DNA of 64,000 bases from Acidimicrobiales bacterium (GTDB lineage Bacteria; Actinomycetota; Acidimicrobiia; Acidimicrobiales; SZUA-35): positions 1-64,000 of the forward strand of contig JABDIY010000167.1 in the NCBI GenBank assembly GCA_013003535.1, read 5' to 3'. The notes beneath the pieces are model-generated. The model was not told where the DNA came from. It saw only the letters and a program-made list of their open reading frames with translations, and did not search any database. Each line of letters starts with the position of its first letter. Position 1 is the first letter of the stretch. Below are positions 1-64,000 of this stretch, in pieces. The position numbers and the translations under genes are program-made.

Positions 1-36
1 GCCCGCGTCCGCGGCATCAAGATCTCTTGACCCAGG

Positions 37-256
37 TGGCAGCGCAGGGTCGCGCCAGTGACATCCTCAGCGGCCAAAACGAGAAACCACTCAAGGTGGC
101 AGCGCAGGTTCGCGCCAGCGACATCCTCAGCGGCCAAAACGAGAAACCACTCAAGGTGGCAGCGCAGGTTCGCGCCAGCGACATCCTCAGCGGCCAAAAC
201 GAGAACCCACTCAAGGTGGCAGCGCAGGGTCGCGCCAGTGACATCCTCAGCGGCCA
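37..256. repeat. Tandem array of four 60-bp units, each with a 40-nt imperfect palindrome
   Basis: Four units repeat with an exact 60-bp period. The 40-nt core (37-76, 97-136, 157-196, 217-256) begins TGGCAGC and ends GCGGCCA. The ends pair in inverted orientation, and an inner GTTCGC can pair with GCGAC around a short loop. A 20-nt spacer rich in A and C (AAAACGAGAAACCACTCAAG) separates the cores. Copies differ at only a few positions. The 60-bp period keeps reading frames open on both strands, but these frames look non-coding. The rest of 1-357 holds nothing else I can support. The core recurs downstream at 720-820. Confidence 0.85.
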
Positions 257-357
257 GAACGAGAAACCGCTCGTTCGTCCGGCATCATGGGGCAATGAAT
301 CCGAAGGCCATGCTCCAATCGGCTCGGTGCCACGCCATCTCCTTGGCGGGCGGCCAA

Positions 358-708
358 ATGCCACCCAAGCTCGTGACCAAGATCATCTTTCCGGTGAAGA
401 GCATGCCTGACGCTGTGGCCTTCTATGAGTCGATTGGCTTTGACGTAATCATGTACGACGATGGCTATGCCTGGATCCACTACGAAGACGGTGAGCTCTT
501 TCACTTGGCGTTGGTGCCCGAACTGGACCCGTCGGCGAACGCTGCGGCCGGCTACTTCCATGTGCCCGACGTAAGCGCCTGGCACAAGCGGATAAGTGCC
601 ACCCACCCCGACACCAGCACCCTGGATGACACCCCCTGGAACATGCGAGAGTTCTCGATCAAAGATCCCAGCGGCAACCTGCTTCGTTTCGGCTCGAACC
701 TTGACTAG
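358..708 (+). CDS. VOC (glyoxalase/bleomycin resistance) family protein
   Basis: This 116-residue protein fits a single-domain vicinal oxygen chelate fold. It starts with a beta strand (LVTKIIFPVKSM), followed by the helix AVAFYESIGFDV, and ends with the typical FSIKDPSGNLLRFG segment carrying the C-terminal metal-ligand region of the fold. The substrate cannot be told from sequence; relatives include glyoxalases, dioxygenases and drug-binding proteins. The frame is open far upstream through the repeat array, but homology begins at the ATG at 358, just after a purine-rich GGCGGGCGG. The gene sits between two clusters of the same palindromic repeat and converges on phoD. Confidence 0.8.
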   Translation: MPPKLVTKIIFPVKSMPDAVAFYESIGFDVIMYDDGYAWIHYEDGELFHLALVPELDPSANAAAGYFHVPDVSAWHKRISATHPDTSTLDDTPWNMREFSIKDPSGNLLRFGSNLD

Positions 709-719
709 ATCCGTCAACG

Positions 720-820
720 TGGCAGCGGAAGTTCGCGCCAGCGACATCCTCAGCTGCCAGAACGCCACGCCACCTCAACGTGGCAGCGGAAGTTCGCTCC
801 ATCGACATCCTCAGCTGCCA
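720..820. repeat. Two further copies of the 40-nt palindrome (period 61)
   Basis: Cores lie at 720-759 and 781-820. Here the ends are perfect 7-bp inverted repeats (TGGCAGC / GCTGCCA), followed inward by GGA / TCC and, in the first copy, GTTCGC / GCGAC. They lie between the stop of the VOC gene (708) and the stop of phoD (822-824), which converge. The transcript could fold into a hairpin from either strand, so a bidirectional terminator role is plausible. Confidence 0.8.
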
Positions 821-821
821 G

Positions 822-2213
822 TTAGGGAACGGCGGGGAAGCGGGGCGTGGCGGACGAGGGGGTCAGCTCCACCTGCAGGTAGCCATGACTGGGCTCGGCT
901 CTGGTGACGGCGGGCGATACCAACGGCAGGAACGGCAGATACTGAACGAACTCGGCGGGAAAGACCGAACTAAGCGGCGGGGCCATCCATTCGGGAATGC
1001 CCGGAGCGAATTCCATTTCCATCGCAGCATGCAAGTCCCCACTCACGATGAATGGCTTGGGGGATTGTGAGAGTATGGCCAACAGCTGCTGCTGGTCGGC
1101 GGGATGAGCTTCGAACGCGTATGGCGGGAGGACATCTTCAACCTCGAGGGATGACGCAATCACGGGGCTGCACACCATGGTGTGCACACGATCGTGCTGA
1201 GAAGCGCGGGCCAACCATGCCAGTTGGTCGGCGCCGAGCACGGTGTCACCGTCCTGATACTGCCGACAATCCAGCAGCAAGAGTCGCGCCAACCCACCCA
1301 CATCCAGGGAGCGGTAGACGGTAAGCCCTTCCAGGGTCGGTCGAGGCAGCCGGGTTGGGGTGTGCTCCCACCAGGTCTGGTACCCGGCGGCACGTCGCTC
1401 CCGGTCCACGTTCCGGGTGTAGTCGTTTGCCACTTCGTGGTCGTCCCAGGTGAATATCCACGGGTGAGCAGCAGAACTGGCCTGGAGTCGTTCATCGCCG
1501 CGATAGGTGTTGTACAGGTCGCGATAGTCATCCACAGACCGAGAGTCGCTCCGTTCATAAATGAAGTCCCCCAGCCAGACCACCATGTCCACGGTCTGGT
1601 CTGTAGCAAGCTCCAGGTGCCAGTCCCAGAACTCCGGGTACGCCCGCGATTGGCATGAGCTGACCGCCAGCCCGAACCGATCGGGCAGTTCTCCCGGGGC
1701 TGGCATAGTTCTTGTCCGACCCACCGGCGAGGTGTAATCGTGCGTGCGGAAGCGATACCAAAACCGACTATTGGAACCGAGCCCAGAGACGACCACGCGG
1801 GCCGTGAATGCATCGCTCGGGGCGGCCTCCACCAGGCCGCTGCCCACCACCTTGGTGAAACCGTCGTCCAGGGCTATGTCGTAGGCCATCGAGACCGGAA
1901 CGACGGATCCGGTGACGGGGAACACTTTGGTCCACAACACCACGCTCTCGTGATCCGGGTCTCCACTCGCCACACCCAGTCCGAACGGCACGTCCAACAG
2001 CTCCGGACCGGTGGACGGAACCGTGGCCGGCGTGACCAGATCAACCGCAAGCGGCTCGGTAGAGGAGATGGTTGGCGAAAGCGCGGTCGTTGGCTCAGTC
2101 GGGGGTGGGAGAGGTGCGGTCGTCGATGATCCAACAGCATCCTCTGGGGCTGCCGAGGAACACGCCGCCGCAACAGAGGCCGTGATGGCGGCGATGAAGT
2201 CACGACGACGCAT
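822..2213 (-). CDS. phoD: Tat-exported alkaline phosphatase D family lipoprotein
   Basis: The 463-residue protein resembles PhoD/PhoX-like metallophosphoesterases that release phosphate from phosphodiesters or monoesters outside the cell. The N-terminus MRRRDFIAAI is a twin-arginine signal, ending with a lipobox-like AAAC (Cys18), then a Thr/Pro/Ser-rich linker to about residue 60. Metal-site motifs typical of PhoD are present: GDFIYE, DDHEVANDY and SGDLHAA. An earlier start at 2267 is open, but the Tat motif favours 2213. It is divergent from the ProA-like gene and ends one base after a palindromic repeat. Confidence 0.87.
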   Translation of the reverse strand: MRRRDFIAAITASVAAACSSAAPEDAVGSSTTAPLPPPTEPTTALSPTISSTEPLAVDLVTPATVPSTGPELLDVPFGLGVASGDPDHESVVLWTKVFPVTGSVVPVSMAYDIALDDGFTKVVGSGLVEAAPSDAFTARVVVSGLGSNSRFWYRFRTHDYTSPVGRTRTMPAPGELPDRFGLAVSSCQSRAYPEFWDWHLELATDQTVDMVVWLGDFIYERSDSRSVDDYRDLYNTYRGDERLQASSAAHPWIFTWDDHEVANDYTRNVDRERRAAGYQTWWEHTPTRLPRPTLEGLTVYRSLDVGGLARLLLLDCRQYQDGDTVLGADQLAWLARASQHDRVHTMVCSPVIASSLEVEDVLPPYAFEAHPADQQQLLAILSQSPKPFIVSGDLHAAMEMEFAPGIPEWMAPPLSSVFPAEFVQYLPFLPLVSPAVTRAEPSHGYLQVELTPSSATPRFPAVP

Positions 2214-2264
2214 TCGTCCAGGGTCGCACATTGAGGGAGCGCGTCGAGGGAGCTCATTCGAGGG

Positions 2265-2270
2265 CATACT
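2265..2270 (+). promoter_or_regulatory. Putative -10 box (CATACT), leaderless promoter of ProA-like gene
   Basis: CATACT ends 7 nt before the GTG at 2278, with no Shine-Dalgarno sequence between. This matches the start-proximal hexamer pattern seen before many genes in the window. Confidence 0.45.
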
Positions 2271-2277
2271 CTCTCAG

Positions 2278-3789
2278 GTGACCGAGATTTCTGGCGATTT
2301 GATATCCCTGAAGGCGGGACAGGCCATCCCTTTCGGTGGCAACCGCTTCGCCACCGTTTCAGCAGATTTGGCCGCGGACTTCGTAGCGGGCGACCACTTA
2401 GTAGTGGTGGCCAATTCCGGGGCACTTCTTCGCATACCAGCGTCGGTTCACCAAATAGCGCATGACGCGGTGACGAGCGCGTCGGCCGCCTTCGCAAAGA
2501 TGGGGTCGGTCACCGACGATGCCATCAGTACATTCTTCGATGCCTTCGCACGGCGGCTCGCAGACGAGTCCGCATTTGCGGCTATATCGGCCGCCAACAA
2601 TGCCGACGTAGCGGCTGCCCAAGCGAGAGGGCGCAGCGTGACTCGACTTGTCCTCAGTCCCCAGATGCGGGCCGACATGATCAGCGGACTCCAGATGTGG
2701 CGAGACACCGCCAGCACTCGCAATGCGGTGATCGAGGAGATTCACCACGACGGCTGGAGCGTGCAGCAACGCTCGGCGGGCCTCGGCGTCATCGGTTTCG
2801 TCTTCGAGGGCCGGCCCAACGTTTTCGCCGATGCTTGCGGAGTGATCCGCACCGGCAACACCGTGGTCTTCCGCATCGGCTCAGACGCTCTCGGCACCGC
2901 TGAGGCCATCGTGGAGCATGCCCTCGATCCCGCGCTCGCTCAATCCGGCCTACCACCTGGCGCCGCCAGCCTGGTGGCTTCGCCCGAACGGTCGGCTGGC
3001 TGGGCCCTCTTCTCCGATGACCGTCTAGCGCTGGCGGTAGCGCGGGGTAGTGGCGCAGCGGTGGCCCAACTCGGTGCAATCGCCCAACAGACTGGAACTC
3101 CAGTGAGCCTGCACGGGACCGGTGGAGCTTGGATCATCACCGGCGCCAGTTGTGATCCGGAGCGGCTCAGAACCGTTGTTGCCAACTCGCTCGACCGGAA
3201 GGTGTGTAACACCGTGAATACCGTCTGTGTGTTGGATCAGCACTTCGACCAGTTCGCCCCAGCTGTCATCGCCGGGCTTACCGACGCAGCCGCCGAGCGC
3301 CGCGCCAATCCCAAGGTTCACGTGGTGTCCGGCGCCGAGAACTCAGTCCCGTCCAATTGGTTCACCGAGATGGTGCCCATCGCGCGAGCGGAGGGAAACG
3401 TTCATGAGCCAAGAGCGGAGTCGATCGCTCGGGATCAGTTGGGTCGCGAGTGGGAGTGGGAAGAGTCGCCCGAGATCACGCTGGTTCGGGTTGCATCAGT
3501 CGCCGAGGCGGTGCAACTGTTCAACGAGCAATCGCCTCGCTTTGCGGCGTCGTTGATCAGCGATGATCCGGCCGAGCAGGAGAACTTCTTCGCATCCATC
3601 GATGCACCCTTTGTTGGCGACGGGTTCACCCGCTGGGTGGACGGGCAGTATGCCCTCGATCAGCCGGAACTTGGCCTCTCCAACTGGCAGTTTGGGCGGC
3701 TGTTCGCTCGCGGTGGAGTTCTCAGCGGCGCCAGCGTTTTCACAGTCCGCATGAAGGTGACCCAAACCGATCCCGCCGTGCGACGCTAG
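2278..3789 (+). CDS. Divergent glutamate-5-semialdehyde dehydrogenase (ProA)-like protein
   Basis: The 503-residue protein has the ProA/ALDH fold signature: GLGVIGFVFEGRPNVFADACG, then RTGNTVVFRIGSDAL, and a catalytic cysteine in DRKVCNTVNTV. ProA would reduce glutamyl-5-phosphate in proline synthesis. Two things are odd. It is about 80 residues longer than usual ProA, mostly in an N-terminal extension (about residues 1-70). The normally strict TQRPG stretch before the cysteine is replaced by LDRK. It may be a paralogue with another aldehyde substrate rather than the proline enzyme; no proB is nearby. The GTG at 2278 is chosen because the frame upstream overlaps divergent phoD. Confidence 0.72.
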   Translation: MTEISGDLISLKAGQAIPFGGNRFATVSADLAADFVAGDHLVVVANSGALLRIPASVHQIAHDAVTSASAAFAKMGSVTDDAISTFFDAFARRLADESAFAAISAANNADVAAAQARGRSVTRLVLSPQMRADMISGLQMWRDTASTRNAVIEEIHHDGWSVQQRSAGLGVIGFVFEGRPNVFADACGVIRTGNTVVFRIGSDALGTAEAIVEHALDPALAQSGLPPGAASLVASPERSAGWALFSDDRLALAVARGSGAAVAQLGAIAQQTGTPVSLHGTGGAWIITGASCDPERLRTVVANSLDRKVCNTVNTVCVLDQHFDQFAPAVIAGLTDAAAERRANPKVHVVSGAENSVPSNWFTEMVPIARAEGNVHEPRAESIARDQLGREWEWEESPEITLVRVASVAEAVQLFNEQSPRFAASLISDDPAEQENFFASIDAPFVGDGFTRWVDGQYALDQPELGLSNWQFGRLFARGGVLSGASVFTVRMKVTQTDPAVRR

Positions 3790-3821
3790 CAAGCGACAGC
3801 TTTTTACGGGTCACAGCTGGG

Positions 3822-4748
3822 TTACGTTGCGACCAGCGGCCAGGTGTTTCGCCAACCGGTCACATGAACCGATCCCCAGCGGTCCACCAGATCCGCCGCG
3901 CTCGGACGCTCCCCCACTGCGGCGACCCCCATGGACACGGCCAAACGTTCCAGCACTTCGCCGGCTGAAACTCCGTCAGCGGCCAAGTCATCCAGCGTGA
4001 TCGAGCGATCACGTTTCGACAGGCGAACCCCGTCGGCGTTCACGACCAACGGGACGTGGGCATAACGCGGTACGGGATACCCCAACGCCTCCCCCACCAG
4101 GATCTGCCGGGCCGTTGAGGAAAGCAGATCATCCGCCCGCACTACGCTTCCCACCGCTGCGGCGTTGTCATCAACCACAACCACCAGGTTGTAGGCGGGG
4201 ACACCATCGTTTCGCCGTATTACGAAGTCGTCCACCATGAACGACTGCGCACCAAAGTTGTCATCATGAAAGTCCACGGCGGGTTGGTCGGACCGAAAGC
4301 GCAACGCCGGCGGCCGAAACTGCGCCCGGCGCGCTCGTTCCGATGAACCCAGTGCCGCGCAGGTCCCGGGATACAGCCCGGACTCCGGGCCGTTGGGAGC
4401 ATTCACCGCGGCGGCGATGGCTTCGCGGATCTCCCGACGGCTGCAATAGCAGGGATAGGTGCGGCCGCTGGCAACCAGAGAATCGATGGGGCTCGTATAA
4501 CGATCGGGCTGCCGGGATTGCCACAGCGGTTGCACGTCTGGTTCCATCCCCAGCGCTGCCAGCTGTTGCAGTTGTCGTTCACCCGCCTCGACTGTTGCCA
4601 CCGCCTGGTCAAGGTCCTCAAACCGCACCAACCAGGGCGCCCCCCGGGATCGACAATCCAGCCACGACGCCAGCGCCGTCCGAAGATTGCCAACGTGGAG
4701 GTCTCCTGTGGGGCTGGGGGCGAAACGTCCTGATCCGAAGTCGATCAT
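3822..4748 (-). CDS. gluQ: Glutamyl-Q tRNA(Asp) synthetase
   Basis: The 308-residue protein is a GlxRS catalytic domain without an anticodon-binding domain, the hallmark of GluQRS, which attaches glutamate to queuosine in tRNA(Asp). Seen in sequence: RFAPSPTGDLHVGN (HIGH-type motif), a zinc-type cluster CYCSRREI followed by YPGTC, and the KMSKS-like RLSKRD. It is the last gene of a minus-strand run and begins 13 bp after the upstream lipoprotein stop codon, so co-transcription is likely. Confidence 0.93.
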   Translation of the reverse strand: MIDFGSGRFAPSPTGDLHVGNLRTALASWLDCRSRGAPWLVRFEDLDQAVATVEAGERQLQQLAALGMEPDVQPLWQSRQPDRYTSPIDSLVASGRTYPCYCSRREIREAIAAAVNAPNGPESGLYPGTCAALGSSERARRAQFRPPALRFRSDQPAVDFHDDNFGAQSFMVDDFVIRRNDGVPAYNLVVVVDDNAAAVGSVVRADDLLSSTARQILVGEALGYPVPRYAHVPLVVNADGVRLSKRDRSITLDDLAADGVSAGEVLERLAVSMGVAAVGERPSAADLVDRWGSVHVTGWRNTWPLVAT

Positions 4749-4760
4749 GATCCGAAGTCG
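4731..4760. repeat. 13-bp direct repeat spanning the gluQ start
   Basis: TGATCCGAAGTCG occurs at 4731-4743 and again at 4748-4760. The first copy is inside gluQ codons 2-6 and the second lies just upstream of its start codon. It may reflect a small local duplication. Confidence 0.7.
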
Positions 4761-4761
4761 C

Positions 4762-5721
4762 TCACGATAGAGAGAGGCCAGATGCCTCGAGATGAGACCG
4801 AGCGACGTCCACCGCCAGGGCTCCGTTGGCCAAATCGGCTTTCAACGCCGTCATGGCCGGGCGGTCCAATGTGACCATCAGCGCTTCCAGAAACGATGGA
4901 AGCCACTCGATTTGTTCAGCGAAGAGCTCGGCGTTGAACATGTAGGCCGCGTTGCGGGGCGCGAACACCAGAGGAGGAGCGGCACTGGAATCGAGCCGAT
5001 CCACGATTGCGACCTTGGCCCCCAGGAGTTCGGGTTCAACTGCCGAGGCGAATGCCACCGAACACTGCCCGTCCACAACCAGGCGTAGTGGCTCGCCCTC
5101 GGCCAGGACATCCAGTTGTTCGGCCGGGACCGTGAACCCCGTTGCTTGTTCGAAGCGGACCAGGCCGTCGGGGCTTTGCAGCGTTGCTGTGTCCACACAA
5201 ACCCTGGCATCGAAGTCACCCTCTAAACGCACCGCCAGCCGGTCCATTGTGAGCGGCTCTCCGTTGCTGTCGGTCCCGAATGCTTCCGTGGCGATGGGAG
5301 CGATCGCGTCGTCAAACGCTGAATGGTCAGACCACTCCACCCCGTTGGCTCGGTCGGCGCTCCGCAATGCCTGGGCCTGCTCAGCGGTCCGTGCGAACTC
5401 GGCCGTCTCGCCCAGGTGGATGAACCATCCTGTGCTGAGGTCCTCGGGAACCACGTCGAGCCGCCCCGCTACCAGATCATCTCTATTCAGCGCATCGTCG
5501 GCCCTATTGGAGCGGTCGATGACAGTGGCACCGCGCTCGGTGAATGCCACCACCATCATGGCGCTCATGATCTGGTCGGTGGCCGAGGTCGTCCCGCCCA
5601 CCACCACCTCGACACCGGTCATGGGGCCCTCAACTGCGGCCTCGGGTGCCGAATCGCTGGCTCCTGAGCACCCGGTGGCGACAACCATGATCGTTGCGAC
5701 GATCAGACCGAACCGGTTCAC
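4762..5721 (-). CDS. OpuBC/ProX-type substrate-binding lipoprotein
   Basis: The 319-residue protein has a lipoprotein signal peptide (MNRFGLIVATIMVVATGC, Cys18) and an acidic linker. A periplasmic-binding fold follows: the GGTTSATDQIMSAMMVVAF opening and later GRLDVVPEDLSTGW resemble the SKNFTEQ and IDxxPEYTGT parts of quaternary-amine (OpuBC) binding proteins. The ligand may be a betaine-like osmolyte, but the pocket aromatics are not obvious. No permease or ATPase gene is adjacent. Its GTG start overlaps the stop of the DUF445 gene (GTGA), indicating translational coupling. Confidence 0.7.
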   Translation of the reverse strand: MNRFGLIVATIMVVATGCSGASDSAPEAAVEGPMTGVEVVVGGTTSATDQIMSAMMVVAFTERGATVIDRSNRADDALNRDDLVAGRLDVVPEDLSTGWFIHLGETAEFARTAEQAQALRSADRANGVEWSDHSAFDDAIAPIATEAFGTDSNGEPLTMDRLAVRLEGDFDARVCVDTATLQSPDGLVRFEQATGFTVPAEQLDVLAEGEPLRLVVDGQCSVAFASAVEPELLGAKVAIVDRLDSSAAPPLVFAPRNAAYMFNAELFAEQIEWLPSFLEALMVTLDRPAMTALKADLANGALAVDVARSHLEASGLSLS

Positions 5722-6938
5722 AGGAATCGTGAGATTATGTAGAGAGCCAGACCGGCGAGACCACCAACGATCGTCCCGTTGATTCGAATGAACTGAAGAT
5801 CCCGGCCAACTCGATCCTCGATGAGAGTAGTGGTCTCCTCAGCGTTCCAGCTTTCCACTGTGCGGGCAATCGTGTTCACGGCCAGGTCGCCGCCTTGGGC
5901 GGCGATGTGGCCCGCCGCGCTCTCCAGGAAGCCTTCGATCGTGTTGCGCAGCTGCGGATCAGACTTCACCGACGCTCCGGCCTCCATGATCATCTCGGTC
6001 ACCTGTTCAAGGAACACGGAATCTGGGTTGTGCGACCCCTCGATAACCGACTCTTTGATGCGATCCCACAAGGTCCCCACCCAGGCCCGCACTTCCGGGT
6101 TGGCCAGGAAATCCTCTTTGAGCTCCTCGCCCCGCAGCTCCAGTTCTGGCGAGGTCTTCAGCCGTTCAGCAAGATCGAGCGTGCGAAGATTGAGTTGGCG
6201 GCGAAGTTCGTGATCGCGATTGCCGCCGACTTCGTCGATGAATCGATTGACCGCCTCATAGATTTTATCGAAGACCCGGTCGTCGATGGCCTCGGGCACC
6301 CACCACGGCGACTCCTCCCGAAGTCGGCTCCGGAACGTCAGCTGGTTCTCGTTGAGAAACCGACCGAGGCCGATCAACGTACTGTCCACCAGGAGTTCAT
6401 GGTGACCGCCGGCGGTTGCCCAGTCGATGGCGTGACCCGCCAACGGTGCCACCGGGGTGGCCCGGATGCGCTCGAACACCGCTTGTTCCAAACCGGTTCG
6501 CACGGTGTCGTCGTTGAGGACATCGGTGAGTCCACGAACGATGGCCGAGCCCTCGTCGGTGATACGTCGGGCAGTTTGCCGGTCGGACAGAGCTTCACCC
6601 AATCGGAGCGCCATCTGTTCGTCTTTCACCAACTTCGCCAGGTTGTCTTGGGTCATGAAGTTGTCGCGGACGAATTCGCCCAGCGTCCGCCCAATGTCGT
6701 CCTTGCGTTTCTGCACGATGGCCGTGTGCGGAATGGGGAGTCCCAGGGGATGGCGGAATATTGCAGTGACTGCGAACCAATCTGCCAACGCTCCCACCAT
6801 CGCCGCCTCGGCTGTGGCGCGAACATACCCCAACCAGGGTCGACCGTCCTCGCCGAGCCGGGCGAGAACGAAGACCAATCCGGCCAGGATGAGGAGGCCG
6901 GTGGCCGCCCGTTTCATTGCTCCTACGGAGGAGAGCAT
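5718..6938 (-). CDS. DUF445 family membrane protein
   Basis: The 406-residue protein matches the DUF445 (YjiN/YheB) family. An N-terminal membrane helix (GLLILAGLVFVLARL) is followed by the signature EAAMVGALADWFAVTAIFRHPLGLPIPHTAI. A long charged helical middle (about residues 70-370) comes next, then a C-terminal membrane helix (IVGGLAGLALYIISRFL). Its function is unknown. The ATG at 6938 directly follows the stop of the upstream amidohydrolase gene. An internal ATG at 6917 (MKRAATG) sits right before the first helix and is an alternative start. It is the second gene of the 8120-3822 operon. Confidence 0.85.
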   Translation of the reverse strand: MLSSVGAMKRAATGLLILAGLVFVLARLGEDGRPWLGYVRATAEAAMVGALADWFAVTAIFRHPLGLPIPHTAIVQKRKDDIGRTLGEFVRDNFMTQDNLAKLVKDEQMALRLGEALSDRQTARRITDEGSAIVRGLTDVLNDDTVRTGLEQAVFERIRATPVAPLAGHAIDWATAGGHHELLVDSTLIGLGRFLNENQLTFRSRLREESPWWVPEAIDDRVFDKIYEAVNRFIDEVGGNRDHELRRQLNLRTLDLAERLKTSPELELRGEELKEDFLANPEVRAWVGTLWDRIKESVIEGSHNPDSVFLEQVTEMIMEAGASVKSDPQLRNTIEGFLESAAGHIAAQGGDLAVNTIARTVESWNAEETTTLIEDRVGRDLQFIRINGTIVGGLAGLALYIISRFL

Positions 6939-8120
6939 TTACAGACGGCTTACCAGTCGCCGAGTCTGCTCCGCTGCCTTGGTGCGAATTTCCGTGGCGT
7001 CTACCAGCGTGGGTTGACCTCCGCTCAACACTGTTTTCCCTCCCACCACCACCGTGAGAGGCCGAATCCCCGTGTTGGCCACCAGGTATTCCGGCTCGAT
7101 CTCTCGTAGTGACCAATGCACCCGATCCTGACGGGCCTCAGGCACCAGAAGCCAACCCGCCTCCAACCAGCTCCAGGGTTGACGAGGACTGGTGCCGACG
7201 TTTATTTCCCGGAGTCGGGCGTAGGCGAGTCGAAATTCCTCGAGCAGGTCGCCGCCGTAGCCATCGGTCCCCAGCGCTACCCGCTGGCCGAATCGGCTGG
7301 GCATGCCATAACCAACCCCGCGATCCATGTTGGACCGGGGGCAGTGGGCGATGGTGCCGGCGATTTCCAGTCCGTCAGGAAGGTGAACTCCATGGGCGAG
7401 GACCCAGCTTTCTTTGGAACGGCGTACCAGGTCGGCTCCGCCACCGGAGTCGGCGATGCCTTCGGCCACTTTGGCGTGAACACCGACGCCCAGTTCATTG
7501 GCCATTCCGATGGCAAGATCAATGGTCTCCGGGCTGGCGGTCATGGACGCATCCAGCCCTACCATGCCGCGTCCGCCCAGCTCAACGAACCGCCTGGACT
7601 CCTCCAGGCCGAGTCGGGCGCGGTCGGCACCGCGAAGGTCCGATGCGGCATAAGAACACACCACCCGCACGCCAACTTCGGCGCACGCTCGAGCGATGAG
7701 CGAAAGCGATCCTTCGATCGAGCGGGGGCTGGCGTGGTGGTCGATGACGGTGGTGCAACCGGCTTCGAGAGCTTCGAGGGCCCCGAGCCGGGCGGCCGCT
7801 TCGATCATGGGGCTGTCCAGCGCATTCTCGATCGGCCAGATCACGTTTTTCAGAAGGTCGGTGAAGTTCTTGGGCGTGCTTCTGGGCGCAGGAAGACCGC
7901 GAGCGATCGCGGCGTACAGCCGGTGATGGGCTGACACTAAGCCAGGCGTTGCGCCGCCAACCGGTTGGGTCTCACTGGTCGCAGGAGGTGCCGCAGGGCT
8001 GCGCTGGGGCTGTTGGGCCGGTGGGACGTTGGCTATCACCGGGGCCGGAGACGTTGGCGGCGGCGCCGGGGGTGTGCGCTCCTGCTCTGCAACCTGACCA
8101 AAGAAGCCGCGACGTTTCAT
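6939..8120 (-). CDS. SsnA-like amidohydrolase with altered metal site
   Basis: The 393-residue protein resembles the putative aminohydrolase SsnA within the amidohydrolase superfamily: GLVSAHHRLYAAIARGLP, then TTVIDHHASP, VGVHAKVAEG, VLAHGVHLPD and LGTDGYGGDL. Two departures stand out. The N-terminal beta-sandwich half of the usual fold is replaced by about 60 residues rich in Pro, Ala and Gln. The first metal motif HxH reads H65-H-R67, so one ligand is Arg. Activity is therefore uncertain. A TTG in frame (8129) is possible, but ATG 8120 has a TAGTTT box 7 nt upstream. It heads an operon with the DUF445, binding lipoprotein and gluQ genes. Confidence 0.75.
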   Translation of the reverse strand: MKRRGFFGQVAEQERTPPAPPPTSPAPVIANVPPAQQPQRSPAAPPATSETQPVGGATPGLVSAHHRLYAAIARGLPAPRSTPKNFTDLLKNVIWPIENALDSPMIEAAARLGALEALEAGCTTVIDHHASPRSIEGSLSLIARACAEVGVRVVCSYAASDLRGADRARLGLEESRRFVELGGRGMVGLDASMTASPETIDLAIGMANELGVGVHAKVAEGIADSGGGADLVRRSKESWVLAHGVHLPDGLEIAGTIAHCPRSNMDRGVGYGMPSRFGQRVALGTDGYGGDLLEEFRLAYARLREINVGTSPRQPWSWLEAGWLLVPEARQDRVHWSLREIEPEYLVANTGIRPLTVVVGGKTVLSGGQPTLVDATEIRTKAAEQTRRLVSRL

Positions 8121-8127
8121 ACCTACC

Positions 8128-8133
8128 AAACTA
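8128..8133 (-). promoter_or_regulatory. Putative -10 box (TAGTTT) for SsnA-like operon
   Basis: On the minus strand TAGTTT is followed by 7 nt (GGTAGGT) and the ATG at 8120. This favours a leaderless transcript and decides the start over the upstream TTG. Confidence 0.5.
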
Positions 8134-8151
8134 GCTGCGATCCTGTGCAGT

Positions 8152-8586
8152 GTGAGTAGCCTTCGCAGCGTCTACAGATTCTTCTTCGTTTGTGCCGTTG
8201 TTCTTACCTCTGCTTGCGGAGCCGATGAGGCGCCGGCGGCCCCTTCAACTTCGTCGGTGGCCAATAGTCCAGTGAGTCTCGAAGGCGTGTGGCTCCTTGA
8301 GGGCACCGACCTGTTCCTCGATATCACCTTGGACACCGCGGCGGTAGATGGCCGCACCGGTTGCGCAAGGATCCTGGGATCACTCACCGCCTCCGAAGAT
8401 GGGAACCCGACCTCGTTCTCGCTGCCAGGCCGTGATACCAGCGGTTGCTCCACGGCCGAGAGGAGAGAAGCTGAGCGGGCCATCGCCCTCTTGCAATCGG
8501 TGGCTTCGGCCATTCCGGAACCGGGCGGCTACGCCCTCTTCGACATCGAAGGCTCCCAGGTGGGACGACTACAACTTGGCAGCTGA
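8152..8586 (+). CDS. META/HslJ-like lipoprotein
   Basis: The 144-residue protein starts at a GTG and has a signal peptide ending in the lipobox LTSAC (Cys22). The mature part, after a Pro/Ser/Thr linker, reads LEGVWLLEG, then LDTAAVDGRTGCARILGSLT. This resembles the small META beta domain (HslJ type), in which a G-x-x-G-C core is common. The role is unknown, probably in the envelope. The gene is divergent from the SsnA-like gene, and its last 18 bp overlap the convergent methyltransferase gene. Confidence 0.65.
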   Translation: MSSLRSVYRFFFVCAVVLTSACGADEAPAAPSTSSVANSPVSLEGVWLLEGTDLFLDITLDTAAVDGRTGCARILGSLTASEDGNPTSFSLPGRDTSGCSTAERREAERAIALLQSVASAIPEPGGYALFDIEGSQVGRLQLGS

Positions 8587-9723
8587 GACAGTGGAGGCGG
8601 GTGGAAGATCGCCTGACGGCACCGCGCATCGAATCTGAACGTCGATGCCGCCGTTGTTCACTTTGGCAACGGTCTTCAGACGGGCATCGATATCTCGCGT
8701 GCCTCGCGGCGCCACTACGGTGAGCGCTGATTGCGGGCGACGGTCTCGAACCACCTCGCCGAATCGGCGGAACAGAGCCGACGACCCCTTGGCGCCGGTG
8801 GCCGACCGCTTCCCGTAAGGCGGGTTGGAGATGACAAGCCCCGGCCCGGCCCAACCGGTGAGTTGACCGACCGGGCGCGCCTCGGCGGTCAAGGTCACTC
8901 CGGCCCGTTTCGCGTTAGCAGTAATCACTGCCACGGCGGCAGGGTTCCGGTCGAACGCTTCGAGCAACCCTGTCGCCGGCGCAGCCTCGATTCGGGTTTG
9001 AGCGGCGCCGGTGACGGACCCCCAGGTTCCACCTTCGAAAGACGGCCAGCGATGAAAGGCATAGTCACGACCTTCGCTCGGCGGACGGTCCATGGCGATA
9101 AGGCCCGCCTCGATGACCATGGTCCCCGCGCCGGCGAACGGGTCGACCACGGGCGTAGAACGGTCCCAAGATGACAATAGGACCGCACCCGCCGCCAGCG
9201 TGGGTCGCAGCGAGGCCTCCACGGTCTGCGTACGCCAAGATCGCTTGTGCAGCGGCTCGCCGCTCGTGTCGATGCTGACCGTCACCGTGTCGTGGTCGAC
9301 GCGGATGATGAACAACTGTTCCGGGTCAGTGTCGCTGGCCTTGGGCGCCCCCACAACTTTGTGCAGCCGTTCGCTCACGGCGTCGCTGTGAAACAGAGCG
9401 CTCTTTCGGGTGGTCACCCGAAAGCGGGGGGCGACGCCGGCCCCGAGATAGGGGGTGAGGTCCACCTCGGCCATTCGGCGCTCGAGATGGTCGAAATCTG
9501 TGGCCCGAAAACGGGCGAGCCGCACGATGATACGGGTAGCAGTTCGGAGCCACAGGTTGCTTTCGTACACCGCCCGGGTGGAGCCGCGGAAGGGCACGAG
9601 ACCAGCGGTCGGGGATCCGATCTTGTAGCCCAGCGCCACCAATTCGGACCCACATACCTGCTCCAAACCAACGGGGCAGACAGCCACCGAGTCAGCGTGG
9701 GGTCGGGAGGCCTTGGGATTCAC
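8569..9723 (-). CDS. THUMP-domain class I SAM-dependent RNA methyltransferase (RlmL N-terminal-like)
   Basis: The 384-residue protein has an N-terminal THUMP-type RNA-binding part (about residues 12-155) and a Rossmann methyltransferase domain. Motifs are the SAM loop VDPFAGAGTMVIEAGL and the N6/N2-amine methyltransferase motif ISNPPYGKR. It resembles the RlmL half that makes N2-methylguanine in 23S rRNA, and the TrmN-like guanine-N2 enzymes; which RNA base it modifies cannot be told. An AGGATGGAGCGGTGA stretch precedes the start codon. Confidence 0.82.
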   Translation of the reverse strand: MNPKASRPHADSVAVCPVGLEQVCGSELVALGYKIGSPTAGLVPFRGSTRAVYESNLWLRTATRIIVRLARFRATDFDHLERRMAEVDLTPYLGAGVAPRFRVTTRKSALFHSDAVSERLHKVVGAPKASDTDPEQLFIIRVDHDTVTVSIDTSGEPLHKRSWRTQTVEASLRPTLAAGAVLLSSWDRSTPVVDPFAGAGTMVIEAGLIAMDRPPSEGRDYAFHRWPSFEGGTWGSVTGAAQTRIEAAPATGLLEAFDRNPAAVAVITANAKRAGVTLTAEARPVGQLTGWAGPGLVISNPPYGKRSATGAKGSSALFRRFGEVVRDRRPQSALTVVAPRGTRDIDARLKTVAKVNNGGIDVQIRCAVPSGDLPPASTVSAAKL

Positions 9724-9839
9724 CGCTCCATCCTCGCAGTAGGCGGCGGTCTTTCAACAAGTGAAGGTCGCGAAACAGATGAGCGGACATTTCGATTTAG
9801 ATCTGGACGAGATTTGCCTACAGTGAGAGTGGGAACCGG

Positions 9840-11519
9840 ATGGACCCGGATGGGACGCTCCACAGAATCATGAAAGAGAAGCAGCGCTTGCGCCGCGAAG
9901 AGCTCAGGTCGCTCATGCTGACCGTTGGCCTCGAGATCCTGTTGGAAGACGGGTTGGCTGCGGGAACTCTCCCGATCGGGTATGCCGATGCTTTCCGCTG
10001 GCTCAGTGAGAATCGGGGTATCACCGTCAGCCGAGCGCAGATTCACAATCGGATCTGGAGTTCGCTGGATGAGTACCGGCAGGACGTCCTCCTCGCGATG
10101 TTGGAGTACCACACCACACGAAGCGTCGCTCAAACCACCACTGAGGTTCTCGAGGCAGTAGACGCTCTGGTCCCACCGCCAAGCGCTGGAGAACAGACTG
10201 ATGCTGAGCGACGCAAGACGGCGGTGGACCTCACCCGAGCCGGAGTCGAGGCGAACACCATTGCGGCTCGATCCGATCGAGAGACGGTTGCGTTCGAGGC
10301 GGTATGGGCGTTGCAGGCATTCCGAACCCACAAGGACCACGCCATCTCTGGCGAAGCGGATGACCGGTTAATCGAGGCGGTCAAGCAAAACCAACGGGCC
10401 ACATTGCAGCCGTTCCTGGAGCTCTACAGCCTCCTCTCCCAGCGCCTGGCACTAGAGGTGGGGACCGTATGGGGTTTGTCGCCGGCGTCGGGTCTCAGCT
10501 TGTTCGCCGAGCTCCTGTACAGCATCAACAACGGTGCAGCGGGTCGGGCGACGGTGGAAACGTCTCTCCAATCAATCAGATGTGGCAGCCAGTTGTGGAC
10601 AGTGGAGTCGCTTTCAGCGGCCGCTGTTGCGGAGGCGATGGTCTCGGTTGCAGACCGGCCACCCCCACAACAGTCAACCGAAGGCGTCGTAGTTCCTCAT
10701 GTTGTTACCAATGGTAACAACATGTCCGCGTCAAACCCAACCTCGGGTCGCCGCGAACGGATCGAGCGGAGCCGCCTGCGCGCCGTCATGTTGGAGGCGG
10801 GTCGTTGCTGGATGATCGAAAACGGGTTCGGCCACGGGGCCGAACACGTCACGTATGCCCGGGTATTCGAACGGATTCGCTCCACAACTGGTGTGTCGAT
10901 CAATCGGGCCCAAGTCCACGGCCGGATTTGGCCGTCACAGAACGACTTTCAGATCGACGTTGTTAGCGCCGCTGCCAACGTCCGGCCGTCCGCCATCGTG
11001 AGAAACCGGACCGAAGCGGTTTCGGCCGACCTGGTTCGCTTCGACCTCACCAAACCGGGTGAGAGCAAACGAGCCGTGACCGAACTCACCCGGGTTCATG
11101 CTGCGGCCGCGGTTCAGGAGATGATCACGTCACCCGGATGGCTGATGAGCACCGGAGTTGCGGCTTTCCACGGTATGAACCCGGCCCCTCCGGAAGGGAT
11201 CACCAGAGCACTTCACGAGGCCTACGAGAAAGACCTGGTGGAATGGGTTGCTTTCTTTCAGTTGTTCGCCGCAGTGTTCAATTACACGGCGCTCCCGTGG
11301 ACCGAACTTCCCCATGACGATGCCTGTGAGGTGGTGGCAAGGTGCTTCGACGCCTTCACCGGGGGTGTGGCCGGTCGGACCCGAATGGATAACGATGGCC
11401 CTACCTGGCGTCTCGACCTGAACGGAGATGGTGCGGCCGAATGGGAGCTACTTGGGATCGGCCTCTGGTGCATCATCCATTTCTTGTTCGAACCGGCCCC
11501 GGTCGAGCTGTCCAAGTGA
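9840..11519 (+). CDS. Double-module TetR-like transcriptional regulator
   Basis: The 559-residue protein contains two copies of the same module. Each starts with an Arg-rich helix (LRREELRSLMLTVG; SRLRAVMLEAG), then a Y...F segment and an HTH with the shared pattern G-[IV]-[TS]-x-x-R-A-Q-[IV]-H-x-R-I-W (about residues 58-75 and 351-368). Each is followed by a long helical region as in TetR ligand domains. A linker at about residues 275-300 joins the halves. An ATG at 10722, right after a perfect palindrome, could start the second half independently. The ligand and targets are unknown. A TACAGT box lies 16 nt before the start. Confidence 0.7.
   Translation: MDPDGTLHRIMKEKQRLRREELRSLMLTVGLEILLEDGLAAGTLPIGYADAFRWLSENRGITVSRAQIHNRIWSSLDEYRQDVLLAMLEYHTTRSVAQTTTEVLEAVDALVPPPSAGEQTDAERRKTAVDLTRAGVEANTIAARSDRETVAFEAVWALQAFRTHKDHAISGEADDRLIEAVKQNQRATLQPFLELYSLLSQRLALEVGTVWGLSPASGLSLFAELLYSINNGAAGRATVETSLQSIRCGSQLWTVESLSAAAVAEAMVSVADRPPPQQSTEGVVVPHVVTNGNNMSASNPTSGRRERIERSRLRAVMLEAGRCWMIENGFGHGAEHVTYARVFERIRSTTGVSINRAQVHGRIWPSQNDFQIDVVSAAANVRPSAIVRNRTEAVSADLVRFDLTKPGESKRAVTELTRVHAAAAVQEMITSPGWLMSTGVAAFHGMNPAPPEGITRALHEAYEKDLVEWVAFFQLFAAVFNYTALPWTELPHDDACEVVARCFDAFTGGVAGRTRMDNDGPTWRLDLNGDGAAEWELLGIGLWCIIHFLFEPAPVELSK
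10698..10724. promoter_or_regulatory. 27-bp perfect inverted repeat at the module junction
   Basis: CATGTTGTTACCA and TGGTAACAACATG form 13-bp arms around one central A. It lies inside the regulator gene, exactly between the two modules, and overlaps the internal in-frame ATG at 10722. It looks like a TetR-type operator or an mRNA hairpin. Confidence 0.7.
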
Positions 11520-11552
11520 TGCCGAACGGAGAGAGCTCACGAACGCAAAGAA

Positions 11553-11900
11553 CTAGAACTCTACGTAAAGATCACCTTGTTCATCCCGCTTCACGGCTAC
11601 TTCGCACTTCTTCATCACTTTGCGACCCTCGGCCGAAACCCCGTAGGACCGTCGACTGCGCCCCGGGAATGCTCCCGGCTTCGCCAGCTCCGACGACAGC
11701 AAACCCTTCTGCTCCAATCGGTTCAACACGCGGTACAGCGTTGCGTAGTTCATGGTGAAGTGACGCGGCCGAAGCTCGCCGATGTCTTGGGCGAGAACAT
11801 ACCCGTGCACCTTCTTGCGCCCTTTGGACGAAGCGGCAACTGCGCCCAGAACGATCTCCTCTTTGGGGGAAAGCGGGTATTTCTTTTCGTTTGAAGCCAT
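11553..11900 (-). CDS. PadR-family winged-helix transcriptional regulator
   Basis: The 115-residue protein fits PadR. The N-terminal SPKEEIVLGAVAAS is followed by GKKVHGYVL-type helix 2 (here KKVHGYVLAQDIG), the recognition part TMNYATLYRVLNRLEQKGLL, and the wing SRRSYGVSAEGRKVM. It lacks a long C-terminal dimerisation helix, so it is a short PadR-s1 type. It converges on the double TetR-like gene and is divergent from nothing. A TAGTCT box at 11911-11916 (minus) lies 10 nt before the ATG, suggesting a very short leader. Confidence 0.85.
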   Translation of the reverse strand: MASNEKKYPLSPKEEIVLGAVAASSKGRKKVHGYVLAQDIGELRPRHFTMNYATLYRVLNRLEQKGLLSSELAKPGAFPGRSRRSYGVSAEGRKVMKKCEVAVKRDEQGDLYVEF

Positions 11901-12011
11901 ACGGGGAACAAGACTACCGGCAGTCCTGGGTCCTCAACTTGCGACGTTGCGCGCAATCCACCTGCCCTGGGTGCGGTGGAGCCACGGAGCGCCGAAACCG
12001 AACGAACAGCT

Positions 12012-13868
12012 CTAGTCGATCACGACGGTCCGGAGCCCGGACCGGTAGGACTGGTTGCCAGCGGCGTCGAACGCCTTCACGTACAGCTGGTAGGTGCCCG
12101 GAGCGAGACCGGTCACCGTTCCCGACGGTCCGGCGACCTGAACCAGGATCAGGCTGGTGGCGTAGTCGAAGACCCGGTAGCCGGCGACGCCAACATTGTC
12201 AGTAGCCGGAGTCCATGACAGTGACACCGTCCCGGAGTCGATCGACTGGATGGCTGGGGCACCCGGCACCGACGGCCGCTCGATGTCCACTACCGCACCC
12301 GTCACCGTGAAGGACCGGATACCCGACCGGTAGGACTGGTTGCCAGCGGCGTCAAACGCCTTCACGTACACCGAATACGAACCAACAGCCAACCCCGACA
12401 CCGTCGCACCAGCACCCGGCACCTCAACAATCACCGCATCCGTGACCGCATCAAACAACCGGTACCCCGCAACACCCACATTGTCCGTCGACGCCGCCCA
12501 CACCAAATCAACCGAATCCACACCAACACCCAACACCTGCGCCGCACCCGGCACCGACGGGCGCTCCGTGTCAATGGTTCCGGCCTCGCACAGCCTGATC
12601 AGGTTGTCGACGGCGGAACCGCTGGAGCTGGTGATGTCGCCACCGAACCACAGGCAGCCGTTTTGGTCACCGTGAATGGCCCAGATGCCGGCCTTCGCCG
12701 ACGTGGCGTCGGGAACGAAGGATGGGATCCAGTCACCGGTGATCGCATCGAACGCCGCCACCCAGGTGGTTGGTCCTTGAGCCAGGATGGGCGCATCGGT
12801 CTCGCCGGCAGGCGGCGAAGGGAACCAGATCACTCCTTCGGCGGATTTCATGATTGCATCGGCTCGACAATGGCAGGATGCATACACCCGGTCGCCGACG
12901 ATTTCGAGATCTTGGTAGTCCCCTCTTGGGTCGGCCAAATGGAAACGTTCCAGCGACAGATCGCTTTCATTCAGCACCTGAACGAAGTGTTCGCTTCCGG
13001 CGACCCAGACGAACCCGTTGCCGACCACGACGTCATAGAGGTAGCGGCGGTTGGTGTTAGCGGTGTTGAACGGCAGGGACGGCGCGCCCGCCACCAGCGA
13101 AGGTGTGGACGCCATGAGAGGCGCAAACCCGCCGGCCACAGCGCTGCCATTCACCGAGGAGAAATAACCGGCGAGGTAGACCCGATCCGCATCAGGGCTG
13201 GCGGCGATTCCCCATACCGATCCACCGGTCACCACGGGTCGCCAGGACGGGTCGTGCGCTCCGGTGTGCACGTTGAAACGGAGGGCTCGCCATGCCGCAT
13301 TGTTGCCGGCGCTGGAGATCACGCTGGTGAAGCTGCCGCCTACATACAGCCAGTCACCTTCAACATCGAAGCCGCGGACCACCGGGGCTCCGTTTACGTC
13401 GCCGGTCCAGGAGTTGTCCACCGCTCCGGTCACCGGATCGAGGGCGACCAAAGCGTCGATCGGCGATCCGTTGACCGTGTCGAAATCTCCGCCCACGAAG
13501 AGCTTGCTGCCATCAGGTGATGCCTGGAGCGTGTAGACCGAGTTGTCCAGAGTTGGTGCGAAGCTGGGAATGTACTGACCGGTGATGGAGTCGAACGCGG
13601 CCAGGTACGGCTGATTCACCACGGTGTTGCCGGCGGTTACTTGGAGGAATCGGCCGCCAACATAGATCCGGCTCCCGATCTGTTCGATGGCCCACACCTT
13701 GGTGTCGATCGAGTCGGTCTGTGTGCCAGTGGCGAGCCCCACTACGCCATCAGGGAGGTTGTTGTTATTGCCGATCTCAGCCGCCGCCGGATTCATGCCC
13801 GCCATCACGGAGCCGAGCACGAGAAGAAGAGAAAGAAAAACCCGCGAACGGGAAATAGAGGTCGTCAT
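12012..13868 (-). CDS. Secreted beta-propeller protein with two C-terminal FN3 domains
   Basis: The 618-residue protein has a Sec signal peptide (hydrophobic VFLSLLLVLGSVMAGM, then NPAAA). Repeated blades of the type YVGGxF-xxV-xG...xxLAAFDxxTG occupy about residues 45-430, as in delta-60 or PQQ-like propellers. Two tandem fibronectin type III domains follow, each ending AFDAAGNQSYRSG. It is probably extracellular or surface-bound; ligand unknown. ATG 13868 is chosen because AGGAG lies 5 nt before it. The first FN3 domain (about 12295-12570) uses G- and T-ending codons unlike the C-rich rest of the gene. Confidence 0.8.
   Translation of the reverse strand: MTTSISRSRVFLSLLLVLGSVMAGMNPAAAEIGNNNNLPDGVVGLATGTQTDSIDTKVWAIEQIGSRIYVGGRFLQVTAGNTVVNQPYLAAFDSITGQYIPSFAPTLDNSVYTLQASPDGSKLFVGGDFDTVNGSPIDALVALDPVTGAVDNSWTGDVNGAPVVRGFDVEGDWLYVGGSFTSVISSAGNNAAWRALRFNVHTGAHDPSWRPVVTGGSVWGIAASPDADRVYLAGYFSSVNGSAVAGGFAPLMASTPSLVAGAPSLPFNTANTNRRYLYDVVVGNGFVWVAGSEHFVQVLNESDLSLERFHLADPRGDYQDLEIVGDRVYASCHCRADAIMKSAEGVIWFPSPPAGETDAPILAQGPTTWVAAFDAITGDWIPSFVPDATSAKAGIWAIHGDQNGCLWFGGDITSSSGSAVDNLIRLCEAGTIDTERPSVPGAAQVLGVGVDSVDLVWAASTDNVGVAGYRLFDAVTDAVIVEVPGAGATVSGLAVGSYSVYVKAFDAAGNQSYRSGIRSFTVTGAVVDIERPSVPGAPAIQSIDSGTVSLSWTPATDNVGVAGYRVFDYATSLILVQVAGPSGTVTGLAPGTYQLYVKAFDAAGNQSYRSGLRTVVID
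12041..12369. repeat. 44-bp near-identical repeat in the two FN3 domains
   Basis: About 44 bp at 12041-12084 recur at 12326-12369 (285 bp apart) with a single mismatch. They encode the shared end of each FN3 domain. The rest of the domains has diverged, which points to domain duplication followed by local gene conversion. Confidence 0.75.
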
Positions 13869-14030
13869 TGCCACTCCTGAGTACTACGCCTGGGCTCAGA
13901 TTAGATGCCCGGCCGGGCCCCAGAACATGCCCAAAGGTCTCAATGGTGGGGGGTAGTTCAACCCGACGAGGTGGCCGTCACGGACCTCGCCAGCCAGAGA
14001 ACGATGGCAGGACGGGACTGCAAAGATGGC

Positions 14031-14036
14031 TAACGT
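14031..14036 (+). promoter_or_regulatory. Putative -10 box (TAACGT) for glycosyltransferase gene
   Basis: TAACGT ends 6 nt before the GTG at 14043 and there is no Shine-Dalgarno sequence, so a leaderless transcript is likely. The rest of 13869-14030 shows nothing further that I can name. Confidence 0.5.
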
Positions 14037-14042
14037 GGACCT

Positions 14043-15254
14043 GTGTCAGCCGCGGCCGCCCATCCCGAGATTCTGCTGATCGACTACGGCGGTCATCCAT
14101 TCACCGCCGATCTGGCCATCTCCCTGAAGCGGTCAGGGGCAGAGGTCAACTACGTATTCAGTTCATCCAACGAGTCCAATCCGCACGGCGATTTCTCCGA
14201 TGCCAAGAATGAGGGCGTGGTCGTGCACGACATCGACCTTGGCCGACCGGTGAACTCGTCCCGACTTCGAAGCCGTTTTCGCGACGAGCAACAATTCGGC
14301 TGGGCGGCCGCGAAACTCGTTCGGCTCGCACCCCCATCCGCCACCGTGGTTCTCTGTCAAGTTCCGCCGGCTGCAGCGGTCATCATCCAGGGGGGCGCCA
14401 AGACCCGCCGACAGAACGTTGTCCTCTGGTTGCAGCAACTTCAAGCCGATCTTTCGGCCACCTCGGCCAGCAGAGCGTTACCGGGCAAGATGTTCTCCGC
14501 TTTGGAACGACGAATCGCATCGTCGGCCGATCGCGTGATCGCCATCTCCGACGGCTTCGCCGAGTTCGCCATCGCTGCCCGACGTGGAAATGCCGATGGG
14601 GTCACCGTTTTGCCTAACTGGGCTCCGCTGCGGTATCTCCCGAGCCGGCATCGCATCAACCAATGGTCCACAAAGCATCAGCTGGTCCCCGAACGTCACC
14701 GGGTTCTCTACAGCGGTCGGATGGGCCTGGAACACCGGCCAGACGAAATCGCTGCTTTAGCGCTCACGCTCACGGCCAACGGCGATGTAGACATGGTCAT
14801 CGTGGCAGCCGGGCCCGGCGTCGAGGCATTGCGGCGGCGTCCTGAGCTCACCTCACATCCCAATATTCTTTTCTGTGACCTCCAGCCTTTGGGTGATTTG
14901 GCCAACGTGCTCGCCAGCGCTGATGTGTTGCTGGGAACGCTGGATGACCGAGCATCCGAAGCGCTGGTCCCGTCCAAGATCCTGTCCTACTTGTGCGCCG
15001 CCCGGCCCGTGGTCGCTTTGATGAAGAAGTCCAACCCGTCCGCCGTTCTGGTGGAGGAGATCGGCGCCGGGGTGGCCGTTTCCGACATCCACACCGCCGT
15101 CGACACGATTCGCAGTCTCCTGGCTGACCCGGACCGCCGCCGCCGAATGGGGAATCTGGGTCGGGCCTACGCATCAACTACATTTGAGCCCAACCGGGTT
15201 GCCAAGAGCTTTGCGCTGGCGGCGGGTGTTGATCTCCCCGGCAATCAGGCCTGA
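14043..15254 (+). CDS. GT4-family glycosyltransferase
   Basis: The 403-residue protein is a GT-B glycosyltransferase. The N-terminal Rossmann half opens with PEILLIDYGGHPFTADLAISL, and the donor-binding half has VLYSGRMGLEHRPDE, then the E-x7-E-like region around SEALVPSKILSYLCAARPVVA. It resembles WbuB-like enzymes of surface polysaccharide synthesis; the sugar and acceptor are unknown. It stands alone here, about 10 kb from the main polysaccharide locus. Confidence 0.82.
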   Translation: MSAAAAHPEILLIDYGGHPFTADLAISLKRSGAEVNYVFSSSNESNPHGDFSDAKNEGVVVHDIDLGRPVNSSRLRSRFRDEQQFGWAAAKLVRLAPPSATVVLCQVPPAAAVIIQGGAKTRRQNVVLWLQQLQADLSATSASRALPGKMFSALERRIASSADRVIAISDGFAEFAIAARRGNADGVTVLPNWAPLRYLPSRHRINQWSTKHQLVPERHRVLYSGRMGLEHRPDEIAALALTLTANGDVDMVIVAAGPGVEALRRRPELTSHPNILFCDLQPLGDLANVLASADVLLGTLDDRASEALVPSKILSYLCAARPVVALMKKSNPSAVLVEEIGAGVAVSDIHTAVDTIRSLLADPDRRRRMGNLGRAYASTTFEPNRVAKSFALAAGVDLPGNQA

Positions 15255-15269
15255 ACCGTCCCATAAACG

Positions 15270-15286
15270 CCGGCAAGCACTGCCGG
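15270..15286. terminator. Hairpin between glycosyltransferase and proX genes
   Basis: CCGGCA and TGCCGG pair around a 5-nt loop (AGCAC), 15 bp after the glycosyltransferase stop. It is not followed by a clear T-run, so termination is only likely. Confidence 0.45.
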
Positions 15287-15331
15287 TCAGGTAGTTTCTC
15301 AGTGCGGCCGGAGAAGCTTTGCGAGGTGCCC

Positions 15332-16516
15332 ATGAAATCGGCGAAAACACAATCAGTGTCCTCCTCTCGAAGCATTGCGCTGATTCTTCTTGCCGTCTTG
15401 GCAACGCTGGCCGCCGGGTGCGCGGGCGAAACGATCGGGGCCGGCCCCAATGGGGCGCTCGCCGTGCAGGGTGCTGTTGCAGAAAACAGTGCCGCCGACA
15501 ACGAGCCCCTGGCTTTTGACGACGAGACTACGGATCAGGCTGCAACCGATCAGGGCACAACCGAGACCAGTCCGGCGGCATCGGGCGAGGTCCGCATGGC
15601 CCGAGCAAACTGGTCATCGGGATACATGCAGGCCGAGATCTATGCCCACCTGCTCACAGAACTGGGCTACACGGTGGATCGGGGACCCGAGCTGGCTCCG
15701 GAAGACTTTTTCCAGGGGCTTGCCGAAGGTGAGTTCGATTTCTGGGCCAACAGCTGGCCGATCAGCCACCAGCGTTTCTTCGACACCGCCATGGCAGACG
15801 GCACCAGAGCTGGCGACAAGATGCGGTTTATTGGATCCGAAATGCTCCTCGGCGGCCTCCAAGGTTTCGTGGTGGATATCGCTACGGCCACCTCGGCCAA
15901 CATCGTGACCCTCGATGACATCGCCAACAATCCTGAACTCCGTTCTCTCTTCGACACCGATGGTGACGGGCGAGCCGAGATCGCCGGCTGCGACGTCGGC
16001 TGGGGTTGTGAAAAAGTCATCGACAGCCTGATCGTGGACAACGGGTGGGAGGATGCTCTGGTGCAAGTGAAAGGGACCCACGGAGAACTATTTGCCGAAC
16101 AGGTAGCCCGTTTCGAAGCCGGAGAACCGGTGCTGGCATTCATCTGGACACCCGGCCCGTTCATCACCCAGCTCCAGCCCGGCGTCGACGTCATCTGGCT
16201 CGGAGTCGAAAACCCTGACCCAGCCCAATCCATACCGGCCCGACTGCCCACGGACCAGTGCCTATTGGACCCGTGCACCATGGGATTCAGCCCGTCTGAC
16301 ATTCTGGTGGCCGCCAACAATGACTTTCTCGACGCTCAGCCAGTGGCGAAACGCTTGTTCGAGCAGGTCAAGATCAGCGTTCTCGACGTTTCGTTCCAGA
16401 ACGTGAAGATGCTCGCCGGCGAAGACAGTCCCGAAGATGTGGCACGACACGCCCAAGAGTGGATCGCCGCGAACCGCAGCGACGTTGACCGCTGGTTGGA
16501 GATCGCCGCCGGCTAG
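15332..16516 (+). CDS. proX: ProX-type glycine betaine binding lipoprotein
   Basis: The 394-residue protein has a lipobox (ATLAAGC, Cys30), an acidic Ala/Thr/Glu linker to about residue 85, and a ProX-like binding fold: RANWSSGYMQAEIYAHLL, GEFDFWANSWPISH, GCDVGWGCEKVID and VLAFIWTPGPF. Trp-rich segments of this kind form the cation-pi box for glycine betaine and related compounds. Relatives work with an ABC permease and ATPase (ProVW), but none is encoded nearby, so it is an orphan here. ATG 15332 is preferred over GTG 15302 because GAGG lies 5 nt upstream. Confidence 0.83.
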   Translation: MKSAKTQSVSSSRSIALILLAVLATLAAGCAGETIGAGPNGALAVQGAVAENSAADNEPLAFDDETTDQAATDQGTTETSPAASGEVRMARANWSSGYMQAEIYAHLLTELGYTVDRGPELAPEDFFQGLAEGEFDFWANSWPISHQRFFDTAMADGTRAGDKMRFIGSEMLLGGLQGFVVDIATATSANIVTLDDIANNPELRSLFDTDGDGRAEIAGCDVGWGCEKVIDSLIVDNGWEDALVQVKGTHGELFAEQVARFEAGEPVLAFIWTPGPFITQLQPGVDVIWLGVENPDPAQSIPARLPTDQCLLDPCTMGFSPSDILVAANNDFLDAQPVAKRLFEQVKISVLDVSFQNVKMLAGEDSPEDVARHAQEWIAANRSDVDRWLEIAAG

Positions 16517-16574
16517 GCGGTGACGCCGGCACCGACGACTACTCGCAGCTTCGATGTGACCCCTGACCCGGGGT
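16508..16574. other. Two GC-rich hairpins after proX
   Basis: GCCGGC at 16508-16513 pairs with GCCGGC at 16525-16530, spanning the proX stop codon. ACCCC at 16559-16563 pairs with GGGGT at 16570-16574. They probably end the proX transcript, although no T-run follows. Confidence 0.4.
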
Positions 16575-16638
16575 AAGTGACGCGAGAGCGGCTCCCGAGG
16601 GGTTACCCAGACGTACCCTGCCTTAGCGCCTATTCAGT

Positions 16639-16657
16639 ATCGGCGTTCGCTGCCGAT
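16639..16657 (+). promoter_or_regulatory. Leader hairpin before the SulP ribosome binding site
   Basis: ATCGGC and GCCGAT form a 6-bp stem with a 7-nt loop. It ends 4 nt before AAGGG, the likely ribosome binding site of the porter gene at 16672, so it could influence translation. Confidence 0.4.
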
Positions 16658-16671
16658 CAACAAGGGTGCCA

Positions 16672-18210
16672 ATGACTGCAACAACCACCATGCCAACGCG
16701 CAACAAGTTTGTCCGCTACAAGGCCGAGTGGATCCAGGACCCCAAAGCCGACCTTCTGTCCGGCATGGTTGTGGCGCTGGCCTTGATTCCTGAGGCGATT
16801 TCGTTCTCGATCATCGCCGGGCTCGATCCAAAGGTCGGGCTCTACGCGTCGTTCTCAATTGCGATCATCATCGCTTTCACCGGTTCTCGCCTGGGTATGA
16901 TCTCGGCGGCTACGGGCGCCATGGCGCTCGTGTTGATCCCACTGGTCAAGATGTTTCCCGATCCCGAGGAGGCGCTGGCCTATGTACTGGCCGCAACCGT
17001 CCTGGCCGGTGTAATCCAGCTGGGCTTGGGCTACCTGGGCGTTGGTTCACTGATGCGCTTCGTGCCCCGCACCGTGATGCTGGGTTTCGTGAACGCTCTG
17101 GCCCTTCTCATCTTCATCGCTCAGATCCCACACATTCTGCTGAATGACGGCGGCACCACCGACGCCCGTTTCCGGCTCAACCTTCTCTTCATCGCCGCCG
17201 GGCTTGGGATCATCTACGGACTGCCCAAGATCACCAGAGCCATCCCGTCGCCCCTTGTGGCCATCGTGATTCTTTCGGGTATCGCCATTCGATTCGATTT
17301 GGAACTCCCCACCGTTGGCGAGATGGGGTCACTGCCGGGTTCACTTCCGCTGCCGACCCTGCCCGACGTTCCCTTCGCCATGGCCACCCTGCTGTTGCTG
17401 CTTCCTTTCTCGATCACGCTCGCCCTCGTGGGCCTTCTGGAGTCGCTGCTCACCGCCCAATTGTTGGACGACATGACCGACTCTGACTCGGATAAGAACC
17501 GGGAGTCGCGCGGCCAAGGCATCGCCAACGTGCTCACCGGCTTCTTCGGCGGCATGGCCGGATGCGCCATGATCGGCCAGTCCATGATCAACCATCGCTC
17601 CGGTGGTCGCACTCGCCTTTCCACGCTGGCCTCCGGCATCTTCCTGTTGGGGCTCATCCTGGGGCTTGGCGATCTGGTGGCCCAGATCCCCATGGCCGCT
17701 CTCGTTGCGGTCATGATCATGGTCTCCATCAGCACGTTCAACTGGGCCAGCGTGAAGCCGATCACTCTCAAGAGCATGCCTCGGCCCGAGACCGCAGTGA
17801 TGGTTTCCACCGTGGCGATCGTGGTCCTTACCCACAACTTGGCCTACGGCGTGATCGCCGGGGTCGCGTTGTCTGCTGTCTTCTTCGTTCGGCAAGCCAC
17901 CCACATCGTGCGGGTCACCAGCGTTGTGGATCCCGATAATGTTGAGCGCCTCTACGCCGTGAGCGGAGAGTTGTTCTTCGCATCAACCAACGAGCTCATC
18001 CACTCGTTCGACTATGACTCGGTACGAGTTGACCGGGTGGAAATCGACCTCAGCGAGGCTCGGATCTGGGATACGTCGGCCGTAGTAGCCTTGGACACCG
18101 TGGTGGCCAAGTTCGCGCAACGGGGGATCTCCGCCGAACTGGTCGGTCTCAACCGGCATGCGGAGCTGCTGCACAGCGAGACCTCCGGCAAGGCCTCCGT
18201 CGATCACTAG
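16672..18210 (+). CDS. SulP-family inorganic anion transporter with STAS domain
   Basis: The 512-residue protein has the SLC26/SulP layout: [20 protein letters not shown] at TM1, about 12-14 hydrophobic helices to residue 410, then a C-terminal STAS domain ([33 protein letters not shown]). Family members move sulfate, bicarbonate or other anions with Na+ or H+. The [24 protein letters not shown] opening is shared with several bicarbonate/sulfate porters, and substrate cannot be fixed. ATG 16672 is preferred over GTG 16666 because AAGGG stands upstream. An internal loop ([18 protein letters not shown]) is strongly charged. Confidence 0.9.
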
Positions 18211-18273
18211 CTGACGACGAAGAAAAGCCGGCCAGCACCGCCGCAGAGAACTCTTACCAGAGCCCGCGGTGCG

Positions 18274-18279
18274 TATGCT
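18274..18279 (+). promoter_or_regulatory. Putative -10 box (TATGCT) for murL-murD2
   Basis: TATGCT ends 6 nt before the GTG at 18286, consistent with leaderless transcription of the two-gene operon. Confidence 0.55.
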
Positions 18280-18285
18280 GGAGCG

Positions 18286-19647
18286 GTGAGTGCACAGGGC
18301 GCGGCCCCCTTCCACATCGAAGGTTTCTCCGCCGACCCCGGCACCGGAGCGGTTGCTCTCCGCTACTCCTTTGCGGCGACGGCGGCTTCGCCCCAACCCA
18401 GCCGCTTCACCGAACGCATCCAACTCCCACCTACCCCGGCCGGCGCTCGTGTTTCGTCCGGGTTCGATGCCGCCGCTCGCATTCTCCTGCTCCTGGCCGG
18501 AGTTTCGTACTTCAAGTCTCAAGCTCCCACCACCATCGTGGTGGAGGTGGCCACCACGATGGCCGAACGCACGTTGACCGAAGCGGTCTATGACCACGGC
18601 CTTCGAGAATTTGCTTACACCAATGACCTCCCCATCCCGCTGCCGATCCGGTTCCAATGGTCGGGGGGTCTCGTCCAGGATGCACGGCCGTCGGCGAGCA
18701 TCGACGAAATCGGCCGTCCGCTCGTTCCCTTCGGCGGTGGCAAAGACTCCACTGTTGTTCTCAGCCTGTTGCCCGAGGCAACGCCGCTCACGATCAATGG
18801 CACCACTACCCATGCCACCGTGGCGCACGTCTTGGGCCATCAGCTCCTCTCGGTAACCCGCAAACTTGACCGGTTGGACGAACTCACCAGTCCTAATCGG
18901 CTGAACGGTCATATCCCGATAACTGCGATCGTCTCCAGCATCAGCGTGCTCTTGGCGGCGGCAGCGAGCTACACATCTGTAGTGATGGCCAATGAGGCCG
19001 CAGCCAGTGAACCAACTCTGTGGAGTGGGCCGGAACCGGTGAATCATCAGTGGTCCAAGGGCGCTGATTTCGAAGCGCTCTTCGTGGCCGCTCTGGCCGC
19101 TGCCGGGATTGAGATTCGCTACTTCTCCCTCCTGCGCCAGATCGGTGAACCCGAAATCATCGCGCTGCTCGCACGCCAAACCGCCGCACTCCCCCACCTC
19201 ATCAGCTGTAACCGAGCGTTCTCGGGCCGGACCGCCGGCGGTGAAAACGAAGCACCCCAGCGGTGGTGCGGCGAGTGCCCAAAGTGCCTCTTCACGTTCC
19301 TGCTGCTCGCCACCGAGTTGCCGCCCGACGTGCTCGTCCCGATCTTTGGGTCTGACCTGTTGAACCGGCCCCAATTGGCTGACGGTTTTGCGGCATTGTG
19401 GTCTGAGCAGAAACCGTTCGAATGCGTCGGTGAGCGAACCGACGCAGCAACTGCGCTTTCGTCGTTGGCCAACGATCCGCACTGGTCCACGCGCCTTCTC
19501 GTTCAGGAGTTGGCATTGTCGGCGCAGCACGCGCTTTCGGTCCCCGACCCAACCCCACGGCGAACATCGTCAACCCCTCCACCACCGCCGGTGCCCGCGC
19601 CGTTTGCGGCACGGCTCAACGCAGCGCTGGGCGCGCTCGGAGTATGA
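18286..19647 (+). CDS. murL: UDP-MurNAc-L-Ala-L-Glu epimerase
   Basis: The 453-residue protein matches MurL, which converts the L-Glu of UDP-MurNAc-L-Ala-L-Glu to D-Glu after activating it with ATP. Seen: a PP-loop-like GGGKDS at residues 150-155 and a cysteine-rich tail motif (SCNRAFSGRT, then RWCGECPKC) near 305-331. It overlaps the next gene, a MurD-type ligase, by ATGA. That pairing is the known MurD2-MurL arrangement first described in Xanthomonas and found in some actinobacteria, replacing the MurI/MurD route. The last 40 residues are Pro-rich. Confidence 0.9.
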   Translation: MSAQGAAPFHIEGFSADPGTGAVALRYSFAATAASPQPSRFTERIQLPPTPAGARVSSGFDAAARILLLLAGVSYFKSQAPTTIVVEVATTMAERTLTEAVYDHGLREFAYTNDLPIPLPIRFQWSGGLVQDARPSASIDEIGRPLVPFGGGKDSTVVLSLLPEATPLTINGTTTHATVAHVLGHQLLSVTRKLDRLDELTSPNRLNGHIPITAIVSSISVLLAAAASYTSVVMANEAAASEPTLWSGPEPVNHQWSKGADFEALFVAALAAAGIEIRYFSLLRQIGEPEIIALLARQTAALPHLISCNRAFSGRTAGGENEAPQRWCGECPKCLFTFLLLATELPPDVLVPIFGSDLLNRPQLADGFAALWSEQKPFECVGERTDAATALSSLANDPHWSTRLLVQELALSAQHALSVPDPTPRRTSSTPPPPPVPAPFAARLNAALGALGV

Positions 19648-20957
19648 GCAGTCGAGGCGGGCTGGCTCTGGCCGATCTCGAACAGCAACCGGTTGACCTG
19701 GTTGGGCTGGGGATCGATATATGCGCCCTGATCCCCCGGATTTCAAAGCTGGCCGGTCCCGTGCGGGCCTACCTGGACAACCCGGATGACCTCAGCGCCG
19801 ACGAGACCCGGATCTGTTCCAAACACAAAGTGGTCGTGAAGGCGGTGAGCAGCTGGACCGACCCTGCCCCGATAGCCGTGCGGGCACCGGGATTCCCCCG
19901 CTACCGGGAAGACATCGCCCCCGTGTTGGACCGCGTGAAGGTCACAACGCCAATTGATCTTTGGCTTAACACCTTGGGGCCGGATCACCCCACCGTCCTG
20001 GTAACCGGCACCAAAGGGAAAAGCACGGTCACCACCATGATCAAAGCGCTGCTGGGTCGGAGCGAAATGGCGGGAAACATCGGCATGCCGATCTGGTCGC
20101 TTCTCAATATCAAAAAGGGTCGTCCAGTGATCTGCGAGGTCAGCAGCTACCAGGCCGCTGACATCGATGCGGTAGTGGATCTCGCCGTCCTCACCAGCCT
20201 CAGTGAAGATCACGTCAGCTGGCACGGCTCGGTGGAGCGATACCACGCAGACAAACTCGGACCCGTCAATCAGGCCCGACGCGTCCTCACCCACCCGGAG
20301 TTCATTGGCGCGCTGTCCACCCGAGCGGGCGAGGTACGTACGGTGGAGCCGCTTCACACCGACGGGCTCACCATGCCGTCCCATATGGCGGCCAATGCCG
20401 AACTGGCGATCGCCGCCGCGTTGTGGGTGAAGGAGATCTACCCGGGGGTGCAGATATCGGCTGATCCGGTTGCGGTGCTCAACAAGCTGCCCGCCCTCCC
20501 GGGTCGGCTTCGACCAGTGATTTCAGAGTATGACGAACACCACTGGTTCGATGACTCGTTGGCGTCCAACCCCAGCGGTGCAGCTGCGGCGGTCCGGGCG
20601 TTCCTCGGGAAGCCGATCTATCTGATCGTGGGCGGTATCGACCGCAATGTCTCGCTGGATCCACTGATCGCCGCAGTAAAGGAGGCGATGGCTGCCCATT
20701 CGGCGTTCTCCATCGCCACCCTTCCCGACAACGGGATGATGATCGCAGAGCAACTCGTGCATGCGTGCGGTGATTTTGTTCAGATCATCGAGGCCAAGAC
20801 GGTTGCCGAAGCGGTGGAGTCGGCCCGGATTTTCTCGGATCAGTCCACCGTGGTGCTGTTCAGCCCGGCCGCACCAACACCTGCCCGTTTCGGCAATTGG
20901 GCTGACCGATCCGCTGAGTTTGTGACTGCGGTCAAGGGCGGGGCCCCGTTCAATTAG
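19644..20957 (+). CDS. murD2: UDP-MurNAc-L-alanine--L-glutamate ligase (MurD2 type)
   Basis: The 437-residue protein is a Mur ligase: ATP loop VTGTKGKST (about residues 120-128), central-domain ICEVSSYQAADID, a SLSEDHVSWHGSVERYHADK segment, and the C-terminal DDSLASNPSGAAAAVRAFL. Because it is translationally coupled to murL, the likely reaction is addition of L-Glu (not D-Glu) to UDP-MurNAc-L-Ala, after which MurL epimerises the product. It lacks the MurD N-terminal nucleotide fold in its usual form. It could also be read simply as murD, but context decides. Confidence 0.88.
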   Translation: MSSRGGLALADLEQQPVDLVGLGIDICALIPRISKLAGPVRAYLDNPDDLSADETRICSKHKVVVKAVSSWTDPAPIAVRAPGFPRYREDIAPVLDRVKVTTPIDLWLNTLGPDHPTVLVTGTKGKSTVTTMIKALLGRSEMAGNIGMPIWSLLNIKKGRPVICEVSSYQAADIDAVVDLAVLTSLSEDHVSWHGSVERYHADKLGPVNQARRVLTHPEFIGALSTRAGEVRTVEPLHTDGLTMPSHMAANAELAIAAALWVKEIYPGVQISADPVAVLNKLPALPGRLRPVISEYDEHHWFDDSLASNPSGAAAAVRAFLGKPIYLIVGGIDRNVSLDPLIAAVKEAMAAHSAFSIATLPDNGMMIAEQLVHACGDFVQIIEAKTVAEAVESARIFSDQSTVVLFSPAAPTPARFGNWADRSAEFVTAVKGGAPFN

Positions 20958-20964
20958 CTGGCGG

Positions 20965-21606
20965 CTAGGAAACGGAGAACGCCCCAGCTCCCTGGTAAGA
21001 GTCCATGGCTTCCAGGACCTCGGGCAAGGATCGGCGAGCGCCGCTCTGGAGGTACTCCATGGCACGAAGCGCGTGCTCGTGCGCATCCTGACTGGATCCG
21101 GCAACGCAATCTTCGATCACGCGGCAAAAGTAGTCGGACTGGTGCGCGTCCACGAACGTGTAGTGGACACAGACGTCGGTGAGACCTCCACACAACAGCA
21201 GCGTGTCTACGTTCAACGCTCGCAGCATGATTTCGAAATCGGTTCCGAAGAAGGCGGAATAGCGTCGCTTCCTGACCAAAATGTCGGTCTCCAGAAATCC
21301 GGTTTGTTTGGCCACCGCAGTGGTGGGGTTGGTTTCGATGCAGTGAACGTCTTCGTCGCCATCCAGCTCGCGACCGAAATCCAGGAGGTCGGGACGGTGA
21401 ACTTCCTGGATGAAGATGACCGGGATGTCCCGCTGGCGGGCCTTGTCCACTGCGATGCGGGCCTTCGCCATGCGGTCGGCGTAGTCGGACATGTGGTCGA
21501 TAGAGCGCACATCCTGCTCGATGAACGCTGATTCCAGAATGTCGATGACCACGAGTACGGGGTGACCCTCGATCAGGTTCCGGTGCAGCTTGTTCGGATT
21601 TGCCAT
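20965..21606 (-). CDS. Isochorismatase-family cysteine hydrolase
   Basis: The 213-residue protein has the catalytic triad of this family: Asp22 (LVVIDILES), Lys113 (RKRRYSAFFGTDF) and Cys146 (GGLTDVCVHYT). Members hydrolyse amides or ureas such as nicotinamide, N-carbamoyl compounds or biuret, or vinyl ethers. The substrate is unknown. It converges on murD2 with a 7-bp gap and lies beside a carboxylesterase gene on the same strand. Confidence 0.88.
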   Translation of the reverse strand: MANPNKLHRNLIEGHPVLVVIDILESAFIEQDVRSIDHMSDYADRMAKARIAVDKARQRDIPVIFIQEVHRPDLLDFGRELDGDEDVHCIETNPTTAVAKQTGFLETDILVRKRRYSAFFGTDFEIMLRALNVDTLLLCGGLTDVCVHYTFVDAHQSDYFCRVIEDCVAGSSQDAHEHALRAMEYLQSGARRSLPEVLEAMDSYQGAGAFSVS

Positions 21607-21612
21607 GCCCTG

Positions 21613-21618
21613 ATCCTA
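21613..21618 (-). promoter_or_regulatory. Putative -10 box (TAGGAT) for isochorismatase-like gene
   Basis: TAGGAT on the minus strand ends 6 nt before the ATG at 21606 and no ribosome binding site is visible. It overlaps the stop region of the esterase gene upstream. Confidence 0.5.
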
Positions 21619-22548
21619 CGAGAGCGTGTCCGTTACCCAAATCGCAGCCGCCGATCGGCCCTCTACACCACTGCGCTTTGGCATTGCAAAGTTGCCGTGG
21701 ATCCCCGACGGTTGATGGACTGCGGTGACCGGCACACCGTGCATTCGCAGGGCGTCGGCATAGAGCAAACCCTCCGAAGCCAGCGGATCGAAACCGCACG
21801 TAAGCACGAACGCCGGAGCGGTACCGGAGAGATCCTGCCCCAGCAATGCCACCCTTGGATCATTCCGGTCCGAGAGGTTCGGAACGTACTTGTCCCAGAA
21901 CCACTCCATGGCCTCAGTCACCAGGCCATAGCCCTCCCCCACTTCTACAAAGCTCGGCAAGGTGAAGTCGCACTGAACCACCGGGTAAATCAGGAGTTGC
22001 CCGGCCAACACGATTCCGTCGTCTCTGGCGGCCAGGGCCACCGTCGCGGCAAGGTTGCCGCCGGCGCTATCGCCACCGACGGTGATGCGGGCCGGATCGA
22101 TCTCGAGCTCCTCCGCTTGATCGACAACCCACTGGAGGGCGGCGGAACAGTCATCGAAGGCGCCGGGGAACGGCGTCTCCGGAGCCAGCCGGTAGTCCAC
22201 GCTGATCACCGTGCAGCCCGTCTGATGGCACAAGGTCTGCGCCGGCAGCTCGCCGGTATCCAGATCCCCGAGCACCCACCCGCCGCCGTGAAACCAAAGG
22301 ATGGCAGGGGCCAGCGTGTCAGTCATCCGATAGATGCGAACCGCCACGGCACCACCGGGACCGGAGAAGGCGGAGTTCGTAATCGAATGGACCGCGGGGA
22401 CCGCGGTCGGCTTCCGGTTGGCCGCGAACTGTTCCCGAACATCCTGGGTGGTGCAAGTGCTGTAGTCCAGAGGGGCGGAGCCGGGGAGGGCCAGATAGTC
22501 GGCGAGATCATCGTCTATTGCTTCGGCTCGGGAATACGTAGACGTCAT
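21616..22548 (-). CDS. Alpha/beta hydrolase, hormone-sensitive lipase family
   Basis: The 310-residue protein has the HSL-type oxyanion motif HGGGW (87-91), nucleophile GDSAGG (Ser161), acid in CGFDPLASEG, and the histidine in IHGNFAM. Such enzymes hydrolyse short-chain esters. The frame is open to 22833, but the ATG at 22548 is preferred: TATTCT lies 6 nt upstream, and the longer version would run into the divergent DddP-like gene. It ends 10 bp before the isochorismatase-like gene. Confidence 0.88.
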   Translation of the reverse strand: MTSTYSRAEAIDDDLADYLALPGSAPLDYSTCTTQDVREQFAANRKPTAVPAVHSITNSAFSGPGGAVAVRIYRMTDTLAPAILWFHGGGWVLGDLDTGELPAQTLCHQTGCTVISVDYRLAPETPFPGAFDDCSAALQWVVDQAEELEIDPARITVGGDSAGGNLAATVALAARDDGIVLAGQLLIYPVVQCDFTLPSFVEVGEGYGLVTEAMEWFWDKYVPNLSDRNDPRVALLGQDLSGTAPAFVLTCGFDPLASEGLLYADALRMHGVPVTAVHQPSGIHGNFAMPKRSGVEGRSAAAIWVTDTLS

Positions 22549-22554
22549 CGCCAG

Positions 22555-22560
22555 AGAATA
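22555..22560 (-). promoter_or_regulatory. Putative -10 box (TATTCT) for esterase gene
   Basis: TATTCT on the minus strand ends 6 nt before the ATG at 22548. This fixes the start at 22548 rather than an upstream codon. Confidence 0.55.
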
Positions 22561-22667
22561 CTGCGTCGGGTGGGTGGAAAGACTTGAGCTCACTTGCCTG
22601 CTCCGCAACAACCACCGCATAGATTTACAGTGCACGTTCTCCTGGCACATTCTCGAATGGAGCGAGC

Positions 22668-23849
22668 TTGTCAACAACCGATCGGGATGCCGCACCGTTT
22701 GATCTGGAGGCGTTGCGCCATGCTCGGCGGGAACACCTTCGGCGGCACATGGTTGAAGCGGGTGTGGGGCTTTGTGTCCTGACCAACCCGGTCTCCATTC
22801 GGTATGCCACCGACTACCGCGGTTATGCCACATTTCAGAGCCGGATCCCCAGCCAATACCTGCTCATTGGAATCACCGGGCCCGTCGTGCTCCACGGCGC
22901 CTACACCGATGGGCTGAGCACGATCGACCACTGTGCCACTGCCCATTCCGTCACGGGGTTCGACGCCGGCCTGGATCTGGGAGCTGCGGCCAAACGATTC
23001 GTCGCCGACGTCCAGGCCGCTCTGCGGGCCTGTGGACTTGGGGTAGATGGGCCGGTGGCCGTTGAACGGTCCACCCCGTCCGGCCATCGCGCCCTGGAGA
23101 CGGCCGGACTTACCGTGGTGGATGCCGAGCCAACCCTCGAATTGGCCAGGAGCCGCAAACTCCCCGCCGAGCTCACCGCCCTCCGAACCGCCGTCGGGGT
23201 AGCCGAGGAAGCGATCGCCCAGATGCACGTAGCGCTCGAACCGGGGATGAGCGAGAACGAACTCTTCGCCATCCTTCATCACACGAACATCGCCAACGAC
23301 GGCGACTGGATCGACGGGCGAATGCTGTGCTCGGGGCCCCGGACCAACCCCTGGTATCAAGAAGCCAGTGGTCGAAGAATCCGAGATGGTGAACTGGTGG
23401 CCTTCGACACGGACATGATCGGACCGTACGGCTACTGCGCCGACATCTCCCGCACGTGGGTTTGCGGTGATTCACCCAGCGCGGCACAAACCGATTTGTA
23501 CAAGCGGGCGCTCGAGGAGATCCGCCACAACACCAGCCTGCTCGAAGTCGGTGCGAGCTTCAGAGACATCTCAAACGCAACGTTTCGTCACCCTGCGGAA
23601 TTCGTCGCCAACCGATACGCCTGCGCCTTCCACGGCGTGGGGATGAGCGACGAGTACCCCAAAATTCCTTATCCCCAGGACTGGCATTGGACCGGCTATG
23701 ACGGCGAACTGGAAGAGGGCACGGTGCTCTCGGTGGAAAGTTATGTCGGCGCGGCCGGTGGATCGGAAGGCATCAAACTGGAACAAATGGTGCACGTGAC
23801 TGCCTCAGGGGTCGTTCCCTTGTCCACGTACCCGTTGTGGGACGTTTGA
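22668..23849 (+). CDS. M24-family metalloenzyme, DddP-like (possible DMSP lyase)
   Basis: The 393-residue protein has a creatinase N-domain and a pita-bread M24 domain. Metal ligands appear as Asp247, Asp249, Asp259, His322, Glu357 and Glu372; Tyr317 and Asp328 flank the His (AFHGVGMSDEYP). The spacing matches, with a one-residue shift, the ligands and catalytic Asp I remember for DddP of Ruegeria. The Asp-Asp gap of 10, unlike 11 in prolyl peptidases, also fits. DddP cleaves DMSP to acrylate and DMS. An Xaa-Pro peptidase remains the alternative. The TTG start has GGAG 5 nt upstream. Confidence 0.72.
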   Translation: MSTTDRDAAPFDLEALRHARREHLRRHMVEAGVGLCVLTNPVSIRYATDYRGYATFQSRIPSQYLLIGITGPVVLHGAYTDGLSTIDHCATAHSVTGFDAGLDLGAAAKRFVADVQAALRACGLGVDGPVAVERSTPSGHRALETAGLTVVDAEPTLELARSRKLPAELTALRTAVGVAEEAIAQMHVALEPGMSENELFAILHHTNIANDGDWIDGRMLCSGPRTNPWYQEASGRRIRDGELVAFDTDMIGPYGYCADISRTWVCGDSPSAAQTDLYKRALEEIRHNTSLLEVGASFRDISNATFRHPAEFVANRYACAFHGVGMSDEYPKIPYPQDWHWTGYDGELEEGTVLSVESYVGAAGGSEGIKLEQMVHVTASGVVPLSTYPLWDV

Positions 23850-23850
23850 G

Positions 23851-24876
23851 GTGACCACCGCGCGACAGCCGCCGGCTCCCTACCAAACTGGAGCCGCGGT
23901 CTGGCGAGGCTGCAACCTTCAAGACTCACGCCAATGGTCCTGGCGGTGGACTGCGAGGGAGATCGAAGAGCTCCTGGCCGCAGCCGAACCCTACTGCGAA
24001 GCGTCCGACGCCGAGCTCACCGGCCTCACACCCAACGATTTTCCGCTCCCGTCCATTGGTCCCAAACTTGTTGCGCTCCGTCGCCAGTTGACCCACGGAC
24101 GAGGCTTCGAATTGGTACGGGGGTTTCCCGTCGACGACCTCACCGGAGGGCAGTGCCAAGCCGTATTTGCCGGCATCGGCAGTCACCTCGGCGGCCTTCG
24201 CAGCCAGAATGAGGCAGGCGATCTCCTCGGTCAGGTGAGAAACGTCGGGGCCGACGCCACCGACCCGAACGTGCGCATCTATCAGACCAACGAACGGCAG
24301 AGTTTCCATACCGACTCCGCCGACGTTGTTGGGCTCCTCTGCTTGCGGACCGGCGCCACCGGTGGCGATTCGCTACTGGTGAGCGCAGCCACCATCTACA
24401 ACGAGATGTTGCGGACTGATAAGGATTTGGCTGCGGTCCTGTTCCAGCCGATCGCCACCGATCGTCGCGGGGAGGTACCGCCGGGTGCACTTCCCTTCTT
24501 CACCATCCCAGTGCTCACCTGGTATGCCAACGCTCTCACCGTCATGTATCAGCGTCAGTACATCCAGTCCGCCCAGCGGTTTGCTGATGCCCCGCGCCTC
24601 ACCAAGGAAGTGATCGAGGCGCTCGATCTATTCGATGAAATCGCCAACGACCCGCAACTGCATTTACACATGCGGTTGGAAGTTGGCGACATGCAATTTG
24701 TTCACAACCACTCCATGCTTCACGACCGCACGGCGTTCACCGACCGACCCGAAGCGCCCCGGCACCTACTGCGACTCTGGTTGTCCGTACCCGGTGACCG
24801 GGCGCTGCCGCCAGTTTTTGCGCAGCGTTTCAGGTCGGTGGTGGTTGGTGATCGGGGCGGGATCGTGGCGGGTTAA
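23851..24876 (+). CDS. TauD/TfdA-family Fe(II)/2-oxoglutarate dioxygenase
   Basis: The 341-residue protein carries the facial triad start HTD (His153, Asp155 in QSFHTDSADVVGLLCL) and the later FVHNHSMLHDRTAF with the distal His, then Arg in LLRLWLS. The closest type is the clavaminate-synthase-like TauD branch acting on small metabolites. Substrate unknown. It begins one base after the stop of the DddP-like gene, so the two are surely co-transcribed and may act in one pathway. Confidence 0.87.
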   Translation: MTTARQPPAPYQTGAAVWRGCNLQDSRQWSWRWTAREIEELLAAAEPYCEASDAELTGLTPNDFPLPSIGPKLVALRRQLTHGRGFELVRGFPVDDLTGGQCQAVFAGIGSHLGGLRSQNEAGDLLGQVRNVGADATDPNVRIYQTNERQSFHTDSADVVGLLCLRTGATGGDSLLVSAATIYNEMLRTDKDLAAVLFQPIATDRRGEVPPGALPFFTIPVLTWYANALTVMYQRQYIQSAQRFADAPRLTKEVIEALDLFDEIANDPQLHLHMRLEVGDMQFVHNHSMLHDRTAFTDRPEAPRHLLRLWLSVPGDRALPPVFAQRFRSVVVGDRGGIVAG

Positions 24877-24930
24877 GCCGGTTTCTACTGGGTCGGAACA
24901 AACCCCAGAGCGGAGGGGTTGGGGATCGGT

Positions 24931-25707
24931 ATGACAATCGAAGCGCCCGCTGCGGCCGACACCCGCACCTACGACATCGAGTTCTTCTGGGACCCGGTGT
25001 GCCCGTTCGCATGGATCACGTCGCGCTGGATTCACAAAGTCATGGCCCAGCGTGAGTATGCGGTGCGCTGGCGTTTCATCTCACTCCGCCTCTTGAATTC
25101 CCACATCGACTACGGGGCGCACTTTCCGCCCGACTACGAGCACGGCCACACTGCCGGACTCCGCATGCTGCGGGTGGCTTCGGCAATTCGAGATGACCTC
25201 GGCGAAGAAGCGATGCAGGATCTCTACAACGCCTTCGGCAGCTCGGTGTTCGATGTGGATCGGTCCGAAGGTGGCTTGGATCCCGGTTCTGAACCTCGTT
25301 CATGGTTGGGGACCACCGACCACCTTCAAAGGGTTCTCACCAACTTGGGGCACGATCCCAGCTATGCCGCGGCCGCCGACGATGAAACTCGAGACGCCAT
25401 CGTGCAGGCCGACACCGACGCCGCTCTGGAAATGACCGGACGAGACGTGGGAACCCCGATCATCGCGTTCCACGGGAAGGGCGGAGCGGAGACAACCGCG
25501 TTCTTTGGCCCGGTCATCAGCCGGGTACCCGATGACGAGCACGCGGTAGAGCTGTGGGATGCGGTCACCACCCTCGCCGCCTTCCCCAGTTTCGCCGAGA
25601 TGAAGCGCAGCCTCCGGGAGCGCCCTCAGCTCCGCTCTCTTGGTGTCAACACCGGCGAGGCCGGCAAGGTTGAAGATTGGAAAGCTGGTTCCCGCCGCTG
25701 GGACTGA
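24931..25707 (+). CDS. DsbA-fold protein, Rv2466c (mycothiol-dependent nitroreductase)-like
   Basis: The 258-residue protein matches the Rv2466c type: FFWDPVCPFAWITSRWI at the active site, and EDVGTP-like DVGTPIIAFHG, then FFGPVISRVP. Rv2466c uses a CPWC motif with mycothiol. Here the motif is C24-P-F-A, so the resolving cysteine is Ala; a monothiol mechanism or a non-redox role is possible. The ATG at 24931 is chosen because the sequence before it (GGAGGGG at 24912) can serve as ribosome binding site and homology starts after it. It follows the dioxygenase gene by 54 bp. Confidence 0.82.
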   Translation: MTIEAPAAADTRTYDIEFFWDPVCPFAWITSRWIHKVMAQREYAVRWRFISLRLLNSHIDYGAHFPPDYEHGHTAGLRMLRVASAIRDDLGEEAMQDLYNAFGSSVFDVDRSEGGLDPGSEPRSWLGTTDHLQRVLTNLGHDPSYAAAADDETRDAIVQADTDAALEMTGRDVGTPIIAFHGKGGAETTAFFGPVISRVPDDEHAVELWDAVTTLAAFPSFAEMKRSLRERPQLRSLGVNTGEAGKVEDWKAGSRRWD

Positions 25708-25740
25708 GACACAACGTTGCGATCAGATCTGGGGTGCTGG

Positions 25741-26649
25741 TCAGATCCCTTTGCCGAATCGGTGGAGTAACTGAAGCACTCGATTGGCGGGAAGTCCGGC
25801 CGCTACCCCAAGGGCAACCACCCAGCGGGGTTCCCGCCAGTTCAGACGGGCCACTCCCATCGCAGTAGTGAGCGCCCGCCGCCGTTCACCAACGGCAGCC
25901 TGAGCAACGGCTTGTTGTCCTCTGACCCGGGCCATACCAGCCGGGACCGATTGAAAGTCCGGGTGTTTGGCAACGAGATACTCCAGAGCGTCGTCGATCA
26001 TTTTCCAGCGTTCGAAGAAGAACGATGCTCCATGCCAGTAAATGCGAACCAGCGGCTCGGCCACAACGGCAATTTCTGTGCGGTCTGATGCCCGCAGGAG
26101 CAGGTCGTAGTCTTCGGCGTAGCCGCCGGGAAGGTCCTCGTCGATCCCGCCCAGTTGCCGAAGCAGCTCGGTGGCAGCAACGAAGGACGACGGGTGCACT
26201 TCGGTCATGCGGTCCCGGAGAAATCCGTAATGGGTCACCTTCTGCGGGTCGGGGATTCGAGCCGTGTCGGTTCCTTCGTAGTTGATGAACACCCCGGTAG
26301 TGGCAAATTGACACGACGGGGCTGCGCTCAACGCACCCATCTGGGCCTTCAGTTTCCCTGGCAACCACTCATCGTCGTCATCGCAAAAGGCCACCCAGGG
26401 TTGGGTGGCGGCGGCGATCCCGGTATTGCGGGCGCCGGCCAGACCCGGGGAATGCGAGTTGGTGGTAACTGCAACGGAACGGTGCGGATCCTTGGCGACG
26501 AGAGACGTATCGGGCTCGGAGCGATCGAAGACCAAGATCACGTTTATCGGTCCCTCATAGTCCTGAGAGAGGATCCCGGCCATCGCTCGGCGTAGAAGTT
26601 CTGGACGATCGCGAGTGGCGATCACCACGGAGACCCCGGCCGCAGTCAC
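25741..26649 (-). CDS. GT2-family glycosyltransferase
   Basis: The 302-residue protein has the GT-A opening VSVVIATRDRPELLRRAM, the DxD region FCDDDDEWLPGK, and GGYAEDYDLLLRAS. It likely transfers a sugar to the lipid-linked repeat unit of the exopolysaccharide built by the following cluster. Its GTG overlaps the stop of the PssE-like gene (GTGA), so it is the third gene of a coupled unit with the PssD/PssE-like pair. Confidence 0.88.
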   Translation of the reverse strand: MTAAGVSVVIATRDRPELLRRAMAGILSQDYEGPINVILVFDRSEPDTSLVAKDPHRSVAVTTNSHSPGLAGARNTGIAAATQPWVAFCDDDDEWLPGKLKAQMGALSAAPSCQFATTGVFINYEGTDTARIPDPQKVTHYGFLRDRMTEVHPSSFVAATELLRQLGGIDEDLPGGYAEDYDLLLRASDRTEIAVVAEPLVRIYWHGASFFFERWKMIDDALEYLVAKHPDFQSVPAGMARVRGQQAVAQAAVGERRRALTTAMGVARLNWREPRWVVALGVAAGLPANRVLQLLHRFGKGI

Positions 26650-27167
26650 TGGCGCGCTCGCAGCAGGCCGTCCACATGTCGGCCGAACGCCACGACACCG
26701 GCGGGAAGAGCATCATCGGACACGGGCAGGGCCGTCCGAGTCGGATCGGCCAAGCCTGACTCCACCGCTTCGTACAGCTGATCTTGGGTGGCGGCCAGAA
26801 TAGCCATGTCATGGCGCTGCAAATGGTTGGCGAAGACCATCTGGTGGCCGTCCACGTGCTCGCCATAGGCAGGGTTGCGAGCAACGACGATTGGAATCCG
26901 TCCCGCCATTCGGGCGTCCATCACCGTTGACGGACCACCGTGGCTGACGACAACGTCGGCCCGGGCGAAGAGATTGCGGAGACGGTCATGCTGCAGGAGG
27001 GCGTCGCCTTTGGTGTTGGTCGGCACGTCCGCCGACCCGTACTGGATGATCACTTCGACCTCCTGGTGATCCCCGGCCCATGCGTCCATCCAGCTGACCA
27101 AACGGTCGAACGGGTGGTGGTCGGTTCCCACCGACACCATCACGAGTTGCGTTGTCGAGTGATCCAT
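26646..27167 (-). CDS. PssE/Alg13-like glycosyltransferase subunit
   Basis: The 173-residue protein is the C-terminal (nucleotide-sugar binding) half of a GT28 enzyme: MVSVGTDHHPFDRLVSWMD, VVSHGGPSTVMDARMAGRIP, and the E-x5-GHQ-like YGEHVDGHQ. It pairs with the preceding Alg14/PssD-like protein, which anchors the complex at the membrane. GGAGG precedes the ATG. Such pairs often transfer the second sugar (glucuronate or galactose) in exopolysaccharide synthesis. Confidence 0.88.
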   Translation of the reverse strand: MDHSTTQLVMVSVGTDHHPFDRLVSWMDAWAGDHQEVEVIIQYGSADVPTNTKGDALLQHDRLRNLFARADVVVSHGGPSTVMDARMAGRIPIVVARNPAYGEHVDGHQMVFANHLQRHDMAILAATQDQLYEAVESGLADPTRTALPVSDDALPAGVVAFGRHVDGLLRARQ

Positions 27168-27179
27168 CTGTCCGGCCTC

Positions 27180-27662
27180 CTAGTACAGCGGTCCGATGAG
27201 GTGGCTACCCGGATACAGCTTTTGCTGCTCTGGCCATTGGACGAGAAACGAGGTGGTGAAGGGTTGGACCAGCCGGCCCGTGAGGGTGCGGGAATCCACC
27301 CGGTCATAAACCTCTAGGAACACCGTGGGAATCTTCCGCCGCCGGGCCTCCAGGAAGAAGGGCACCGCAACGGCAGCACCGTTGGACACCACCACATCGG
27401 GTTGCTCTCGGGCGATGACGCGCCGGGCCAAGCGATAGTTGCGGGCAACGTTCAGCAGGTTCCGGGTAGTGGGGTGAAACGCTGGCGTGAATGACTCTTC
27501 GGCCAGCTTGCTTTGTGCATCGGGGAGATCGAAGGTCACCCAGTGCCGGTGGTGATCTCGCCACCAGGGCTCCAACTGGATCAACTGGGAGAGGTGACCG
27601 CCGGAGGAACACACGAAAAGAACTCGATGTTCTTCGGTTTCGCTGGTGGAGTTGAGGGTCAC
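27180..27662 (-). CDS. PssD/Alg14-like membrane-anchoring glycosyltransferase subunit
   Basis: The 160-residue protein has the Alg14 pattern: VLFVCSSGGHLSQLIQL at the start, SNGAAVAVPFFLEARRRKIP in the middle, and VQWPEQQKLYPGSHLIGPLY at the end. With the next gene it forms a split GT28 transferase. It begins at GTG 27662, divergent from the kinase-fold gene. The 116 bp between them must hold both promoters, although I see no strong box. Confidence 0.88.
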   Translation of the reverse strand: MTLNSTSETEEHRVLFVCSSGGHLSQLIQLEPWWRDHHRHWVTFDLPDAQSKLAEESFTPAFHPTTRNLLNVARNYRLARRVIAREQPDVVVSNGAAVAVPFFLEARRRKIPTVFLEVYDRVDSRTLTGRLVQPFTTSFLVQWPEQQKLYPGSHLIGPLY

Positions 27663-27778
27663 GTTTCATCGCCGCCTTGGTTCACTACTTCCTTAAGTTG
27701 TCGACACGCACTGACGACTTATTGAGCAACAGATGTTTTCGATCATCGCGACCCACTAGGCACCCGTTGAGCCCTCCC

Positions 27779-28945
27779 ATGACCCATGAGACGCACACCC
27801 GGGCGGCCAGCCCCAAAGGTTCGCTCCAGTGGCTGATCGAAGTTTTGGGCGGTGAGGTCGATGGACCTTCCATTCCCATGTTGGCTCGGCCGAATTCGGC
27901 GAACCCGGAACTGTTGATCCCGCTCTCGTCTTCGGCGGTCTCGGCCGCCGCCTTGACCAGGCGCCACGATGGGCGCTCGCTCCGGGAACAGGCCATCTCG
28001 GAGCTGGCTCTGCTGGTCACCAGGACCGGTCAGCTCCGTAGAATCGGCGGGGAGGTTGTCGACTTTCCAGCCACCGCCACGATGAAGTTGATTGCAACCG
28101 AACTGGGTCTTTCGGGGCTGACCCCGGCCATCGGGATCGGACCACCTCGCCGGAACCGGAAGCCGTCGGTGATGCTGATAACGCCGGCTGGGCGCACGGT
28201 GGCCTATGCAAAGATCGGCTGGTCTGCGCTCACACGGAATCTTGTGGCGAACGAATTCGATTGGTTGCAGCGCCTTGACGGGCGAGTGCCCGAACCCTTC
28301 GTCATCCCGTCACCACTCCTGTCCACGGAGACACCGTCTGGACCGGACGGAGCCACCAAGACCATCGTGATGACGCCACTCCCGGGAAATCGGGGACGGA
28401 AGTATCCCCAACTCGAAGCATCCGAAATCAAAAGCCTGGCCCGGTCGCTGGGAACCCGACGCCGCAAGGTTGCTGATCTTTCGTGGCTGGCCCCGCCAAA
28501 CAGCCAGGGTTCACCCGAAGACGACCTCAGCAAGCGGCTCGCCGCCGCCGTCGTTAGGGTTCGTGACCAGCACGCTCAGGTGGAACTTGAAACGGGACTG
28601 TGGCACGGCGACCTCAATCGTTGGAATACCGTGACCAGCGGTGATTCTCTGGGCGTCTTCGACTGGGAGTTCGCCGGAGCGGATCGCCCGGTGGGGCAGG
28701 ACTATCTGCATATCCAGTTCGAGACCCTCCGTCGAAGCGGCCACCGAACACCGAACGAGGCCATCGAAACCTTCCTCCAACAAATGGACACCGAGCGCGA
28801 TCCGCAGCGGACCGTGGCGATCGACGTATACCTCGCCGATTTGGCGCTCCGAGAGTCTCGACTCTCCGGCCAGGGTTGGGACGGGCCGATGGCCGGTTAC
28901 CGAGAACCATTGGTGGAAACGCTCGAGGACCGGTTGGCACCGTGA
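27779..28945 (+). CDS. Kinase-fold (APH/choline kinase-like) protein of the polysaccharide locus
   Basis: The 388-residue protein has an APH-type catalytic loop LWHGDLNRWN and a metal motif VFDWEFAG (DFG equivalent), with a lysine candidate in VAYAKIGWSALTRN. The N-terminal 130 residues match nothing I know. It lies between polysaccharide genes and overlaps the flippase start by GTGA, so it may phosphorylate a sugar, lipid or polymer end. ATG 27779 is used; the frame is open to 27677. Aminoglycoside resistance is unlikely. Confidence 0.7.
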   Translation: MTHETHTRAASPKGSLQWLIEVLGGEVDGPSIPMLARPNSANPELLIPLSSSAVSAAALTRRHDGRSLREQAISELALLVTRTGQLRRIGGEVVDFPATATMKLIATELGLSGLTPAIGIGPPRRNRKPSVMLITPAGRTVAYAKIGWSALTRNLVANEFDWLQRLDGRVPEPFVIPSPLLSTETPSGPDGATKTIVMTPLPGNRGRKYPQLEASEIKSLARSLGTRRRKVADLSWLAPPNSQGSPEDDLSKRLAAAVVRVRDQHAQVELETGLWHGDLNRWNTVTSGDSLGVFDWEFAGADRPVGQDYLHIQFETLRRSGHRTPNEAIETFLQQMDTERDPQRTVAIDVYLADLALRESRLSGQGWDGPMAGYREPLVETLEDRLAP

Positions 28946-30396
28946 CAGCCACGCTCACCCGAGGAAAGCAATCCAGTGTCAAGGCATCCGGCCTCGCCTT
29001 GATCGGGGCGATAACCACGATGGTCGCCACGTTCGGCGTCGCCCGCCTGGTTTCGGAAAACGGTCTTGGCGAAGCCGGCGTGTTCTTTCTCGGAACGGCT
29101 CTTGTCTCGCTGCTCGGAACCACCGCCACCGTTGGCACTCCACTCGCCCTGGTCTATTTCCTGCCCCATGTGATGGCCGATGAGAACCCCAACCCCCGTG
29201 ATCTCCTTCGGGTCGCCTGCGCCCCGGTGCTCATAATTGGGCTGGCCTTCGCGGCACTGGTCTTTGTGGGAGCGGGGACGATCGGCGAACTCTTCGGTGG
29301 AAACCGGGCCGAGGAGCTGGCATCTGTCGCTCGCTGGCTGGCTCCCACCATTCCCGCATGGGCCCTCGGGAACTCGCTGCTCGGCGCCACCCGTGGCCTT
29401 GGCACCGTGACCCCAACCATGGTGATCCAACAGGTAGGCCGACCGCTGCTTCAAATGACGCTGCTCATTGGACTGCTCGTGACCGGTGAATTGAGTGCCC
29501 TCAGCGCCTCGATCGCCTGGGGAGCGCCAGTCCTCTTGGGCGCCGTAGCTGCAGCCGCAGCAGTAGCCCGGCTGGGCGGGTTCCACGCCGGTGATTCACC
29601 GGTAGTGGCGAGCAGTGAGTTTTGGACCTATTGCGGACCTCATGCACTCACCACTGGCTTGCAGATCGCCGTCGAACGACTGGACGTCCTCCTGGTTGGC
29701 CTGCTCCTTGGCGAAGTGGTGGCCGGCGTATACGGCGGCCTCAGCCGGTTCGCCACCGCAGGCAACTTCATCGTGTTCGCAGTGGCCCAAGCGGTGTCGC
29801 CCAACCTTCGAACTGCGCTGAAACACCATCGTTTCGCTGAGGCCACCACACTTCTCCATCAGGCCTCCAGTTGGATGGTTCTGATCGCTTGGCCCTATCT
29901 GCTCATCGTGGCCCTGAAACCAGAACCGCTGGCTCGGCTTCTCCAAGACGACTACGTGCCCGACGCCCGAATCCTCTCGATCCTGGTGGTGGGGATGATG
30001 GTGAGCTCGGGAGCAGGCCCCATCAAACTCCATCTCCTCATGCGAGGCCATCCGCGGGCCACGCTCGCCACCACGGCGCTCTCGCTCGTGAGCGACATCG
30101 TCTTGCTCGTGGTCCTCACCGGCCGGTTCGGAATCGGTGGTGCGGCCGTGGCATGGGCCTTCAGCGTTGGGATCGAGAATGTTGTGAACAGCTACCTCTC
30201 GGCGCGCTGGCACGGTCTGATGGGATTCGCTGCTCCGGCGATTCGGGCCATGGGAGCAGCGCTGGTGGCCGTTGTGCCGCTCGCTCTCCTCACGCCAAAC
30301 ACCTTCACCGGCCTGATGCTCACAACCGCAGGCGCCGGTGCACTCATGCTGGGCTACATCTCAGTGCATCGAACCGCATTCGGCCTCAAGCGATAA
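28942..30396 (+). CDS. Wzx-like polysaccharide flippase
   Basis: The 484-residue membrane protein has about 12-14 hydrophobic segments and belongs to the MOP (MATE/polysaccharide transporter) superfamily. The first helix region reads SGLALIGAITTMVATFGVA. It would flip undecaprenyl-linked repeat units across the membrane. The GTG at 28942 overlaps the TGA of the kinase-fold gene, deciding the start. It converges on the polymerase gene. Confidence 0.85.
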   Translation: MTATLTRGKQSSVKASGLALIGAITTMVATFGVARLVSENGLGEAGVFFLGTALVSLLGTTATVGTPLALVYFLPHVMADENPNPRDLLRVACAPVLIIGLAFAALVFVGAGTIGELFGGNRAEELASVARWLAPTIPAWALGNSLLGATRGLGTVTPTMVIQQVGRPLLQMTLLIGLLVTGELSALSASIAWGAPVLLGAVAAAAAVARLGGFHAGDSPVVASSEFWTYCGPHALTTGLQIAVERLDVLLVGLLLGEVVAGVYGGLSRFATAGNFIVFAVAQAVSPNLRTALKHHRFAEATTLLHQASSWMVLIAWPYLLIVALKPEPLARLLQDDYVPDARILSILVVGMMVSSGAGPIKLHLLMRGHPRATLATTALSLVSDIVLLVVLTGRFGIGGAAVAWAFSVGIENVVNSYLSARWHGLMGFAAPAIRAMGAALVAVVPLALLTPNTFTGLMLTTAGAGALMLGYISVHRTAFGLKR

Positions 30397-30434
30397 CGCA
30401 GGATGGGCTGTCCCTCCGGGAGACGTTCAAACGC

Positions 30435-31739
30435 CTACAGTTCGCGTTGGGCTCGGATCGCCAACATTGCGGTGACCATGGCCAGGAAGAGCTGAGTGGG
30501 AATGGTCAGGTAGAACAGCGACTGCACGGCCAGGATGATCAGGACCGAATGCAGCCATATTCCTGAACTGGACGTCTGGCGCCACGACCGGATAGTTGCA
30601 GAAGCGAAGAATCCGATATACCCCATGGCCCCGATGACGCCGTGAGAGAAGAGCAGATACCAGAGCTGGCCGTGCGTTCCCACGGACGGCAATCCGCGCC
30701 GGTTGGGACGGGGCGCGCCCCAGCCGAACAGCGGGCGTTCCGCTGTGCCGTCGAGCGCCGAAACGATCAGCTCGGTCCGATCGCCATTGGAGTGGCCGGT
30801 GTCGATACGGGTGAGAGCAACGTCGCCCAGCGGGCTGAGACCCAGGATGGCAACGAGGAAACATGCGACCACAGTGCCGCGCACGATCAACTTGCCATCA
30901 CCCAGCACTCCCAGCCGGAGCGCAACGTAGACAACCCCGATCCCCAGGGAAAGCCAGAGCCCGCGATTCAGGGACAGCACCCCGGGCACTATTGAAGCCA
31001 CCAGGACACCCCCGATCAGGCGTGAAGAGAATCCAGCCCTGCGATCGCTGAGGGAAATGAACGCGAAGGGCGTCAGGAGGGCCAGCATGGAACCCCAAGT
31101 GTTGGTGTAGTCATACGGGGCCTTGGGCCTCGGAACGGAGAAGCCGATGATGTCTTGCACGTCGGCAAAGCTGGGGGTGACCAACGTTCTGATCAGGTCG
31201 TTCTCCAGCAACACGCCAGGGAACAAATAGTAGAGCGGGGCCCGATAGCTGACCGTGCCGATCACGAACGCCAGGAACCCGCCTGCCACCGTGCCCATCC
31301 ACAGCCAGGTGAGCGCTCGGACGATGTGCCACACGGTGAGCGTTCGGCCACCGTTGAGCGCGTACAGGGCGTAGCTGAAGGCTGCTGTGGCATAACCCAG
31401 CCGAAGCGCCCAACCGGCGGCCCGGCCGGGGCTGTCCAGACTCAAAGCGCTGAACAACACAGCCGCGAGAAAGAGCATCCACCAGGCCGACCCTTTGGGG
31501 ATCACGAGCCTCGGTTTCAGCAGCAGGGAAATGGTGATGGGCACGGCGAGGACGAGCCACATGAAGCCATGAAGACCCAACAAAAACCAGAGCGGGATGA
31601 GCGCGAAGGCTGCGGTGATGGGCCAGGACGGAAGATCACGGTCGCCGAGCTGTCGCTGTCTCCGGTCTTGGCGTTGACCATCCACCTGCGTGCGGCGTTC
31701 GGGGAGGTTCCCGGGACGGGGTCGTTGGATGGTGGCCAT
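30435..31739 (-). CDS. O-antigen polymerase/ligase (Wzy/WaaL)-like membrane protein
   Basis: The 434-residue protein has roughly 10-12 membrane helices and, in the large external loop, ALDGTAERPLFGWGAPRPNRRG and GTHGQLWYLLFSHGVIG. These match the PFxGxG and H-centred motifs of the Wzy_C family. It likely polymerises the repeat units of the exopolysaccharide. It follows the Wzz-like gene by 16 bp. The N-terminal 38 residues are hydrophilic and rich in Arg and Gln. Confidence 0.85.
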   Translation of the reverse strand: MATIQRPRPGNLPERRTQVDGQRQDRRQRQLGDRDLPSWPITAAFALIPLWFLLGLHGFMWLVLAVPITISLLLKPRLVIPKGSAWWMLFLAAVLFSALSLDSPGRAAGWALRLGYATAAFSYALYALNGGRTLTVWHIVRALTWLWMGTVAGGFLAFVIGTVSYRAPLYYLFPGVLLENDLIRTLVTPSFADVQDIIGFSVPRPKAPYDYTNTWGSMLALLTPFAFISLSDRRAGFSSRLIGGVLVASIVPGVLSLNRGLWLSLGIGVVYVALRLGVLGDGKLIVRGTVVACFLVAILGLSPLGDVALTRIDTGHSNGDRTELIVSALDGTAERPLFGWGAPRPNRRGLPSVGTHGQLWYLLFSHGVIGAMGYIGFFASATIRSWRQTSSSGIWLHSVLIILAVQSLFYLTIPTQLFLAMVTAMLAIRAQREL

Positions 31740-31755
31740 GGATCAGGCTCGGGTA

Positions 31756-33411
31756 TTAACGGTTCGCTTTGGGGGCGATCGGCTGGGCCACGATCGAACC
31801 CGCCACTTCCAGACCGACCGCAGTGAGCTGGCGAACCGAAGAGACCACGTCGGCCCGTCGGGTTTGCGTGGGCTCCACGATCAGGATGGCGGTGTCACAC
31901 ATCGGGGCGAGCACAACCGCATCGGCGTAGTCGGTGAGCGCCGGGGCAGCCACCACCACCAGCTCATAGTTGCTTCTGGACTTTTCGAGAAGGCGACCAA
32001 CGTTGCTGCTCTGAAGGAGGCGGGTGGGCTGGGTGAGGTCTGCGCCGGGAGTGATGACGAAGAGCGAAGTGAGCTCTGGGACCGCCTGGGTCACTTCGGT
32101 CACGCCGGCTTTTCCGGCGATGACTTCGGACAAGCCCTTGTGGTTCGTCACATCCAGGCGTTCGTGGATTCCGGGGTCGCGAAGATCGGCGAGCACGAGC
32201 AGGGTCTTGCGGCCGACGCGTGCAGCAGCGACGGCGAGGTTGGCCGCAGCCATGGCGGCGGCTTCGGACCGGTGGATGTCGTTTGTTCCGGCCACCAAGA
32301 CCACCTGTTGATCGGCTCGGTCCATTTTGAAGAGGAGAGCGGCCTGGGTTCGACGGTAGGCGTCGTCCACCTGAAGGTTGGTGCCCTCGGTTACGGCGAT
32401 CAAATTGTTGGCGGGGCTGAAGCCCAAGATGTCGGCACCCATGGCCGGCAACTCGTTGAGCGCATCGCGAACCGTTGCATCGGAGCGATCCAGGGCGAAG
32501 GCCGTGCCTACACCGACGCCGAGGCCCAAGAGCAGCCCGGCCAGCGGTCCGACGACGGCGGGAACGCCGGCGGGTCGGGCGGGGAGGTCGGCGTCATCGA
32601 GGATCTCGCCCACGTTGATGGTGATGGCGTCGATATTGGCCAGGCGGGACCCGATCCCCTGGAGGTTGGTCCGTTTGGCGATCTCCTCGGCTTCCAGACT
32701 TCGAAGCGCGGCCGGTCGAACCTGGGGAGCGAGGATGGAGGGGAACGCCGGATCCAACGGTTGGGCGGCGTTGGCCAAGGCCTGTTCTTGATCAACGATG
32801 TTCCCGGCGATGATGTCGAGTTCGGCCAAGAGTTGTTGCTCTCGTTCCAGAAGCCGGTCACGAGCCACGGAGGTCGCCGAAGTAGCGGCTTCCTCCCGGA
32901 AGTCCAAGTAGGCATGCGCCACAGCCTGGGCGAGATCTTGGGCTCGTGCGGCTGATCCGGCCTCAGCTTCGATTCGGAGAACTTCGGCTTGATCTTCAAC
33001 GGTGACGGTGATCTGCTGTTGGACCCGCCGGGCCTCTTCACCGTCCACCACGATCTCGGCGGCCTGCTCATTGATGGCCGGGTCGTCAAAGTTGGTCAAA
33101 CTCGGTTCAGCACCGGCGGCCAGGAGAGCCAGCGCCCGCTCGACCACCCGTTGTGACGACGCGATCGATTGTTCAGTAGTCGTATTGACCTGCCGGGTCA
33201 CGTCGAGGTTCGGGGAATCACCCTGACTGATGAGGGGACGGACTTCCACCAGCGAGTCCGATGAGAATGAATCGCTCTGGGCCAACAGGCTGGCAATCCC
33301 CAGCAACAGTCCAACGGCGGTTGCGCCAACCAGAACCTTCCAATGCCGACGCATAACCATCAGCGACTCATCGAGCCCCACAACCGCGTCCGAGGTCTTG
33401 ACATCAGCCAT
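31756..33411 (-). CDS. Wzz-type chain-length regulator fused to a degenerate BY-kinase domain
   Basis: The 551-residue protein has the Wzz layout: TM1 at about 25-43, an extracytoplasmic coiled-coil part, and TM2 at about 283-307. A cytoplasmic CpsD/BY-kinase fold follows. The kinase P-loop is lost: residues 372-385 read LVAGTNDIHRSEAA without the GKS/GKT lysine. The Walker A-prime segment (LLVLADLRDP, about 404-413) remains, and there is no Tyr cluster at the C-terminus. It may still set chain length without phosphorylation. It heads the operon with the polymerase gene. Confidence 0.85.
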   Translation of the reverse strand: MADVKTSDAVVGLDESLMVMRRHWKVLVGATAVGLLLGIASLLAQSDSFSSDSLVEVRPLISQGDSPNLDVTRQVNTTTEQSIASSQRVVERALALLAAGAEPSLTNFDDPAINEQAAEIVVDGEEARRVQQQITVTVEDQAEVLRIEAEAGSAARAQDLAQAVAHAYLDFREEAATSATSVARDRLLEREQQLLAELDIIAGNIVDQEQALANAAQPLDPAFPSILAPQVRPAALRSLEAEEIAKRTNLQGIGSRLANIDAITINVGEILDDADLPARPAGVPAVVGPLAGLLLGLGVGVGTAFALDRSDATVRDALNELPAMGADILGFSPANNLIAVTEGTNLQVDDAYRRTQAALLFKMDRADQQVVLVAGTNDIHRSEAAAMAAANLAVAAARVGRKTLLVLADLRDPGIHERLDVTNHKGLSEVIAGKAGVTEVTQAVPELTSLFVITPGADLTQPTRLLQSSNVGRLLEKSRSNYELVVVAAPALTDYADAVVLAPMCDTAILIVEPTQTRRADVVSSVRQLTAVGLEVAGSIVAQPIAPKANR

Positions 33412-33507
33412 GGGGAGCCGCCAAGAGGATCAGGGAACGCCGGAGTGAGAGAGATTTCACGGTCCGCAATCGGTCGTTTGCACTCCCACATTAGGTGCTA
33501 GGAAGAA

Positions 33508-33529
33508 CACATTGAGTCACCGCAATGTG
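33508..33529. promoter_or_regulatory. 7-8-7 perfect inverted repeat between the Wzz-like and LCP genes
   Basis: CACATTG at 33508-33514 and CAATGTG at 33523-33529 are perfect inverted arms with an 8-bp spacer. They lie in the divergent intergenic region between the polysaccharide operon and the LCP gene, which is the right place for a shared operator. Confidence 0.5.
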
Positions 33530-33606
33530 GGGGCCCGACGAGAGTCGTCCGGATGCCGTCGCCCTCCACCAACCGCGAAGCGATCGAAACTACTGTCATA
33601 GCCGCC

Positions 33607-35166
33607 ATGGCCCTCACCCACACCGATACGCCAGCGGCCGACGCCGCCCCCGACCAAATCGGAAATCTGCCGTCTTCGCCATCGTCACTCGAACGCCGCG
33701 AGACCACCCAACCGAGCGGTACCAAAGTTGCTCTGAGACACCCGCCCCGAAGAACCAATACGCAGGAACTCCTGATCACCATTGGCGCACTGGTTGTTGC
33801 CGGCCTGTTGGCAATAGCAGGCACCATCGTGTGGCTCGACGGGGTTGCCAGCGACATCGTCAATCCAGACCTGAACACCGCGTTGGCGCCGAGCTCCAAC
33901 CAGACCAACTGGTTGATCGTCGGAAGCGATTCCCGCGACGGGATCGACCCCGACGCCGAGGGGTCGGCGATCTTCGTTGGAGAAGAAGTGATCGGACGAA
34001 GGACCGACACGATCATGCTGGCCCGTCTCGATACCGACTCCGGGACGGTGGACCTGATGTCGCTCCCCCGAGACCTGTGGGTCCCGATCGACGGCACCGC
34101 TCGAGACGGCCGCATCAACAGTGCCTTCAACGGCGAGGGCGGGCAACAGCGTCTAATCGACACGGTAGAAGGCGTCTTCGACATTCAGATCCACCATTAC
34201 GCCGAAATCAATTTCGTAGGTTTCCAACAAGCTATCGATGCCATGGGTGGCATCCCCATCTGGTTCGATCGGGCGTTGCGAGACCCCGCCGCCGATCTGA
34301 ACATCGCCATCCCGGGATGCCATGTCCTCGATGGGTATGAAGCCCTGGCGTTCTCCCGAAGCCGCAACCTGGAGTTCTACGACGGGCAGGCCTGGCGGGC
34401 CGACGGGAGCGGCGATCTGGGCCGCTCGACCCGGCAGCGGTTCTTGATCCAGCGGATGGTTGACCATGCAACCGCCTCCCTGAACGTGACCGATTTCGAC
34501 ACGGTGGCTCGCCTCATCGGCGCCGCCGGATCAAATCTTACCGTCGATGCGGGAATCACCCCGGACCGGCTGGTGGAGTTAGCTCGGGTGTTCCAAGATC
34601 TCGACGGCGATGCCATCACCACCCACATTCTGCCGACGGTTCCCTTCCGGACGCCGGGCGGTTCCGCTGTGCTCGCTCTTCAGCCCGCCGAAGCCAACCC
34701 AGTTCTCTCGATCTACCGGGGGGTGGAGCCCGAGCCCATCGTCCCCGAAGAAGCTGCCGTTCGGCTCTCGATCTTCAATGGCAGCCGCACCCCCGGCCAG
34801 GCCGGTGAAGTGGAGAGTGCACTGGGCGCTGAAGGGTTCGAAATCGATCTTGTGGACAATGGCCCCACCACCAAGGAAACCCTGATCGTTTACGGTCCCG
34901 GCATGGAAACCGGGGCCGAGCGGATCGCTCGCTACCTGGAGACACCCCCCACCTTTGTGCCCGATCCGGCCGCCAAGGGCATATCGCTCACCACCGGAAC
35001 CGACTACACCGGCATCCGGATAACACCCCTCGAAGCTGATGCGGTATTAGCACCCGAAGTCCCTGTCCCCGCGGACGCCGGCCCCACCGCCGGGGCGCTC
35101 GCCACCCCCAGCGTTGAAATAGGCATCGTTCCCGGCTCACCCCCTCCGGGAACCGACTGTTCCTGA
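33607..35166 (+). CDS. LytR-CpsA-Psr (LCP) family glycopolymer transferase with LytR_C domain
   Basis: The 519-residue protein has a cytoplasmic N-terminus, one membrane helix (LLITIGALVVAGLLAIAGTIV), an LCP domain (NWLIVGSDSRDG, RRTDTIMLARLD, SLPRDLWVPI, with the conserved Arg and Asp residues) and a LytR_C domain (VRLSIFNGSRTPGQAGEVE). LCP enzymes attach lipid-linked glycopolymers to peptidoglycan, so this may anchor the polymer made by the neighbouring locus. The ATG at 33553 is an alternative that would add 18 residues. Confidence 0.88.
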   Translation: MALTHTDTPAADAAPDQIGNLPSSPSSLERRETTQPSGTKVALRHPPRRTNTQELLITIGALVVAGLLAIAGTIVWLDGVASDIVNPDLNTALAPSSNQTNWLIVGSDSRDGIDPDAEGSAIFVGEEVIGRRTDTIMLARLDTDSGTVDLMSLPRDLWVPIDGTARDGRINSAFNGEGGQQRLIDTVEGVFDIQIHHYAEINFVGFQQAIDAMGGIPIWFDRALRDPAADLNIAIPGCHVLDGYEALAFSRSRNLEFYDGQAWRADGSGDLGRSTRQRFLIQRMVDHATASLNVTDFDTVARLIGAAGSNLTVDAGITPDRLVELARVFQDLDGDAITTHILPTVPFRTPGGSAVLALQPAEANPVLSIYRGVEPEPIVPEEAAVRLSIFNGSRTPGQAGEVESALGAEGFEIDLVDNGPTTKETLIVYGPGMETGAERIARYLETPPTFVPDPAAKGISLTTGTDYTGIRITPLEADAVLAPEVPVPADAGPTAGALATPSVEIGIVPGSPPPGTDCS

Positions 35167-35167
35167 G

Positions 35168-35770
35168 ATGACGCCACCGGACGACCTCGTCATAGGCGAC
35201 GACGGTTTGGCCCGGTGTCGGTGGGGAGCGTCGCCGCCCATCTACCTGGACTACCACGACCGGGAGTGGGGACAGCCCGTGACCGACGAGGTCACGCTCT
35301 TCGAGAAGGTCTGTCTGGAAGGTTTCCAGGCCGGGCTCAGCTGGCTCACGATCTTGCGGAAACGTCCCGAGTTCCGGTCGGCGTTCCACGAATTTGACCC
35401 TGATCGGGTGGCGAAGATGGGCCCTGAACAGGTGGACGAGCTGCTTCAGAATCCCGGAATCGTGCGGCATAGAGGCAAAATCGAAGCGACAATCAACAAC
35501 GCCCAACGCCTCCGGGAACTTCACGAAAACGGCGTCACGCTCCGCCAGTTGTTCTGGGGTGTAGCGGAGCAGACCAGCCCGATTGCGCCCCGCACATTCG
35601 CCGACGTGCCGTCGATCACCCCCGAGTCCATCGCGCTCTCAAAGCAGCTCAAGGAGTCTGGCTTCAAATTCGTCGGACCCACCACGTGTTATGCGGCAAT
35701 GCAGGCCATGGGCGTGGTGAACGATCACCTGCTCGGTTGCCATGCCAGAGCGGCGGTTCACAACAAATAG
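35168..35770 (+). CDS. tag: DNA-3-methyladenine glycosylase I
   Basis: The 200-residue protein fits Tag: RCRWGASPPIYLDYHDREWG at the start (zinc Cys and His), FEKVCLEGFQAGLSWLTIL, NPGIVRHRGKIEATINNA, and the C-terminal FKFVGPTTCYAAMQAMGVVNDHLLGC with zinc ligands. It removes 3-methyladenine from alkylated DNA. It begins one base after the stop of the LCP gene, so both are probably read from one transcript. Confidence 0.95.
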   Translation: MTPPDDLVIGDDGLARCRWGASPPIYLDYHDREWGQPVTDEVTLFEKVCLEGFQAGLSWLTILRKRPEFRSAFHEFDPDRVAKMGPEQVDELLQNPGIVRHRGKIEATINNAQRLRELHENGVTLRQLFWGVAEQTSPIAPRTFADVPSITPESIALSKQLKESGFKFVGPTTCYAAMQAMGVVNDHLLGCHARAAVHNK

Positions 35771-35790
35771 CGATCAGGGGTTAAGGCGGG

Positions 35791-35809
35791 GGTCGAAACG
35801 ACCGATTTT
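35791..35809 (+). terminator. Short intrinsic terminator after tag
   Basis: GGTCG and CGACC pair around AAA, followed by GATTTT. It lies 20 bp after the tag stop codon and just before the next gene at 35817. Confidence 0.5.
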
Positions 35810-35816
35810 GCTAGAG

Positions 35817-37136
35817 ATGTCCGAATCAACCGCCTTGGCCAAGGCACTCGCCGCCCAGCTGGGTGATGATCTCGATCGGATTCTCGGCGCCAATGAATCG
35901 GGCAACGCCACCGAATTCGAGATGGTGGGTCAGCCCACCATGGGCTTGGAGCTTCGGCAGGTTGCCGGCCTGAATGCCGGCTACACCCAACCCCTTCCTC
36001 CTGGTCAGCACAGTTTCGGCAACAACAGCAACAACCCGGCCGGCGATGCCCAGACCCGACCGTTCACGCTGATCGTCGACGCGGAGAACCGGGCGTGGCT
36101 GCCCGGTGGTGAGCGAGGTATTCGCCTCGAGGGACTCCCGATTTCAGGTCGGGTGGCGGTAGGCAAAGGAATCATCGACGCCGGCTCGGCCCGCTTCCTG
36201 GTGGCCCAATCCCGGCCGCCAACCCGCCGTCGTGGCGGCGGTACGGTCACTACCGGGACCGACACAGGCCCGTCGGGACCACTCCGGCAACCCCGAATCC
36301 GTGTAGCGGATTACGTTGACGTTTCACCAAAGGTTCCGCCTGCGCCCACAACATCTCGGATCCGACGGCGCGGCAAACGTACATCCGACCGGCCCGAACC
36401 GGTGACGTCCGGCCCCCTCATCGACAAGCTGCTTGAGGCTCGCGAAACAGCGGTGCAGCATGCCCGCAGCCAGTTTCCCGACCCCGGTCAACTGATCCAG
36501 ATGGCACTCGCTGGGCCCGACCACATGGGCCACATCAGCCCCGGAGACAAGAGTTTCGGGGTTGTTCCGATCGCCTATGGCGATCTGCCGTGGAGCCCCC
36601 CGTTCGACCGCCCGGACCGCATCCCCGGCCCCATGGTGGTGGCGGTCCAACAACACTCGGTCCTGGCCTCGGTACCGCTCACCGTTGATCTGCTCAATGG
36701 GCACCTCGGCATCGTTGGCGAGCGGGGTGCCTGCCTGGCGGTCGCCCGCCAGATAGCGGTAGCACTGAGAGTCCTCTCCCCTTTCGACACCGTTTCGTTC
36801 GCGCTGCTGAACGACGAAGCGACCACCCCTGACTGGGCATGGCTGGACAACATGCCGAACGATATTGGCGGATTGCCGATCCTGTTCATCGACGGGATGC
36901 GGCAGGTGGCCAAAAACGGGATGCGACAGATGTTGAGCGAAGCTGACGCCGGCGGGGCCATCGTGATCGACGATCAACTCCACGACATCCCTTCGCTCTG
37001 CAAGACGGTTTTGGAGATCAAACCCACCGGGAACTCTGCACTCCTGGACTTTCGGCGCGGCGCGACGACTACCCGAGTGTCCACACCGCTGGGCTTCAGC
37101 CTCCAAACCACCCGGGACATCATCGCCAAGCTCTGA
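35817..37136 (+). CDS. EssC/FtsK-like N-terminal region protein lacking ATPase domains
   Basis: The 439-residue protein resembles the part of EssC/EccC-like FtsK proteins that precedes the ATPases. It has an FHA-like beta domain (about 80-135: GERGIRLEGLPISGRVAVGK), a basic linker, then a segment with DLPWSPPFDRPDRIPGP, SVPLTVDLLNGHLGIVGER and LPILFIDGMRQ. No Walker A or B motif exists and the gene ends where an ATPase would begin. No ESX substrates or membrane partners lie nearby. The role is unknown, perhaps as a scaffold. Confidence 0.6.
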   Translation: MSESTALAKALAAQLGDDLDRILGANESGNATEFEMVGQPTMGLELRQVAGLNAGYTQPLPPGQHSFGNNSNNPAGDAQTRPFTLIVDAENRAWLPGGERGIRLEGLPISGRVAVGKGIIDAGSARFLVAQSRPPTRRRGGGTVTTGTDTGPSGPLRQPRIRVADYVDVSPKVPPAPTTSRIRRRGKRTSDRPEPVTSGPLIDKLLEARETAVQHARSQFPDPGQLIQMALAGPDHMGHISPGDKSFGVVPIAYGDLPWSPPFDRPDRIPGPMVVAVQQHSVLASVPLTVDLLNGHLGIVGERGACLAVARQIAVALRVLSPFDTVSFALLNDEATTPDWAWLDNMPNDIGGLPILFIDGMRQVAKNGMRQMLSEADAGGAIVIDDQLHDIPSLCKTVLEIKPTGNSALLDFRRGATTTRVSTPLGFSLQTTRDIIAKL

Positions 37137-37218
37137 CCAGGCCGCCACCACCACGCTCCAAGCCCATCAGCGGCGCGCAGCCGATGGTGGACGGTCGAGA
37201 TTCGCCTACCTCAGCTGC

Positions 37219-37224
37219 TAGATT
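37219..37224 (+). promoter_or_regulatory. Putative -10 box (TAGATT) for lipoprotein-FrhB-UDGb operon
   Basis: TAGATT ends 6 nt before the ATG at 37231. Just upstream, CCAT-AG-CGGC and GCCG-ATGG (37168-37192 region) can form a hairpin that may end the preceding transcript. Confidence 0.5.
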
Positions 37225-37230
37225 CGGCGC

Positions 37231-37539
37231 ATGGTCCTTCGGCGAGCATGCATCGTCGCAACCCTGGCCCTGGTTCTCACCGCTTGCGGTGGGGATGAGC
37301 CGCTCAACTACACGCTGGAGACCCGCGAGAACTTCCTGGCCGCCTGCACCGATCCATTGAACGACTCACGGCTGGTGACCGAATTATGCGAGTGCACGTT
37401 CGCAGCCGCACAGGAGAGGCTCAGCTTCGCCCGCTTCACCGAACTGGAGGACCGGATGAAGAACAATCTGAACGCCAGCCTGGGCGCAGCGATGAACAGT
37501 GCCCTGGCCGAATGTGTCCTACAAGAGGCTGACCTGTGA
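37231..37539 (+). CDS. Small lipoprotein of unknown function
   Basis: The 102-residue protein has a signal peptide with lipobox LTAC (Cys19). The mature part has four further cysteines (AACTDPLND, ELCECTFAAA, AECVLQ), so two disulfides are possible. I know no family for it. Its stop overlaps the GTG of the FrhB-like gene (GTGA), showing translational coupling, and it heads a three-gene unit. Confidence 0.75.
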   Translation: MVLRRACIVATLALVLTACGGDEPLNYTLETRENFLAACTDPLNDSRLVTELCECTFAAAQERLSFARFTELEDRMKNNLNASLGAAMNSALAECVLQEADL

Positions 37540-38693
37540 CCGCCCCGACCACCCCAAAACCGAAACCGGAGCGTTGGCGATACCAGTGGAAGGAACTCTA
37601 CGACGAGGTCATCACTTCCGGGCTCTGCACCGGTTGCGCCGGGTGTGTCATCGCCTGCCCTCACGACGTGATCGGTTACAAACACGAACCGGGCGCCTAC
37701 AAGCCGTTCCACCTCGAAGCGGAGTTGGGGCCCGGTAATTGTGGTCACGGCGAAAACGGCTGCACCTCCTGCACCAGGGCCTGCCCGCGCTTTCGCGATT
37801 GGGAAACTGCGGCAGACGAGCACCTGTTTGGCCGCACCCGCAAGCCCGACGAGATGTCCGGGATCTATCGAGACATCCTTCTGGTTCGCGCCGCCGATGA
37901 CAAGGTCTATGCGAAGGGCCAAGACGGTGGCCTGGTCAGTGCCATTCTCATCTGGTGCCTGGAGAACAAGATCATCGACGGCGCGCTGGTGTCGATGTTG
38001 GAGGGCAATATCGACGGATCCCCGGGCGGCTGGAAAGCCGTTCCCGGGGTGGCCACCAACTACGACGAAGTCATGTCGGCCGCCGGCAGCCGCTACACCT
38101 ACTCGGCCAACACCATCGCCTACGACCAGGCCGTGGAACGGGGGCTCAAGGACCTTGCGCTGGTGGGTATGAGCTGCCAGACGTCGGTTGCTCCGGTGAT
38201 GTGGAACCGCAAGGTGGGCAAGGTTTCCAAACCGATCAAGCTAAACATCGGCCTGTTGTGTTCCAAGAGCTTCGACGACTCCTTGTTCGAGGAACTGTTC
38301 TGGACCAAATACCGTCTCGCCAAGGATGACATAGTCAAGATGAACATCAAGGGCGTCTTTCAAGTCTGGATGCGCAACGGCGACTATCACGAGATCCCGC
38401 TGAAGGAATGCCACGCCTGGACCCGGGAAGGCTGCAACTTCTGCCCGGATTTCGCCGCCGAGCACGCCGATATTTCCACCGGCGGGATCGGCAATGAAAC
38501 CGACTGGACCCTCACCGTGGTCCGCACCGAACTGGGCCGAGCCATCATTGATGCCATGATCAAGGACGGCTACATAGAGACCCGGCCCGGCGACGATGAC
38601 CCGGCGGCGGTGGCTCTGATGCACCGACTGGCCAAGAAAAGCCGGGAGCGGTGGCCGGCGTGGGCTCGTGAGGAAGTCCGGGTGGGCCTGTAG
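37536..38693 (+). CDS. Coenzyme F420 hydrogenase/dehydrogenase beta-subunit (FrhB/FdhB) family protein
   Basis: The 385-residue protein has a ferredoxin-like cluster C31-x2-C-x2-C-x3-C41 and a second Cys set (NCGHGENGCTSCTRACPRF). Flavin/F420 domain motifs follow: KGQDGGLVSAILIWCLE, LVGMSCQTSVAP, and EGCNFCPDFAAEHADIS. Such proteins move electrons between F420, FAD and Fe-S clusters. The partner is not encoded here. F420 use is common in actinobacteria. The next gene starts on the last base of its stop codon. Confidence 0.87.
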   Translation: MTAPTTPKPKPERWRYQWKELYDEVITSGLCTGCAGCVIACPHDVIGYKHEPGAYKPFHLEAELGPGNCGHGENGCTSCTRACPRFRDWETAADEHLFGRTRKPDEMSGIYRDILLVRAADDKVYAKGQDGGLVSAILIWCLENKIIDGALVSMLEGNIDGSPGGWKAVPGVATNYDEVMSAAGSRYTYSANTIAYDQAVERGLKDLALVGMSCQTSVAPVMWNRKVGKVSKPIKLNIGLLCSKSFDDSLFEELFWTKYRLAKDDIVKMNIKGVFQVWMRNGDYHEIPLKECHAWTREGCNFCPDFAAEHADISTGGIGNETDWTLTVVRTELGRAIIDAMIKDGYIETRPGDDDPAAVALMHRLAKKSRERWPAWAREEVRVGL

Positions 38694-39364
38694 TGCCCGT
38701 GCGGGAACTACAGATTCTCCACGGCGAAATCGGCGCCTGTCGTAAATGCCCGCGGTTGGTGGCGTGGCGGGAACAGGTGGCGAGGGAAAAACGAGCGTCC
38801 TTTGCGGCCGACACCTACTGGGGACGCGGTGTGCCCGGCTTCGGCGATCCGAAGGCGAAGCTGATGGTGGTGGGGCTGGCTCCGGCAGCGCACGGGGCGA
38901 ACCGAACCGGTCGAATGTTCACCGGCGACCGCAGCGGCGAGTGGCTCTACCGCGCCCTGTTTCGAGCGGGCTTCGCCAACCAACCTGAGAGCACCGATGT
39001 GGATGACGGTTTGACCCTGACCGGGGCGTGGGTGACCTCACCGGTGAAGTGTGCGCCACCGGCCAATTCGCCGAGCGCGGCCGAGATCGCCACGTGCAAA
39101 CCGTTTTTCGAGCGGGAGTTGGCGCTGCTCCAGCCCACGGTGATGGTGGCTCTGGGTGGCATCGGCTTCTCTTCTGTGATCCGCCACTTCGACATTCGAC
39201 CCCGACCGAAGTTCGGCCATGGCGTGGCGATTCCCATCAGCGAGCGGACGATGCTGTTGGGGTGTTATCACGTGAGTCAGCAGAACACCTTCACCGGGCG
39301 TCTCACCGAGGAAATGCTGGACGAAGTCTTCGGCCGAGCCGCCGAGCTGGCAAGTCAGGGCTAG
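38693..39364 (+). CDS. udgB: Family 5 uracil-DNA glycosylase (UDGb)
   Basis: The 223-residue protein has four cysteines for a 4Fe-4S cluster, two of them in ACRKCPRL, and the family 5 motifs GLAPAAHGANRTGRMFTGD and HVSQQNTFTGRLT. The first motif lacks the usual catalytic Asp/Asn, as is typical of UDGb, which excises uracil and deaminated purines. It starts with a GTG overlapping the last base of the FrhB-like stop and converges on the Nudix gene (4-bp overlap). Confidence 0.92.
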   Translation: MPVRELQILHGEIGACRKCPRLVAWREQVAREKRASFAADTYWGRGVPGFGDPKAKLMVVGLAPAAHGANRTGRMFTGDRSGEWLYRALFRAGFANQPESTDVDDGLTLTGAWVTSPVKCAPPANSPSAAEIATCKPFFERELALLQPTVMVALGGIGFSSVIRHFDIRPRPKFGHGVAIPISERTMLLGCYHVSQQNTFTGRLTEEMLDEVFGRAAELASQG

Positions 39365-39948
39365 GCGCCGGAAATCACTGCGAGCGCCCGCCGCAAAAGT
39401 CGCTGGGTCGACTCATCGGGTTGAGCGATCGGCGTACCCGGCTTCCACCATTCCAGGGCATGGGACTCGTGATTTCCTACCGGCTCGCTGCCTGGCGGGG
39501 CGGTCACCAGGAAGCGGACGTCGAGATGAAGGTGGGCCGGTTCGCCGGGTCGGGCCGGAATCTCGTGGACGTCCAGATCGATGGCGGGTTGATGGACGGT
39601 GAGACCCGCCAGGCCCGTTTCTTCGCTGGCCTCCCGTAACGCGACCGCGCTGAGGTCACCGTCGCCATCGGCGTGGCCACCGGGCTGTAACCAGCGATCC
39701 AGCTTCACGTGATGCATGATCAGCGCGGCGCCTCGGGAGGGATCCACGACGGCGGCCGAGCCGGTGAGATGCCCGGAAAGGCAGGTGCGAAACAAAGCAT
39801 CGGGATGCCCGGAACAGAAGTCCAGCATCTGTTCGCGGTAGCGCTCTTGGCTCGCCCCCTTCAGTTCGGCCTGGCCGATCTGGTGGATAGCCAGTTGGAG
39901 GGCAGTTTGCGAGGAGGTCTGAAGGGTTGATTCGGACGCAGACGGCAC
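39361..39948 (-). CDS. Nudix hydrolase
   Basis: The 195-residue protein has a Nudix box GGHADGDGDLSAVALREASEET, with the catalytic REASEETG core intact. The first Glu of the consensus is Gly, as in many members with the GGHADG form. Substrates of this subgroup are unknown nucleoside diphosphate derivatives. It starts with a GTG 6 nt after a TAGCTT box. Confidence 0.85.
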   Translation of the reverse strand: MPSASESTLQTSSQTALQLAIHQIGQAELKGASQERYREQMLDFCSGHPDALFRTCLSGHLTGSAAVVDPSRGAALIMHHVKLDRWLQPGGHADGDGDLSAVALREASEETGLAGLTVHQPAIDLDVHEIPARPGEPAHLHLDVRFLVTAPPGSEPVGNHESHALEWWKPGTPIAQPDESTQRLLRRALAVISGA

Positions 39949-39954
39949 TCTGCA

Positions 39955-39960
39955 AAGCTA
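39955..39960 (-). promoter_or_regulatory. Putative -10 box (TAGCTT) for the Nudix gene
   Basis: TAGCTT on the minus strand ends 6 nt before the GTG at 39948. It overlaps the stop codon of the small gene upstream. Confidence 0.45.
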
Positions 39961-40200
39961 CTCGGCTGGAGAGCCGTCGCTGCGGAGATCGATCGGCCGT
40001 TCCGCCGTGAATCCCACCGCATCGAAATTGGCTTGTGCATTGACCGCCGCAGCCAGGCAGTCCCACAGCTCAGCGCGCTCTACCGGAGGAAGTTCCTGAC
40101 CGCCGCTTCTCAGTAAACCCGGGAGAGTCGGAAGCCAAACAAGGTCGCCGTTCACCACGGCCGGGCGACGGTCGTCTTCGGGGATGGCGGGCTCGGGCAC
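39958..40200 (-). CDS. Small hypothetical protein
   Basis: This 80-residue acidic protein, starting at a GTG, contains VNGDLVWLPTLPGLLRSGG and the helix ERAELWDCLAAAVNAQANFDAVG. No signal peptide or known domain is visible. It is placed head-to-tail before the Nudix gene. A GATAGT box lies 5 nt before its start. Base composition and codon use look coding, but it could be spurious. The 150 bp upstream (40201-40354) hold nothing else I can support. Confidence 0.5.
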   Translation of the reverse strand: MPEPAIPEDDRRPAVVNGDLVWLPTLPGLLRSGGQELPPVERAELWDCLAAAVNAQANFDAVGFTAERPIDLRSDGSPAE

Positions 40201-40354
40201 AGTTGACTATCGGAAAATACGAAGCAAAACCTGACGGGTCACCTGAACCAAAAGAGTGCCCGGAATGCCCATCAACTCTGTTCTTCCCCGTTCTCGGTCA
40301 GCACCCACCCCGCCCAGCGAGTGAACCAACACCCAGTTCAGGCCGGTCGGAGGA

Positions 40355-41119
40355 TCAGACCAGCGGCCAGGGCCAGCGATGGCCGTCGCTGTCGTCTTCG
40401 GGAAAGATTCCAGCCTGCAAAACGGCGTTCGCCCGGGTCATCATGGCGTCGGTTTCCAGCGCGCTCAGCATGGCCGCCAGACCGTTGGACGGGCCCGTGT
40501 CCACGAATCTCTGAATAGCGTCCAGCATTTCGGAAGGGATCTCATCGCCGGCGAAGTCCCAGATCACGGTGCGCAGCTTGAATTGCTGATGGAAGGACAG
40601 TCCGTTGTCGATTCCGTACACATGCCCATCCGGACCCATCAAGCAGTGTCCGCTTTTCCGATCGGTGTTGTTGGCGATCCAGTCGAGGATGCACAGCCGC
40701 TGCAGGTCCGGGATGGCTCGACCAGCTTCGAACATCGTGAAGTAGTGCTCGGCGAAGTCTGCGTTCACAAACGCCTGGACGGACCCCTCCCCCAGCTGGC
40801 CCATGGCCAAGGCGGTGGGCGGAATGACTCTCCAGCCCAAATCCTCGCACAGTCGGAAGGTGGCGATCTCGCGCCGGTACAAATTGGCGGGGAAGTCCCA
40901 CAGCGGCCGCTCGCCCTGTCCCGGTTTGTAGATTCCGCGAACGTCGGTTCCATCTTCGGCGGTGAAGTGGACCAACAACGTCAGGTTCGAGCTGTACGGC
41001 ATACGGCCTTCGATCTCGAAGTCTCCCGTTTCGAACAGATCGATCAGCTCGTCGGCCGGAAGATCAAACGGGTCGGTACTGTTCCGGCGCGGTGCCAGGG
41101 AGTCCTCGGTCTCAGCCAC
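40355..41119 (-). CDS. SCO1664-family protein (PI3/4-kinase-like fold)
   Basis: The 254-residue protein matches the actinobacterial SCO1664 family: MPYSSNLTLLV, a lysine in GIYKPGQGERPLWDFP, and the catalytic-like CILDWIANNTDRKSGHCL followed by VYGIDNGLSFH. The fold is that of phosphatidylinositol kinase-like proteins; substrate unknown. It lies directly after the DUF3090 and phosphomutase-like genes, the conserved actinobacterial trio. Confidence 0.88.
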   Translation of the reverse strand: MAETEDSLAPRRNSTDPFDLPADELIDLFETGDFEIEGRMPYSSNLTLLVHFTAEDGTDVRGIYKPGQGERPLWDFPANLYRREIATFRLCEDLGWRVIPPTALAMGQLGEGSVQAFVNADFAEHYFTMFEAGRAIPDLQRLCILDWIANNTDRKSGHCLMGPDGHVYGIDNGLSFHQQFKLRTVIWDFAGDEIPSEMLDAIQRFVDTGPSNGLAAMLSALETDAMMTRANAVLQAGIFPEDDSDGHRWPWPLV

Positions 41120-41123
41120 GTGC

Positions 41124-41648
41124 TTAGTTCAGTCGAGGGCAGCTGTGACCGGAAGGGTCCAACGGCTGGCCGCACAAACGACAGGGTGGCCGGCCGCCTT
41201 CCATGAGGATTTCGGCCGTACGGATGAACGCGGCGGCCTGTTCTACCGAAACGTGGACCCGAAGTGTTGCCCCCGGCAGGTCATCATCTTCTTCGGTAAA
41301 CGCCGCCAGCTCATCCTCCAATGTGGGCTGATCTACGAGTTCCTCGACCACTAGAACAACTCGGCTGCTGACTTCATCTACACCGACGGCGATTTGGCCG
41401 ACGACGAACACCGGTTGGGCGGGGTCGATCAACTCCACCGGGGTGGGGAGGGCGGCTTCGGGGGCGGGGAGATCGTCGAGAACAGTGAGTAAGAAGTTGG
41501 ACAGCGCAATGACCTGCTGCTTTTCCAGTTTGACGCTGTGGTAGCCGAAACTGTCGCCCGCTTGGAGGTAGAAGATCCGGTTTCCGGGTTCGCCAACGGC
41601 GCCGGCGGTGAAGTGGGTGGGCTCCCGGTACTCGTAGATCTCGCTCAT
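41124..41648 (-). CDS. DUF3090 family protein
   Basis: The 174-residue protein fits DUF3090: FTAGAVGEPGNRIFYLQAG at the start and the C-terminal zinc-like GGRPPCRLCGQPLDPSGHSC. Function unknown. Its ATG overlaps the stop of the upstream gene (TGATG), and it is always near the SCO1664 and MSMEG_4193 families, suggesting a shared process. Confidence 0.9.
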   Translation of the reverse strand: MSEIYEYREPTHFTAGAVGEPGNRIFYLQAGDSFGYHSVKLEKQQVIALSNFLLTVLDDLPAPEAALPTPVELIDPAQPVFVVGQIAVGVDEVSSRVVLVVEELVDQPTLEDELAAFTEEDDDLPGATLRVHVSVEQAAAFIRTAEILMEGGRPPCRLCGQPLDPSGHSCPRLN

Positions 41649-42304
41649 CAGCTGGGCACCAATGCTGAGAGGTCATCACCGGTGGAGTTGACAGCGAGCA
41701 CCATCGGTCCGGTGTGGGTGAAGAGCACAGCCGACACCGAGCACGGCGACACCACGATCCGTTGGAACAGGTCCAGGTGGGTTCCCAAGGCGTCAGCGAT
41801 CGCTGCCTTGATCGGGTCGGCGTGACTTACACACACCACCCGCTGGCCGGGATGGTCGCCCACGATCTGCTGCAGCGCTCCGGTGATCCGGGTCTGCATT
41901 TCGGTGAAGGATTCGCCGCCGGGAAACCGAAATCCGCTGGGGTAATTCTGCACCTTCTGCCATTCGGGCAGTTTGTAAAGTTCGCGAAGTTTGCGGCCGG
42001 TCCATTCGCCGAAGTCAGCCTCGATGAGACCCTTGCGGATCTGCACTCGGTGGCCCAGCGCTTTCCCGATCGGTGCCGCCGTCTCACGGGTGCGTTCCAT
42101 GGGTGAGGCATAGACCGCCGCGAAGGAATCTGACCCCAGCGCAGCAAGGCGCTGCGCGACGCGCCCGGCCTGCTGCACCCCGGCCTCGGCCAGATGCAGG
42201 CCTTTGGCGCGACCCGGAAGAACGGACCCCGTTGTGGGGGTCTTGCCGTGCCGGACCAGGAAGATCGTGGTGGGTTCGGGAGTTTTGGCCTTCTTGCTTG
42301 CCAT
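41648..42304 (-). CDS. MSMEG_4193-family histidine phosphatase / phosphomutase-like protein
   Basis: The 218-residue protein has the phosphohistidine motif FLVRHGKTP, a second Arg in SPMERTRETA, the Glu in EADFGEWTG and the second His in CVSHADPIKA. All four catalytic-core residues are present, so phosphatase activity is likely. ATG 42304 is used; the frame extends to 42529 into the TadG-like gene, which makes the longer version unlikely. It is the first gene of the trio. Confidence 0.9.
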   Translation of the reverse strand: MASKKAKTPEPTTIFLVRHGKTPTTGSVLPGRAKGLHLAEAGVQQAGRVAQRLAALGSDSFAAVYASPMERTRETAAPIGKALGHRVQIRKGLIEADFGEWTGRKLRELYKLPEWQKVQNYPSGFRFPGGESFTEMQTRITGALQQIVGDHPGQRVVCVSHADPIKAAIADALGTHLDLFQRIVVSPCSVSAVLFTHTGPMVLAVNSTGDDLSALVPS

Positions 42305-42351
42305 GTCGGGGGTGTACGGTAGCGGCGCCACAGCCGCACCCCCTGTGGCGT

Positions 42352-42795
42352 CTAACCGGTGCTTTGCGGTGAAGCCACAGACTCCACGGTGATCGTGACC
42401 GATTTGGTTTGTGAAAGGATCCCCAGCAGCGCAAACTCCACTTCCCGGGACAGCTCCACCACCATGTCGTCGGCCAGGCCGTCGCCGTCCCGGGTTTCCA
42501 CACCGCCGTTCACCGCTGTGAAATCCCATGTGGATGGTTGGCCGAGTATCTCTTGAGCGGCCTGAGTTGCGGCTGCGTTGTCCAAAACCAAAATTCCGTT
42601 GAGGCGGTACTCGGCGATGTCGATTTGGTTAGCGCCGGCGGCGGCTGCAGCATCCGCTTTCTGCACGAGGTCTTGTCGCTCAGCGATTACTCGCCAGAGA
42701 TCGATGCTCATGCCACCAACGAGAAAGATCATGATGACCAGGCCCAACCCGAAGATGGTTGCCGACCCCTCCTGTCCACGATGCACATCGATCAT
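42352..42795 (-). CDS. TadG-like pilus assembly protein
   Basis: The 147-residue protein has one N-terminal membrane helix (ATIFGLGLVIMIFLVGGMSID) followed by WRVIAERQDLVQKADAAAAAGA, typical of Tad pseudopilins and TadG. It is the last gene of the Tad operon and overlaps the preceding TadE-like gene by ATGA. It lacks the large von Willebrand domain of full TadG. Confidence 0.78.
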   Translation of the reverse strand: MIDVHRGQEGSATIFGLGLVIMIFLVGGMSIDLWRVIAERQDLVQKADAAAAAGANQIDIAEYRLNGILVLDNAAATQAAQEILGQPSTWDFTAVNGGVETRDGDGLADDMVVELSREVEFALLGILSQTKSVTITVESVASPQSTG

Positions 42796-43223
42796 CTCGG
42801 TGTCCGGACGTAGGTGGGGTAGCGCTCGACATGGCTCCCGGTGTAGACGAAGCTGCCCAGATCGAAGAAGAACACCGCCCGAAGGGTTACATCCACAGTG
42901 ATACGGACGTCGTTCCCGACCCCGGCAACCGGCGCGGCGCTGCTGACGGTCAGCGAGCCGACAGGGAGGCCGTTACTCACCTCGGTTGCCCGGACCGTCC
43001 GGTTGATTGAGTCAGGATCTCCGCCACTCAGAAGGAACGCCCTCGCCCCTTCGGCGGCCGCGTCGTTGGCCGCGTGAACCCCTTGTAGCCAGGTGGGAAT
43101 TGTAAGGATCATGAAGGCCAGCGGGATGATTGCGAATCCTAGGAAAAGCGGCATCTCCAGGAGCGCTGCCCCTCGTTCTCCGTCCGAGGGGCGAACTGAA
43201 CGGGAATGAATCCTGGACGTCAC
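42792..43223 (-). CDS. TadE-like pseudopilin
   Basis: The 143-residue protein has the TadE pattern: GERGAALLEMPLFLGFAIIP, with the conserved Glu at position +5 style, then a membrane helix and the phrase ANDAAAEGARAFLLSG. It starts with a GTG overlapping the upstream stop (GTGA). Confidence 0.82.
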   Translation of the reverse strand: MTSRIHSRSVRPSDGERGAALLEMPLFLGFAIIPLAFMILTIPTWLQGVHAANDAAAEGARAFLLSGGDPDSINRTVRATEVSNGLPVGSLTVSSAAPVAGVGNDVRITVDVTLRAVFFFDLGSFVYTGSHVERYPTYVRTPR

Positions 43224-43630
43224 GGTGCCTCGGGGAGACGTTCGGTGGCGGAGATTGCTCGGACCTGGAACGACCAGTCCGGCGAAAACGGCAGCCAGCG
43301 TTTGAAGGTGACCGGCACAATCACCTCGGAGAATTCACCACCGATGGTGCACTGGGGCGCTCCAACGCCAGCACCCAATGATCCGCCCAGGAGATCTCCC
43401 CGAGCATCCTCGAACCTTCGGTAGCAATCGCCGGGATCCGCGCCAAAGGATGCCGATGCCCGAGCTGCCTCGTTGGCCGCAGACTGCACGGCACCGCGGC
43501 CATACTGCCAAACGGCAAACTGGGCGATGAGCACGAACGCAATGAACATCATGCTGATGGCCGCAATGCCGGCGAGAGCGACAGAACCCCGTTCGCCGGA
43601 TCGTCCGGGCAACGTGGGGACGCCGGGCAT
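43220..43630 (-). CDS. TadE-family protein
   Basis: The 136-residue protein has one membrane helix (VALAGIAAISMMFIAFVLIAQF) and then AANEAARASASFGADPGDCY, a TadE-like layout, but the pilin Glu after the cleavage region is not clear. It overlaps the Flp stop codon (TAATG). Confidence 0.78.
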   Translation of the reverse strand: MPGVPTLPGRSGERGSVALAGIAAISMMFIAFVLIAQFAVWQYGRGAVQSAANEAARASASFGADPGDCYRRFEDARGDLLGGSLGAGVGAPQCTIGGEFSEVIVPVTFKRWLPFSPDWSFQVRAISATERLPEAP

Positions 43631-43818
43631 TAGCCGCCGGTGACCATGTTTTTGATATCGGTCATGAGAGTGTTGGTCACGTCGGTCATGCCTGTGAGCA
43701 GGATTGCTACGATCGCCACGCCGAGCGCAGCCAGGCCCAGGTACTCAACCACTCCAGCTCCTTCCTCGCCGGAGCGGTCAGCGTTCAGGCTGATCATGAT
43801 TGCGAAATACAAAGACAT
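43630..43818 (-). CDS. flp: Flp-type pilin
   Basis: The 62-residue protein is a small prepilin: GAGVVEYLGLAALGVAIVAI, with G/VVEY giving the Glu5 and Tyr of mature Flp pilins, preceded by a hydrophobic leader. A strong ribosome site GGAGGAG stands before the ATG, the best in the operon, as expected for the major subunit. No prepilin peptidase (TadV) lies in the window. Confidence 0.88.
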   Translation of the reverse strand: MSLYFAIMISLNADRSGEEGAGVVEYLGLAALGVAIVAILLTGMTDVTNTLMTDIKNMVTGG

Positions 43819-43870
43819 TGAATCTCCTCCACGGAGTGGGTTGTGTTGGTTGTGGTTCTCACGGGTCGCA

Positions 43871-44806
43871 TCAACGAGCTCCGAAGATCATTCGGGGCAG
43901 CGGCGCCGCCACGAAGCCGATCATCACCGGCGTAATGAGGCACAGCAGCGGGATCAGCATCGCCGTGCGGCGCTTGACCGCCGATCGAGCCAGATCCTGC
44001 TTACGTTCGTTGCGAAGGTCTTCGGCAACCGAGAGCAACGAGCCTGCGATGTCGCCACCAGTGGTGGACGAGGCTGCGAGCAGCCGATAGAGGCGTGCCG
44101 CACTTGGCTCATCGGTGGCTTCCGCCAGTTTGTCATAGGCCCGAGTGGCGGCCATGCCTGACGAGATCCAGGAGACGGCGTCGCGTAGTTCGCCAACGAC
44201 CGGGCCGCGTGCCAGGTTGCACACCGACCGAACGGCGTCGACGGGACCACTCCCGGTGCGGAGGCGGACGGCTAACAACTGGGCGATCGTGTAGACCTCG
44301 CCACGCATCCGTTCCGCACGCTTTTCCGTGGCCGCATTCAAGCGATTTCGTTGGAGCGTCGCCCCGATGAACCCGAAGCAGCTGATGAGGAGAAGCATGA
44401 TCGCGATACTGCCAACCACAAGGCCGAGCACTACACCGAGCGCGATGCCCCCCACGGTGTGCGTGAGTTGACGCATTCGGTACTGAGCCGGATCGGTATC
44501 GGCAAAACCGGCGTTCCGGAGTCGGCGCCTGAGTGTGTCGTGGTCGGCGGCATCAACCAGTCCGCCAAGTTTTTCGGCCAACTGACCGAGCAGCGGGCCA
44601 AACACCCGACCGACCGGGGTGCGATCGTCGTACCTCGTGACCGTCGCAACCGAGACGTCGGCGTAGCCTGTGCCGAGGCGGGACCTGGAGATCGCCGCAT
44701 ACGGTCGGACCCGACCAGCGAGTAGTCGCCGGGGAGGGACGATGGCGCGAGACAGCAAGACGGCAAACCCGGCCGCGCCCAAAGAGGCGACGAACGCCGA
44801 ATTCAT
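43871..44806 (-). CDS. tadC: Tad pilus inner-membrane platform protein TadC
   Basis: The 311-residue protein has a T2SSF domain (YTIAQLLAVRLRTGSGPVDAV, then ASSTTGGDIAGSLLSVAEDL) and four hydrophobic helices. ATG 44806 overlaps the TGA of tadB, deciding the start over 44917. With TadB it forms the platform for pilus assembly driven by TadA. Confidence 0.88.
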   Translation of the reverse strand: MNSAFVASLGAAGFAVLLSRAIVPPRRLLAGRVRPYAAISRSRLGTGYADVSVATVTRYDDRTPVGRVFGPLLGQLAEKLGGLVDAADHDTLRRRLRNAGFADTDPAQYRMRQLTHTVGGIALGVVLGLVVGSIAIMLLLISCFGFIGATLQRNRLNAATEKRAERMRGEVYTIAQLLAVRLRTGSGPVDAVRSVCNLARGPVVGELRDAVSWISSGMAATRAYDKLAEATDEPSAARLYRLLAASSTTGGDIAGSLLSVAEDLRNERKQDLARSAVKRRTAMLIPLLCLITPVMIGFVAAPLPRMIFGAR

Positions 44807-45687
44807 CGAGCGCCCCCCGAAGCGAGAATTCGAGTCTCGGAGGGAATGCGACCGAGACGATTGATCGAAAAAAGACCAGCGAGGCACAGCAGACCGCCGA
44901 GGCCGATGACCAACCACCCAGCCGGGCTGCGGTAAAAGGTGGCGTAGTCCGGTGCGGTGGCAATTAGGAGGATCAGCACAAGGAACGGGAGGACGGCGGC
45001 GCCCCGGGATTCGATGCGGACCTCCAGTTGAGCGGTCTTGATCTCCTCGTGGAGAGCGATGTCGCCCGCTGTGGCTTCGGCCAGGTCGGCGAGGATGTCG
45101 ATCACGACCAATGAGCCCTGTTCGAAGGCCACCAAAATGATCTCGAGCACTCGATCACTGACGGGGTCAGCAAGTTCTTCGCGCACAACCTCTAGAGCGG
45201 TCCGCTGGTCCAACGTGGCTGCAAGGCCTGCATAACGGTTGAAATACGGGCGCAGAACAGGCGGACCACTGCGACCCAGTTCGCCGAGAGCGGTGTGGAC
45301 CGACATCGACGATTTCAGATGGGCGATGAGATCCCGTAGAGCGTCGGGCCAGGCGTTGATCCGTTCCCGAGTGATCTTTGCTCGGCGCCGACTGTAGAAC
45401 GAGCGAGGAATCCACAGAGCCAGCCCTCCCGCGACGAACGACAACGGCAGGACCCGTGTGAGGGCCTGCATCAACAACGCCACCGTCATTGCCATGCCCA
45501 CCGAGACAGCGATGAATTGGAATGGCGTCACGTGAGCGCCCGCTTGATGGAGCCAGTCCTGCGCCCGGTCCCGGTGACGCCGATCCCCTGAGGGGGTACG
45601 TTCGAGATATCGAGGCGATACGCCTACGAGGGCGCCCAATGACAGGTACACGAAGAAGCCGGCGCACAATCCTGCAAGCAACCTCAT
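44803..45687 (-). CDS. tadB: Tad pilus inner-membrane platform protein TadB
   Basis: The 294-residue protein has a T2SSF domain (WPDALRDLIAHLKSSMSVHTALGEL) and C-terminal membrane helices. It overlaps tadA by ATGA. The central segment VFEQGSLVVIDILADLAEA-like (here FEQGSLVVIDILADLAE) is the conserved second half of the fold. Confidence 0.88.
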   Translation of the reverse strand: MRLLAGLCAGFFVYLSLGALVGVSPRYLERTPSGDRRHRDRAQDWLHQAGAHVTPFQFIAVSVGMAMTVALLMQALTRVLPLSFVAGGLALWIPRSFYSRRRAKITRERINAWPDALRDLIAHLKSSMSVHTALGELGRSGPPVLRPYFNRYAGLAATLDQRTALEVVREELADPVSDRVLEIILVAFEQGSLVVIDILADLAEATAGDIALHEEIKTAQLEVRIESRGAAVLPFLVLILLIATAPDYATFYRSPAGWLVIGLGGLLCLAGLFSINRLGRIPSETRILASGGAR

Positions 45688-46988
45688 AGGAGCCGATCCG
45701 TTCCGGCGAGTACTCCATTGAGTGTCTGGCCGGTCGGTCGGAGGACCCGATCAATTCGTTGCTCAAGGTCCAAGGGGAGGGGTGCTCCAGTCCAGACGAG
45801 TTCGTGGTCGAAGGACTCCCGGTGGAAAATAGGCTCCGTGGTGAAGTCATAGTCGTCGGTTTGCATCGATGGGACTGCAACGATCTCCATGATCTTGCGG
45901 CGGCCACCGCCACCGCCTTCGACGGCCGCGGATGGCTCTTTGGCGGTATGGACAACGAGATCGATGATGCTGGAGAAGACCGAACGGATTTGATCTGCTG
46001 CGACGTTGGGACCAGCCATGACCGCAGTGGAAACCAGCGCCTGAAGACCTTGGCGGGCGTTGTTGGCGTGGATGGTGCTGATCATGCCCGCGCCGGCGTT
46101 ACCGGCTCGCGTCAATTCGTAGGCCTCGGCTCCGCGAACTTCACCCACCACGATGAGATCGGGGCGCATGCCCAGCGAGATCTTCACGAGATCGCGCAAG
46201 TTCACCTCGTTGGCGCCTTCCGGTCCGGCTTGGCGGGTCTTCCAGCGAGCTGCATGAAGGTGATCCACCGATACCTCAGGGGTCTCTTCACAGGCGATGA
46301 CCCGGAGCGTGGAAGGAGCCGAGCGCAGCATCGCGTTTACCAGCGTCGTCTTGCCCGAGCCCGGTTGCCCTGTGACGATCACGCCGGTGGGGGTAGCCAT
46401 GACCGCAGTGAGGAGACTGGCAGCGGCGGGACTGATCGCGTGCCATTCCATGAGTTCCTTGAAGGTCTCGCGTTTTGACAGATATCGGCGAATCGTGACG
46501 TCGATAACGTCGGCGATCGGAGGCAACACCACACCGATTCGGGCGCTTCCACCCAGAATCTGGGCCTGAACGACGGGGCGGCTCTCATCGGCAGCTTGGC
46601 CCACGGTGGCCAAGAGTTTGTGGACCACGTGCGTCACCTCCTCTTCGCTCACAGGATCGGGCCAGGCCAACATGCGGCCGGTGATGTCGACGTACATCAC
46701 GTTCGATCCGTGGATGATGAGCTCCTCGTATGCCAGCGACCCGTCGAGGAAGGGCGTGAGTGGTCCGTACTCCAGCAGGCTCCGCGTCAGACGGTTCATC
46801 ATCCCCGATGGGTCGGAGAGCGGACGACGGCTACCGCCAGAGGTGGCGTCGGCCTGATACTGGTTGACCAGTTTCTGAATAAGGGTGCGGACTTCGCTGA
46901 GTTCGCGGAGGTCAATGCTCCGGATGCGGATCGCTTCTAGGGCTTGGTGGCGGAGATCTTCGTAGGCATCGGCGGGGGCGAGGCTCAT
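45684..46988 (-). CDS. tadA: Tad/CpaF-type secretion ATPase
   Basis: The 434-residue protein has the CpaF ATPase motifs: Walker A GQPGSGKT (207-214), the Asp box and MISTIHANNARQGLQAL (His box), and LIVVGEVRGAEAYEL (Walker B). It powers pilus assembly. The C-terminus diverges from other CpaF proteins with a GGGG stretch. Confidence 0.93.
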   Translation of the reverse strand: MSLAPADAYEDLRHQALEAIRIRSIDLRELSEVRTLIQKLVNQYQADATSGGSRRPLSDPSGMMNRLTRSLLEYGPLTPFLDGSLAYEELIIHGSNVMYVDITGRMLAWPDPVSEEEVTHVVHKLLATVGQAADESRPVVQAQILGGSARIGVVLPPIADVIDVTIRRYLSKRETFKELMEWHAISPAAASLLTAVMATPTGVIVTGQPGSGKTTLVNAMLRSAPSTLRVIACEETPEVSVDHLHAARWKTRQAGPEGANEVNLRDLVKISLGMRPDLIVVGEVRGAEAYELTRAGNAGAGMISTIHANNARQGLQALVSTAVMAGPNVAADQIRSVFSSIIDLVVHTAKEPSAAVEGGGGGRRKIMEIVAVPSMQTDDYDFTTEPIFHRESFDHELVWTGAPLPLDLEQRIDRVLRPTGQTLNGVLAGTDRLL

Positions 46989-48250
46989 GAGGCGGCTCTT
47001 TCAATTGGCGATGCGGGAGTTACGGCGCGCTCGAATATGGCGGTTCGCCGCCAAGCCAGACGGGATTTCGGAGCACCGGTGAGGGTTGCCAGCTGTCTCA
47101 GGAAGGGCCCCTTGGCGATGGTCGTGGCGTCCCACGCCGCCCGCTCAACGCGGCGATCAGTGGGGACGAAGGTAATGGTGTTCAGGCGATCGCCCGTGAT
47201 ATTGAGCAACTCCTCATGCAGCTGCAAGCAACGAGAGGGGTTCGAAGGCGCCTGGTTGAGCACCACATCCACGAGGGTGTTGTCGGCCAGCATGACCGCG
47301 TCTACCAGCCAGTCCACGAAGTGCAGGAGACCGGTGGGTGAGGCGTCGGCGACTCCGATCACTCGGTCCGCTCGTTTGATGACTTGACGGCTCACCTCAT
47401 AGCGCGGCGTGCCCGGGAGTTCTTCGAGATTGGACCCGACTTTGGCGATCACGTGGGTGTAGCGCTGGGTCAGCTCGTCGAGCAGTGTGACAGCTTCGTC
47501 GGCCCGCAGCAGCGACCAGTCATCCCGGGACGCGAGGCCGGCAATCACGTGGAACGGCAGGTCGCCTTGCCCCAACTTGGATCGAGCGGTGCATGATTCG
47601 AGGGTGCGTTCGCTGATGTCCCCGAGACTTGCTGAGGGACGGCGGACGGCATCGACAGCGGTGACGATGTGGGGATGAATCGACAGACCGAGTCTCCGGG
47701 CGATCGCCGGATGGTTTTCGTCGGTGTCCACGAGTACGGCTGAGTCGCCGCTCCATAGCTGAGCCAATCCAACTGCGACCTCGGTACTACCGGCTCCCGA
47801 TGGTCCGCCGACGGCAGTTATCCGCCGCTCCTCGATGGGGGTGAGATCCTCATAGGCATCAAGCAGGGCTCGGTCGTCTTGAACCTGGACGCGGTCTGGA
47901 CGATGGTCGCGGAGGAAGGCGATCAAGGCGTCGGTCGGCAGGTCGGCCCGGACAACGCGGTGGATGCCGTTCTCGCGAAGGAAGTCCTGGCCGTAGCCAT
48001 CACCCTCGGTTGGATCGAACATTCCCACGACGCATTTGCCGGCGCCGTGGAGAGAGCTGACGACACCAGCGTTGATCCAGCTTGTGTCGTCGTCCACAAT
48101 CACGATGTCAACAAGATCGGCCATTGCCTGATGGCGATCTCGGACCAACTCCACGACAACGTCCGATTCGTGATCCCGAACCTGACGCTGCAGAGCGGAT
48201 CGCCAATCGCGATTGCTGAGGGCGGCCGCTATGAGCAAGGGCGCGCTCAT
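46985..48250 (-). CDS. tadZ: TadZ/CpaE-like pilus localisation protein
   Basis: The 421-residue protein has a receiver-like N-terminus (about 1-110) and a ParA/MinD-like ATPase fold (AVGGPSGAGSTEVAVGLAQL, then AVLVDTDENHPAIARRLGL). The deviant Walker lysine is missing (GAGST), as in several TadZ proteins that bind but hardly hydrolyse ATP. It places the Tad machine at a cell site. It overlaps its neighbours by ATGA on both sides. Confidence 0.85.
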   Translation of the reverse strand: MSAPLLIAAALSNRDWRSALQRQVRDHESDVVVELVRDRHQAMADLVDIVIVDDDTSWINAGVVSSLHGAGKCVVGMFDPTEGDGYGQDFLRENGIHRVVRADLPTDALIAFLRDHRPDRVQVQDDRALLDAYEDLTPIEERRITAVGGPSGAGSTEVAVGLAQLWSGDSAVLVDTDENHPAIARRLGLSIHPHIVTAVDAVRRPSASLGDISERTLESCTARSKLGQGDLPFHVIAGLASRDDWSLLRADEAVTLLDELTQRYTHVIAKVGSNLEELPGTPRYEVSRQVIKRADRVIGVADASPTGLLHFVDWLVDAVMLADNTLVDVVLNQAPSNPSRCLQLHEELLNITGDRLNTITFVPTDRRVERAAWDATTIAKGPFLRQLATLTGAPKSRLAWRRTAIFERAVTPASPIERAAS

Positions 48251-48921
48251 GGTCGTTCTGCTCCGGCGGATTCACTCGTGGTTGAATCGCCAGGAACTGC
48301 AGTCCCAGGATCACCAATGTTGGATATCACGGCTGATCCGGTGTTTCGGACGACGTGGAGCGGTCCTTCCCGTTGCGCCTCGGCCAGTCGCAAAGCGTCA
48401 ACGTCGGAAACCTGCACGGTGATGAAGCTGTCACCCGAAGTCGCAAAACCATCGGTAGCCGCCGTTGAGGTGCCCTCGATTGCCAGACCGATAGCAACAT
48501 AGACGGCACGTCGATCTTGATCGAAACCGATGATGTCCACCCTGTCGTAGCGTTTCAAATGAAGCGCGTTCACGTGATAGGCGTCGACGGGCACTGCGAA
48601 GATGCGGAAACTCCGGCGATCCTCATCGATCAGGTCACTTTTCATGATCGGGCTGCCCGCTTCGAGAGTGCGCACCAAGACCTTGCCGTCGATGTCACTC
48701 TCTGTAGCAAAGTTTTCTAGACCAGGAGTTTTGGAGCTTATGGTCCGGATCACCGGTGAAATAGACCCGACCTCGGATCGTTCGCCGGCATACACCACGG
48801 CGACGGTCTCCGATTTGTCCTGCAAAGCCCCGTTCACCAGCACGAACGTAAGGAGACCGGCCAGAACCATGAGTCCGTGGGCCAACGTGAAGCGGGCCGG
48901 GACTCGAGAAGTTATCGCCAT
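48247..48921 (-). CDS. CpaB/RcpC-like SAF-domain pilus assembly protein
   Basis: The 224-residue protein has an N-terminal membrane helix (FTLAHGLMVLAGLLTFVLVN) and a SAF domain (VYAGERSEVGSISPVIRTIS, LEAGSPIMKSDLI). It would bind the cell wall or stabilise the pilus channel; no secretin is expected in a monoderm. ATG 48921 is chosen because TACGTT lies 7 nt upstream. It heads the Tad operon. Confidence 0.85.
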   Translation of the reverse strand: MAITSRVPARFTLAHGLMVLAGLLTFVLVNGALQDKSETVAVVYAGERSEVGSISPVIRTISSKTPGLENFATESDIDGKVLVRTLEAGSPIMKSDLIDEDRRSFRIFAVPVDAYHVNALHLKRYDRVDIIGFDQDRRAVYVAIGLAIEGTSTAATDGFATSGDSFITVQVSDVDALRLAEAQREGPLHVVRNTGSAVISNIGDPGTAVPGDSTTSESAGAERP

Positions 48922-48928
48922 GACGGAC

Positions 48929-48934
48929 AACGTA
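48929..48934 (-). promoter_or_regulatory. Putative -10 box (TACGTT) for the Tad operon
   Basis: On the minus strand TACGTT is followed by 7 nt and the ATG at 48921. It is the only clear promoter for the nine-gene operon. Confidence 0.55.
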
Positions 48935-48997
48935 GGTTTCCTCGTTGCCGGTCGTGAGAGCCGTTGGATCCTTTGCAATACCACACAGCGTGAAGTG

Positions 48998-49012
48998 TAA
49001 CGTCTTGCGTTA
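48998..49012. promoter_or_regulatory. Short inverted repeat in the Tad/HTH divergent region
   Basis: TAACG and CGTTA form 5-bp arms around a 5-bp spacer, midway between the two divergent promoters. It is a weak operator candidate for the small HTH proteins encoded next to it. Confidence 0.35.
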
Positions 49013-49026
49013 ACAGTAAACAACTT

Positions 49027-49032
49027 CATTCT
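49027..49032 (+). promoter_or_regulatory. Putative -10 box (CATTCT) for the first HTH gene
   Basis: CATTCT ends 6 nt before the ATG at 49039 in an AT-rich stretch and fits the leaderless pattern. Confidence 0.4.
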
Positions 49033-49038
49033 ATTCAA

Positions 49039-49287
49039 ATGACACGGAAACAATCACCGGACGCACCGTTACAACCGGAGGTCTGGCCGACCTATCCGGC
49101 GTTGCTGACAATTGCCCAGGTGGCGACCCTTTTGCAGGTCCATGAGCGCACAATCCCCAATCTCATCCGCAACGAGGGTCTCCCCACCTCCCTCACCAGT
49201 CTCCGCACTCGTCGAGTCCACAAGTCTCGGCTGTGGAATTGGCTCCGAGACAACGAACGCTGGCAGCCGTCTGACTTCAACTCTTAA
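49039..49287 (+). CDS. BldC/excisionase-like HTH protein 1
   Basis: The 82-residue protein has a MerR-like HTH_17 domain: YPALLTIAQVATLLQVHERTI, then NLIRNEGLPTSL, and a wing RRVHKSRLWNWL. It is a small DNA-binding protein of the BldC/excisionase type. It is divergent from the Tad operon and 67 bp before a paralogous gene, so it may regulate Tad pilus genes. Confidence 0.8.
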   Translation: MTRKQSPDAPLQPEVWPTYPALLTIAQVATLLQVHERTIPNLIRNEGLPTSLTSLRTRRVHKSRLWNWLRDNERWQPSDFNS

Positions 49288-49342
49288 CTGCGTCCGTTTC
49301 GCCCAAGTCCCGGAACTACCTTACACATCAGTAGTTATCTGA

Positions 49343-49348
49343 TAGGAT
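49343..49348 (+). promoter_or_regulatory. Putative -10 box (TAGGAT) for the second HTH gene
   Basis: TAGGAT ends 6 nt before the ATG at 49355. ATCAG and CTGAT form an inverted repeat just upstream (49328-49344), overlapping the box. Confidence 0.55.
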
Positions 49349-49354
49349 GGGGAT

Positions 49355-49600
49355 ATGAGCGATGAAAACGATGGCTATGAAGCAGTACGAGCAAACTACC
49401 CCGCAATTCTCACCACGGCCCAGGTAGCGGAAATGCTCGATCTCAACGTTCGCACCGTGCTCAACATGGCGGGAGACGGACGCCTCCCGGCCAGCCGCCT
49501 CGCTGGCTCCCGTAAGTTCCACTTCTCCCGAGACCAGATCATCGCCACGCTCAAAGAAAATACCGTTACTCCAACGGCCAAGAAAGTCAAGGCCAACTAG
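49355..49600 (+). CDS. BldC/excisionase-like HTH protein 2
   Basis: The 81-residue protein is a paralogue of the preceding one: YPAILTTAQVAEMLDLNVRTV, then GDGRLPASRLAGSRKFHFSRD, and a basic tail. The wing fits BldC-type better than protein 1. It has its own promoter and is followed 3 bp later by a gene of unknown function. Confidence 0.85.
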   Translation: MSDENDGYEAVRANYPAILTTAQVAEMLDLNVRTVLNMAGDGRLPASRLAGSRKFHFSRDQIIATLKENTVTPTAKKVKAN

Positions 49601-49603
49601 GCC

Positions 49604-50134
49604 ATGTCCGGCGGGTCTCGTTTCGGCGACGACGAACGGATCGCCCAAGAACTCCGCCTCCAGCAACGTGAGTATCTGGAAGAAGTTGAGAACGCGGTGG
49701 CCGAAACCGAAGCCGCCACTACCACCCTGGAAGCTCGCCTGCTCCACCTCGGTAATCGTTCGGTAGAAGTCACCATCGAAATCGGGGAGATGGACCTGCG
49801 GGGCAAGATCGTCCACATCTCGCCGGAATTCGTGACCCTGCGCAGCCCTAGTAACGAAGAGTTCGGAGTGGTGCTCAACCGCGTGGAAGCCATTCGTTTC
49901 GGCCCCGCACTTGGCGCACCGGCGCCGGTCCAGAGGGGCTACCCGCAGACACTCTTGGCCAGACTTCGAGAGCTGTGGACCGCCGAGGAGCGCTGCACCA
50001 TCGGCAGAGTCAGCAGTTCGGCCATCGTGGGAACAATCCAGGCCGTCACCGAAGGCCACCTGGAACTCTCCGATGGCCGAGGCGCCAACTGGCTACTTCC
50101 ACTGGAAACCGTCGCCTGGATCGGTCCCCCGTAA
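49604..50134 (+). CDS. Conserved protein of unknown function
   Basis: The 176-residue protein starts with an acidic, Gln/Glu-rich helix (about 8-45, coiled-coil-like). A beta-rich part follows (VTIEIGEMDLRGKIVHISPEFVTL), and a similar segment appears later (SSAIVGTIQAVTEGHLELSDG). The two segments suggest two small beta barrels. No signal or membrane helix is seen. It is coupled to the HTH gene by position (3-bp gap) and may share its transcript. Confidence 0.65.
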   Translation: MSGGSRFGDDERIAQELRLQQREYLEEVENAVAETEAATTTLEARLLHLGNRSVEVTIEIGEMDLRGKIVHISPEFVTLRSPSNEEFGVVLNRVEAIRFGPALGAPAPVQRGYPQTLLARLRELWTAEERCTIGRVSSSAIVGTIQAVTEGHLELSDGRGANWLLPLETVAWIGPP

Positions 50135-50139
50135 CCTTT

Positions 50140-50568
50140 CTACCCGGCGAAGACCGTTTCGTCGAAGACGATGCCGTTCTCGAGCGTCTTGTGCACGGGG
50201 CAACGCTGGGCAATTTCGTGCAACCGTTTCCTGGTCGCTTCATCGAAGTCGCCGTCGATGAAGATCTGCGATGTCACCCGATCCACCATTCCCGAATGCG
50301 AATCGTCGCATTGCTCACAGTCCTTCGCGTGCACCCGGTCATGGGTGTAACTCACCGACAGCGAACTGATCGGGATGTTCTTCCGTTTGGCATACATCGT
50401 GAGGGTGATCGTGGTGCAGGCAGCCAGAGATCCCAGCAGATAGTCATAGGGATTGGGGCCGGTGTTATCGCCGCCTAGGTCAACGGGCTCATCGGCCCGC
50501 CACACATGGGTCCCGTTGGTGATGTCGATACGGTAGTTGCCGACTTGCTCTGCGGTAATCGTTGTCAT
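50140..50568 (-). CDS. OsmC-family protein
   Basis: The 142-residue protein has the OsmC/Ohr layout: GPNPYDYLLGSLAACTTITL with the first reactive Cys, and a C-terminal RCPVHKTLENG with the second. It likely reduces organic hydroperoxides or acts in sulfur chemistry. A C-x2-C pair (KDCEQCDDSH) is an extra in the middle. ATG 50568 is preferred to TTG 50574. Confidence 0.88.
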   Translation of the reverse strand: MTTITAEQVGNYRIDITNGTHVWRADEPVDLGGDNTGPNPYDYLLGSLAACTTITLTMYAKRKNIPISSLSVSYTHDRVHAKDCEQCDDSHSGMVDRVTSQIFIDGDFDEATRKRLHEIAQRCPVHKTLENGIVFDETVFAG

Positions 50569-50640
50569 GCCCAAGCCAAACCAACGATGCCAAGGTCTTG
50601 TTCCACTCCGAGCTCGAACCCGGCGGTCCCCCTGGCCGAA

Positions 50641-51552
50641 CTACTCAGTCAATACCGACGGAACTACGAGCTGCTCCCCGGGGTAGATCAGGTCCGGGTT
50701 GCCAGACGCGATGGTGGTGCGGTTGACCTCGACCAGCTGACGCCAGTAGGAAGCGACTTGGGAGATGGTAGGAGAACTGCCTGTGACGAAAGTCAGGTGA
50801 GCGTCGGCAATAGCCCAGAAGTTGTCGCCTTCCACCACAACGTGCACGATGGCATCGGGCGCCGTGACCGTTGGCTCGCTGATCCCGTGATCAGCCGCAC
50901 CATCGCCCGGCTCGTCGTTCTGCAAGCCATCGACCAGACCAGGAGCGAGCGAACTACCGGCCTCGACATCAAGACCGGTTGAGTCAGCCGGCGATGCGCT
51001 TGAATCGGCGAGCAGGGTGGCGGGCCCAGCGTCGCTCAGCGTTCCGACCCCGGCGGAGATTGTGGGCGCTTGCTCCACTGGATCGCCGTCTTTGGAGACA
51101 GCGGAGTCAGCGGAGTCGGCGAGAAGTTCGCCGTCTTCATGTCCATTGGAAAGAACTTCGATTCGAGGTGGGGCCACCTGGTCGGCACCGGGAGAACAGG
51201 CGGCGGGAAGGGCAATGACCGACACTGCCAGCATGGCTTCAGCCAGCTGCCGGGACCCCGGAAGGGTGATCCGGCGGACCCAGAATTCTGAGGACCGGGC
51301 GGGCGATCGAAGTACCAGCACCCAAACCACGAGACTGAGCGCCAGCCACAGCGTCAGACCGGTGGCCATCCACCAAGCGCCGACCGACACCAATACTTCA
51401 GGGTCGGTGGGGAGAACCGAGGGCCGGACCGAAGGAGACGCGGTTGCCAAGGCCACCACGGCGATTCCGAGACCGCCACCCACGCCGAGTTGGGACAGCC
51501 GGGGTTGGGGTTCAGTGAGCTCCCTTCGGGGTTTCCACACCTCTATACGCAT
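50641..51552 (-). CDS. Membrane protein with C-terminal LysM domain
   Basis: The 303-residue protein has three hydrophobic segments (about 23-40, 60-82, 103-119), an acidic Ser/Asp/Gly-rich linker, and a LysM domain (about 242-300: VVVEGDNFWAIADAHL ... NPDLIYPGEQLVVP) that would bind peptidoglycan outside the cell. ATG 51552 is fixed by a TACACT box 7 nt upstream. It is divergent from an SOS-boxed helicase gene, and a degenerate LexA box overlaps its own promoter, so DNA damage control is possible. Confidence 0.8.
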   Translation of the reverse strand: MRIEVWKPRRELTEPQPRLSQLGVGGGLGIAVVALATASPSVRPSVLPTDPEVLVSVGAWWMATGLTLWLALSLVVWVLVLRSPARSSEFWVRRITLPGSRQLAEAMLAVSVIALPAACSPGADQVAPPRIEVLSNGHEDGELLADSADSAVSKDGDPVEQAPTISAGVGTLSDAGPATLLADSSASPADSTGLDVEAGSSLAPGLVDGLQNDEPGDGAADHGISEPTVTAPDAIVHVVVEGDNFWAIADAHLTFVTGSSPTISQVASYWRQLVEVNRTTIASGNPDLIYPGEQLVVPSVLTE

Positions 51553-51559
51553 GTCATTG

Positions 51560-51565
51560 AGTGTA
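51560..51565 (-). promoter_or_regulatory. Putative -10 box (TACACT) for the LysM gene
   Basis: On the minus strand TACACT is followed by 7 nt and the ATG at 51552. This decides the start over 51660. Confidence 0.55.
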
Positions 51566-51567
51566 AA

Positions 51568-51581
51568 CGAACGTATATCAA
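51568..51581. promoter_or_regulatory. Degenerate LexA box beside the LysM promoter
   Basis: CGAACGTATATCAA keeps one perfect CGAAC half-site; the other half is degraded. It lies 2 bp upstream of the LysM -10 box. It could bind LexA weakly or be fortuitous. Confidence 0.3.
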
Positions 51582-51641
51582 ATACTCCAAGGGCAGATTG
51601 ACCCTGCTTGCCATCGACTCGCACCTCTGTGTAGGGTGTGG

Positions 51642-51653
51642 GAACATATGTTC
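51642..51653. promoter_or_regulatory. LexA (SOS) box overlapping the helicase start
   Basis: GAACATATGTTC is a perfect 12-bp palindrome matching the Gram-positive/actinobacterial SOS core GAAC-N4-GTTC. It contains the ATG at 51648 and covers the expected transcription start after TAGGGT (51632-51637), so LexA bound here would block initiation. Confidence 0.75.
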
Positions 51654-53753
51654 GAATCAACTGTCATCGATGCTGTCCTCCCGGCCTCCGAGCCAGTCCC
51701 CTCGGCATCGCTGGACGGACTGAACTCGGCTCAGCGGGCCGCCGTCCACCACGACACCGGTCCCCTCCTCATCGTGGCGGGAGCCGGCACCGGCAAGACC
51801 AAGACGCTGGTGTCTCGTGTTCTCCGTCTGATCGAAGAGGGCGCCGAACCCAACCGCATCCTGCTACTCACCTTCACCCGCCGATCCTCATCAGAAATGC
51901 TGCAGCGGGTTCGGGCAGCATCCAGCAATCGAGCGGCCGGCCAAGTGTGGGGTGGCACGTTCCACTCGGTAGCCAACCGGCTTCTTCGCCAGTTTGGCGC
52001 GTCCGCCGGTCTACCGCCCAACTTCACCGTGCTGGACGCCAGTGATGCCACCGACCTCTTCGGCATGGTCAGGACCGAAGAAGGATTCGGGGAACGGTCC
52101 AAGCGGTTTCCCCGGGCGAACACCATCGCTGGCATCTACACCCGCCTGGTCAGCAGCCAAGCGAAACTGGCCGACGTCCTAGAGGTCGACTTTCCGTGGT
52201 GCGCCGACCATGCCGAGGATCTGAAGCCTCTCTTCGAGGCCTACACCAAACGCAAACGAGCCAATGCCGTTCTGGACTACGACGACCTCCTGCTGTTCTG
52301 GCGGGCCATCACCAAAAGTTCGCTGGGACCGGTGCTGCAAGACCTTTTCGATCACATCCTGATCGACGAGTACCAGGACACCAATCCAATCCAGGCCGAC
52401 ATCGTTGAAGGCATGTGCTCGGCCACCACCCAGCTCTGCGCGGTAGGCGACGATGCGCAGGCCATCTACGGCTTCCGCTCGGCCACGGTGGCAAACATGT
52501 GGAACTTTGCTGAACGCTTCGAAGGCGCAACCACCATCACGCTGGAGCAGAACTACCGCTCCACCTCGCCCATTCTGCGCGCCGCCAATGCGGTGATCGC
52601 CCAACCGATCGGTGGGAAGAAGCCCCACTTCTCCAAGGAACTCTGGAGCTCGATCCCCGGGGGCTCGGTCCCCCGCCTGGTCACCTGCCACGACGAAACC
52701 GCCCAGAGCGCCTGGGTGGTGGACAACATACTGGATTCCCGGGAACGCGGCATCGATCTACGCGATCAGGCGGTGCTGTTCCGGGCCGGCCACCACAGCA
52801 ACGGCCTCGAACTGGAGCTGACCCGAAGAGACGTCCCGTTCGTGAAATACGGTGGACTCAAGCACCTGGAGTCCGCGCACGTGAAAGACTTGTTGTCGCT
52901 TTTGCGAATACTCGACAACCCGGCTGACCAGTTGGCGTGGCATCGGGTGCTCTCCTCACTGGAAGGGGTAGGACCGGCAACCGAACGGCGCCTGGTGGCC
53001 GAACTGGGGATCGGTTCGGATGCGGTGGATCCCTTGCGACGTTTCCTCTCTGGCGAAGGACAGGTAAGTTCCGCCGCGGACCAACAGTTCACCGAACTCC
53101 GGTCTGCCCTGACTGATTGCGTCGGCGACGGGAGTGAGTCCGCCAGCCTTTCGCCCGCCGCTCAAATCAATCGGCTTCGACCGTTTTGCGAGTTGATCTT
53201 CGCCAACAAGTACGACAATTCCGTGGCCCGTCTGGCCGACCTCGATGCGCTGGCCACGACCGCCGAGACCTACAACTCGCGCAGCCGGATGCTGGTGGAA
53301 CTCACGCTCGACCCCCCGTCGGTCACCGGCGACTGGGCCGGACCACCCCACCTCGACGATGACTGGCTCACCCTCTCCACCATCCACTCCGCCAAAGGTC
53401 TGGAGTGGCGGCACGTGTTTCTCCTCCATGCGGCCGACGGCAACATTCCCTCCGATATGGCAATCGGCGACAACGACGGCATGGCCGAAGAGCTCCGACT
53501 CCTGTATGTGGCAATGACCCGAGCCAAGGAAGAACTGAGCATCTCGTTCCCACTCCGCTATCACGTGAACCGATTCGGGTCCGATGATCGTCACGTTTAC
53601 GCCCAGCTCAGCCGCTTCGTCGAACCGACCGTGGAACACTTCCACGTCATCGGCGACAAAATCGCAGAAGCCATCGACCTCCGCACCCCGGTTGGCGCCG
53701 CCACCGGCGTGGCCGAACAAGTGGACTCCATGCTCGCCAGCCTCTGGGACTAA
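51648..53753 (+). CDS. UvrD/PcrA-like superfamily 1 helicase
   Basis: The 701-residue protein has the full SF1A helicase set: motif Ia-preceding Walker A AGAGTGKTKTL (about 44-54), LTFTRRSSSEM, DEYQDTNPIQADIV (II), GDDAQAIYGFR (III), LEQNYRSTSPIL (IV), TIHSAKGLEWRHVFL (V) and RLLYVAMTRAKEEL (VI). It unwinds DNA in repair or replication restart. No HRDC or Ku-binding tail is seen. Start ATG 51648 is used; GTG 51636 is an alternative. The SOS box over the start predicts induction by DNA damage. Confidence 0.92.
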   Translation: MFESTVIDAVLPASEPVPSASLDGLNSAQRAAVHHDTGPLLIVAGAGTGKTKTLVSRVLRLIEEGAEPNRILLLTFTRRSSSEMLQRVRAASSNRAAGQVWGGTFHSVANRLLRQFGASAGLPPNFTVLDASDATDLFGMVRTEEGFGERSKRFPRANTIAGIYTRLVSSQAKLADVLEVDFPWCADHAEDLKPLFEAYTKRKRANAVLDYDDLLLFWRAITKSSLGPVLQDLFDHILIDEYQDTNPIQADIVEGMCSATTQLCAVGDDAQAIYGFRSATVANMWNFAERFEGATTITLEQNYRSTSPILRAANAVIAQPIGGKKPHFSKELWSSIPGGSVPRLVTCHDETAQSAWVVDNILDSRERGIDLRDQAVLFRAGHHSNGLELELTRRDVPFVKYGGLKHLESAHVKDLLSLLRILDNPADQLAWHRVLSSLEGVGPATERRLVAELGIGSDAVDPLRRFLSGEGQVSSAADQQFTELRSALTDCVGDGSESASLSPAAQINRLRPFCELIFANKYDNSVARLADLDALATTAETYNSRSRMLVELTLDPPSVTGDWAGPPHLDDDWLTLSTIHSAKGLEWRHVFLLHAADGNIPSDMAIGDNDGMAEELRLLYVAMTRAKEELSISFPLRYHVNRFGSDDRHVYAQLSRFVEPTVEHFHVIGDKIAEAIDLRTPVGAATGVAEQVDSMLASLWD

Positions 53754-53788
53754 GTCCAGCGTCCGAGCGAGTAACCTGTCCACGTACG

Positions 53789-53809
53789 TTCCTGACCAGG
53801 AATTTCTCT
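53789..53809 (+). terminator. Intrinsic terminator after the helicase gene
   Basis: TTCCT and AGGAA pair around GACC, followed by TTTCTCT. It lies 35 bp after the helicase stop. Confidence 0.55.
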
Positions 53810-53826
53810 AAGGTCATTACTTGGTA

Positions 53827-53851
53827 CTCCCGCGGAACGCAGTTCCGGGAG
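53827..53851. other. Strong GC-rich hairpin between helicase and lipoprotein genes
   Basis: CTCCC/GGGAG and GGAAC/GTTCC stack with a GC bulge and a 3-nt loop (GCA). It is followed by the 8-bp palindrome CCACGTGG at 53853-53860. It lies in the leader of the next gene rather than at a transcript end, so it could be a regulatory element. Confidence 0.5.
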
Positions 53852-53903
53852 ACCACGTGGCTGGAACATCGGCTACGAAGCGGCAACAGAAAGAACCCCA
53901 TCG

Positions 53904-54254
53904 ATGCCCAAACTGGTAGCAGTGTTCGCTTTAGCGCTGATGATGCTCGGTGCCGGTTGCACCAGTAGCGATAACGAAGCTGAGAGGGCAGCAGCGTGCA
54001 GCCGAGCAGTTGAGCTGGTTGCCGAGATGACCGAGGCCGATAGTTTCTCAGACTCTCAGCTCCTCGCCCAGCTCAATACCGAACTCAGCACGATCGAGGC
54101 ACCGGATGACGTTGACGCTGGGATCCAGTGGCTGAACGAAACCACCACTCAATGGATCACGGTGCTGGAAAGCGGGAGGCAGGACGACAGCGCTTTCCCG
54201 ATGAGGGACGACGTCGTTGAATCAAGACTGGCCCTGCGCCGAATCTGCCGGTAG
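53904..54254 (+). CDS. Small lipoprotein of unknown function
   Basis: The 116-residue protein has a signal peptide ending with lipobox LGAGC (Cys19). The mature part is acidic and helical (AAACSRAVELVAEMTEADSF, then NTELSTIEAPDDVDAGIQWL), with two more Cys. No family is recognised. It stands alone, with a hairpin terminator after it. Confidence 0.75.
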   Translation: MPKLVAVFALALMMLGAGCTSSDNEAERAAACSRAVELVAEMTEADSFSDSQLLAQLNTELSTIEAPDDVDAGIQWLNETTTQWITVLESGRQDDSAFPMRDDVVESRLALRRICR

Positions 54255-54264
54255 AACCGGTTGG

Positions 54265-54279
54265 CCCCGATTCCCGGGG
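54265..54279. terminator. Hairpin after the lipoprotein gene
   Basis: CCCCG and CGGGG pair around ATTCC, followed by TTCTC. It lies between convergent genes and could serve both. Confidence 0.5.
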
Positions 54280-54304
54280 TTCTCGATGAGATATGCCTCC
54301 CGCG

Positions 54305-55201
54305 CTACCGGCCCGAGCTCATGCCGTCGGAGGTGAGGCTGAGGCGGGGGCCGTATTTGGGGGCGCTCCCGCTGGATTTAGCCAAACGGATGACCCGCCA
54401 CCGGTGGCCCCGGTAGGGCTCCAGCAGCTCCAACATGCGGGCGTCATCGGCCCGGGGTTCCTTGGCTAGACACCACGCCACCGTGTTGGGCATGTGGTAG
54501 TCGCCAACCGGAACAGCATCGGCGTCGCCATAGACCACCGCCGAGATCATGGCGGTGGTCCATGGACCAATGCCCCGGATCTGCTGGAGCCGGTGACGAA
54601 CCTCGGCGGGCGGCTGGTCCCAGAGCGCATCGAGACGACGCATCTCCCGCGCCGTCCGAATGAGAACCTCGGCTCGTTTCCGTTCCACGCCACACGCGTG
54701 AAGGTCGTGATAACCGAGCGCCCCGATCGTCTCGGGCGACGGTAAGACCCAGGCCCGGGATCGACCGTCGGGCGACGGACCAGGGGCGGGGTCGCCAAAC
54801 CTTCTGGCGATCGCCCGGCGTGCCGCCACGGCTCTGGTGACCTGAACTTTTTGGCCCAGGATTGCACCGATGAGGGCGTCCCAGGGTCGGTCGGTTCGGC
54901 TGAGACGAAACGGGGTTCGACGCCAGAGTTGGCCGATCACACCATCGGGTCGGAACTCGCTGGGGTTGTCCCGCAGTCCGAGCAAGCCGGGCATTTGCTC
55001 CAGCAACCACGGCCCACCCGGCCCCCACGCCTCACCTTCAGCTTCGGTGGCATCAGACCGGCGTAAGAACAGAGTGCCCAGGCCGGTGGGGGTGCGCGTG
55101 CTCCACCACGCTCCGTTGGGACCCACCATCACCGGCATCTTGGCGCCGCGAATGGTGGCCCGCATGTCCAGGGCGGCCGGAATGGCAACCGTACGCTTCA
55201 C
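54305..55201 (-). CDS. HhH-GPD DNA glycosylase (AlkA-like)
   Basis: The 298-residue protein has the helix-hairpin-helix LQQIRGIGPWTTAMIS and the catalytic Asp in PVGDYHMPNTVAWCL. An N-terminal AlkA-like beta domain precedes it (GPNGAWWSTRTPTGLGTLFL). It would remove alkylated purines. The Cys cluster of MutY/Nth is absent, fitting the AlkA branch. Confidence 0.87.
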   Translation of the reverse strand: MKRTVAIPAALDMRATIRGAKMPVMVGPNGAWWSTRTPTGLGTLFLRRSDATEAEGEAWGPGGPWLLEQMPGLLGLRDNPSEFRPDGVIGQLWRRTPFRLSRTDRPWDALIGAILGQKVQVTRAVAARRAIARRFGDPAPGPSPDGRSRAWVLPSPETIGALGYHDLHACGVERKRAEVLIRTAREMRRLDALWDQPPAEVRHRLQQIRGIGPWTTAMISAVVYGDADAVPVGDYHMPNTVAWCLAKEPRADDARMLELLEPYRGHRWRVIRLAKSSGSAPKYGPRLSLTSDGMSSGR

Positions 55202-55219
55202 GACGCCAGTCTGTATCTA

Positions 55220-56947
55220 TCAGCCAACCAATTGCTCCTGAAGGGTGCGTTTGACGAACTTTCCGCTGGCATTGCGAGGCAACGGTTCATCGAGGAACCA
55301 GATTCGGCTGGGAATCTTGTACTTGGCCAGACGTTCGGCCATGAAGGCCTGAGCTTTCTCGGCGGTCAGCGTCTGGCCAGGCTGGAGCACGATAGCCATG
55401 CCCACCTCCTCGCCCATCCGTTCGTCTGGCACAGCAAAGACGGCAGCTTCCGCCACCGCCGGATGACGATAGATGACCGCCTCCACTTCAGAGCAGTAGA
55501 CGTTCTCGCCGCCCCGCAGCACCATGTCTTTGGCGCGATCCACGATGAACACGAAGCCGTCGTCGTCAATGCGGGCGATATCGCCGGTGTTGAACCAGCC
55601 GTCCTGGATGGCCTGAGCGGTGGCCTCGGGTTTGTTGAGGTAACCCTTGACGATGATCGGGCCTTTCACCCACAACACCCCAGTCTCACCTTGTGGGAGG
55701 TCGTTGCCGAGTTCGTCTCGCACCACGGCGTCGCAGGTGGGAACCACCGCACCGCACGAAGCGGGCTTGGCGAGATACATGGCATGCATGTTGGCGGTGA
55801 CGATCCCGTGGGTTTCGGTGAGGCCGTAGCCGGTGGAAGGTGTCCCGGCCTTCAACGCGGCACCGATCTTCTCAACGAGATCCGGCTGGATCGGCGCCCC
55901 GCCACCGCCCATCGACTGCAAAGTCGAGGTGTCTCGGGAAGACCAGTCGGGATGATTGAGGAGCTCGCGGGACATGGTGGGAACACCGCTGAGGGTCGTG
56001 ACTCGCTCCCGTTCAATGAGCTCCAAAGCTCGGGCCGGGTCCCAGCGATACATCAACACCATCGCTGCTCCCACCGCCGTGGCCGGGTGGAGCAGACAGT
56101 TGTTGGCGGTCACATGGAACAGCGGGGTTGGAGCCATGATGCACGGCTGTTGTGCTGGTTCGGGAGCCGGCGCACCGGCGTCCTCCGTCATCCTTTTCGG
56201 GATGTCCTGCATGAACCCCAGGTGGAACAGGTTGTGAACCGAACCCCGATGGGTGAGTTGGGCACCCTTCGGATGGCCCGTTGTGCCCGAGGTGTAGAAG
56301 ATGCAGACGTCGTCGTCGGGGTGGATCTCTACAGCGGGAAGCGTCTCCGTCGCCGTGGTGGGGTCCACTACATCACCCCAGCGGGCGGCGCCGTGGGGCA
56401 GCGGTGAATCGTCGGCACGAACCGCGATGATCCTCAGCCCAATGCGTTTCTGCAGTTCGTCGTGGATCGGGAGCACCCGTTCGAGGCGTTCCGAGTCGCA
56501 AATGAGCACTTTCGGGGCGGAATCCTCCAATGCGTACTCCATCTCGGGGGTGGTCCACCAAGCGTTCATGCCAACACTGGCCGCGCCGGTGCTGAGGATC
56601 GCCCAATACGCCAGCACCCATTCGCTGTAGTTGCGCATGGCGATCGCCACCCGATCCCCGGGTCCCACGCCGTATTCGCCAACCAAAGCCGCAGCCAGTG
56701 ACCGCACGGCGGCGTGGGCCTCTCCATAGGTCATCGATTCATCTTCGAAAACCAGGTAGCGGCGGTCTCCATACGCTGCGGTCATCGCCCAGATATCCCG
56801 GAGATTCGCCGGCGCATGCTTCAATACCCGCATTTCCACGCCACGGACCTCGGTGTCCACCATCTCGTACTTGGCGCCAGGGGCCACCAACGCCTCCGAA
56901 GCCGCCTTGTATCGGGCAACCAGATCCGGGTCGGAGGGCATTGTCAT
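55220..56947 (-). CDS. Long-chain fatty-acid--CoA ligase / acyl-CoA synthetase
   Basis: The 575-residue protein is an ANL enzyme: P-loop YTSGTTGHPKGAQLTH, GYGLTETHG, DRAKDMVLRGGENVYCSEVE, and the catalytic Lys in PRNASGKFVKRTL. It forms acyl-AMP and then acyl-CoA. The acyl chain cannot be predicted; neighbouring CoA-transferase and oxidoreductase genes suggest a catabolic setting. ATG 56947 is preferred; a TACGCT box (56956-56961, minus) lies 8 nt upstream. Confidence 0.9.
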   Translation of the reverse strand: MTMPSDPDLVARYKAASEALVAPGAKYEMVDTEVRGVEMRVLKHAPANLRDIWAMTAAYGDRRYLVFEDESMTYGEAHAAVRSLAAALVGEYGVGPGDRVAIAMRNYSEWVLAYWAILSTGAASVGMNAWWTTPEMEYALEDSAPKVLICDSERLERVLPIHDELQKRIGLRIIAVRADDSPLPHGAARWGDVVDPTTATETLPAVEIHPDDDVCIFYTSGTTGHPKGAQLTHRGSVHNLFHLGFMQDIPKRMTEDAGAPAPEPAQQPCIMAPTPLFHVTANNCLLHPATAVGAAMVLMYRWDPARALELIERERVTTLSGVPTMSRELLNHPDWSSRDTSTLQSMGGGGAPIQPDLVEKIGAALKAGTPSTGYGLTETHGIVTANMHAMYLAKPASCGAVVPTCDAVVRDELGNDLPQGETGVLWVKGPIIVKGYLNKPEATAQAIQDGWFNTGDIARIDDDGFVFIVDRAKDMVLRGGENVYCSEVEAVIYRHPAVAEAAVFAVPDERMGEEVGMAIVLQPGQTLTAEKAQAFMAERLAKYKIPSRIWFLDEPLPRNASGKFVKRTLQEQLVG

Positions 56948-57003
56948 GGCGGCCGAGCGTAACAACCTGCGGAAGGGCCCTCCAATCCTGCTAGACCATC
57001 ATC

Positions 57004-58212
57004 GTGGACATTGTCGTAGTAGGCGCAGGACTCTCCGGGCTCGCTTGTGCGGTCGACCTGAAAACGGCCGGTCATTCGGTTGCGGTGGTCGAAGCCAGCG
57101 ATGGGCCAGGTGGTCGCGTTCGCACCGACACCATCGACGGCCACCTGTGCGACCGCGGATTTCAGATCCTGCTCACCGCCTACCCCGATGCCGCTGACCT
57201 GTTGGACTACGCCGCCCTGGAGCTGAAAACATTCAAACCCGGTGCCCAGGTGCTTCTTCTCGACGGCCAGACCGCTCTGGTGGGCGACCCGTTCCGGGCG
57301 CTCGACCAACTGATCCCCACAGTGCTGGCCCCAATCGGGTCGCTGCGAGACAAGGCCCGCATCCTGGCCTATCGCATGAAGACCACTCGAGGGACGATCG
57401 AGGAACTTTGGGACAAGGAAGATGTGACGGCCCGCACCCGGTTCAAGGATCTGGGGTTCAGTCCAAAAATGATCGAACGGTTCCTGCAGCCGCTGTTTGC
57501 CGGCATCACGCTGGATCCCGACCTGGGGGGATCCAGCCGGGTGGTCGACTTTGTCTTCCGGATGCTGGCTGAAGGCGATGCTGCGGTTCCCCGTTATGGC
57601 ATGGGCCAGATCAGCGAACAGCTGGCCGGTCGATTGGACGAGGGCGAGCTTCATCTCAACACCAAGGTGGTCAATGTGGAAGCCAAGGAGGTGACGATCC
57701 TGGGCGGCGAAACTTTCGATGCTGATGCCGTTGTTGTAGCAACCGGTCCCACCGAAGCAGCTCGCCTCACCGATGTCCCCGACCCCGGCTGGCGAGGCGT
57801 CACCAGCATCTGGTTCTCCGCAGCAGAACCGGCCTCTACCGAACCGATCCTACTGCTCAATGGAACCGGGAAACGGCCCCTCAACTCCATCGTGAACATG
57901 AGCGCAGTGTCCGCTGCCTATTCTCCCGCCGGCACGCACACCGTCGTTGTATCGGCACCGACCGTTGCTCAGGGAACCGAAGCGGCTCTGCGTGCGCAAC
58001 TCCGCGACCTGGTAGGTCCCGTCACCGATGCATGGGAAACCCTTCGGGTCGACCGGATTCCCCAAGCCCAACCGCTCCAGCTCCCGGGGTATGACAAGAA
58101 CCCGCCCGTACAGCTGGAGAACGGTGTCTACATCTGTGGCGACCACCGCCACGACGCCAGCATCAACGGAGCGATCCTGTCCGGTCGCAAGGCTGCCGCC
58201 GCCATCGGTTGA
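57004..58212 (+). CDS. FAD-dependent amine oxidase/desaturase-like oxidoreductase
   Basis: The 402-residue protein starts at GTG with the FAD Rossmann motif VVVGAGLSGLACAVDL and the GG motif GPGGRVRTD. Its C-terminus has YICGDHRHDASINGAILSGRKAA, the conserved FAD end. It resembles phytoene-desaturase and protoporphyrinogen-oxidase-like proteins; substrate unknown. It is divergent from the acyl-CoA synthetase gene. Confidence 0.87.
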   Translation: MDIVVVGAGLSGLACAVDLKTAGHSVAVVEASDGPGGRVRTDTIDGHLCDRGFQILLTAYPDAADLLDYAALELKTFKPGAQVLLLDGQTALVGDPFRALDQLIPTVLAPIGSLRDKARILAYRMKTTRGTIEELWDKEDVTARTRFKDLGFSPKMIERFLQPLFAGITLDPDLGGSSRVVDFVFRMLAEGDAAVPRYGMGQISEQLAGRLDEGELHLNTKVVNVEAKEVTILGGETFDADAVVVATGPTEAARLTDVPDPGWRGVTSIWFSAAEPASTEPILLLNGTGKRPLNSIVNMSAVSAAYSPAGTHTVVVSAPTVAQGTEAALRAQLRDLVGPVTDAWETLRVDRIPQAQPLQLPGYDKNPPVQLENGVYICGDHRHDASINGAILSGRKAAAAIG

Positions 58213-58257
58213 ACATGGGACCCGCACACAGCACACTTCCGTCTCACGGCGATCCTT

Positions 58258-58271
58258 GAGGAGACCCCATC
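58258..58271 (+). promoter_or_regulatory. Strong ribosome binding site followed by an ATC codon
   Basis: GAGGAG (58258-58263) is followed by 5 nt and ATC at 58269, in frame with the ABM-domain gene. An in-frame stop lies just before, at 58257, and no ATG, GTG or TTG stands until 58299. Either the rare ATC starts the protein or the ribosome site is fortuitous. Confidence 0.5.
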
Positions 58272-58298
58272 AACAAACGCGCAATCCCCACCGTCATC

Positions 58299-59102
58299 GT
58301 GGCCCGCAAACCTCGGGCGGGCCAAGAGCGAGAGTTCAAACGCTGGCTGGATCGAATCACTGCCACGGCGGCTGCCATGCCTGGTCATCTGGGCAGCGAT
58401 CTCCAGGCTCCAGGACCCGAGCACCCAGACGAATGGACGATCGTCTATCAGTTCGAGTCACAATCACTGCTGGATGATTGGATCGATTCTCCCGTCCGGG
58501 CCGCACTGTTGGCCGAGGGAGCCGAACTCACCGAAGGCGAGAGCCGGGTCCAGCACCTGGCAATGGGAGTTGGAGAAAACCCCGTAACCGCAGTGGCGTC
58601 GTTTGAAGTGAAGCAAGGACGATGGGCAGAATTCGAGGAGGGGTATGACCGGATCCTTCAATCGATTAGCCGGTTCGACGGCTTCCTGAGCGCCCAGCTC
58701 TTCCCGCCGGTCGACGACGTTCAGGATGAAACGGTGATCGTTTTCTCGTTCCGATCGCGAGACCAGCTCGACGCCTGGCTTACCTCTGACGAGCGGCGCG
58801 AGCAACTGGAGCTGTTGGATGACTTGGTCGAAGGCGACCGGCACGTCAACGTCGTCGGCGGATTCGGCGGCTGGTTCAACTTGGGTCAACGACAGGTGAA
58901 GACCTGGAAGCAAGCAGCCGTCGTGTTGTTGGCGCTGTATCCAATGGTGCTCGTGATCAACGAGTTGCTGGGCTGGTTGCTTCCAGCCGATTTTCCGTAC
59001 CTCTTGAGTGTGCTTCTGGGAAACATCATCGGTGTCGGGGTATTGAGCTGGGTGCTGATGCCGCGACTCACCTCAATTCTGCACAACTGGCTGCGTCGAT
59101 GA
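58299..59102 (+). CDS. Tandem ABM-domain membrane protein
   Basis: The 267-residue protein has two antibiotic-biosynthesis-monooxygenase (ferredoxin-like) domains (about 1-85 and 95-190) and two C-terminal membrane helices (VVLLALYPMVLVINELLGWL; LLSVLLGNIIGVGVLSWVL). The fold is common in heme- and quinone-type oxygenases; the role here is unknown. With GTG 58299 the first beta strand is missing. Starting at ATC 58269 adds INKRAIPTVI, which restores it. The GTG start is kept as the conservative choice. Confidence 0.8.
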   Translation: MARKPRAGQEREFKRWLDRITATAAAMPGHLGSDLQAPGPEHPDEWTIVYQFESQSLLDDWIDSPVRAALLAEGAELTEGESRVQHLAMGVGENPVTAVASFEVKQGRWAEFEEGYDRILQSISRFDGFLSAQLFPPVDDVQDETVIVFSFRSRDQLDAWLTSDERREQLELLDDLVEGDRHVNVVGGFGGWFNLGQRQVKTWKQAAVVLLALYPMVLVINELLGWLLPADFPYLLSVLLGNIIGVGVLSWVLMPRLTSILHNWLRR

Positions 59103-59119
59103 CGAGCTCGCTACGGCCG

Positions 59120-60508
59120 TCAACGACCGATCAGGCCGTGCTTTCTCGCTGCGATCTCGAGATCGCCTCTGTGGTCAGGATGGGCAACTGAAATCAACGC
59201 CCGAGCCCGTTCGGCCAAGGTTCGGCCCCGCAGCGTTGCAACACCGAACTCGGTGACCACGTGATCCACGGTGTTCTTCATCGTGGTAACCACCGCCCCG
59301 GGTTGAAGCGTAGGCACGATACGGGTGGCACCTTGGCGGGTCGTGCTGGCCAAGACGATGTAACCGTCTCCGCCTTTGGAGTATTGAGCGCCGCGGGCAA
59401 AATCGGCCTGACCGCCGCTGCCAGAAAAGAACCGGGTACCCAGCGTCTCTGATGCGCATTGGCCAACGAGGTCAACCTCGAGGGTGGCGTTGATGGAGAC
59501 GAAGTTGTCTTCACGACCGATACGACGCGGGTCGTTCGTTTCGTTGACGGGTAGGAACACGACGGCGTCGTTGAGATCCAGGAAGTCATACAAACGTTTG
59601 GTGCCGAGCGCGAACGTGGCAACCGAGCGCCGGTTGTAGGCCCGCTTATTGATGCCGGTGACCGCGCCGGACTCGATGAGGTCCACCATCGGGTCCGCAA
59701 ACAGCTCGGTGTGAATCGCCAGGTTCTTGCGATCGGTGAGCAACGACGCCACGCCGGTAGGGATGCCACCGATGCCGAGCTGCATCGTCGCCCCATCGGG
59801 AACCCGTTCCGCAACACGCTCCGCGATCCTCAGGTCTCTCCCGGACGGCACTGCCGCCGGAACTTCAACGAGGGGATAACTTGCATGACACCATGCCAAG
59901 GCTTCGTCGATGTGCATACGGTTTCCACCGAAGGTTCTGGGCATCTGTTCGTTGATCTCCAGAACGAAGGGCACCCGGCCGATCAACGCCGCCGTATAGC
60001 TCCCCGTAACACCGAGCGACACGTATCCGTGCGCATCGGGTGGACTGGCAGCCGCCAACACCACCGACGGATTCATCTCCTCCAGAAACTGAGGCACCTC
60101 GCTGTAGTTGGCTGGCGCGAAATCAATCGTGCCGGCCGCAAATGCCGCCCGGGTGATGGGTGAGAGGAACCATGAAACGTGACGGAGGTGTCCTTCCAGT
60201 TCGCCCCGTATGTACGGCCGATCCCGGAGGGCGTGCATCTGGTGCACGCGAACACTCCGAAGCCCTTCGGCATTGGCCTCGATCTCATTCATCAACTCCA
60301 CGGGTTCGCCGTTGGCGATCGGCAGAATGATGTCGGCCTTGGCGGGAAGCCAGTCCACGATGGCAGCCGCCACCGCAGCTGGTTCATGGCTGTCACCGGG
60401 AATCGTCAGTTTCACACCCTGAGTGATAGCCGCCAAGGGGCCCGAACACCACCATCGGACGATGTCAGCGGCGTTGACATCGAGGACACCACACGGTGGT
60501 CCTGGCAT
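59120..60508 (-). CDS. Acetyl-CoA hydrolase/4-hydroxybutyrate CoA-transferase family protein
   Basis: The 462-residue protein has the two-domain CoA-transferase fold: GIGGIPTGVASLL, HTELFADPMVDLIESGAVTG with the catalytic Glu, and FSGSGGQADFARGA for CoA binding. It may move CoA between short acids. Its first 44 bp overlap the 3' end of mutM on the same strand, so it likely uses the mutM transcript. The N-terminal start is uncertain. Confidence 0.87.
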   Translation of the reverse strand: MPGPPCGVLDVNAADIVRWWCSGPLAAITQGVKLTIPGDSHEPAAVAAAIVDWLPAKADIILPIANGEPVELMNEIEANAEGLRSVRVHQMHALRDRPYIRGELEGHLRHVSWFLSPITRAAFAAGTIDFAPANYSEVPQFLEEMNPSVVLAAASPPDAHGYVSLGVTGSYTAALIGRVPFVLEINEQMPRTFGGNRMHIDEALAWCHASYPLVEVPAAVPSGRDLRIAERVAERVPDGATMQLGIGGIPTGVASLLTDRKNLAIHTELFADPMVDLIESGAVTGINKRAYNRRSVATFALGTKRLYDFLDLNDAVVFLPVNETNDPRRIGREDNFVSINATLEVDLVGQCASETLGTRFFSGSGGQADFARGAQYSKGGDGYIVLASTTRQGATRIVPTLQPGAVVTTMKNTVDHVVTEFGVATLRGRTLAERARALISVAHPDHRGDLEIAARKHGLIGR

Positions 60509-61286
60509 CGATGACGCCGCTCACCAGAGTGGTCTGGCATCGAGAACACGGCAAACCGGCCCGTCCGTAAGCCAAAAGCGACCGTTGGTTGGACCCCTCG
60601 GCACCGTCGGCGTTGCGGTAGTCCTTGAGCGTGGTGCCGCCGTTGGCGAGTCCCTTCTCCAACGCCACCCGGATCTCGATGAGAAGGTCGCCGGCCCGCT
60701 GCCGGCCCAGACGCCGGACTGACGGGTTGATTCTGGCGGCCCACAAGGCTTCGTCGGCGTAGATGTTTCCAACCCCGGCGATAGGACGCTGGGAGAGAAG
60801 CTGGGTCTTGATCGCCCGGGAGCTGGCTTGAATGGACCGGTGGAATGACGATGCGGTGAGGTCAGGATCCCACGGCTCGGGGCCGGCAGCAGCCAGCGTT
60901 GGAATGCTGCTGTAGTCGCCGGCCGGAACCACCCGGATTCTGCCGAATCGCCGAACATCGTTGAACAACAAGATCTCCGACGGATGGTCTTCGGTCTCCT
61001 CCAGATGCCACCAGGCTCGAAGATAGGGCGAATCCAGATCGGCGGACGGAGCAGCGAACGAAATCACTCCGGTCATGCCCAAATGAACGATCATCTCGCG
61101 TGCGTCATGCAAAGAGAACACCAAAAACTTCCCGCGACGACCAAGCGAAGTGATCTTTGCGTCGGTTGCGGTGACCGCGGGAGTGAACTTCTGGGACCAG
61201 TGAGAGCCCGCTTCCAGCACGGCTCTGTTCAGAACCCGGGGCTCCAGTGTCCGACGAACCGTCTCGACTTCGGGCAGTTCGGGCAT
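60465..61286 (-). CDS. mutM: Formamidopyrimidine-DNA glycosylase
   Basis: The 273-residue protein has the catalytic N-terminus MPELPEVETVRRTL (Pro2, Glu3), the Lys in GRRGKFLVF, the H2TH region QRPIAGVGNIYADEALW, and the zinc finger CSRCQTTLVSG ... TVWCPRCQRR. It removes oxidised purines such as 8-oxoguanine. A TACGGT box 7 nt upstream of ATG 61286 exactly opposes the divergent marR promoter. Confidence 0.96.
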   Translation of the reverse strand: MPELPEVETVRRTLEPRVLNRAVLEAGSHWSQKFTPAVTATDAKITSLGRRGKFLVFSLHDAREMIVHLGMTGVISFAAPSADLDSPYLRAWWHLEETEDHPSEILLFNDVRRFGRIRVVPAGDYSSIPTLAAAGPEPWDPDLTASSFHRSIQASSRAIKTQLLSQRPIAGVGNIYADEALWAARINPSVRRLGRQRAGDLLIEIRVALEKGLANGGTTLKDYRNADGAEGSNQRSLLAYGRAGLPCSRCQTTLVSGVIDARTTVWCPRCQRR

Positions 61287-61293
61287 GGAGAAA

Positions 61294-61299
61294 ACCGTA
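61294..61299 (-). promoter_or_regulatory. Putative -10 box (TACGGT) for mutM
   Basis: On the minus strand TACGGT is followed by 7 nt and ATG 61286. It lies 18 bp from the opposing -10 box of marR, so each box occupies the -35 position of the other promoter. Confidence 0.55.
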
Positions 61300-61317
61300 C
61301 CCAGCGAACCGAGAGAC

Positions 61318-61323
61318 TAGTTT
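61318..61323 (+). promoter_or_regulatory. Putative -10 box (TAGTTT) for marR-type gene
   Basis: TAGTTT ends 6 nt before the GTG at 61330. The overlap with the mutM promoter suggests the two genes compete for RNA polymerase. Confidence 0.55.
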
Positions 61324-61329
61324 CGAAGG

Positions 61330-61794
61330 GTGACTCGTTGGCTGACCGAAACCGAACAGGTGGCCTGGCGTTACTTCATCGATGGGGTGCATCGCCTGCT
61401 GGAACACCTGGATCAAAGCATGCAGGACAATCACGGTATTCCGTTGACGGACTTCGAGATTCTCGTTCACTTGTCCGAGGCTCCGGGGGGGCGGCTGAGA
61501 ATGGCCGAAATCGCCGACCACGTTTTGATCTCTCGCAGTCGGCTGACCTATCGGGTGGACCGTCTCGTGGAGGCCGGTCTGGTGGTTCGCACCAAAGACG
61601 AGGTGGACAAACGGGGCCTTTTCGCAAAAATCACCAAGAAGGGCACTTCGCTCTTGGAGCAAGCTGCCGCCACCCACGTCGAGGATGTTCAAAGCCACCT
61701 GATGGATCACATCGGCGATGACGAACTGCAAACCTTCTCAGACATGTGGCGCTCCGTGGCAGACCACAGCGCCACGCTCAGGCTCCCCTTCTAG
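61330..61794 (+). CDS. MarR-family transcriptional regulator
   Basis: The 154-residue protein has the MarR winged helix: PLTDFEILVHLSEAPGGRLRM, then ISRSRLTYRVDRLVEAGLV and the wing KDEVDKRGLFAKITKKG. The usual DxRxxxVxLT wing is changed to DKRGLFAKIT. The ligand is unknown. It is divergent from mutM and 9 bp before a pantothenate-operon gene. Confidence 0.9.
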   Translation: MTRWLTETEQVAWRYFIDGVHRLLEHLDQSMQDNHGIPLTDFEILVHLSEAPGGRLRMAEIADHVLISRSRLTYRVDRLVEAGLVVRTKDEVDKRGLFAKITKKGTSLLEQAAATHVEDVQSHLMDHIGDDELQTFSDMWRSVADHSATLRLPF

Positions 61795-61803
61795 CGGGCG
61801 GCT

Positions 61804-62547
61804 ATGCCTTCACTCGCCATCATCGGCCCGGGTCGGGTCGGGCTCGCCGTCTTCGACGCCGTTCAGGCTGTGGCAAGTTGGTCGGTGACCGCACCCCTCA
61901 GCCGAAACGATGATCCCGCCCACAATTCCAGCATCGCCGGTGCTGATTTGGTATTGATCACAGTGCCCGACCGGATGATCGCCCCGGTGAGTTCTTCGGT
62001 TCCGGCGGGTCCGGTGGTAGCCCACGCCTCGGGGGCGCTGGGGCTGGACGTGCTCGCCCCGCACGTACGCCGGGGGGCACTCCACCCGTTGATGACCATC
62101 CCGAATCGAACGATCGGGAGTCAGCGCCTACGAAACCGGTGCTCCTTCGCAGTTGAGGGCCATCCGCTGGTTACCGAGCTCGCGGACTCTCTTGGCGGTC
62201 GGACGTTTCGGGTCGACTCCCACCTCCGCCCGCTTTACCATGCCGCCGCGGTGGTGGCGTCCAATCACGTTGTCACCCTTCTCGCGCAGGTTGAACGATT
62301 GTCTGCTTTGATGGGTCTGGACCCCGCCCTGTTCGCTCCCCTTACTGCGGCGGCGATCGAAGATGTCAACGACGTCGGCCCAACCCTGGGGTTGACCGGT
62401 CCGGCGGTGCGGGCGGATTGGGCAACGATCTCCGGGCACCTCGCCGCCCTACCCCCGGACGAACGCGATCTATACCGGACGCTGGCGCTCGCGGCCGCTC
62501 GTCTGGGCGGGCACGAGCCTCCCAGCGACCTACGATCAACACCATGA
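61804..62547 (+). CDS. DUF2520 Rossmann-fold protein next to panC
   Basis: The 247-residue protein starts with an NADP-type Rossmann motif LAIIGPGRVGLAVFDA and has VVAHASGALGLDVL and LHPLMTIP typical of DUF2520, with a C-terminal helical domain (HAAAVVASNHVVTLLAQVE). It overlaps panC by ATGA. The fold is like ketopantoate or 6-phosphogluconate dehydrogenases, so a ketopantoate-reductase-like role is conceivable, but no direct evidence exists. Confidence 0.82.
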   Translation: MPSLAIIGPGRVGLAVFDAVQAVASWSVTAPLSRNDDPAHNSSIAGADLVLITVPDRMIAPVSSSVPAGPVVAHASGALGLDVLAPHVRRGALHPLMTIPNRTIGSQRLRNRCSFAVEGHPLVTELADSLGGRTFRVDSHLRPLYHAAAVVASNHVVTLLAQVERLSALMGLDPALFAPLTAAAIEDVNDVGPTLGLTGPAVRADWATISGHLAALPPDERDLYRTLALAAARLGGHEPPSDLRSTP

Positions 62548-63410
62548 GCCCCACGGTGATCTCCACCATCGCCGAACTCCGGACAGAGTTGGACGACCAC
62601 CGCCGGGACGGGCGTTCCATTGGATTCGTGCCAACGATGGGCGCCCTCCATGCGGGGCATGCTTCGCTGATGACACGAGCCCGGGCCGCCGACGAAATCG
62701 TTCTCGCCAGCATCTTCGTGAACCCTCTCCAATTCGCCGCTACCGAAGACCTGGCGGACTATCCGCGAGACCTCAACAGCGACTCAGAACTGGCCGGGGA
62801 GTGTGGTGTCGATCTTCTGTTCGTCCCCACCGTGGCCGAGATGTACCCCGCCGGGACGCTGTTGACCGAAGTCCGACTCCCCCGCCTCGCCACCAAACTG
62901 GAAGGACTCACTCGGCCCACCCATTTCACCGGGGTGGCCACGGTGGTTGCGAAGCTCCTCAACATCGTCGGGCCCTGTCGGGCCTATTTCGGTGAGAAGG
63001 ACTTTCAGCAGTTGGCGATCATTCGCAGGATGGTGGACGACTTGTCTGTTCCGGTGGAAGTAGTTGGCTGCACGATCGTTCGTGAGGACGACGGTCTCGC
63101 CATGAGCAGCCGCAATGTCTATCTCACCCCACCGGAGCGGGAAGCCGCTTCGGTGCTGCGATTGGCGCTGGATGCCGGCGAGGCAATCGTCAAGGGTGGC
63201 GCTTCGAACCCCGAGGCCGTGATCGCCGCGATGTCGGCGGTGATCAACGGTGAGCCGCTGGCTCAGCTGGATTACGCAACGGTGATCGATCCGTTGACAT
63301 TTGAGATTCCTGCAAATCTGAATCACGATGTTCGTCTACTCGTTGCCGCGCGGGTGGGCCGACCCCGGCTCATCGACAACTGCGGCATCAGCTTCGAGAA
63401 GGTTCTGTAA
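62544..63410 (+). CDS. panC: Pantothenate synthetase
   Basis: The 288-residue protein has the PanC motifs: VPTMGALHAGHASL (HxGH), FVNPLQFAATEDLADYPR, GEKDFQQLAIIRRMVDDL and VREDDGLAMSSRNVYL (KMSKS-like). It joins pantoate and beta-alanine. ATG 62544 overlaps the TGA of the DUF2520 gene, which decides the start over 62418, and its own stop overlaps panB (TAATG). Confidence 0.96.
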   Translation: MSPTVISTIAELRTELDDHRRDGRSIGFVPTMGALHAGHASLMTRARAADEIVLASIFVNPLQFAATEDLADYPRDLNSDSELAGECGVDLLFVPTVAEMYPAGTLLTEVRLPRLATKLEGLTRPTHFTGVATVVAKLLNIVGPCRAYFGEKDFQQLAIIRRMVDDLSVPVEVVGCTIVREDDGLAMSSRNVYLTPPEREAASVLRLALDAGEAIVKGGASNPEAVIAAMSAVINGEPLAQLDYATVIDPLTFEIPANLNHDVRLLVAARVGRPRLIDNCGISFEKVL

Positions 63411-64000
63411 TGGCCAGCAACGCCGAGTCCGAAACCCCCCGCCGACGGATCACCGTCCCCGCCATCCGGGATTCCAAGGTCCGGAACGGAGATGACCCAC
63501 TGGTGATGGTGACCGCCTACGACGCACCGATGGCCCGGATCGCCGAAGAGGCCGAGGTAGACCTGATCCTGGTGGGCGACTCCCTCGGGATGGTGGTGCT
63601 CGGACACTCCAACACGTTGGAAGTGACCGTGGATGACATGGTGCACCACATCAAAGCCGTGGCCCGAACCAGGCCGAAGGCGTTGGTTGTCGCCGACATG
63701 CCGTGGATGAGCTTCCATGTGAGCCCCCAAGACACCCTCATCAATGCAGCTCGTTTGATTCGGGCCGGAGGAAAGTGCTTGAAGATCGAGGGCGGCACGA
63801 AACGCATTCCCATGATGGAGGCGGTCATCGCCGCCGAGATGCCGGTGATCGCCCACCTGGGACTGACCCCTCAGAGCTTCAACGCGATGGGCGGCTTCAA
63901 AATCCAGGCGCGCGAAGCTGAGGCTGCCAACGAGTTGGTTCGGGAAGCGAAAGCGGTGGAGGCGGCCGGCTGCTTTGCGGTGCTGCTCGAGGGTGTTCCC
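63410..64000 (+). CDS. panB: 3-methyl-2-oxobutanoate hydroxymethyltransferase, partial (cut by window edge)
   Basis: The frame runs 197 codons to the window end. It shows MVTAYDAPMARIAEEAEVD, the metal-site LVGDSLGMVVLGHSNTL, VADMPWMSF, KIEGGTKRI and the catalytic-Glu end ALLEGVP-like (here VLLEGVP). PanB makes ketopantoate from 2-oxoisovalerate and methylene-THF. The first 25 residues are hydrophilic. It shares A with the panC stop codon, so the genes are coupled. Confidence 0.95.
   Translation, partial: MASNAESETPRRRITVPAIRDSKVRNGDDPLVMVTAYDAPMARIAEEAEVDLILVGDSLGMVVLGHSNTLEVTVDDMVHHIKAVARTRPKALVVADMPWMSFHVSPQDTLINAARLIRAGGKCLKIEGGTKRIPMMEAVIAAEMPVIAHLGLTPQSFNAMGGFKIQAREAEAANELVREAKAVEAAGCFAVLLEGVP

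Follow-up and report, generated by a model that had tools for sequence, protein, structure and literature searches.

A DddP-like M24 metalloenzyme gene of an Acidimicrobiales bacterium belongs to a sister clade of the DMSP lyases whose genes lie mostly among betaine-type degradation genes

Among the genes for DMSP lyases in ocean surveys, dddP, which encodes DddP, is the most frequent, with about 65% of the ddd genes (PMC10686828). In such surveys dddP is counted by sequence similarity. Crystal structures are available for DddP of two Roseobacter species, RlDddP (4rzy/4rzz) and RdDddP (4b28), both with an M24 'pita-bread' domain, and the PDB includes RlDddP variants at both catalytic candidates, Tyr366 to Ala (4s00) and Asp377 to Asn (4s01). 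Six metal ligands (Asp295, Asp297, Asp307, His371, Glu406 and Glu421) and an N-terminal extension have been described, and the tunnel wall of each subunit is contributed by the N-domain of its partner (PMC4108388). For actinobacteria it was stated in 2018 that neither the DMS-producing strains nor other sequenced genomes contain a known functional ddd gene (PMC6309047), so that an actinobacterial DddP would be notable.

The stretch of DNA analysed here (the window, 64,000 nucleotides of a contig from an Acidimicrobiales bacterium) contains a DddP-like M24 metalloenzyme gene at 22668–23849 on the forward strand. It is an uninterrupted open reading frame of 393 codons for amino acids with a TTG start, preceded by a GGAG at 22659–22662, 5 nt upstream of the start codon. 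In a phmmer search of the PDB, crystallised DddP matched residues 12–390 of the protein with E-values of 2.6e-64 (4rzy/4rzz) and 6.2e-64 (4b28), at about 35% identity, whereas the best prolidase-type chain gave 3.6e-9. Judged from the sequence, the fold is clear and the similarity to DddP is homology, not chance; the earlier description of a DddP-like M24 protein was therefore correct. Pfam reports Peptidase_M24 and a weak Creatinase_N. On the curated DddP equivalog model of NCBIfam (NF043017, cut-off 600 bits) the protein reaches 288.3 bits, less than half the cut-off, compared with 626–907 bits for the proteins that pass. Residue 51 of RlDddP aligns after just 11 residues of the window protein, which implies that the N-terminal loop-helix extension of DddP is missing.

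The aligned residues of the active site agree fully with those of RlDddP. The six metal ligands correspond to Asp247, Asp249, Asp259, His322, Glu357 and Glu372 of the window protein, and Tyr366 and Asp377 to Tyr317 and Asp328; the offset in numbering is 48, then 49 past a single indel. All eight positions, together with the one-residue shift in spacing, had been named in the earlier note from the sequence alone. The comparison was extended to 143 DddP-like rows (41 of clade B, the group of the window protein described below, nine of DddP, i.e. the two crystallised proteins and others over the NCBIfam cut-off, and 93 others) and six prolidase-type rows. Of the 143 DddP-like rows, 142 retain the six metal ligands and 121 retain the full set of eight, among them every clade-B row (41/41). 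None of the six prolidase-type rows has the complete set, as they carry Gly at position 297 and His or Ser at position 377. Xaa-Pro aminopeptidases and prolidases (M24B) thus have the fold and five ligand positions in common with the window protein, but are devoid of equivalents of Asp249 and Asp328 in the rows tested. As the residue set is common to nearly the whole DddP-like superfamily, it is not diagnostic of DMSP lyase; on these alignments it is a mark of the superfamily, and an observation that was real had been over-read.

A segment of the N-domain, in contrast, sets the window protein apart from DddP. Residues 49–63, DYRGYATFQSRIPSQ (encoded at 22812–22856, forward strand), stand in place of the DddP segment 88–102, DSTNMQLWNTHNPFR. 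Asn91, Met92, Trp95, Asn99 and Arg102 (RlDddP numbering) are identical in all nine DddP rows and replaced in clade B, where Tyr is found for Met92 (38 of 41 rows), Phe for Trp95 (35/41) and Ile for Asn99 (34/41). Creatinase uses residues of the partner-subunit N-domain at about the position of this replaced segment. By analogy with creatinase and with the tunnel wall of DddP, residues 49–63 would form part of the wall of the active-site tunnel in the partner subunit, and we infer a role for them in specificity.

Family tree analysis separates the window protein from the characterised DddP proteins. In a tree of 93 rows (IQ-TREE quick search with SH-aLRT support, to be read with caution because of the quick method and long branches elsewhere), characterised DddP falls in a clade of 13 rows (SH-aLRT 99), which also includes a paralogue from the window's own genome (L001), and the window protein falls in a different clade of 33 rows, here called clade B (SH-aLRT 99), within an actinobacterial subclade of five rows (support 100). 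The prolidase-type proteins form a separate outgroup, and the grouping with prolyl peptidases that the earlier note had named as contrary to its reading is absent. Pairwise identities agree with the split, as actinobacterial clade-B rows are 45–71% identical to the window protein and 31–36% to RlDddP. Orthologues from other Acidimicrobiia (L009, L010, L064, L065 and L012) are 65–71% identical, lie in the same subclade and have the same residues. The genomes of Tropicibacter and Roseovarius encode a canonical DddP (907 bits) as well as a separate clade-B copy (293 and 284 bits, respectively), which implies that clade B is not simply a local version of DddP. Pelagibaca bermudensis has been reported to have no DMSP-lyase activity (PMC10686828); it was sought via HpbD, to serve as a natural control, and is absent among the 397 genomes drawn from the family, the best match being 69% identical. 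In Tropicibacter sp. R16_0, two DddP-like M24 genes lie about 4 kb apart on one contig (L072:7944–9146 and 13270–14514), one with a 4-bp overlap with a DMGDH-like gene and the other with a HalD-type dioxygenase gene.

The gene context of the clade-B relatives is one of quaternary-ammonium and N-methylamine catabolism. Within 6 kb of 39 clade-B loci (gene calls and counts approximate, with some duplicates, such as L040, which is the L064 contig), a Rieske oxygenase alpha subunit is encoded near 13, a DMGDH-like protein near nine (within 200 bp in seven) and a HalD-type 2-oxoglutarate dioxygenase near eight (at 80–430 bp in six), followed by an MR/MLE enolase (6/39), choline sulfatase (5/39), an MttB-like protein (4/39) and a GlxA regulator (4/39). 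The set of neighbours varies from one locus to another. The nearest solved relative of the Rieske neighbour is carnitine monooxygenase. Genomes of 4–6.7 Mb encode 2–13 Rieske proteins, and we estimate that one would lie within 6 kb by chance at about 1–3% of loci, against the 13 of 39 observed. In three related actinobacterial genomes (G004, G009 and G019), each with only one or two choline sulfatase copies, a choline sulfatase gene over the cut-off lies within 1 kb of the orthologue. The link to betaine and quaternary-ammonium catabolic genes, betaine transport included, extends to other DddP-like relatives: on rhizobial and Paraburkholderia plasmids, DddP-like genes lie beside genes for a Rieske oxygenase, a trimethylamine-methyltransferase-family protein and a GlxA regulator, with hydroxyproline epimerase and glycine-betaine/proline ABC genes also adjoining. 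The rhizobial proteins, annotated as Xaa-Pro peptidases, belong to the same superfamily (about 39–44% identity) but mostly to other clades, and have mostly kept the catalytic residues, with Gly for Asp377 in that of S. meliloti (L062). Our search of the literature yielded no paper that links DddP or M24 enzymes to betaine catabolism. In Paracoccus yeei, a plasmid gene that carries the annotation DMSP lyase DddP (L180:7788–9137) has MR/MLE and hydantoinase/oxoprolinase genes as neighbours, which suits the breakdown of amino acids or hydantoins and not that of DMSP.

At the window locus, the M24 gene is followed by a TauD/TfdA-family 2-oxoglutarate Fe(II) dioxygenase gene (23851–24876, forward strand, GTG start, 341 aa). 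As the M24 stop codon occupies 23847–23849 and the GTG begins at 23851, the gap is a single base, as the earlier note had it, and the two genes are probably co-transcribed. The third co-directional gene (24919–25707, forward strand) encodes an Rv2466c-like mycothiol-dependent (DsbA-fold) protein. Upstream, a LipP1-like alpha/beta hydrolase (esterase) gene (21616–22521, reverse strand) runs divergently, about 146 bp away from the M24 gene; its longest open reading frame opens with a start codon inside the M24 gene, which is probably not the one used. It is followed by an isochorismatase-family hydrolase gene (20965–21606, reverse strand). A gene for a ProX-type glycine betaine/proline-binding protein (15302–16516, forward strand; 251 bits, cut-off 215) lies about 6 kb upstream and is not contiguous with the M24 gene; apart from this gene, none of the typical clade-B neighbours was found at the window locus. 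When the other neighbours of the window gene were sought at the other loci, only ProX-like matches appeared, at two loci. The ProX-type gene has no ABC ATPase or permease genes adjoining it and is followed by a SulP-family transporter gene.

Among solved structures, those nearest to the TauD protein are 7n7v ('predicted hydroxylase') and FrbJ (5eqn); the protein is only weakly related to gamma-butyrobetaine and trimethyllysine dioxygenases. It had been remarked that such a gene is an unusual neighbour for dddP, and the comparison goes beyond that remark: a TauD gene adjoins the DddP-like gene at none of the 39 clade-B loci, nor at any other locus examined. Where the window has TauD, the Acidimicrobiia orthologues have among their neighbours genes for choline sulfatase, TetR, a HalD-type dioxygenase and an MttB-like protein. 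The HalD-type 2-oxoglutarate dioxygenase genes directly beside several clade-B M24 genes suggest that the pairing of a dioxygenase with an M24 protein may recur, but as the two families are different the parallel may also be coincidence.

With moderate confidence, we propose that the window protein acts on a betaine-type zwitterion, as a DddP-type metalloenzyme from a sister clade. The genes of the widespread sister group usually lie among betaine-type degradation genes, for which reason DMSP is probably not the substrate. In the literature we came upon no assay of any clade-B member, and the class of substrate is therefore read from gene context. The protein would be a binuclear-metal lyase or hydrolase, probably a homodimer, in which the six retained ligands would hold two metals with Tyr and Asp above them; this retained DddP core would probably catalyse a reaction of the DddP type or a related hydrolysis, in which the metals would hold a carboxylate, the Asp or Tyr would take a proton, and the bond to a charged leaving group would break. 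With an N-domain segment unlike that of DddP, the enzyme likely accepts another small zwitterion, most likely an osmolyte-derived betaine or N-methylated amino-acid compound, and the TauD-type dioxygenase may work in the same short catabolic path. A side activity on DMSP may be present.

The suggestion of the earlier note that the protein, if active, would be an actinobacterial DMSP lyase is supported as far as the likeness to DddP goes, but not in the step to lyase, given that the residues are superfamily-wide, the score is 288 bits against the equivalog cut-off of 600 and the clade is a separate one. That it is a functional, divergent DddP releasing DMS and acrylate from DMSP appears improbable to us, even though all six ligands and both catalytic candidates are retained, DddP enzymes tolerate variation in the substrate, e.g. 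DMSOP (PMC10686828), actinobacteria making DMS without a known ddd gene have been reported (PMC6309047), and the window's own genome encodes an AcuI/YhdH-type reductase and a DmdA-like protein just under its cut-off. Apart from the score and the clade, the coexistence of the clade-B type with canonical DddP in Roseobacters, the absent N-terminal extension and changed N-domain segment, the presence in the same genome of a closer DddP relative (L001, 461 bits) and the relatives' neighbourhoods, which point to nitrogen compounds, all argue against it. Still less credible is an ordinary Xaa-Pro aminopeptidase or prolidase, as could be read from the Pfam matches and from the automatic annotation of relatives as 'Xaa-Pro peptidase family protein'; the similarity to peptidases (E about 1e-9) is far below that to DddP (about 1e-64), prolidase-type proteins are an outgroup, and the rows tested differ at Asp249 and Asp328.

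The alternative that deserves somewhat more weight, although we consider it unlikely as well, is that the M24 and TauD proteins act together on a hydroxy-amino acid, free or N-methylated, or on some other non-betaine compound, with the HalD-type hydroxylases beside the relatives making an analogous hydroxylated substrate. At several clade-B loci, HalD-family genes rank with the closest partners and with those most suggestive of an operon (80–430 bp), and the partner of the window gene is likewise a 2-oxoglutarate dioxygenase. However, TauD and HalD are not closely related, so that the parallel may be coincidental, no common substrate can be named, and the Rieske, DMGDH-like and choline-sulfatase partners point instead to methylated nitrogen compounds.

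The finding of a large sister family that has all DddP catalytic residues and occurs in nitrogen-osmolyte clusters implies that the number of DMS producers could be overestimated, above all outside the Roseobacters, when it is judged by a check of residues or by a permissive similarity cut-off. If the family acts on betaines, it would add a so far unassigned enzyme to common osmolyte-degradation clusters of marine bacteria and rhizobia, and would suggest an origin of DddP. A broader and speculative idea, to which we give little credence at present, is that DddP forms one small branch of a large family, so far unrecognised, of 'onium' lyases or hydrolases that originally acted on N-betaines. 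Clade B, with the window protein, would then cleave a nitrogen analogue, for instance 3-trimethylammoniopropionate, to give trimethylamine and acrylate, or a betaine hydroxylated by the partner dioxygenase, and DMSP lysis would be a derived specialisation.

The DddP-like superfamily is expanded in the actinobacterial family of the window, and five copies were found in its genome. The best match to the DddP model is L001 (L001:1486–2802, contig 36 of G000, reverse strand), a protein of 438 aa with an N-terminal extension, 44% identity to RlDddP and a position within the DddP-containing clade; by sequence it is more promising than the window gene as a candidate for an actinobacterial DMSP lyase. 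Of the three further copies, L002, L003 and L005 (contigs 18, 185 and 158), L002 has Phe and Asn at the Tyr366 and Asp377 positions, L003 has Gly at the Asp377 position and L005 is truncated where its contig ends. The genome also encodes a YhdH/AcuI-type reductase over its cut-off and a DmdA-like protein (L185:7580–8731, contig 146; 390.6 bits, cut-off 410), which may be a true DMSP demethylase. Together with a choline sulfatase gene (L186:6218–7732, contig 190), these make DMSP use by the organism possible, with L001 as the better candidate lyase. The contig with the choline sulfatase gene has no DddP-like match, and as it also holds the start of a HalD-type-like dioxygenase gene, the M24 gene may in this genome have become detached from the cluster present in relatives. 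This partial gene (L186:12408–13001) is 4.7 kb from the choline sulfatase gene. An MDR-family oxidoreductase is encoded about 1 kb away from the DmdA-like gene.
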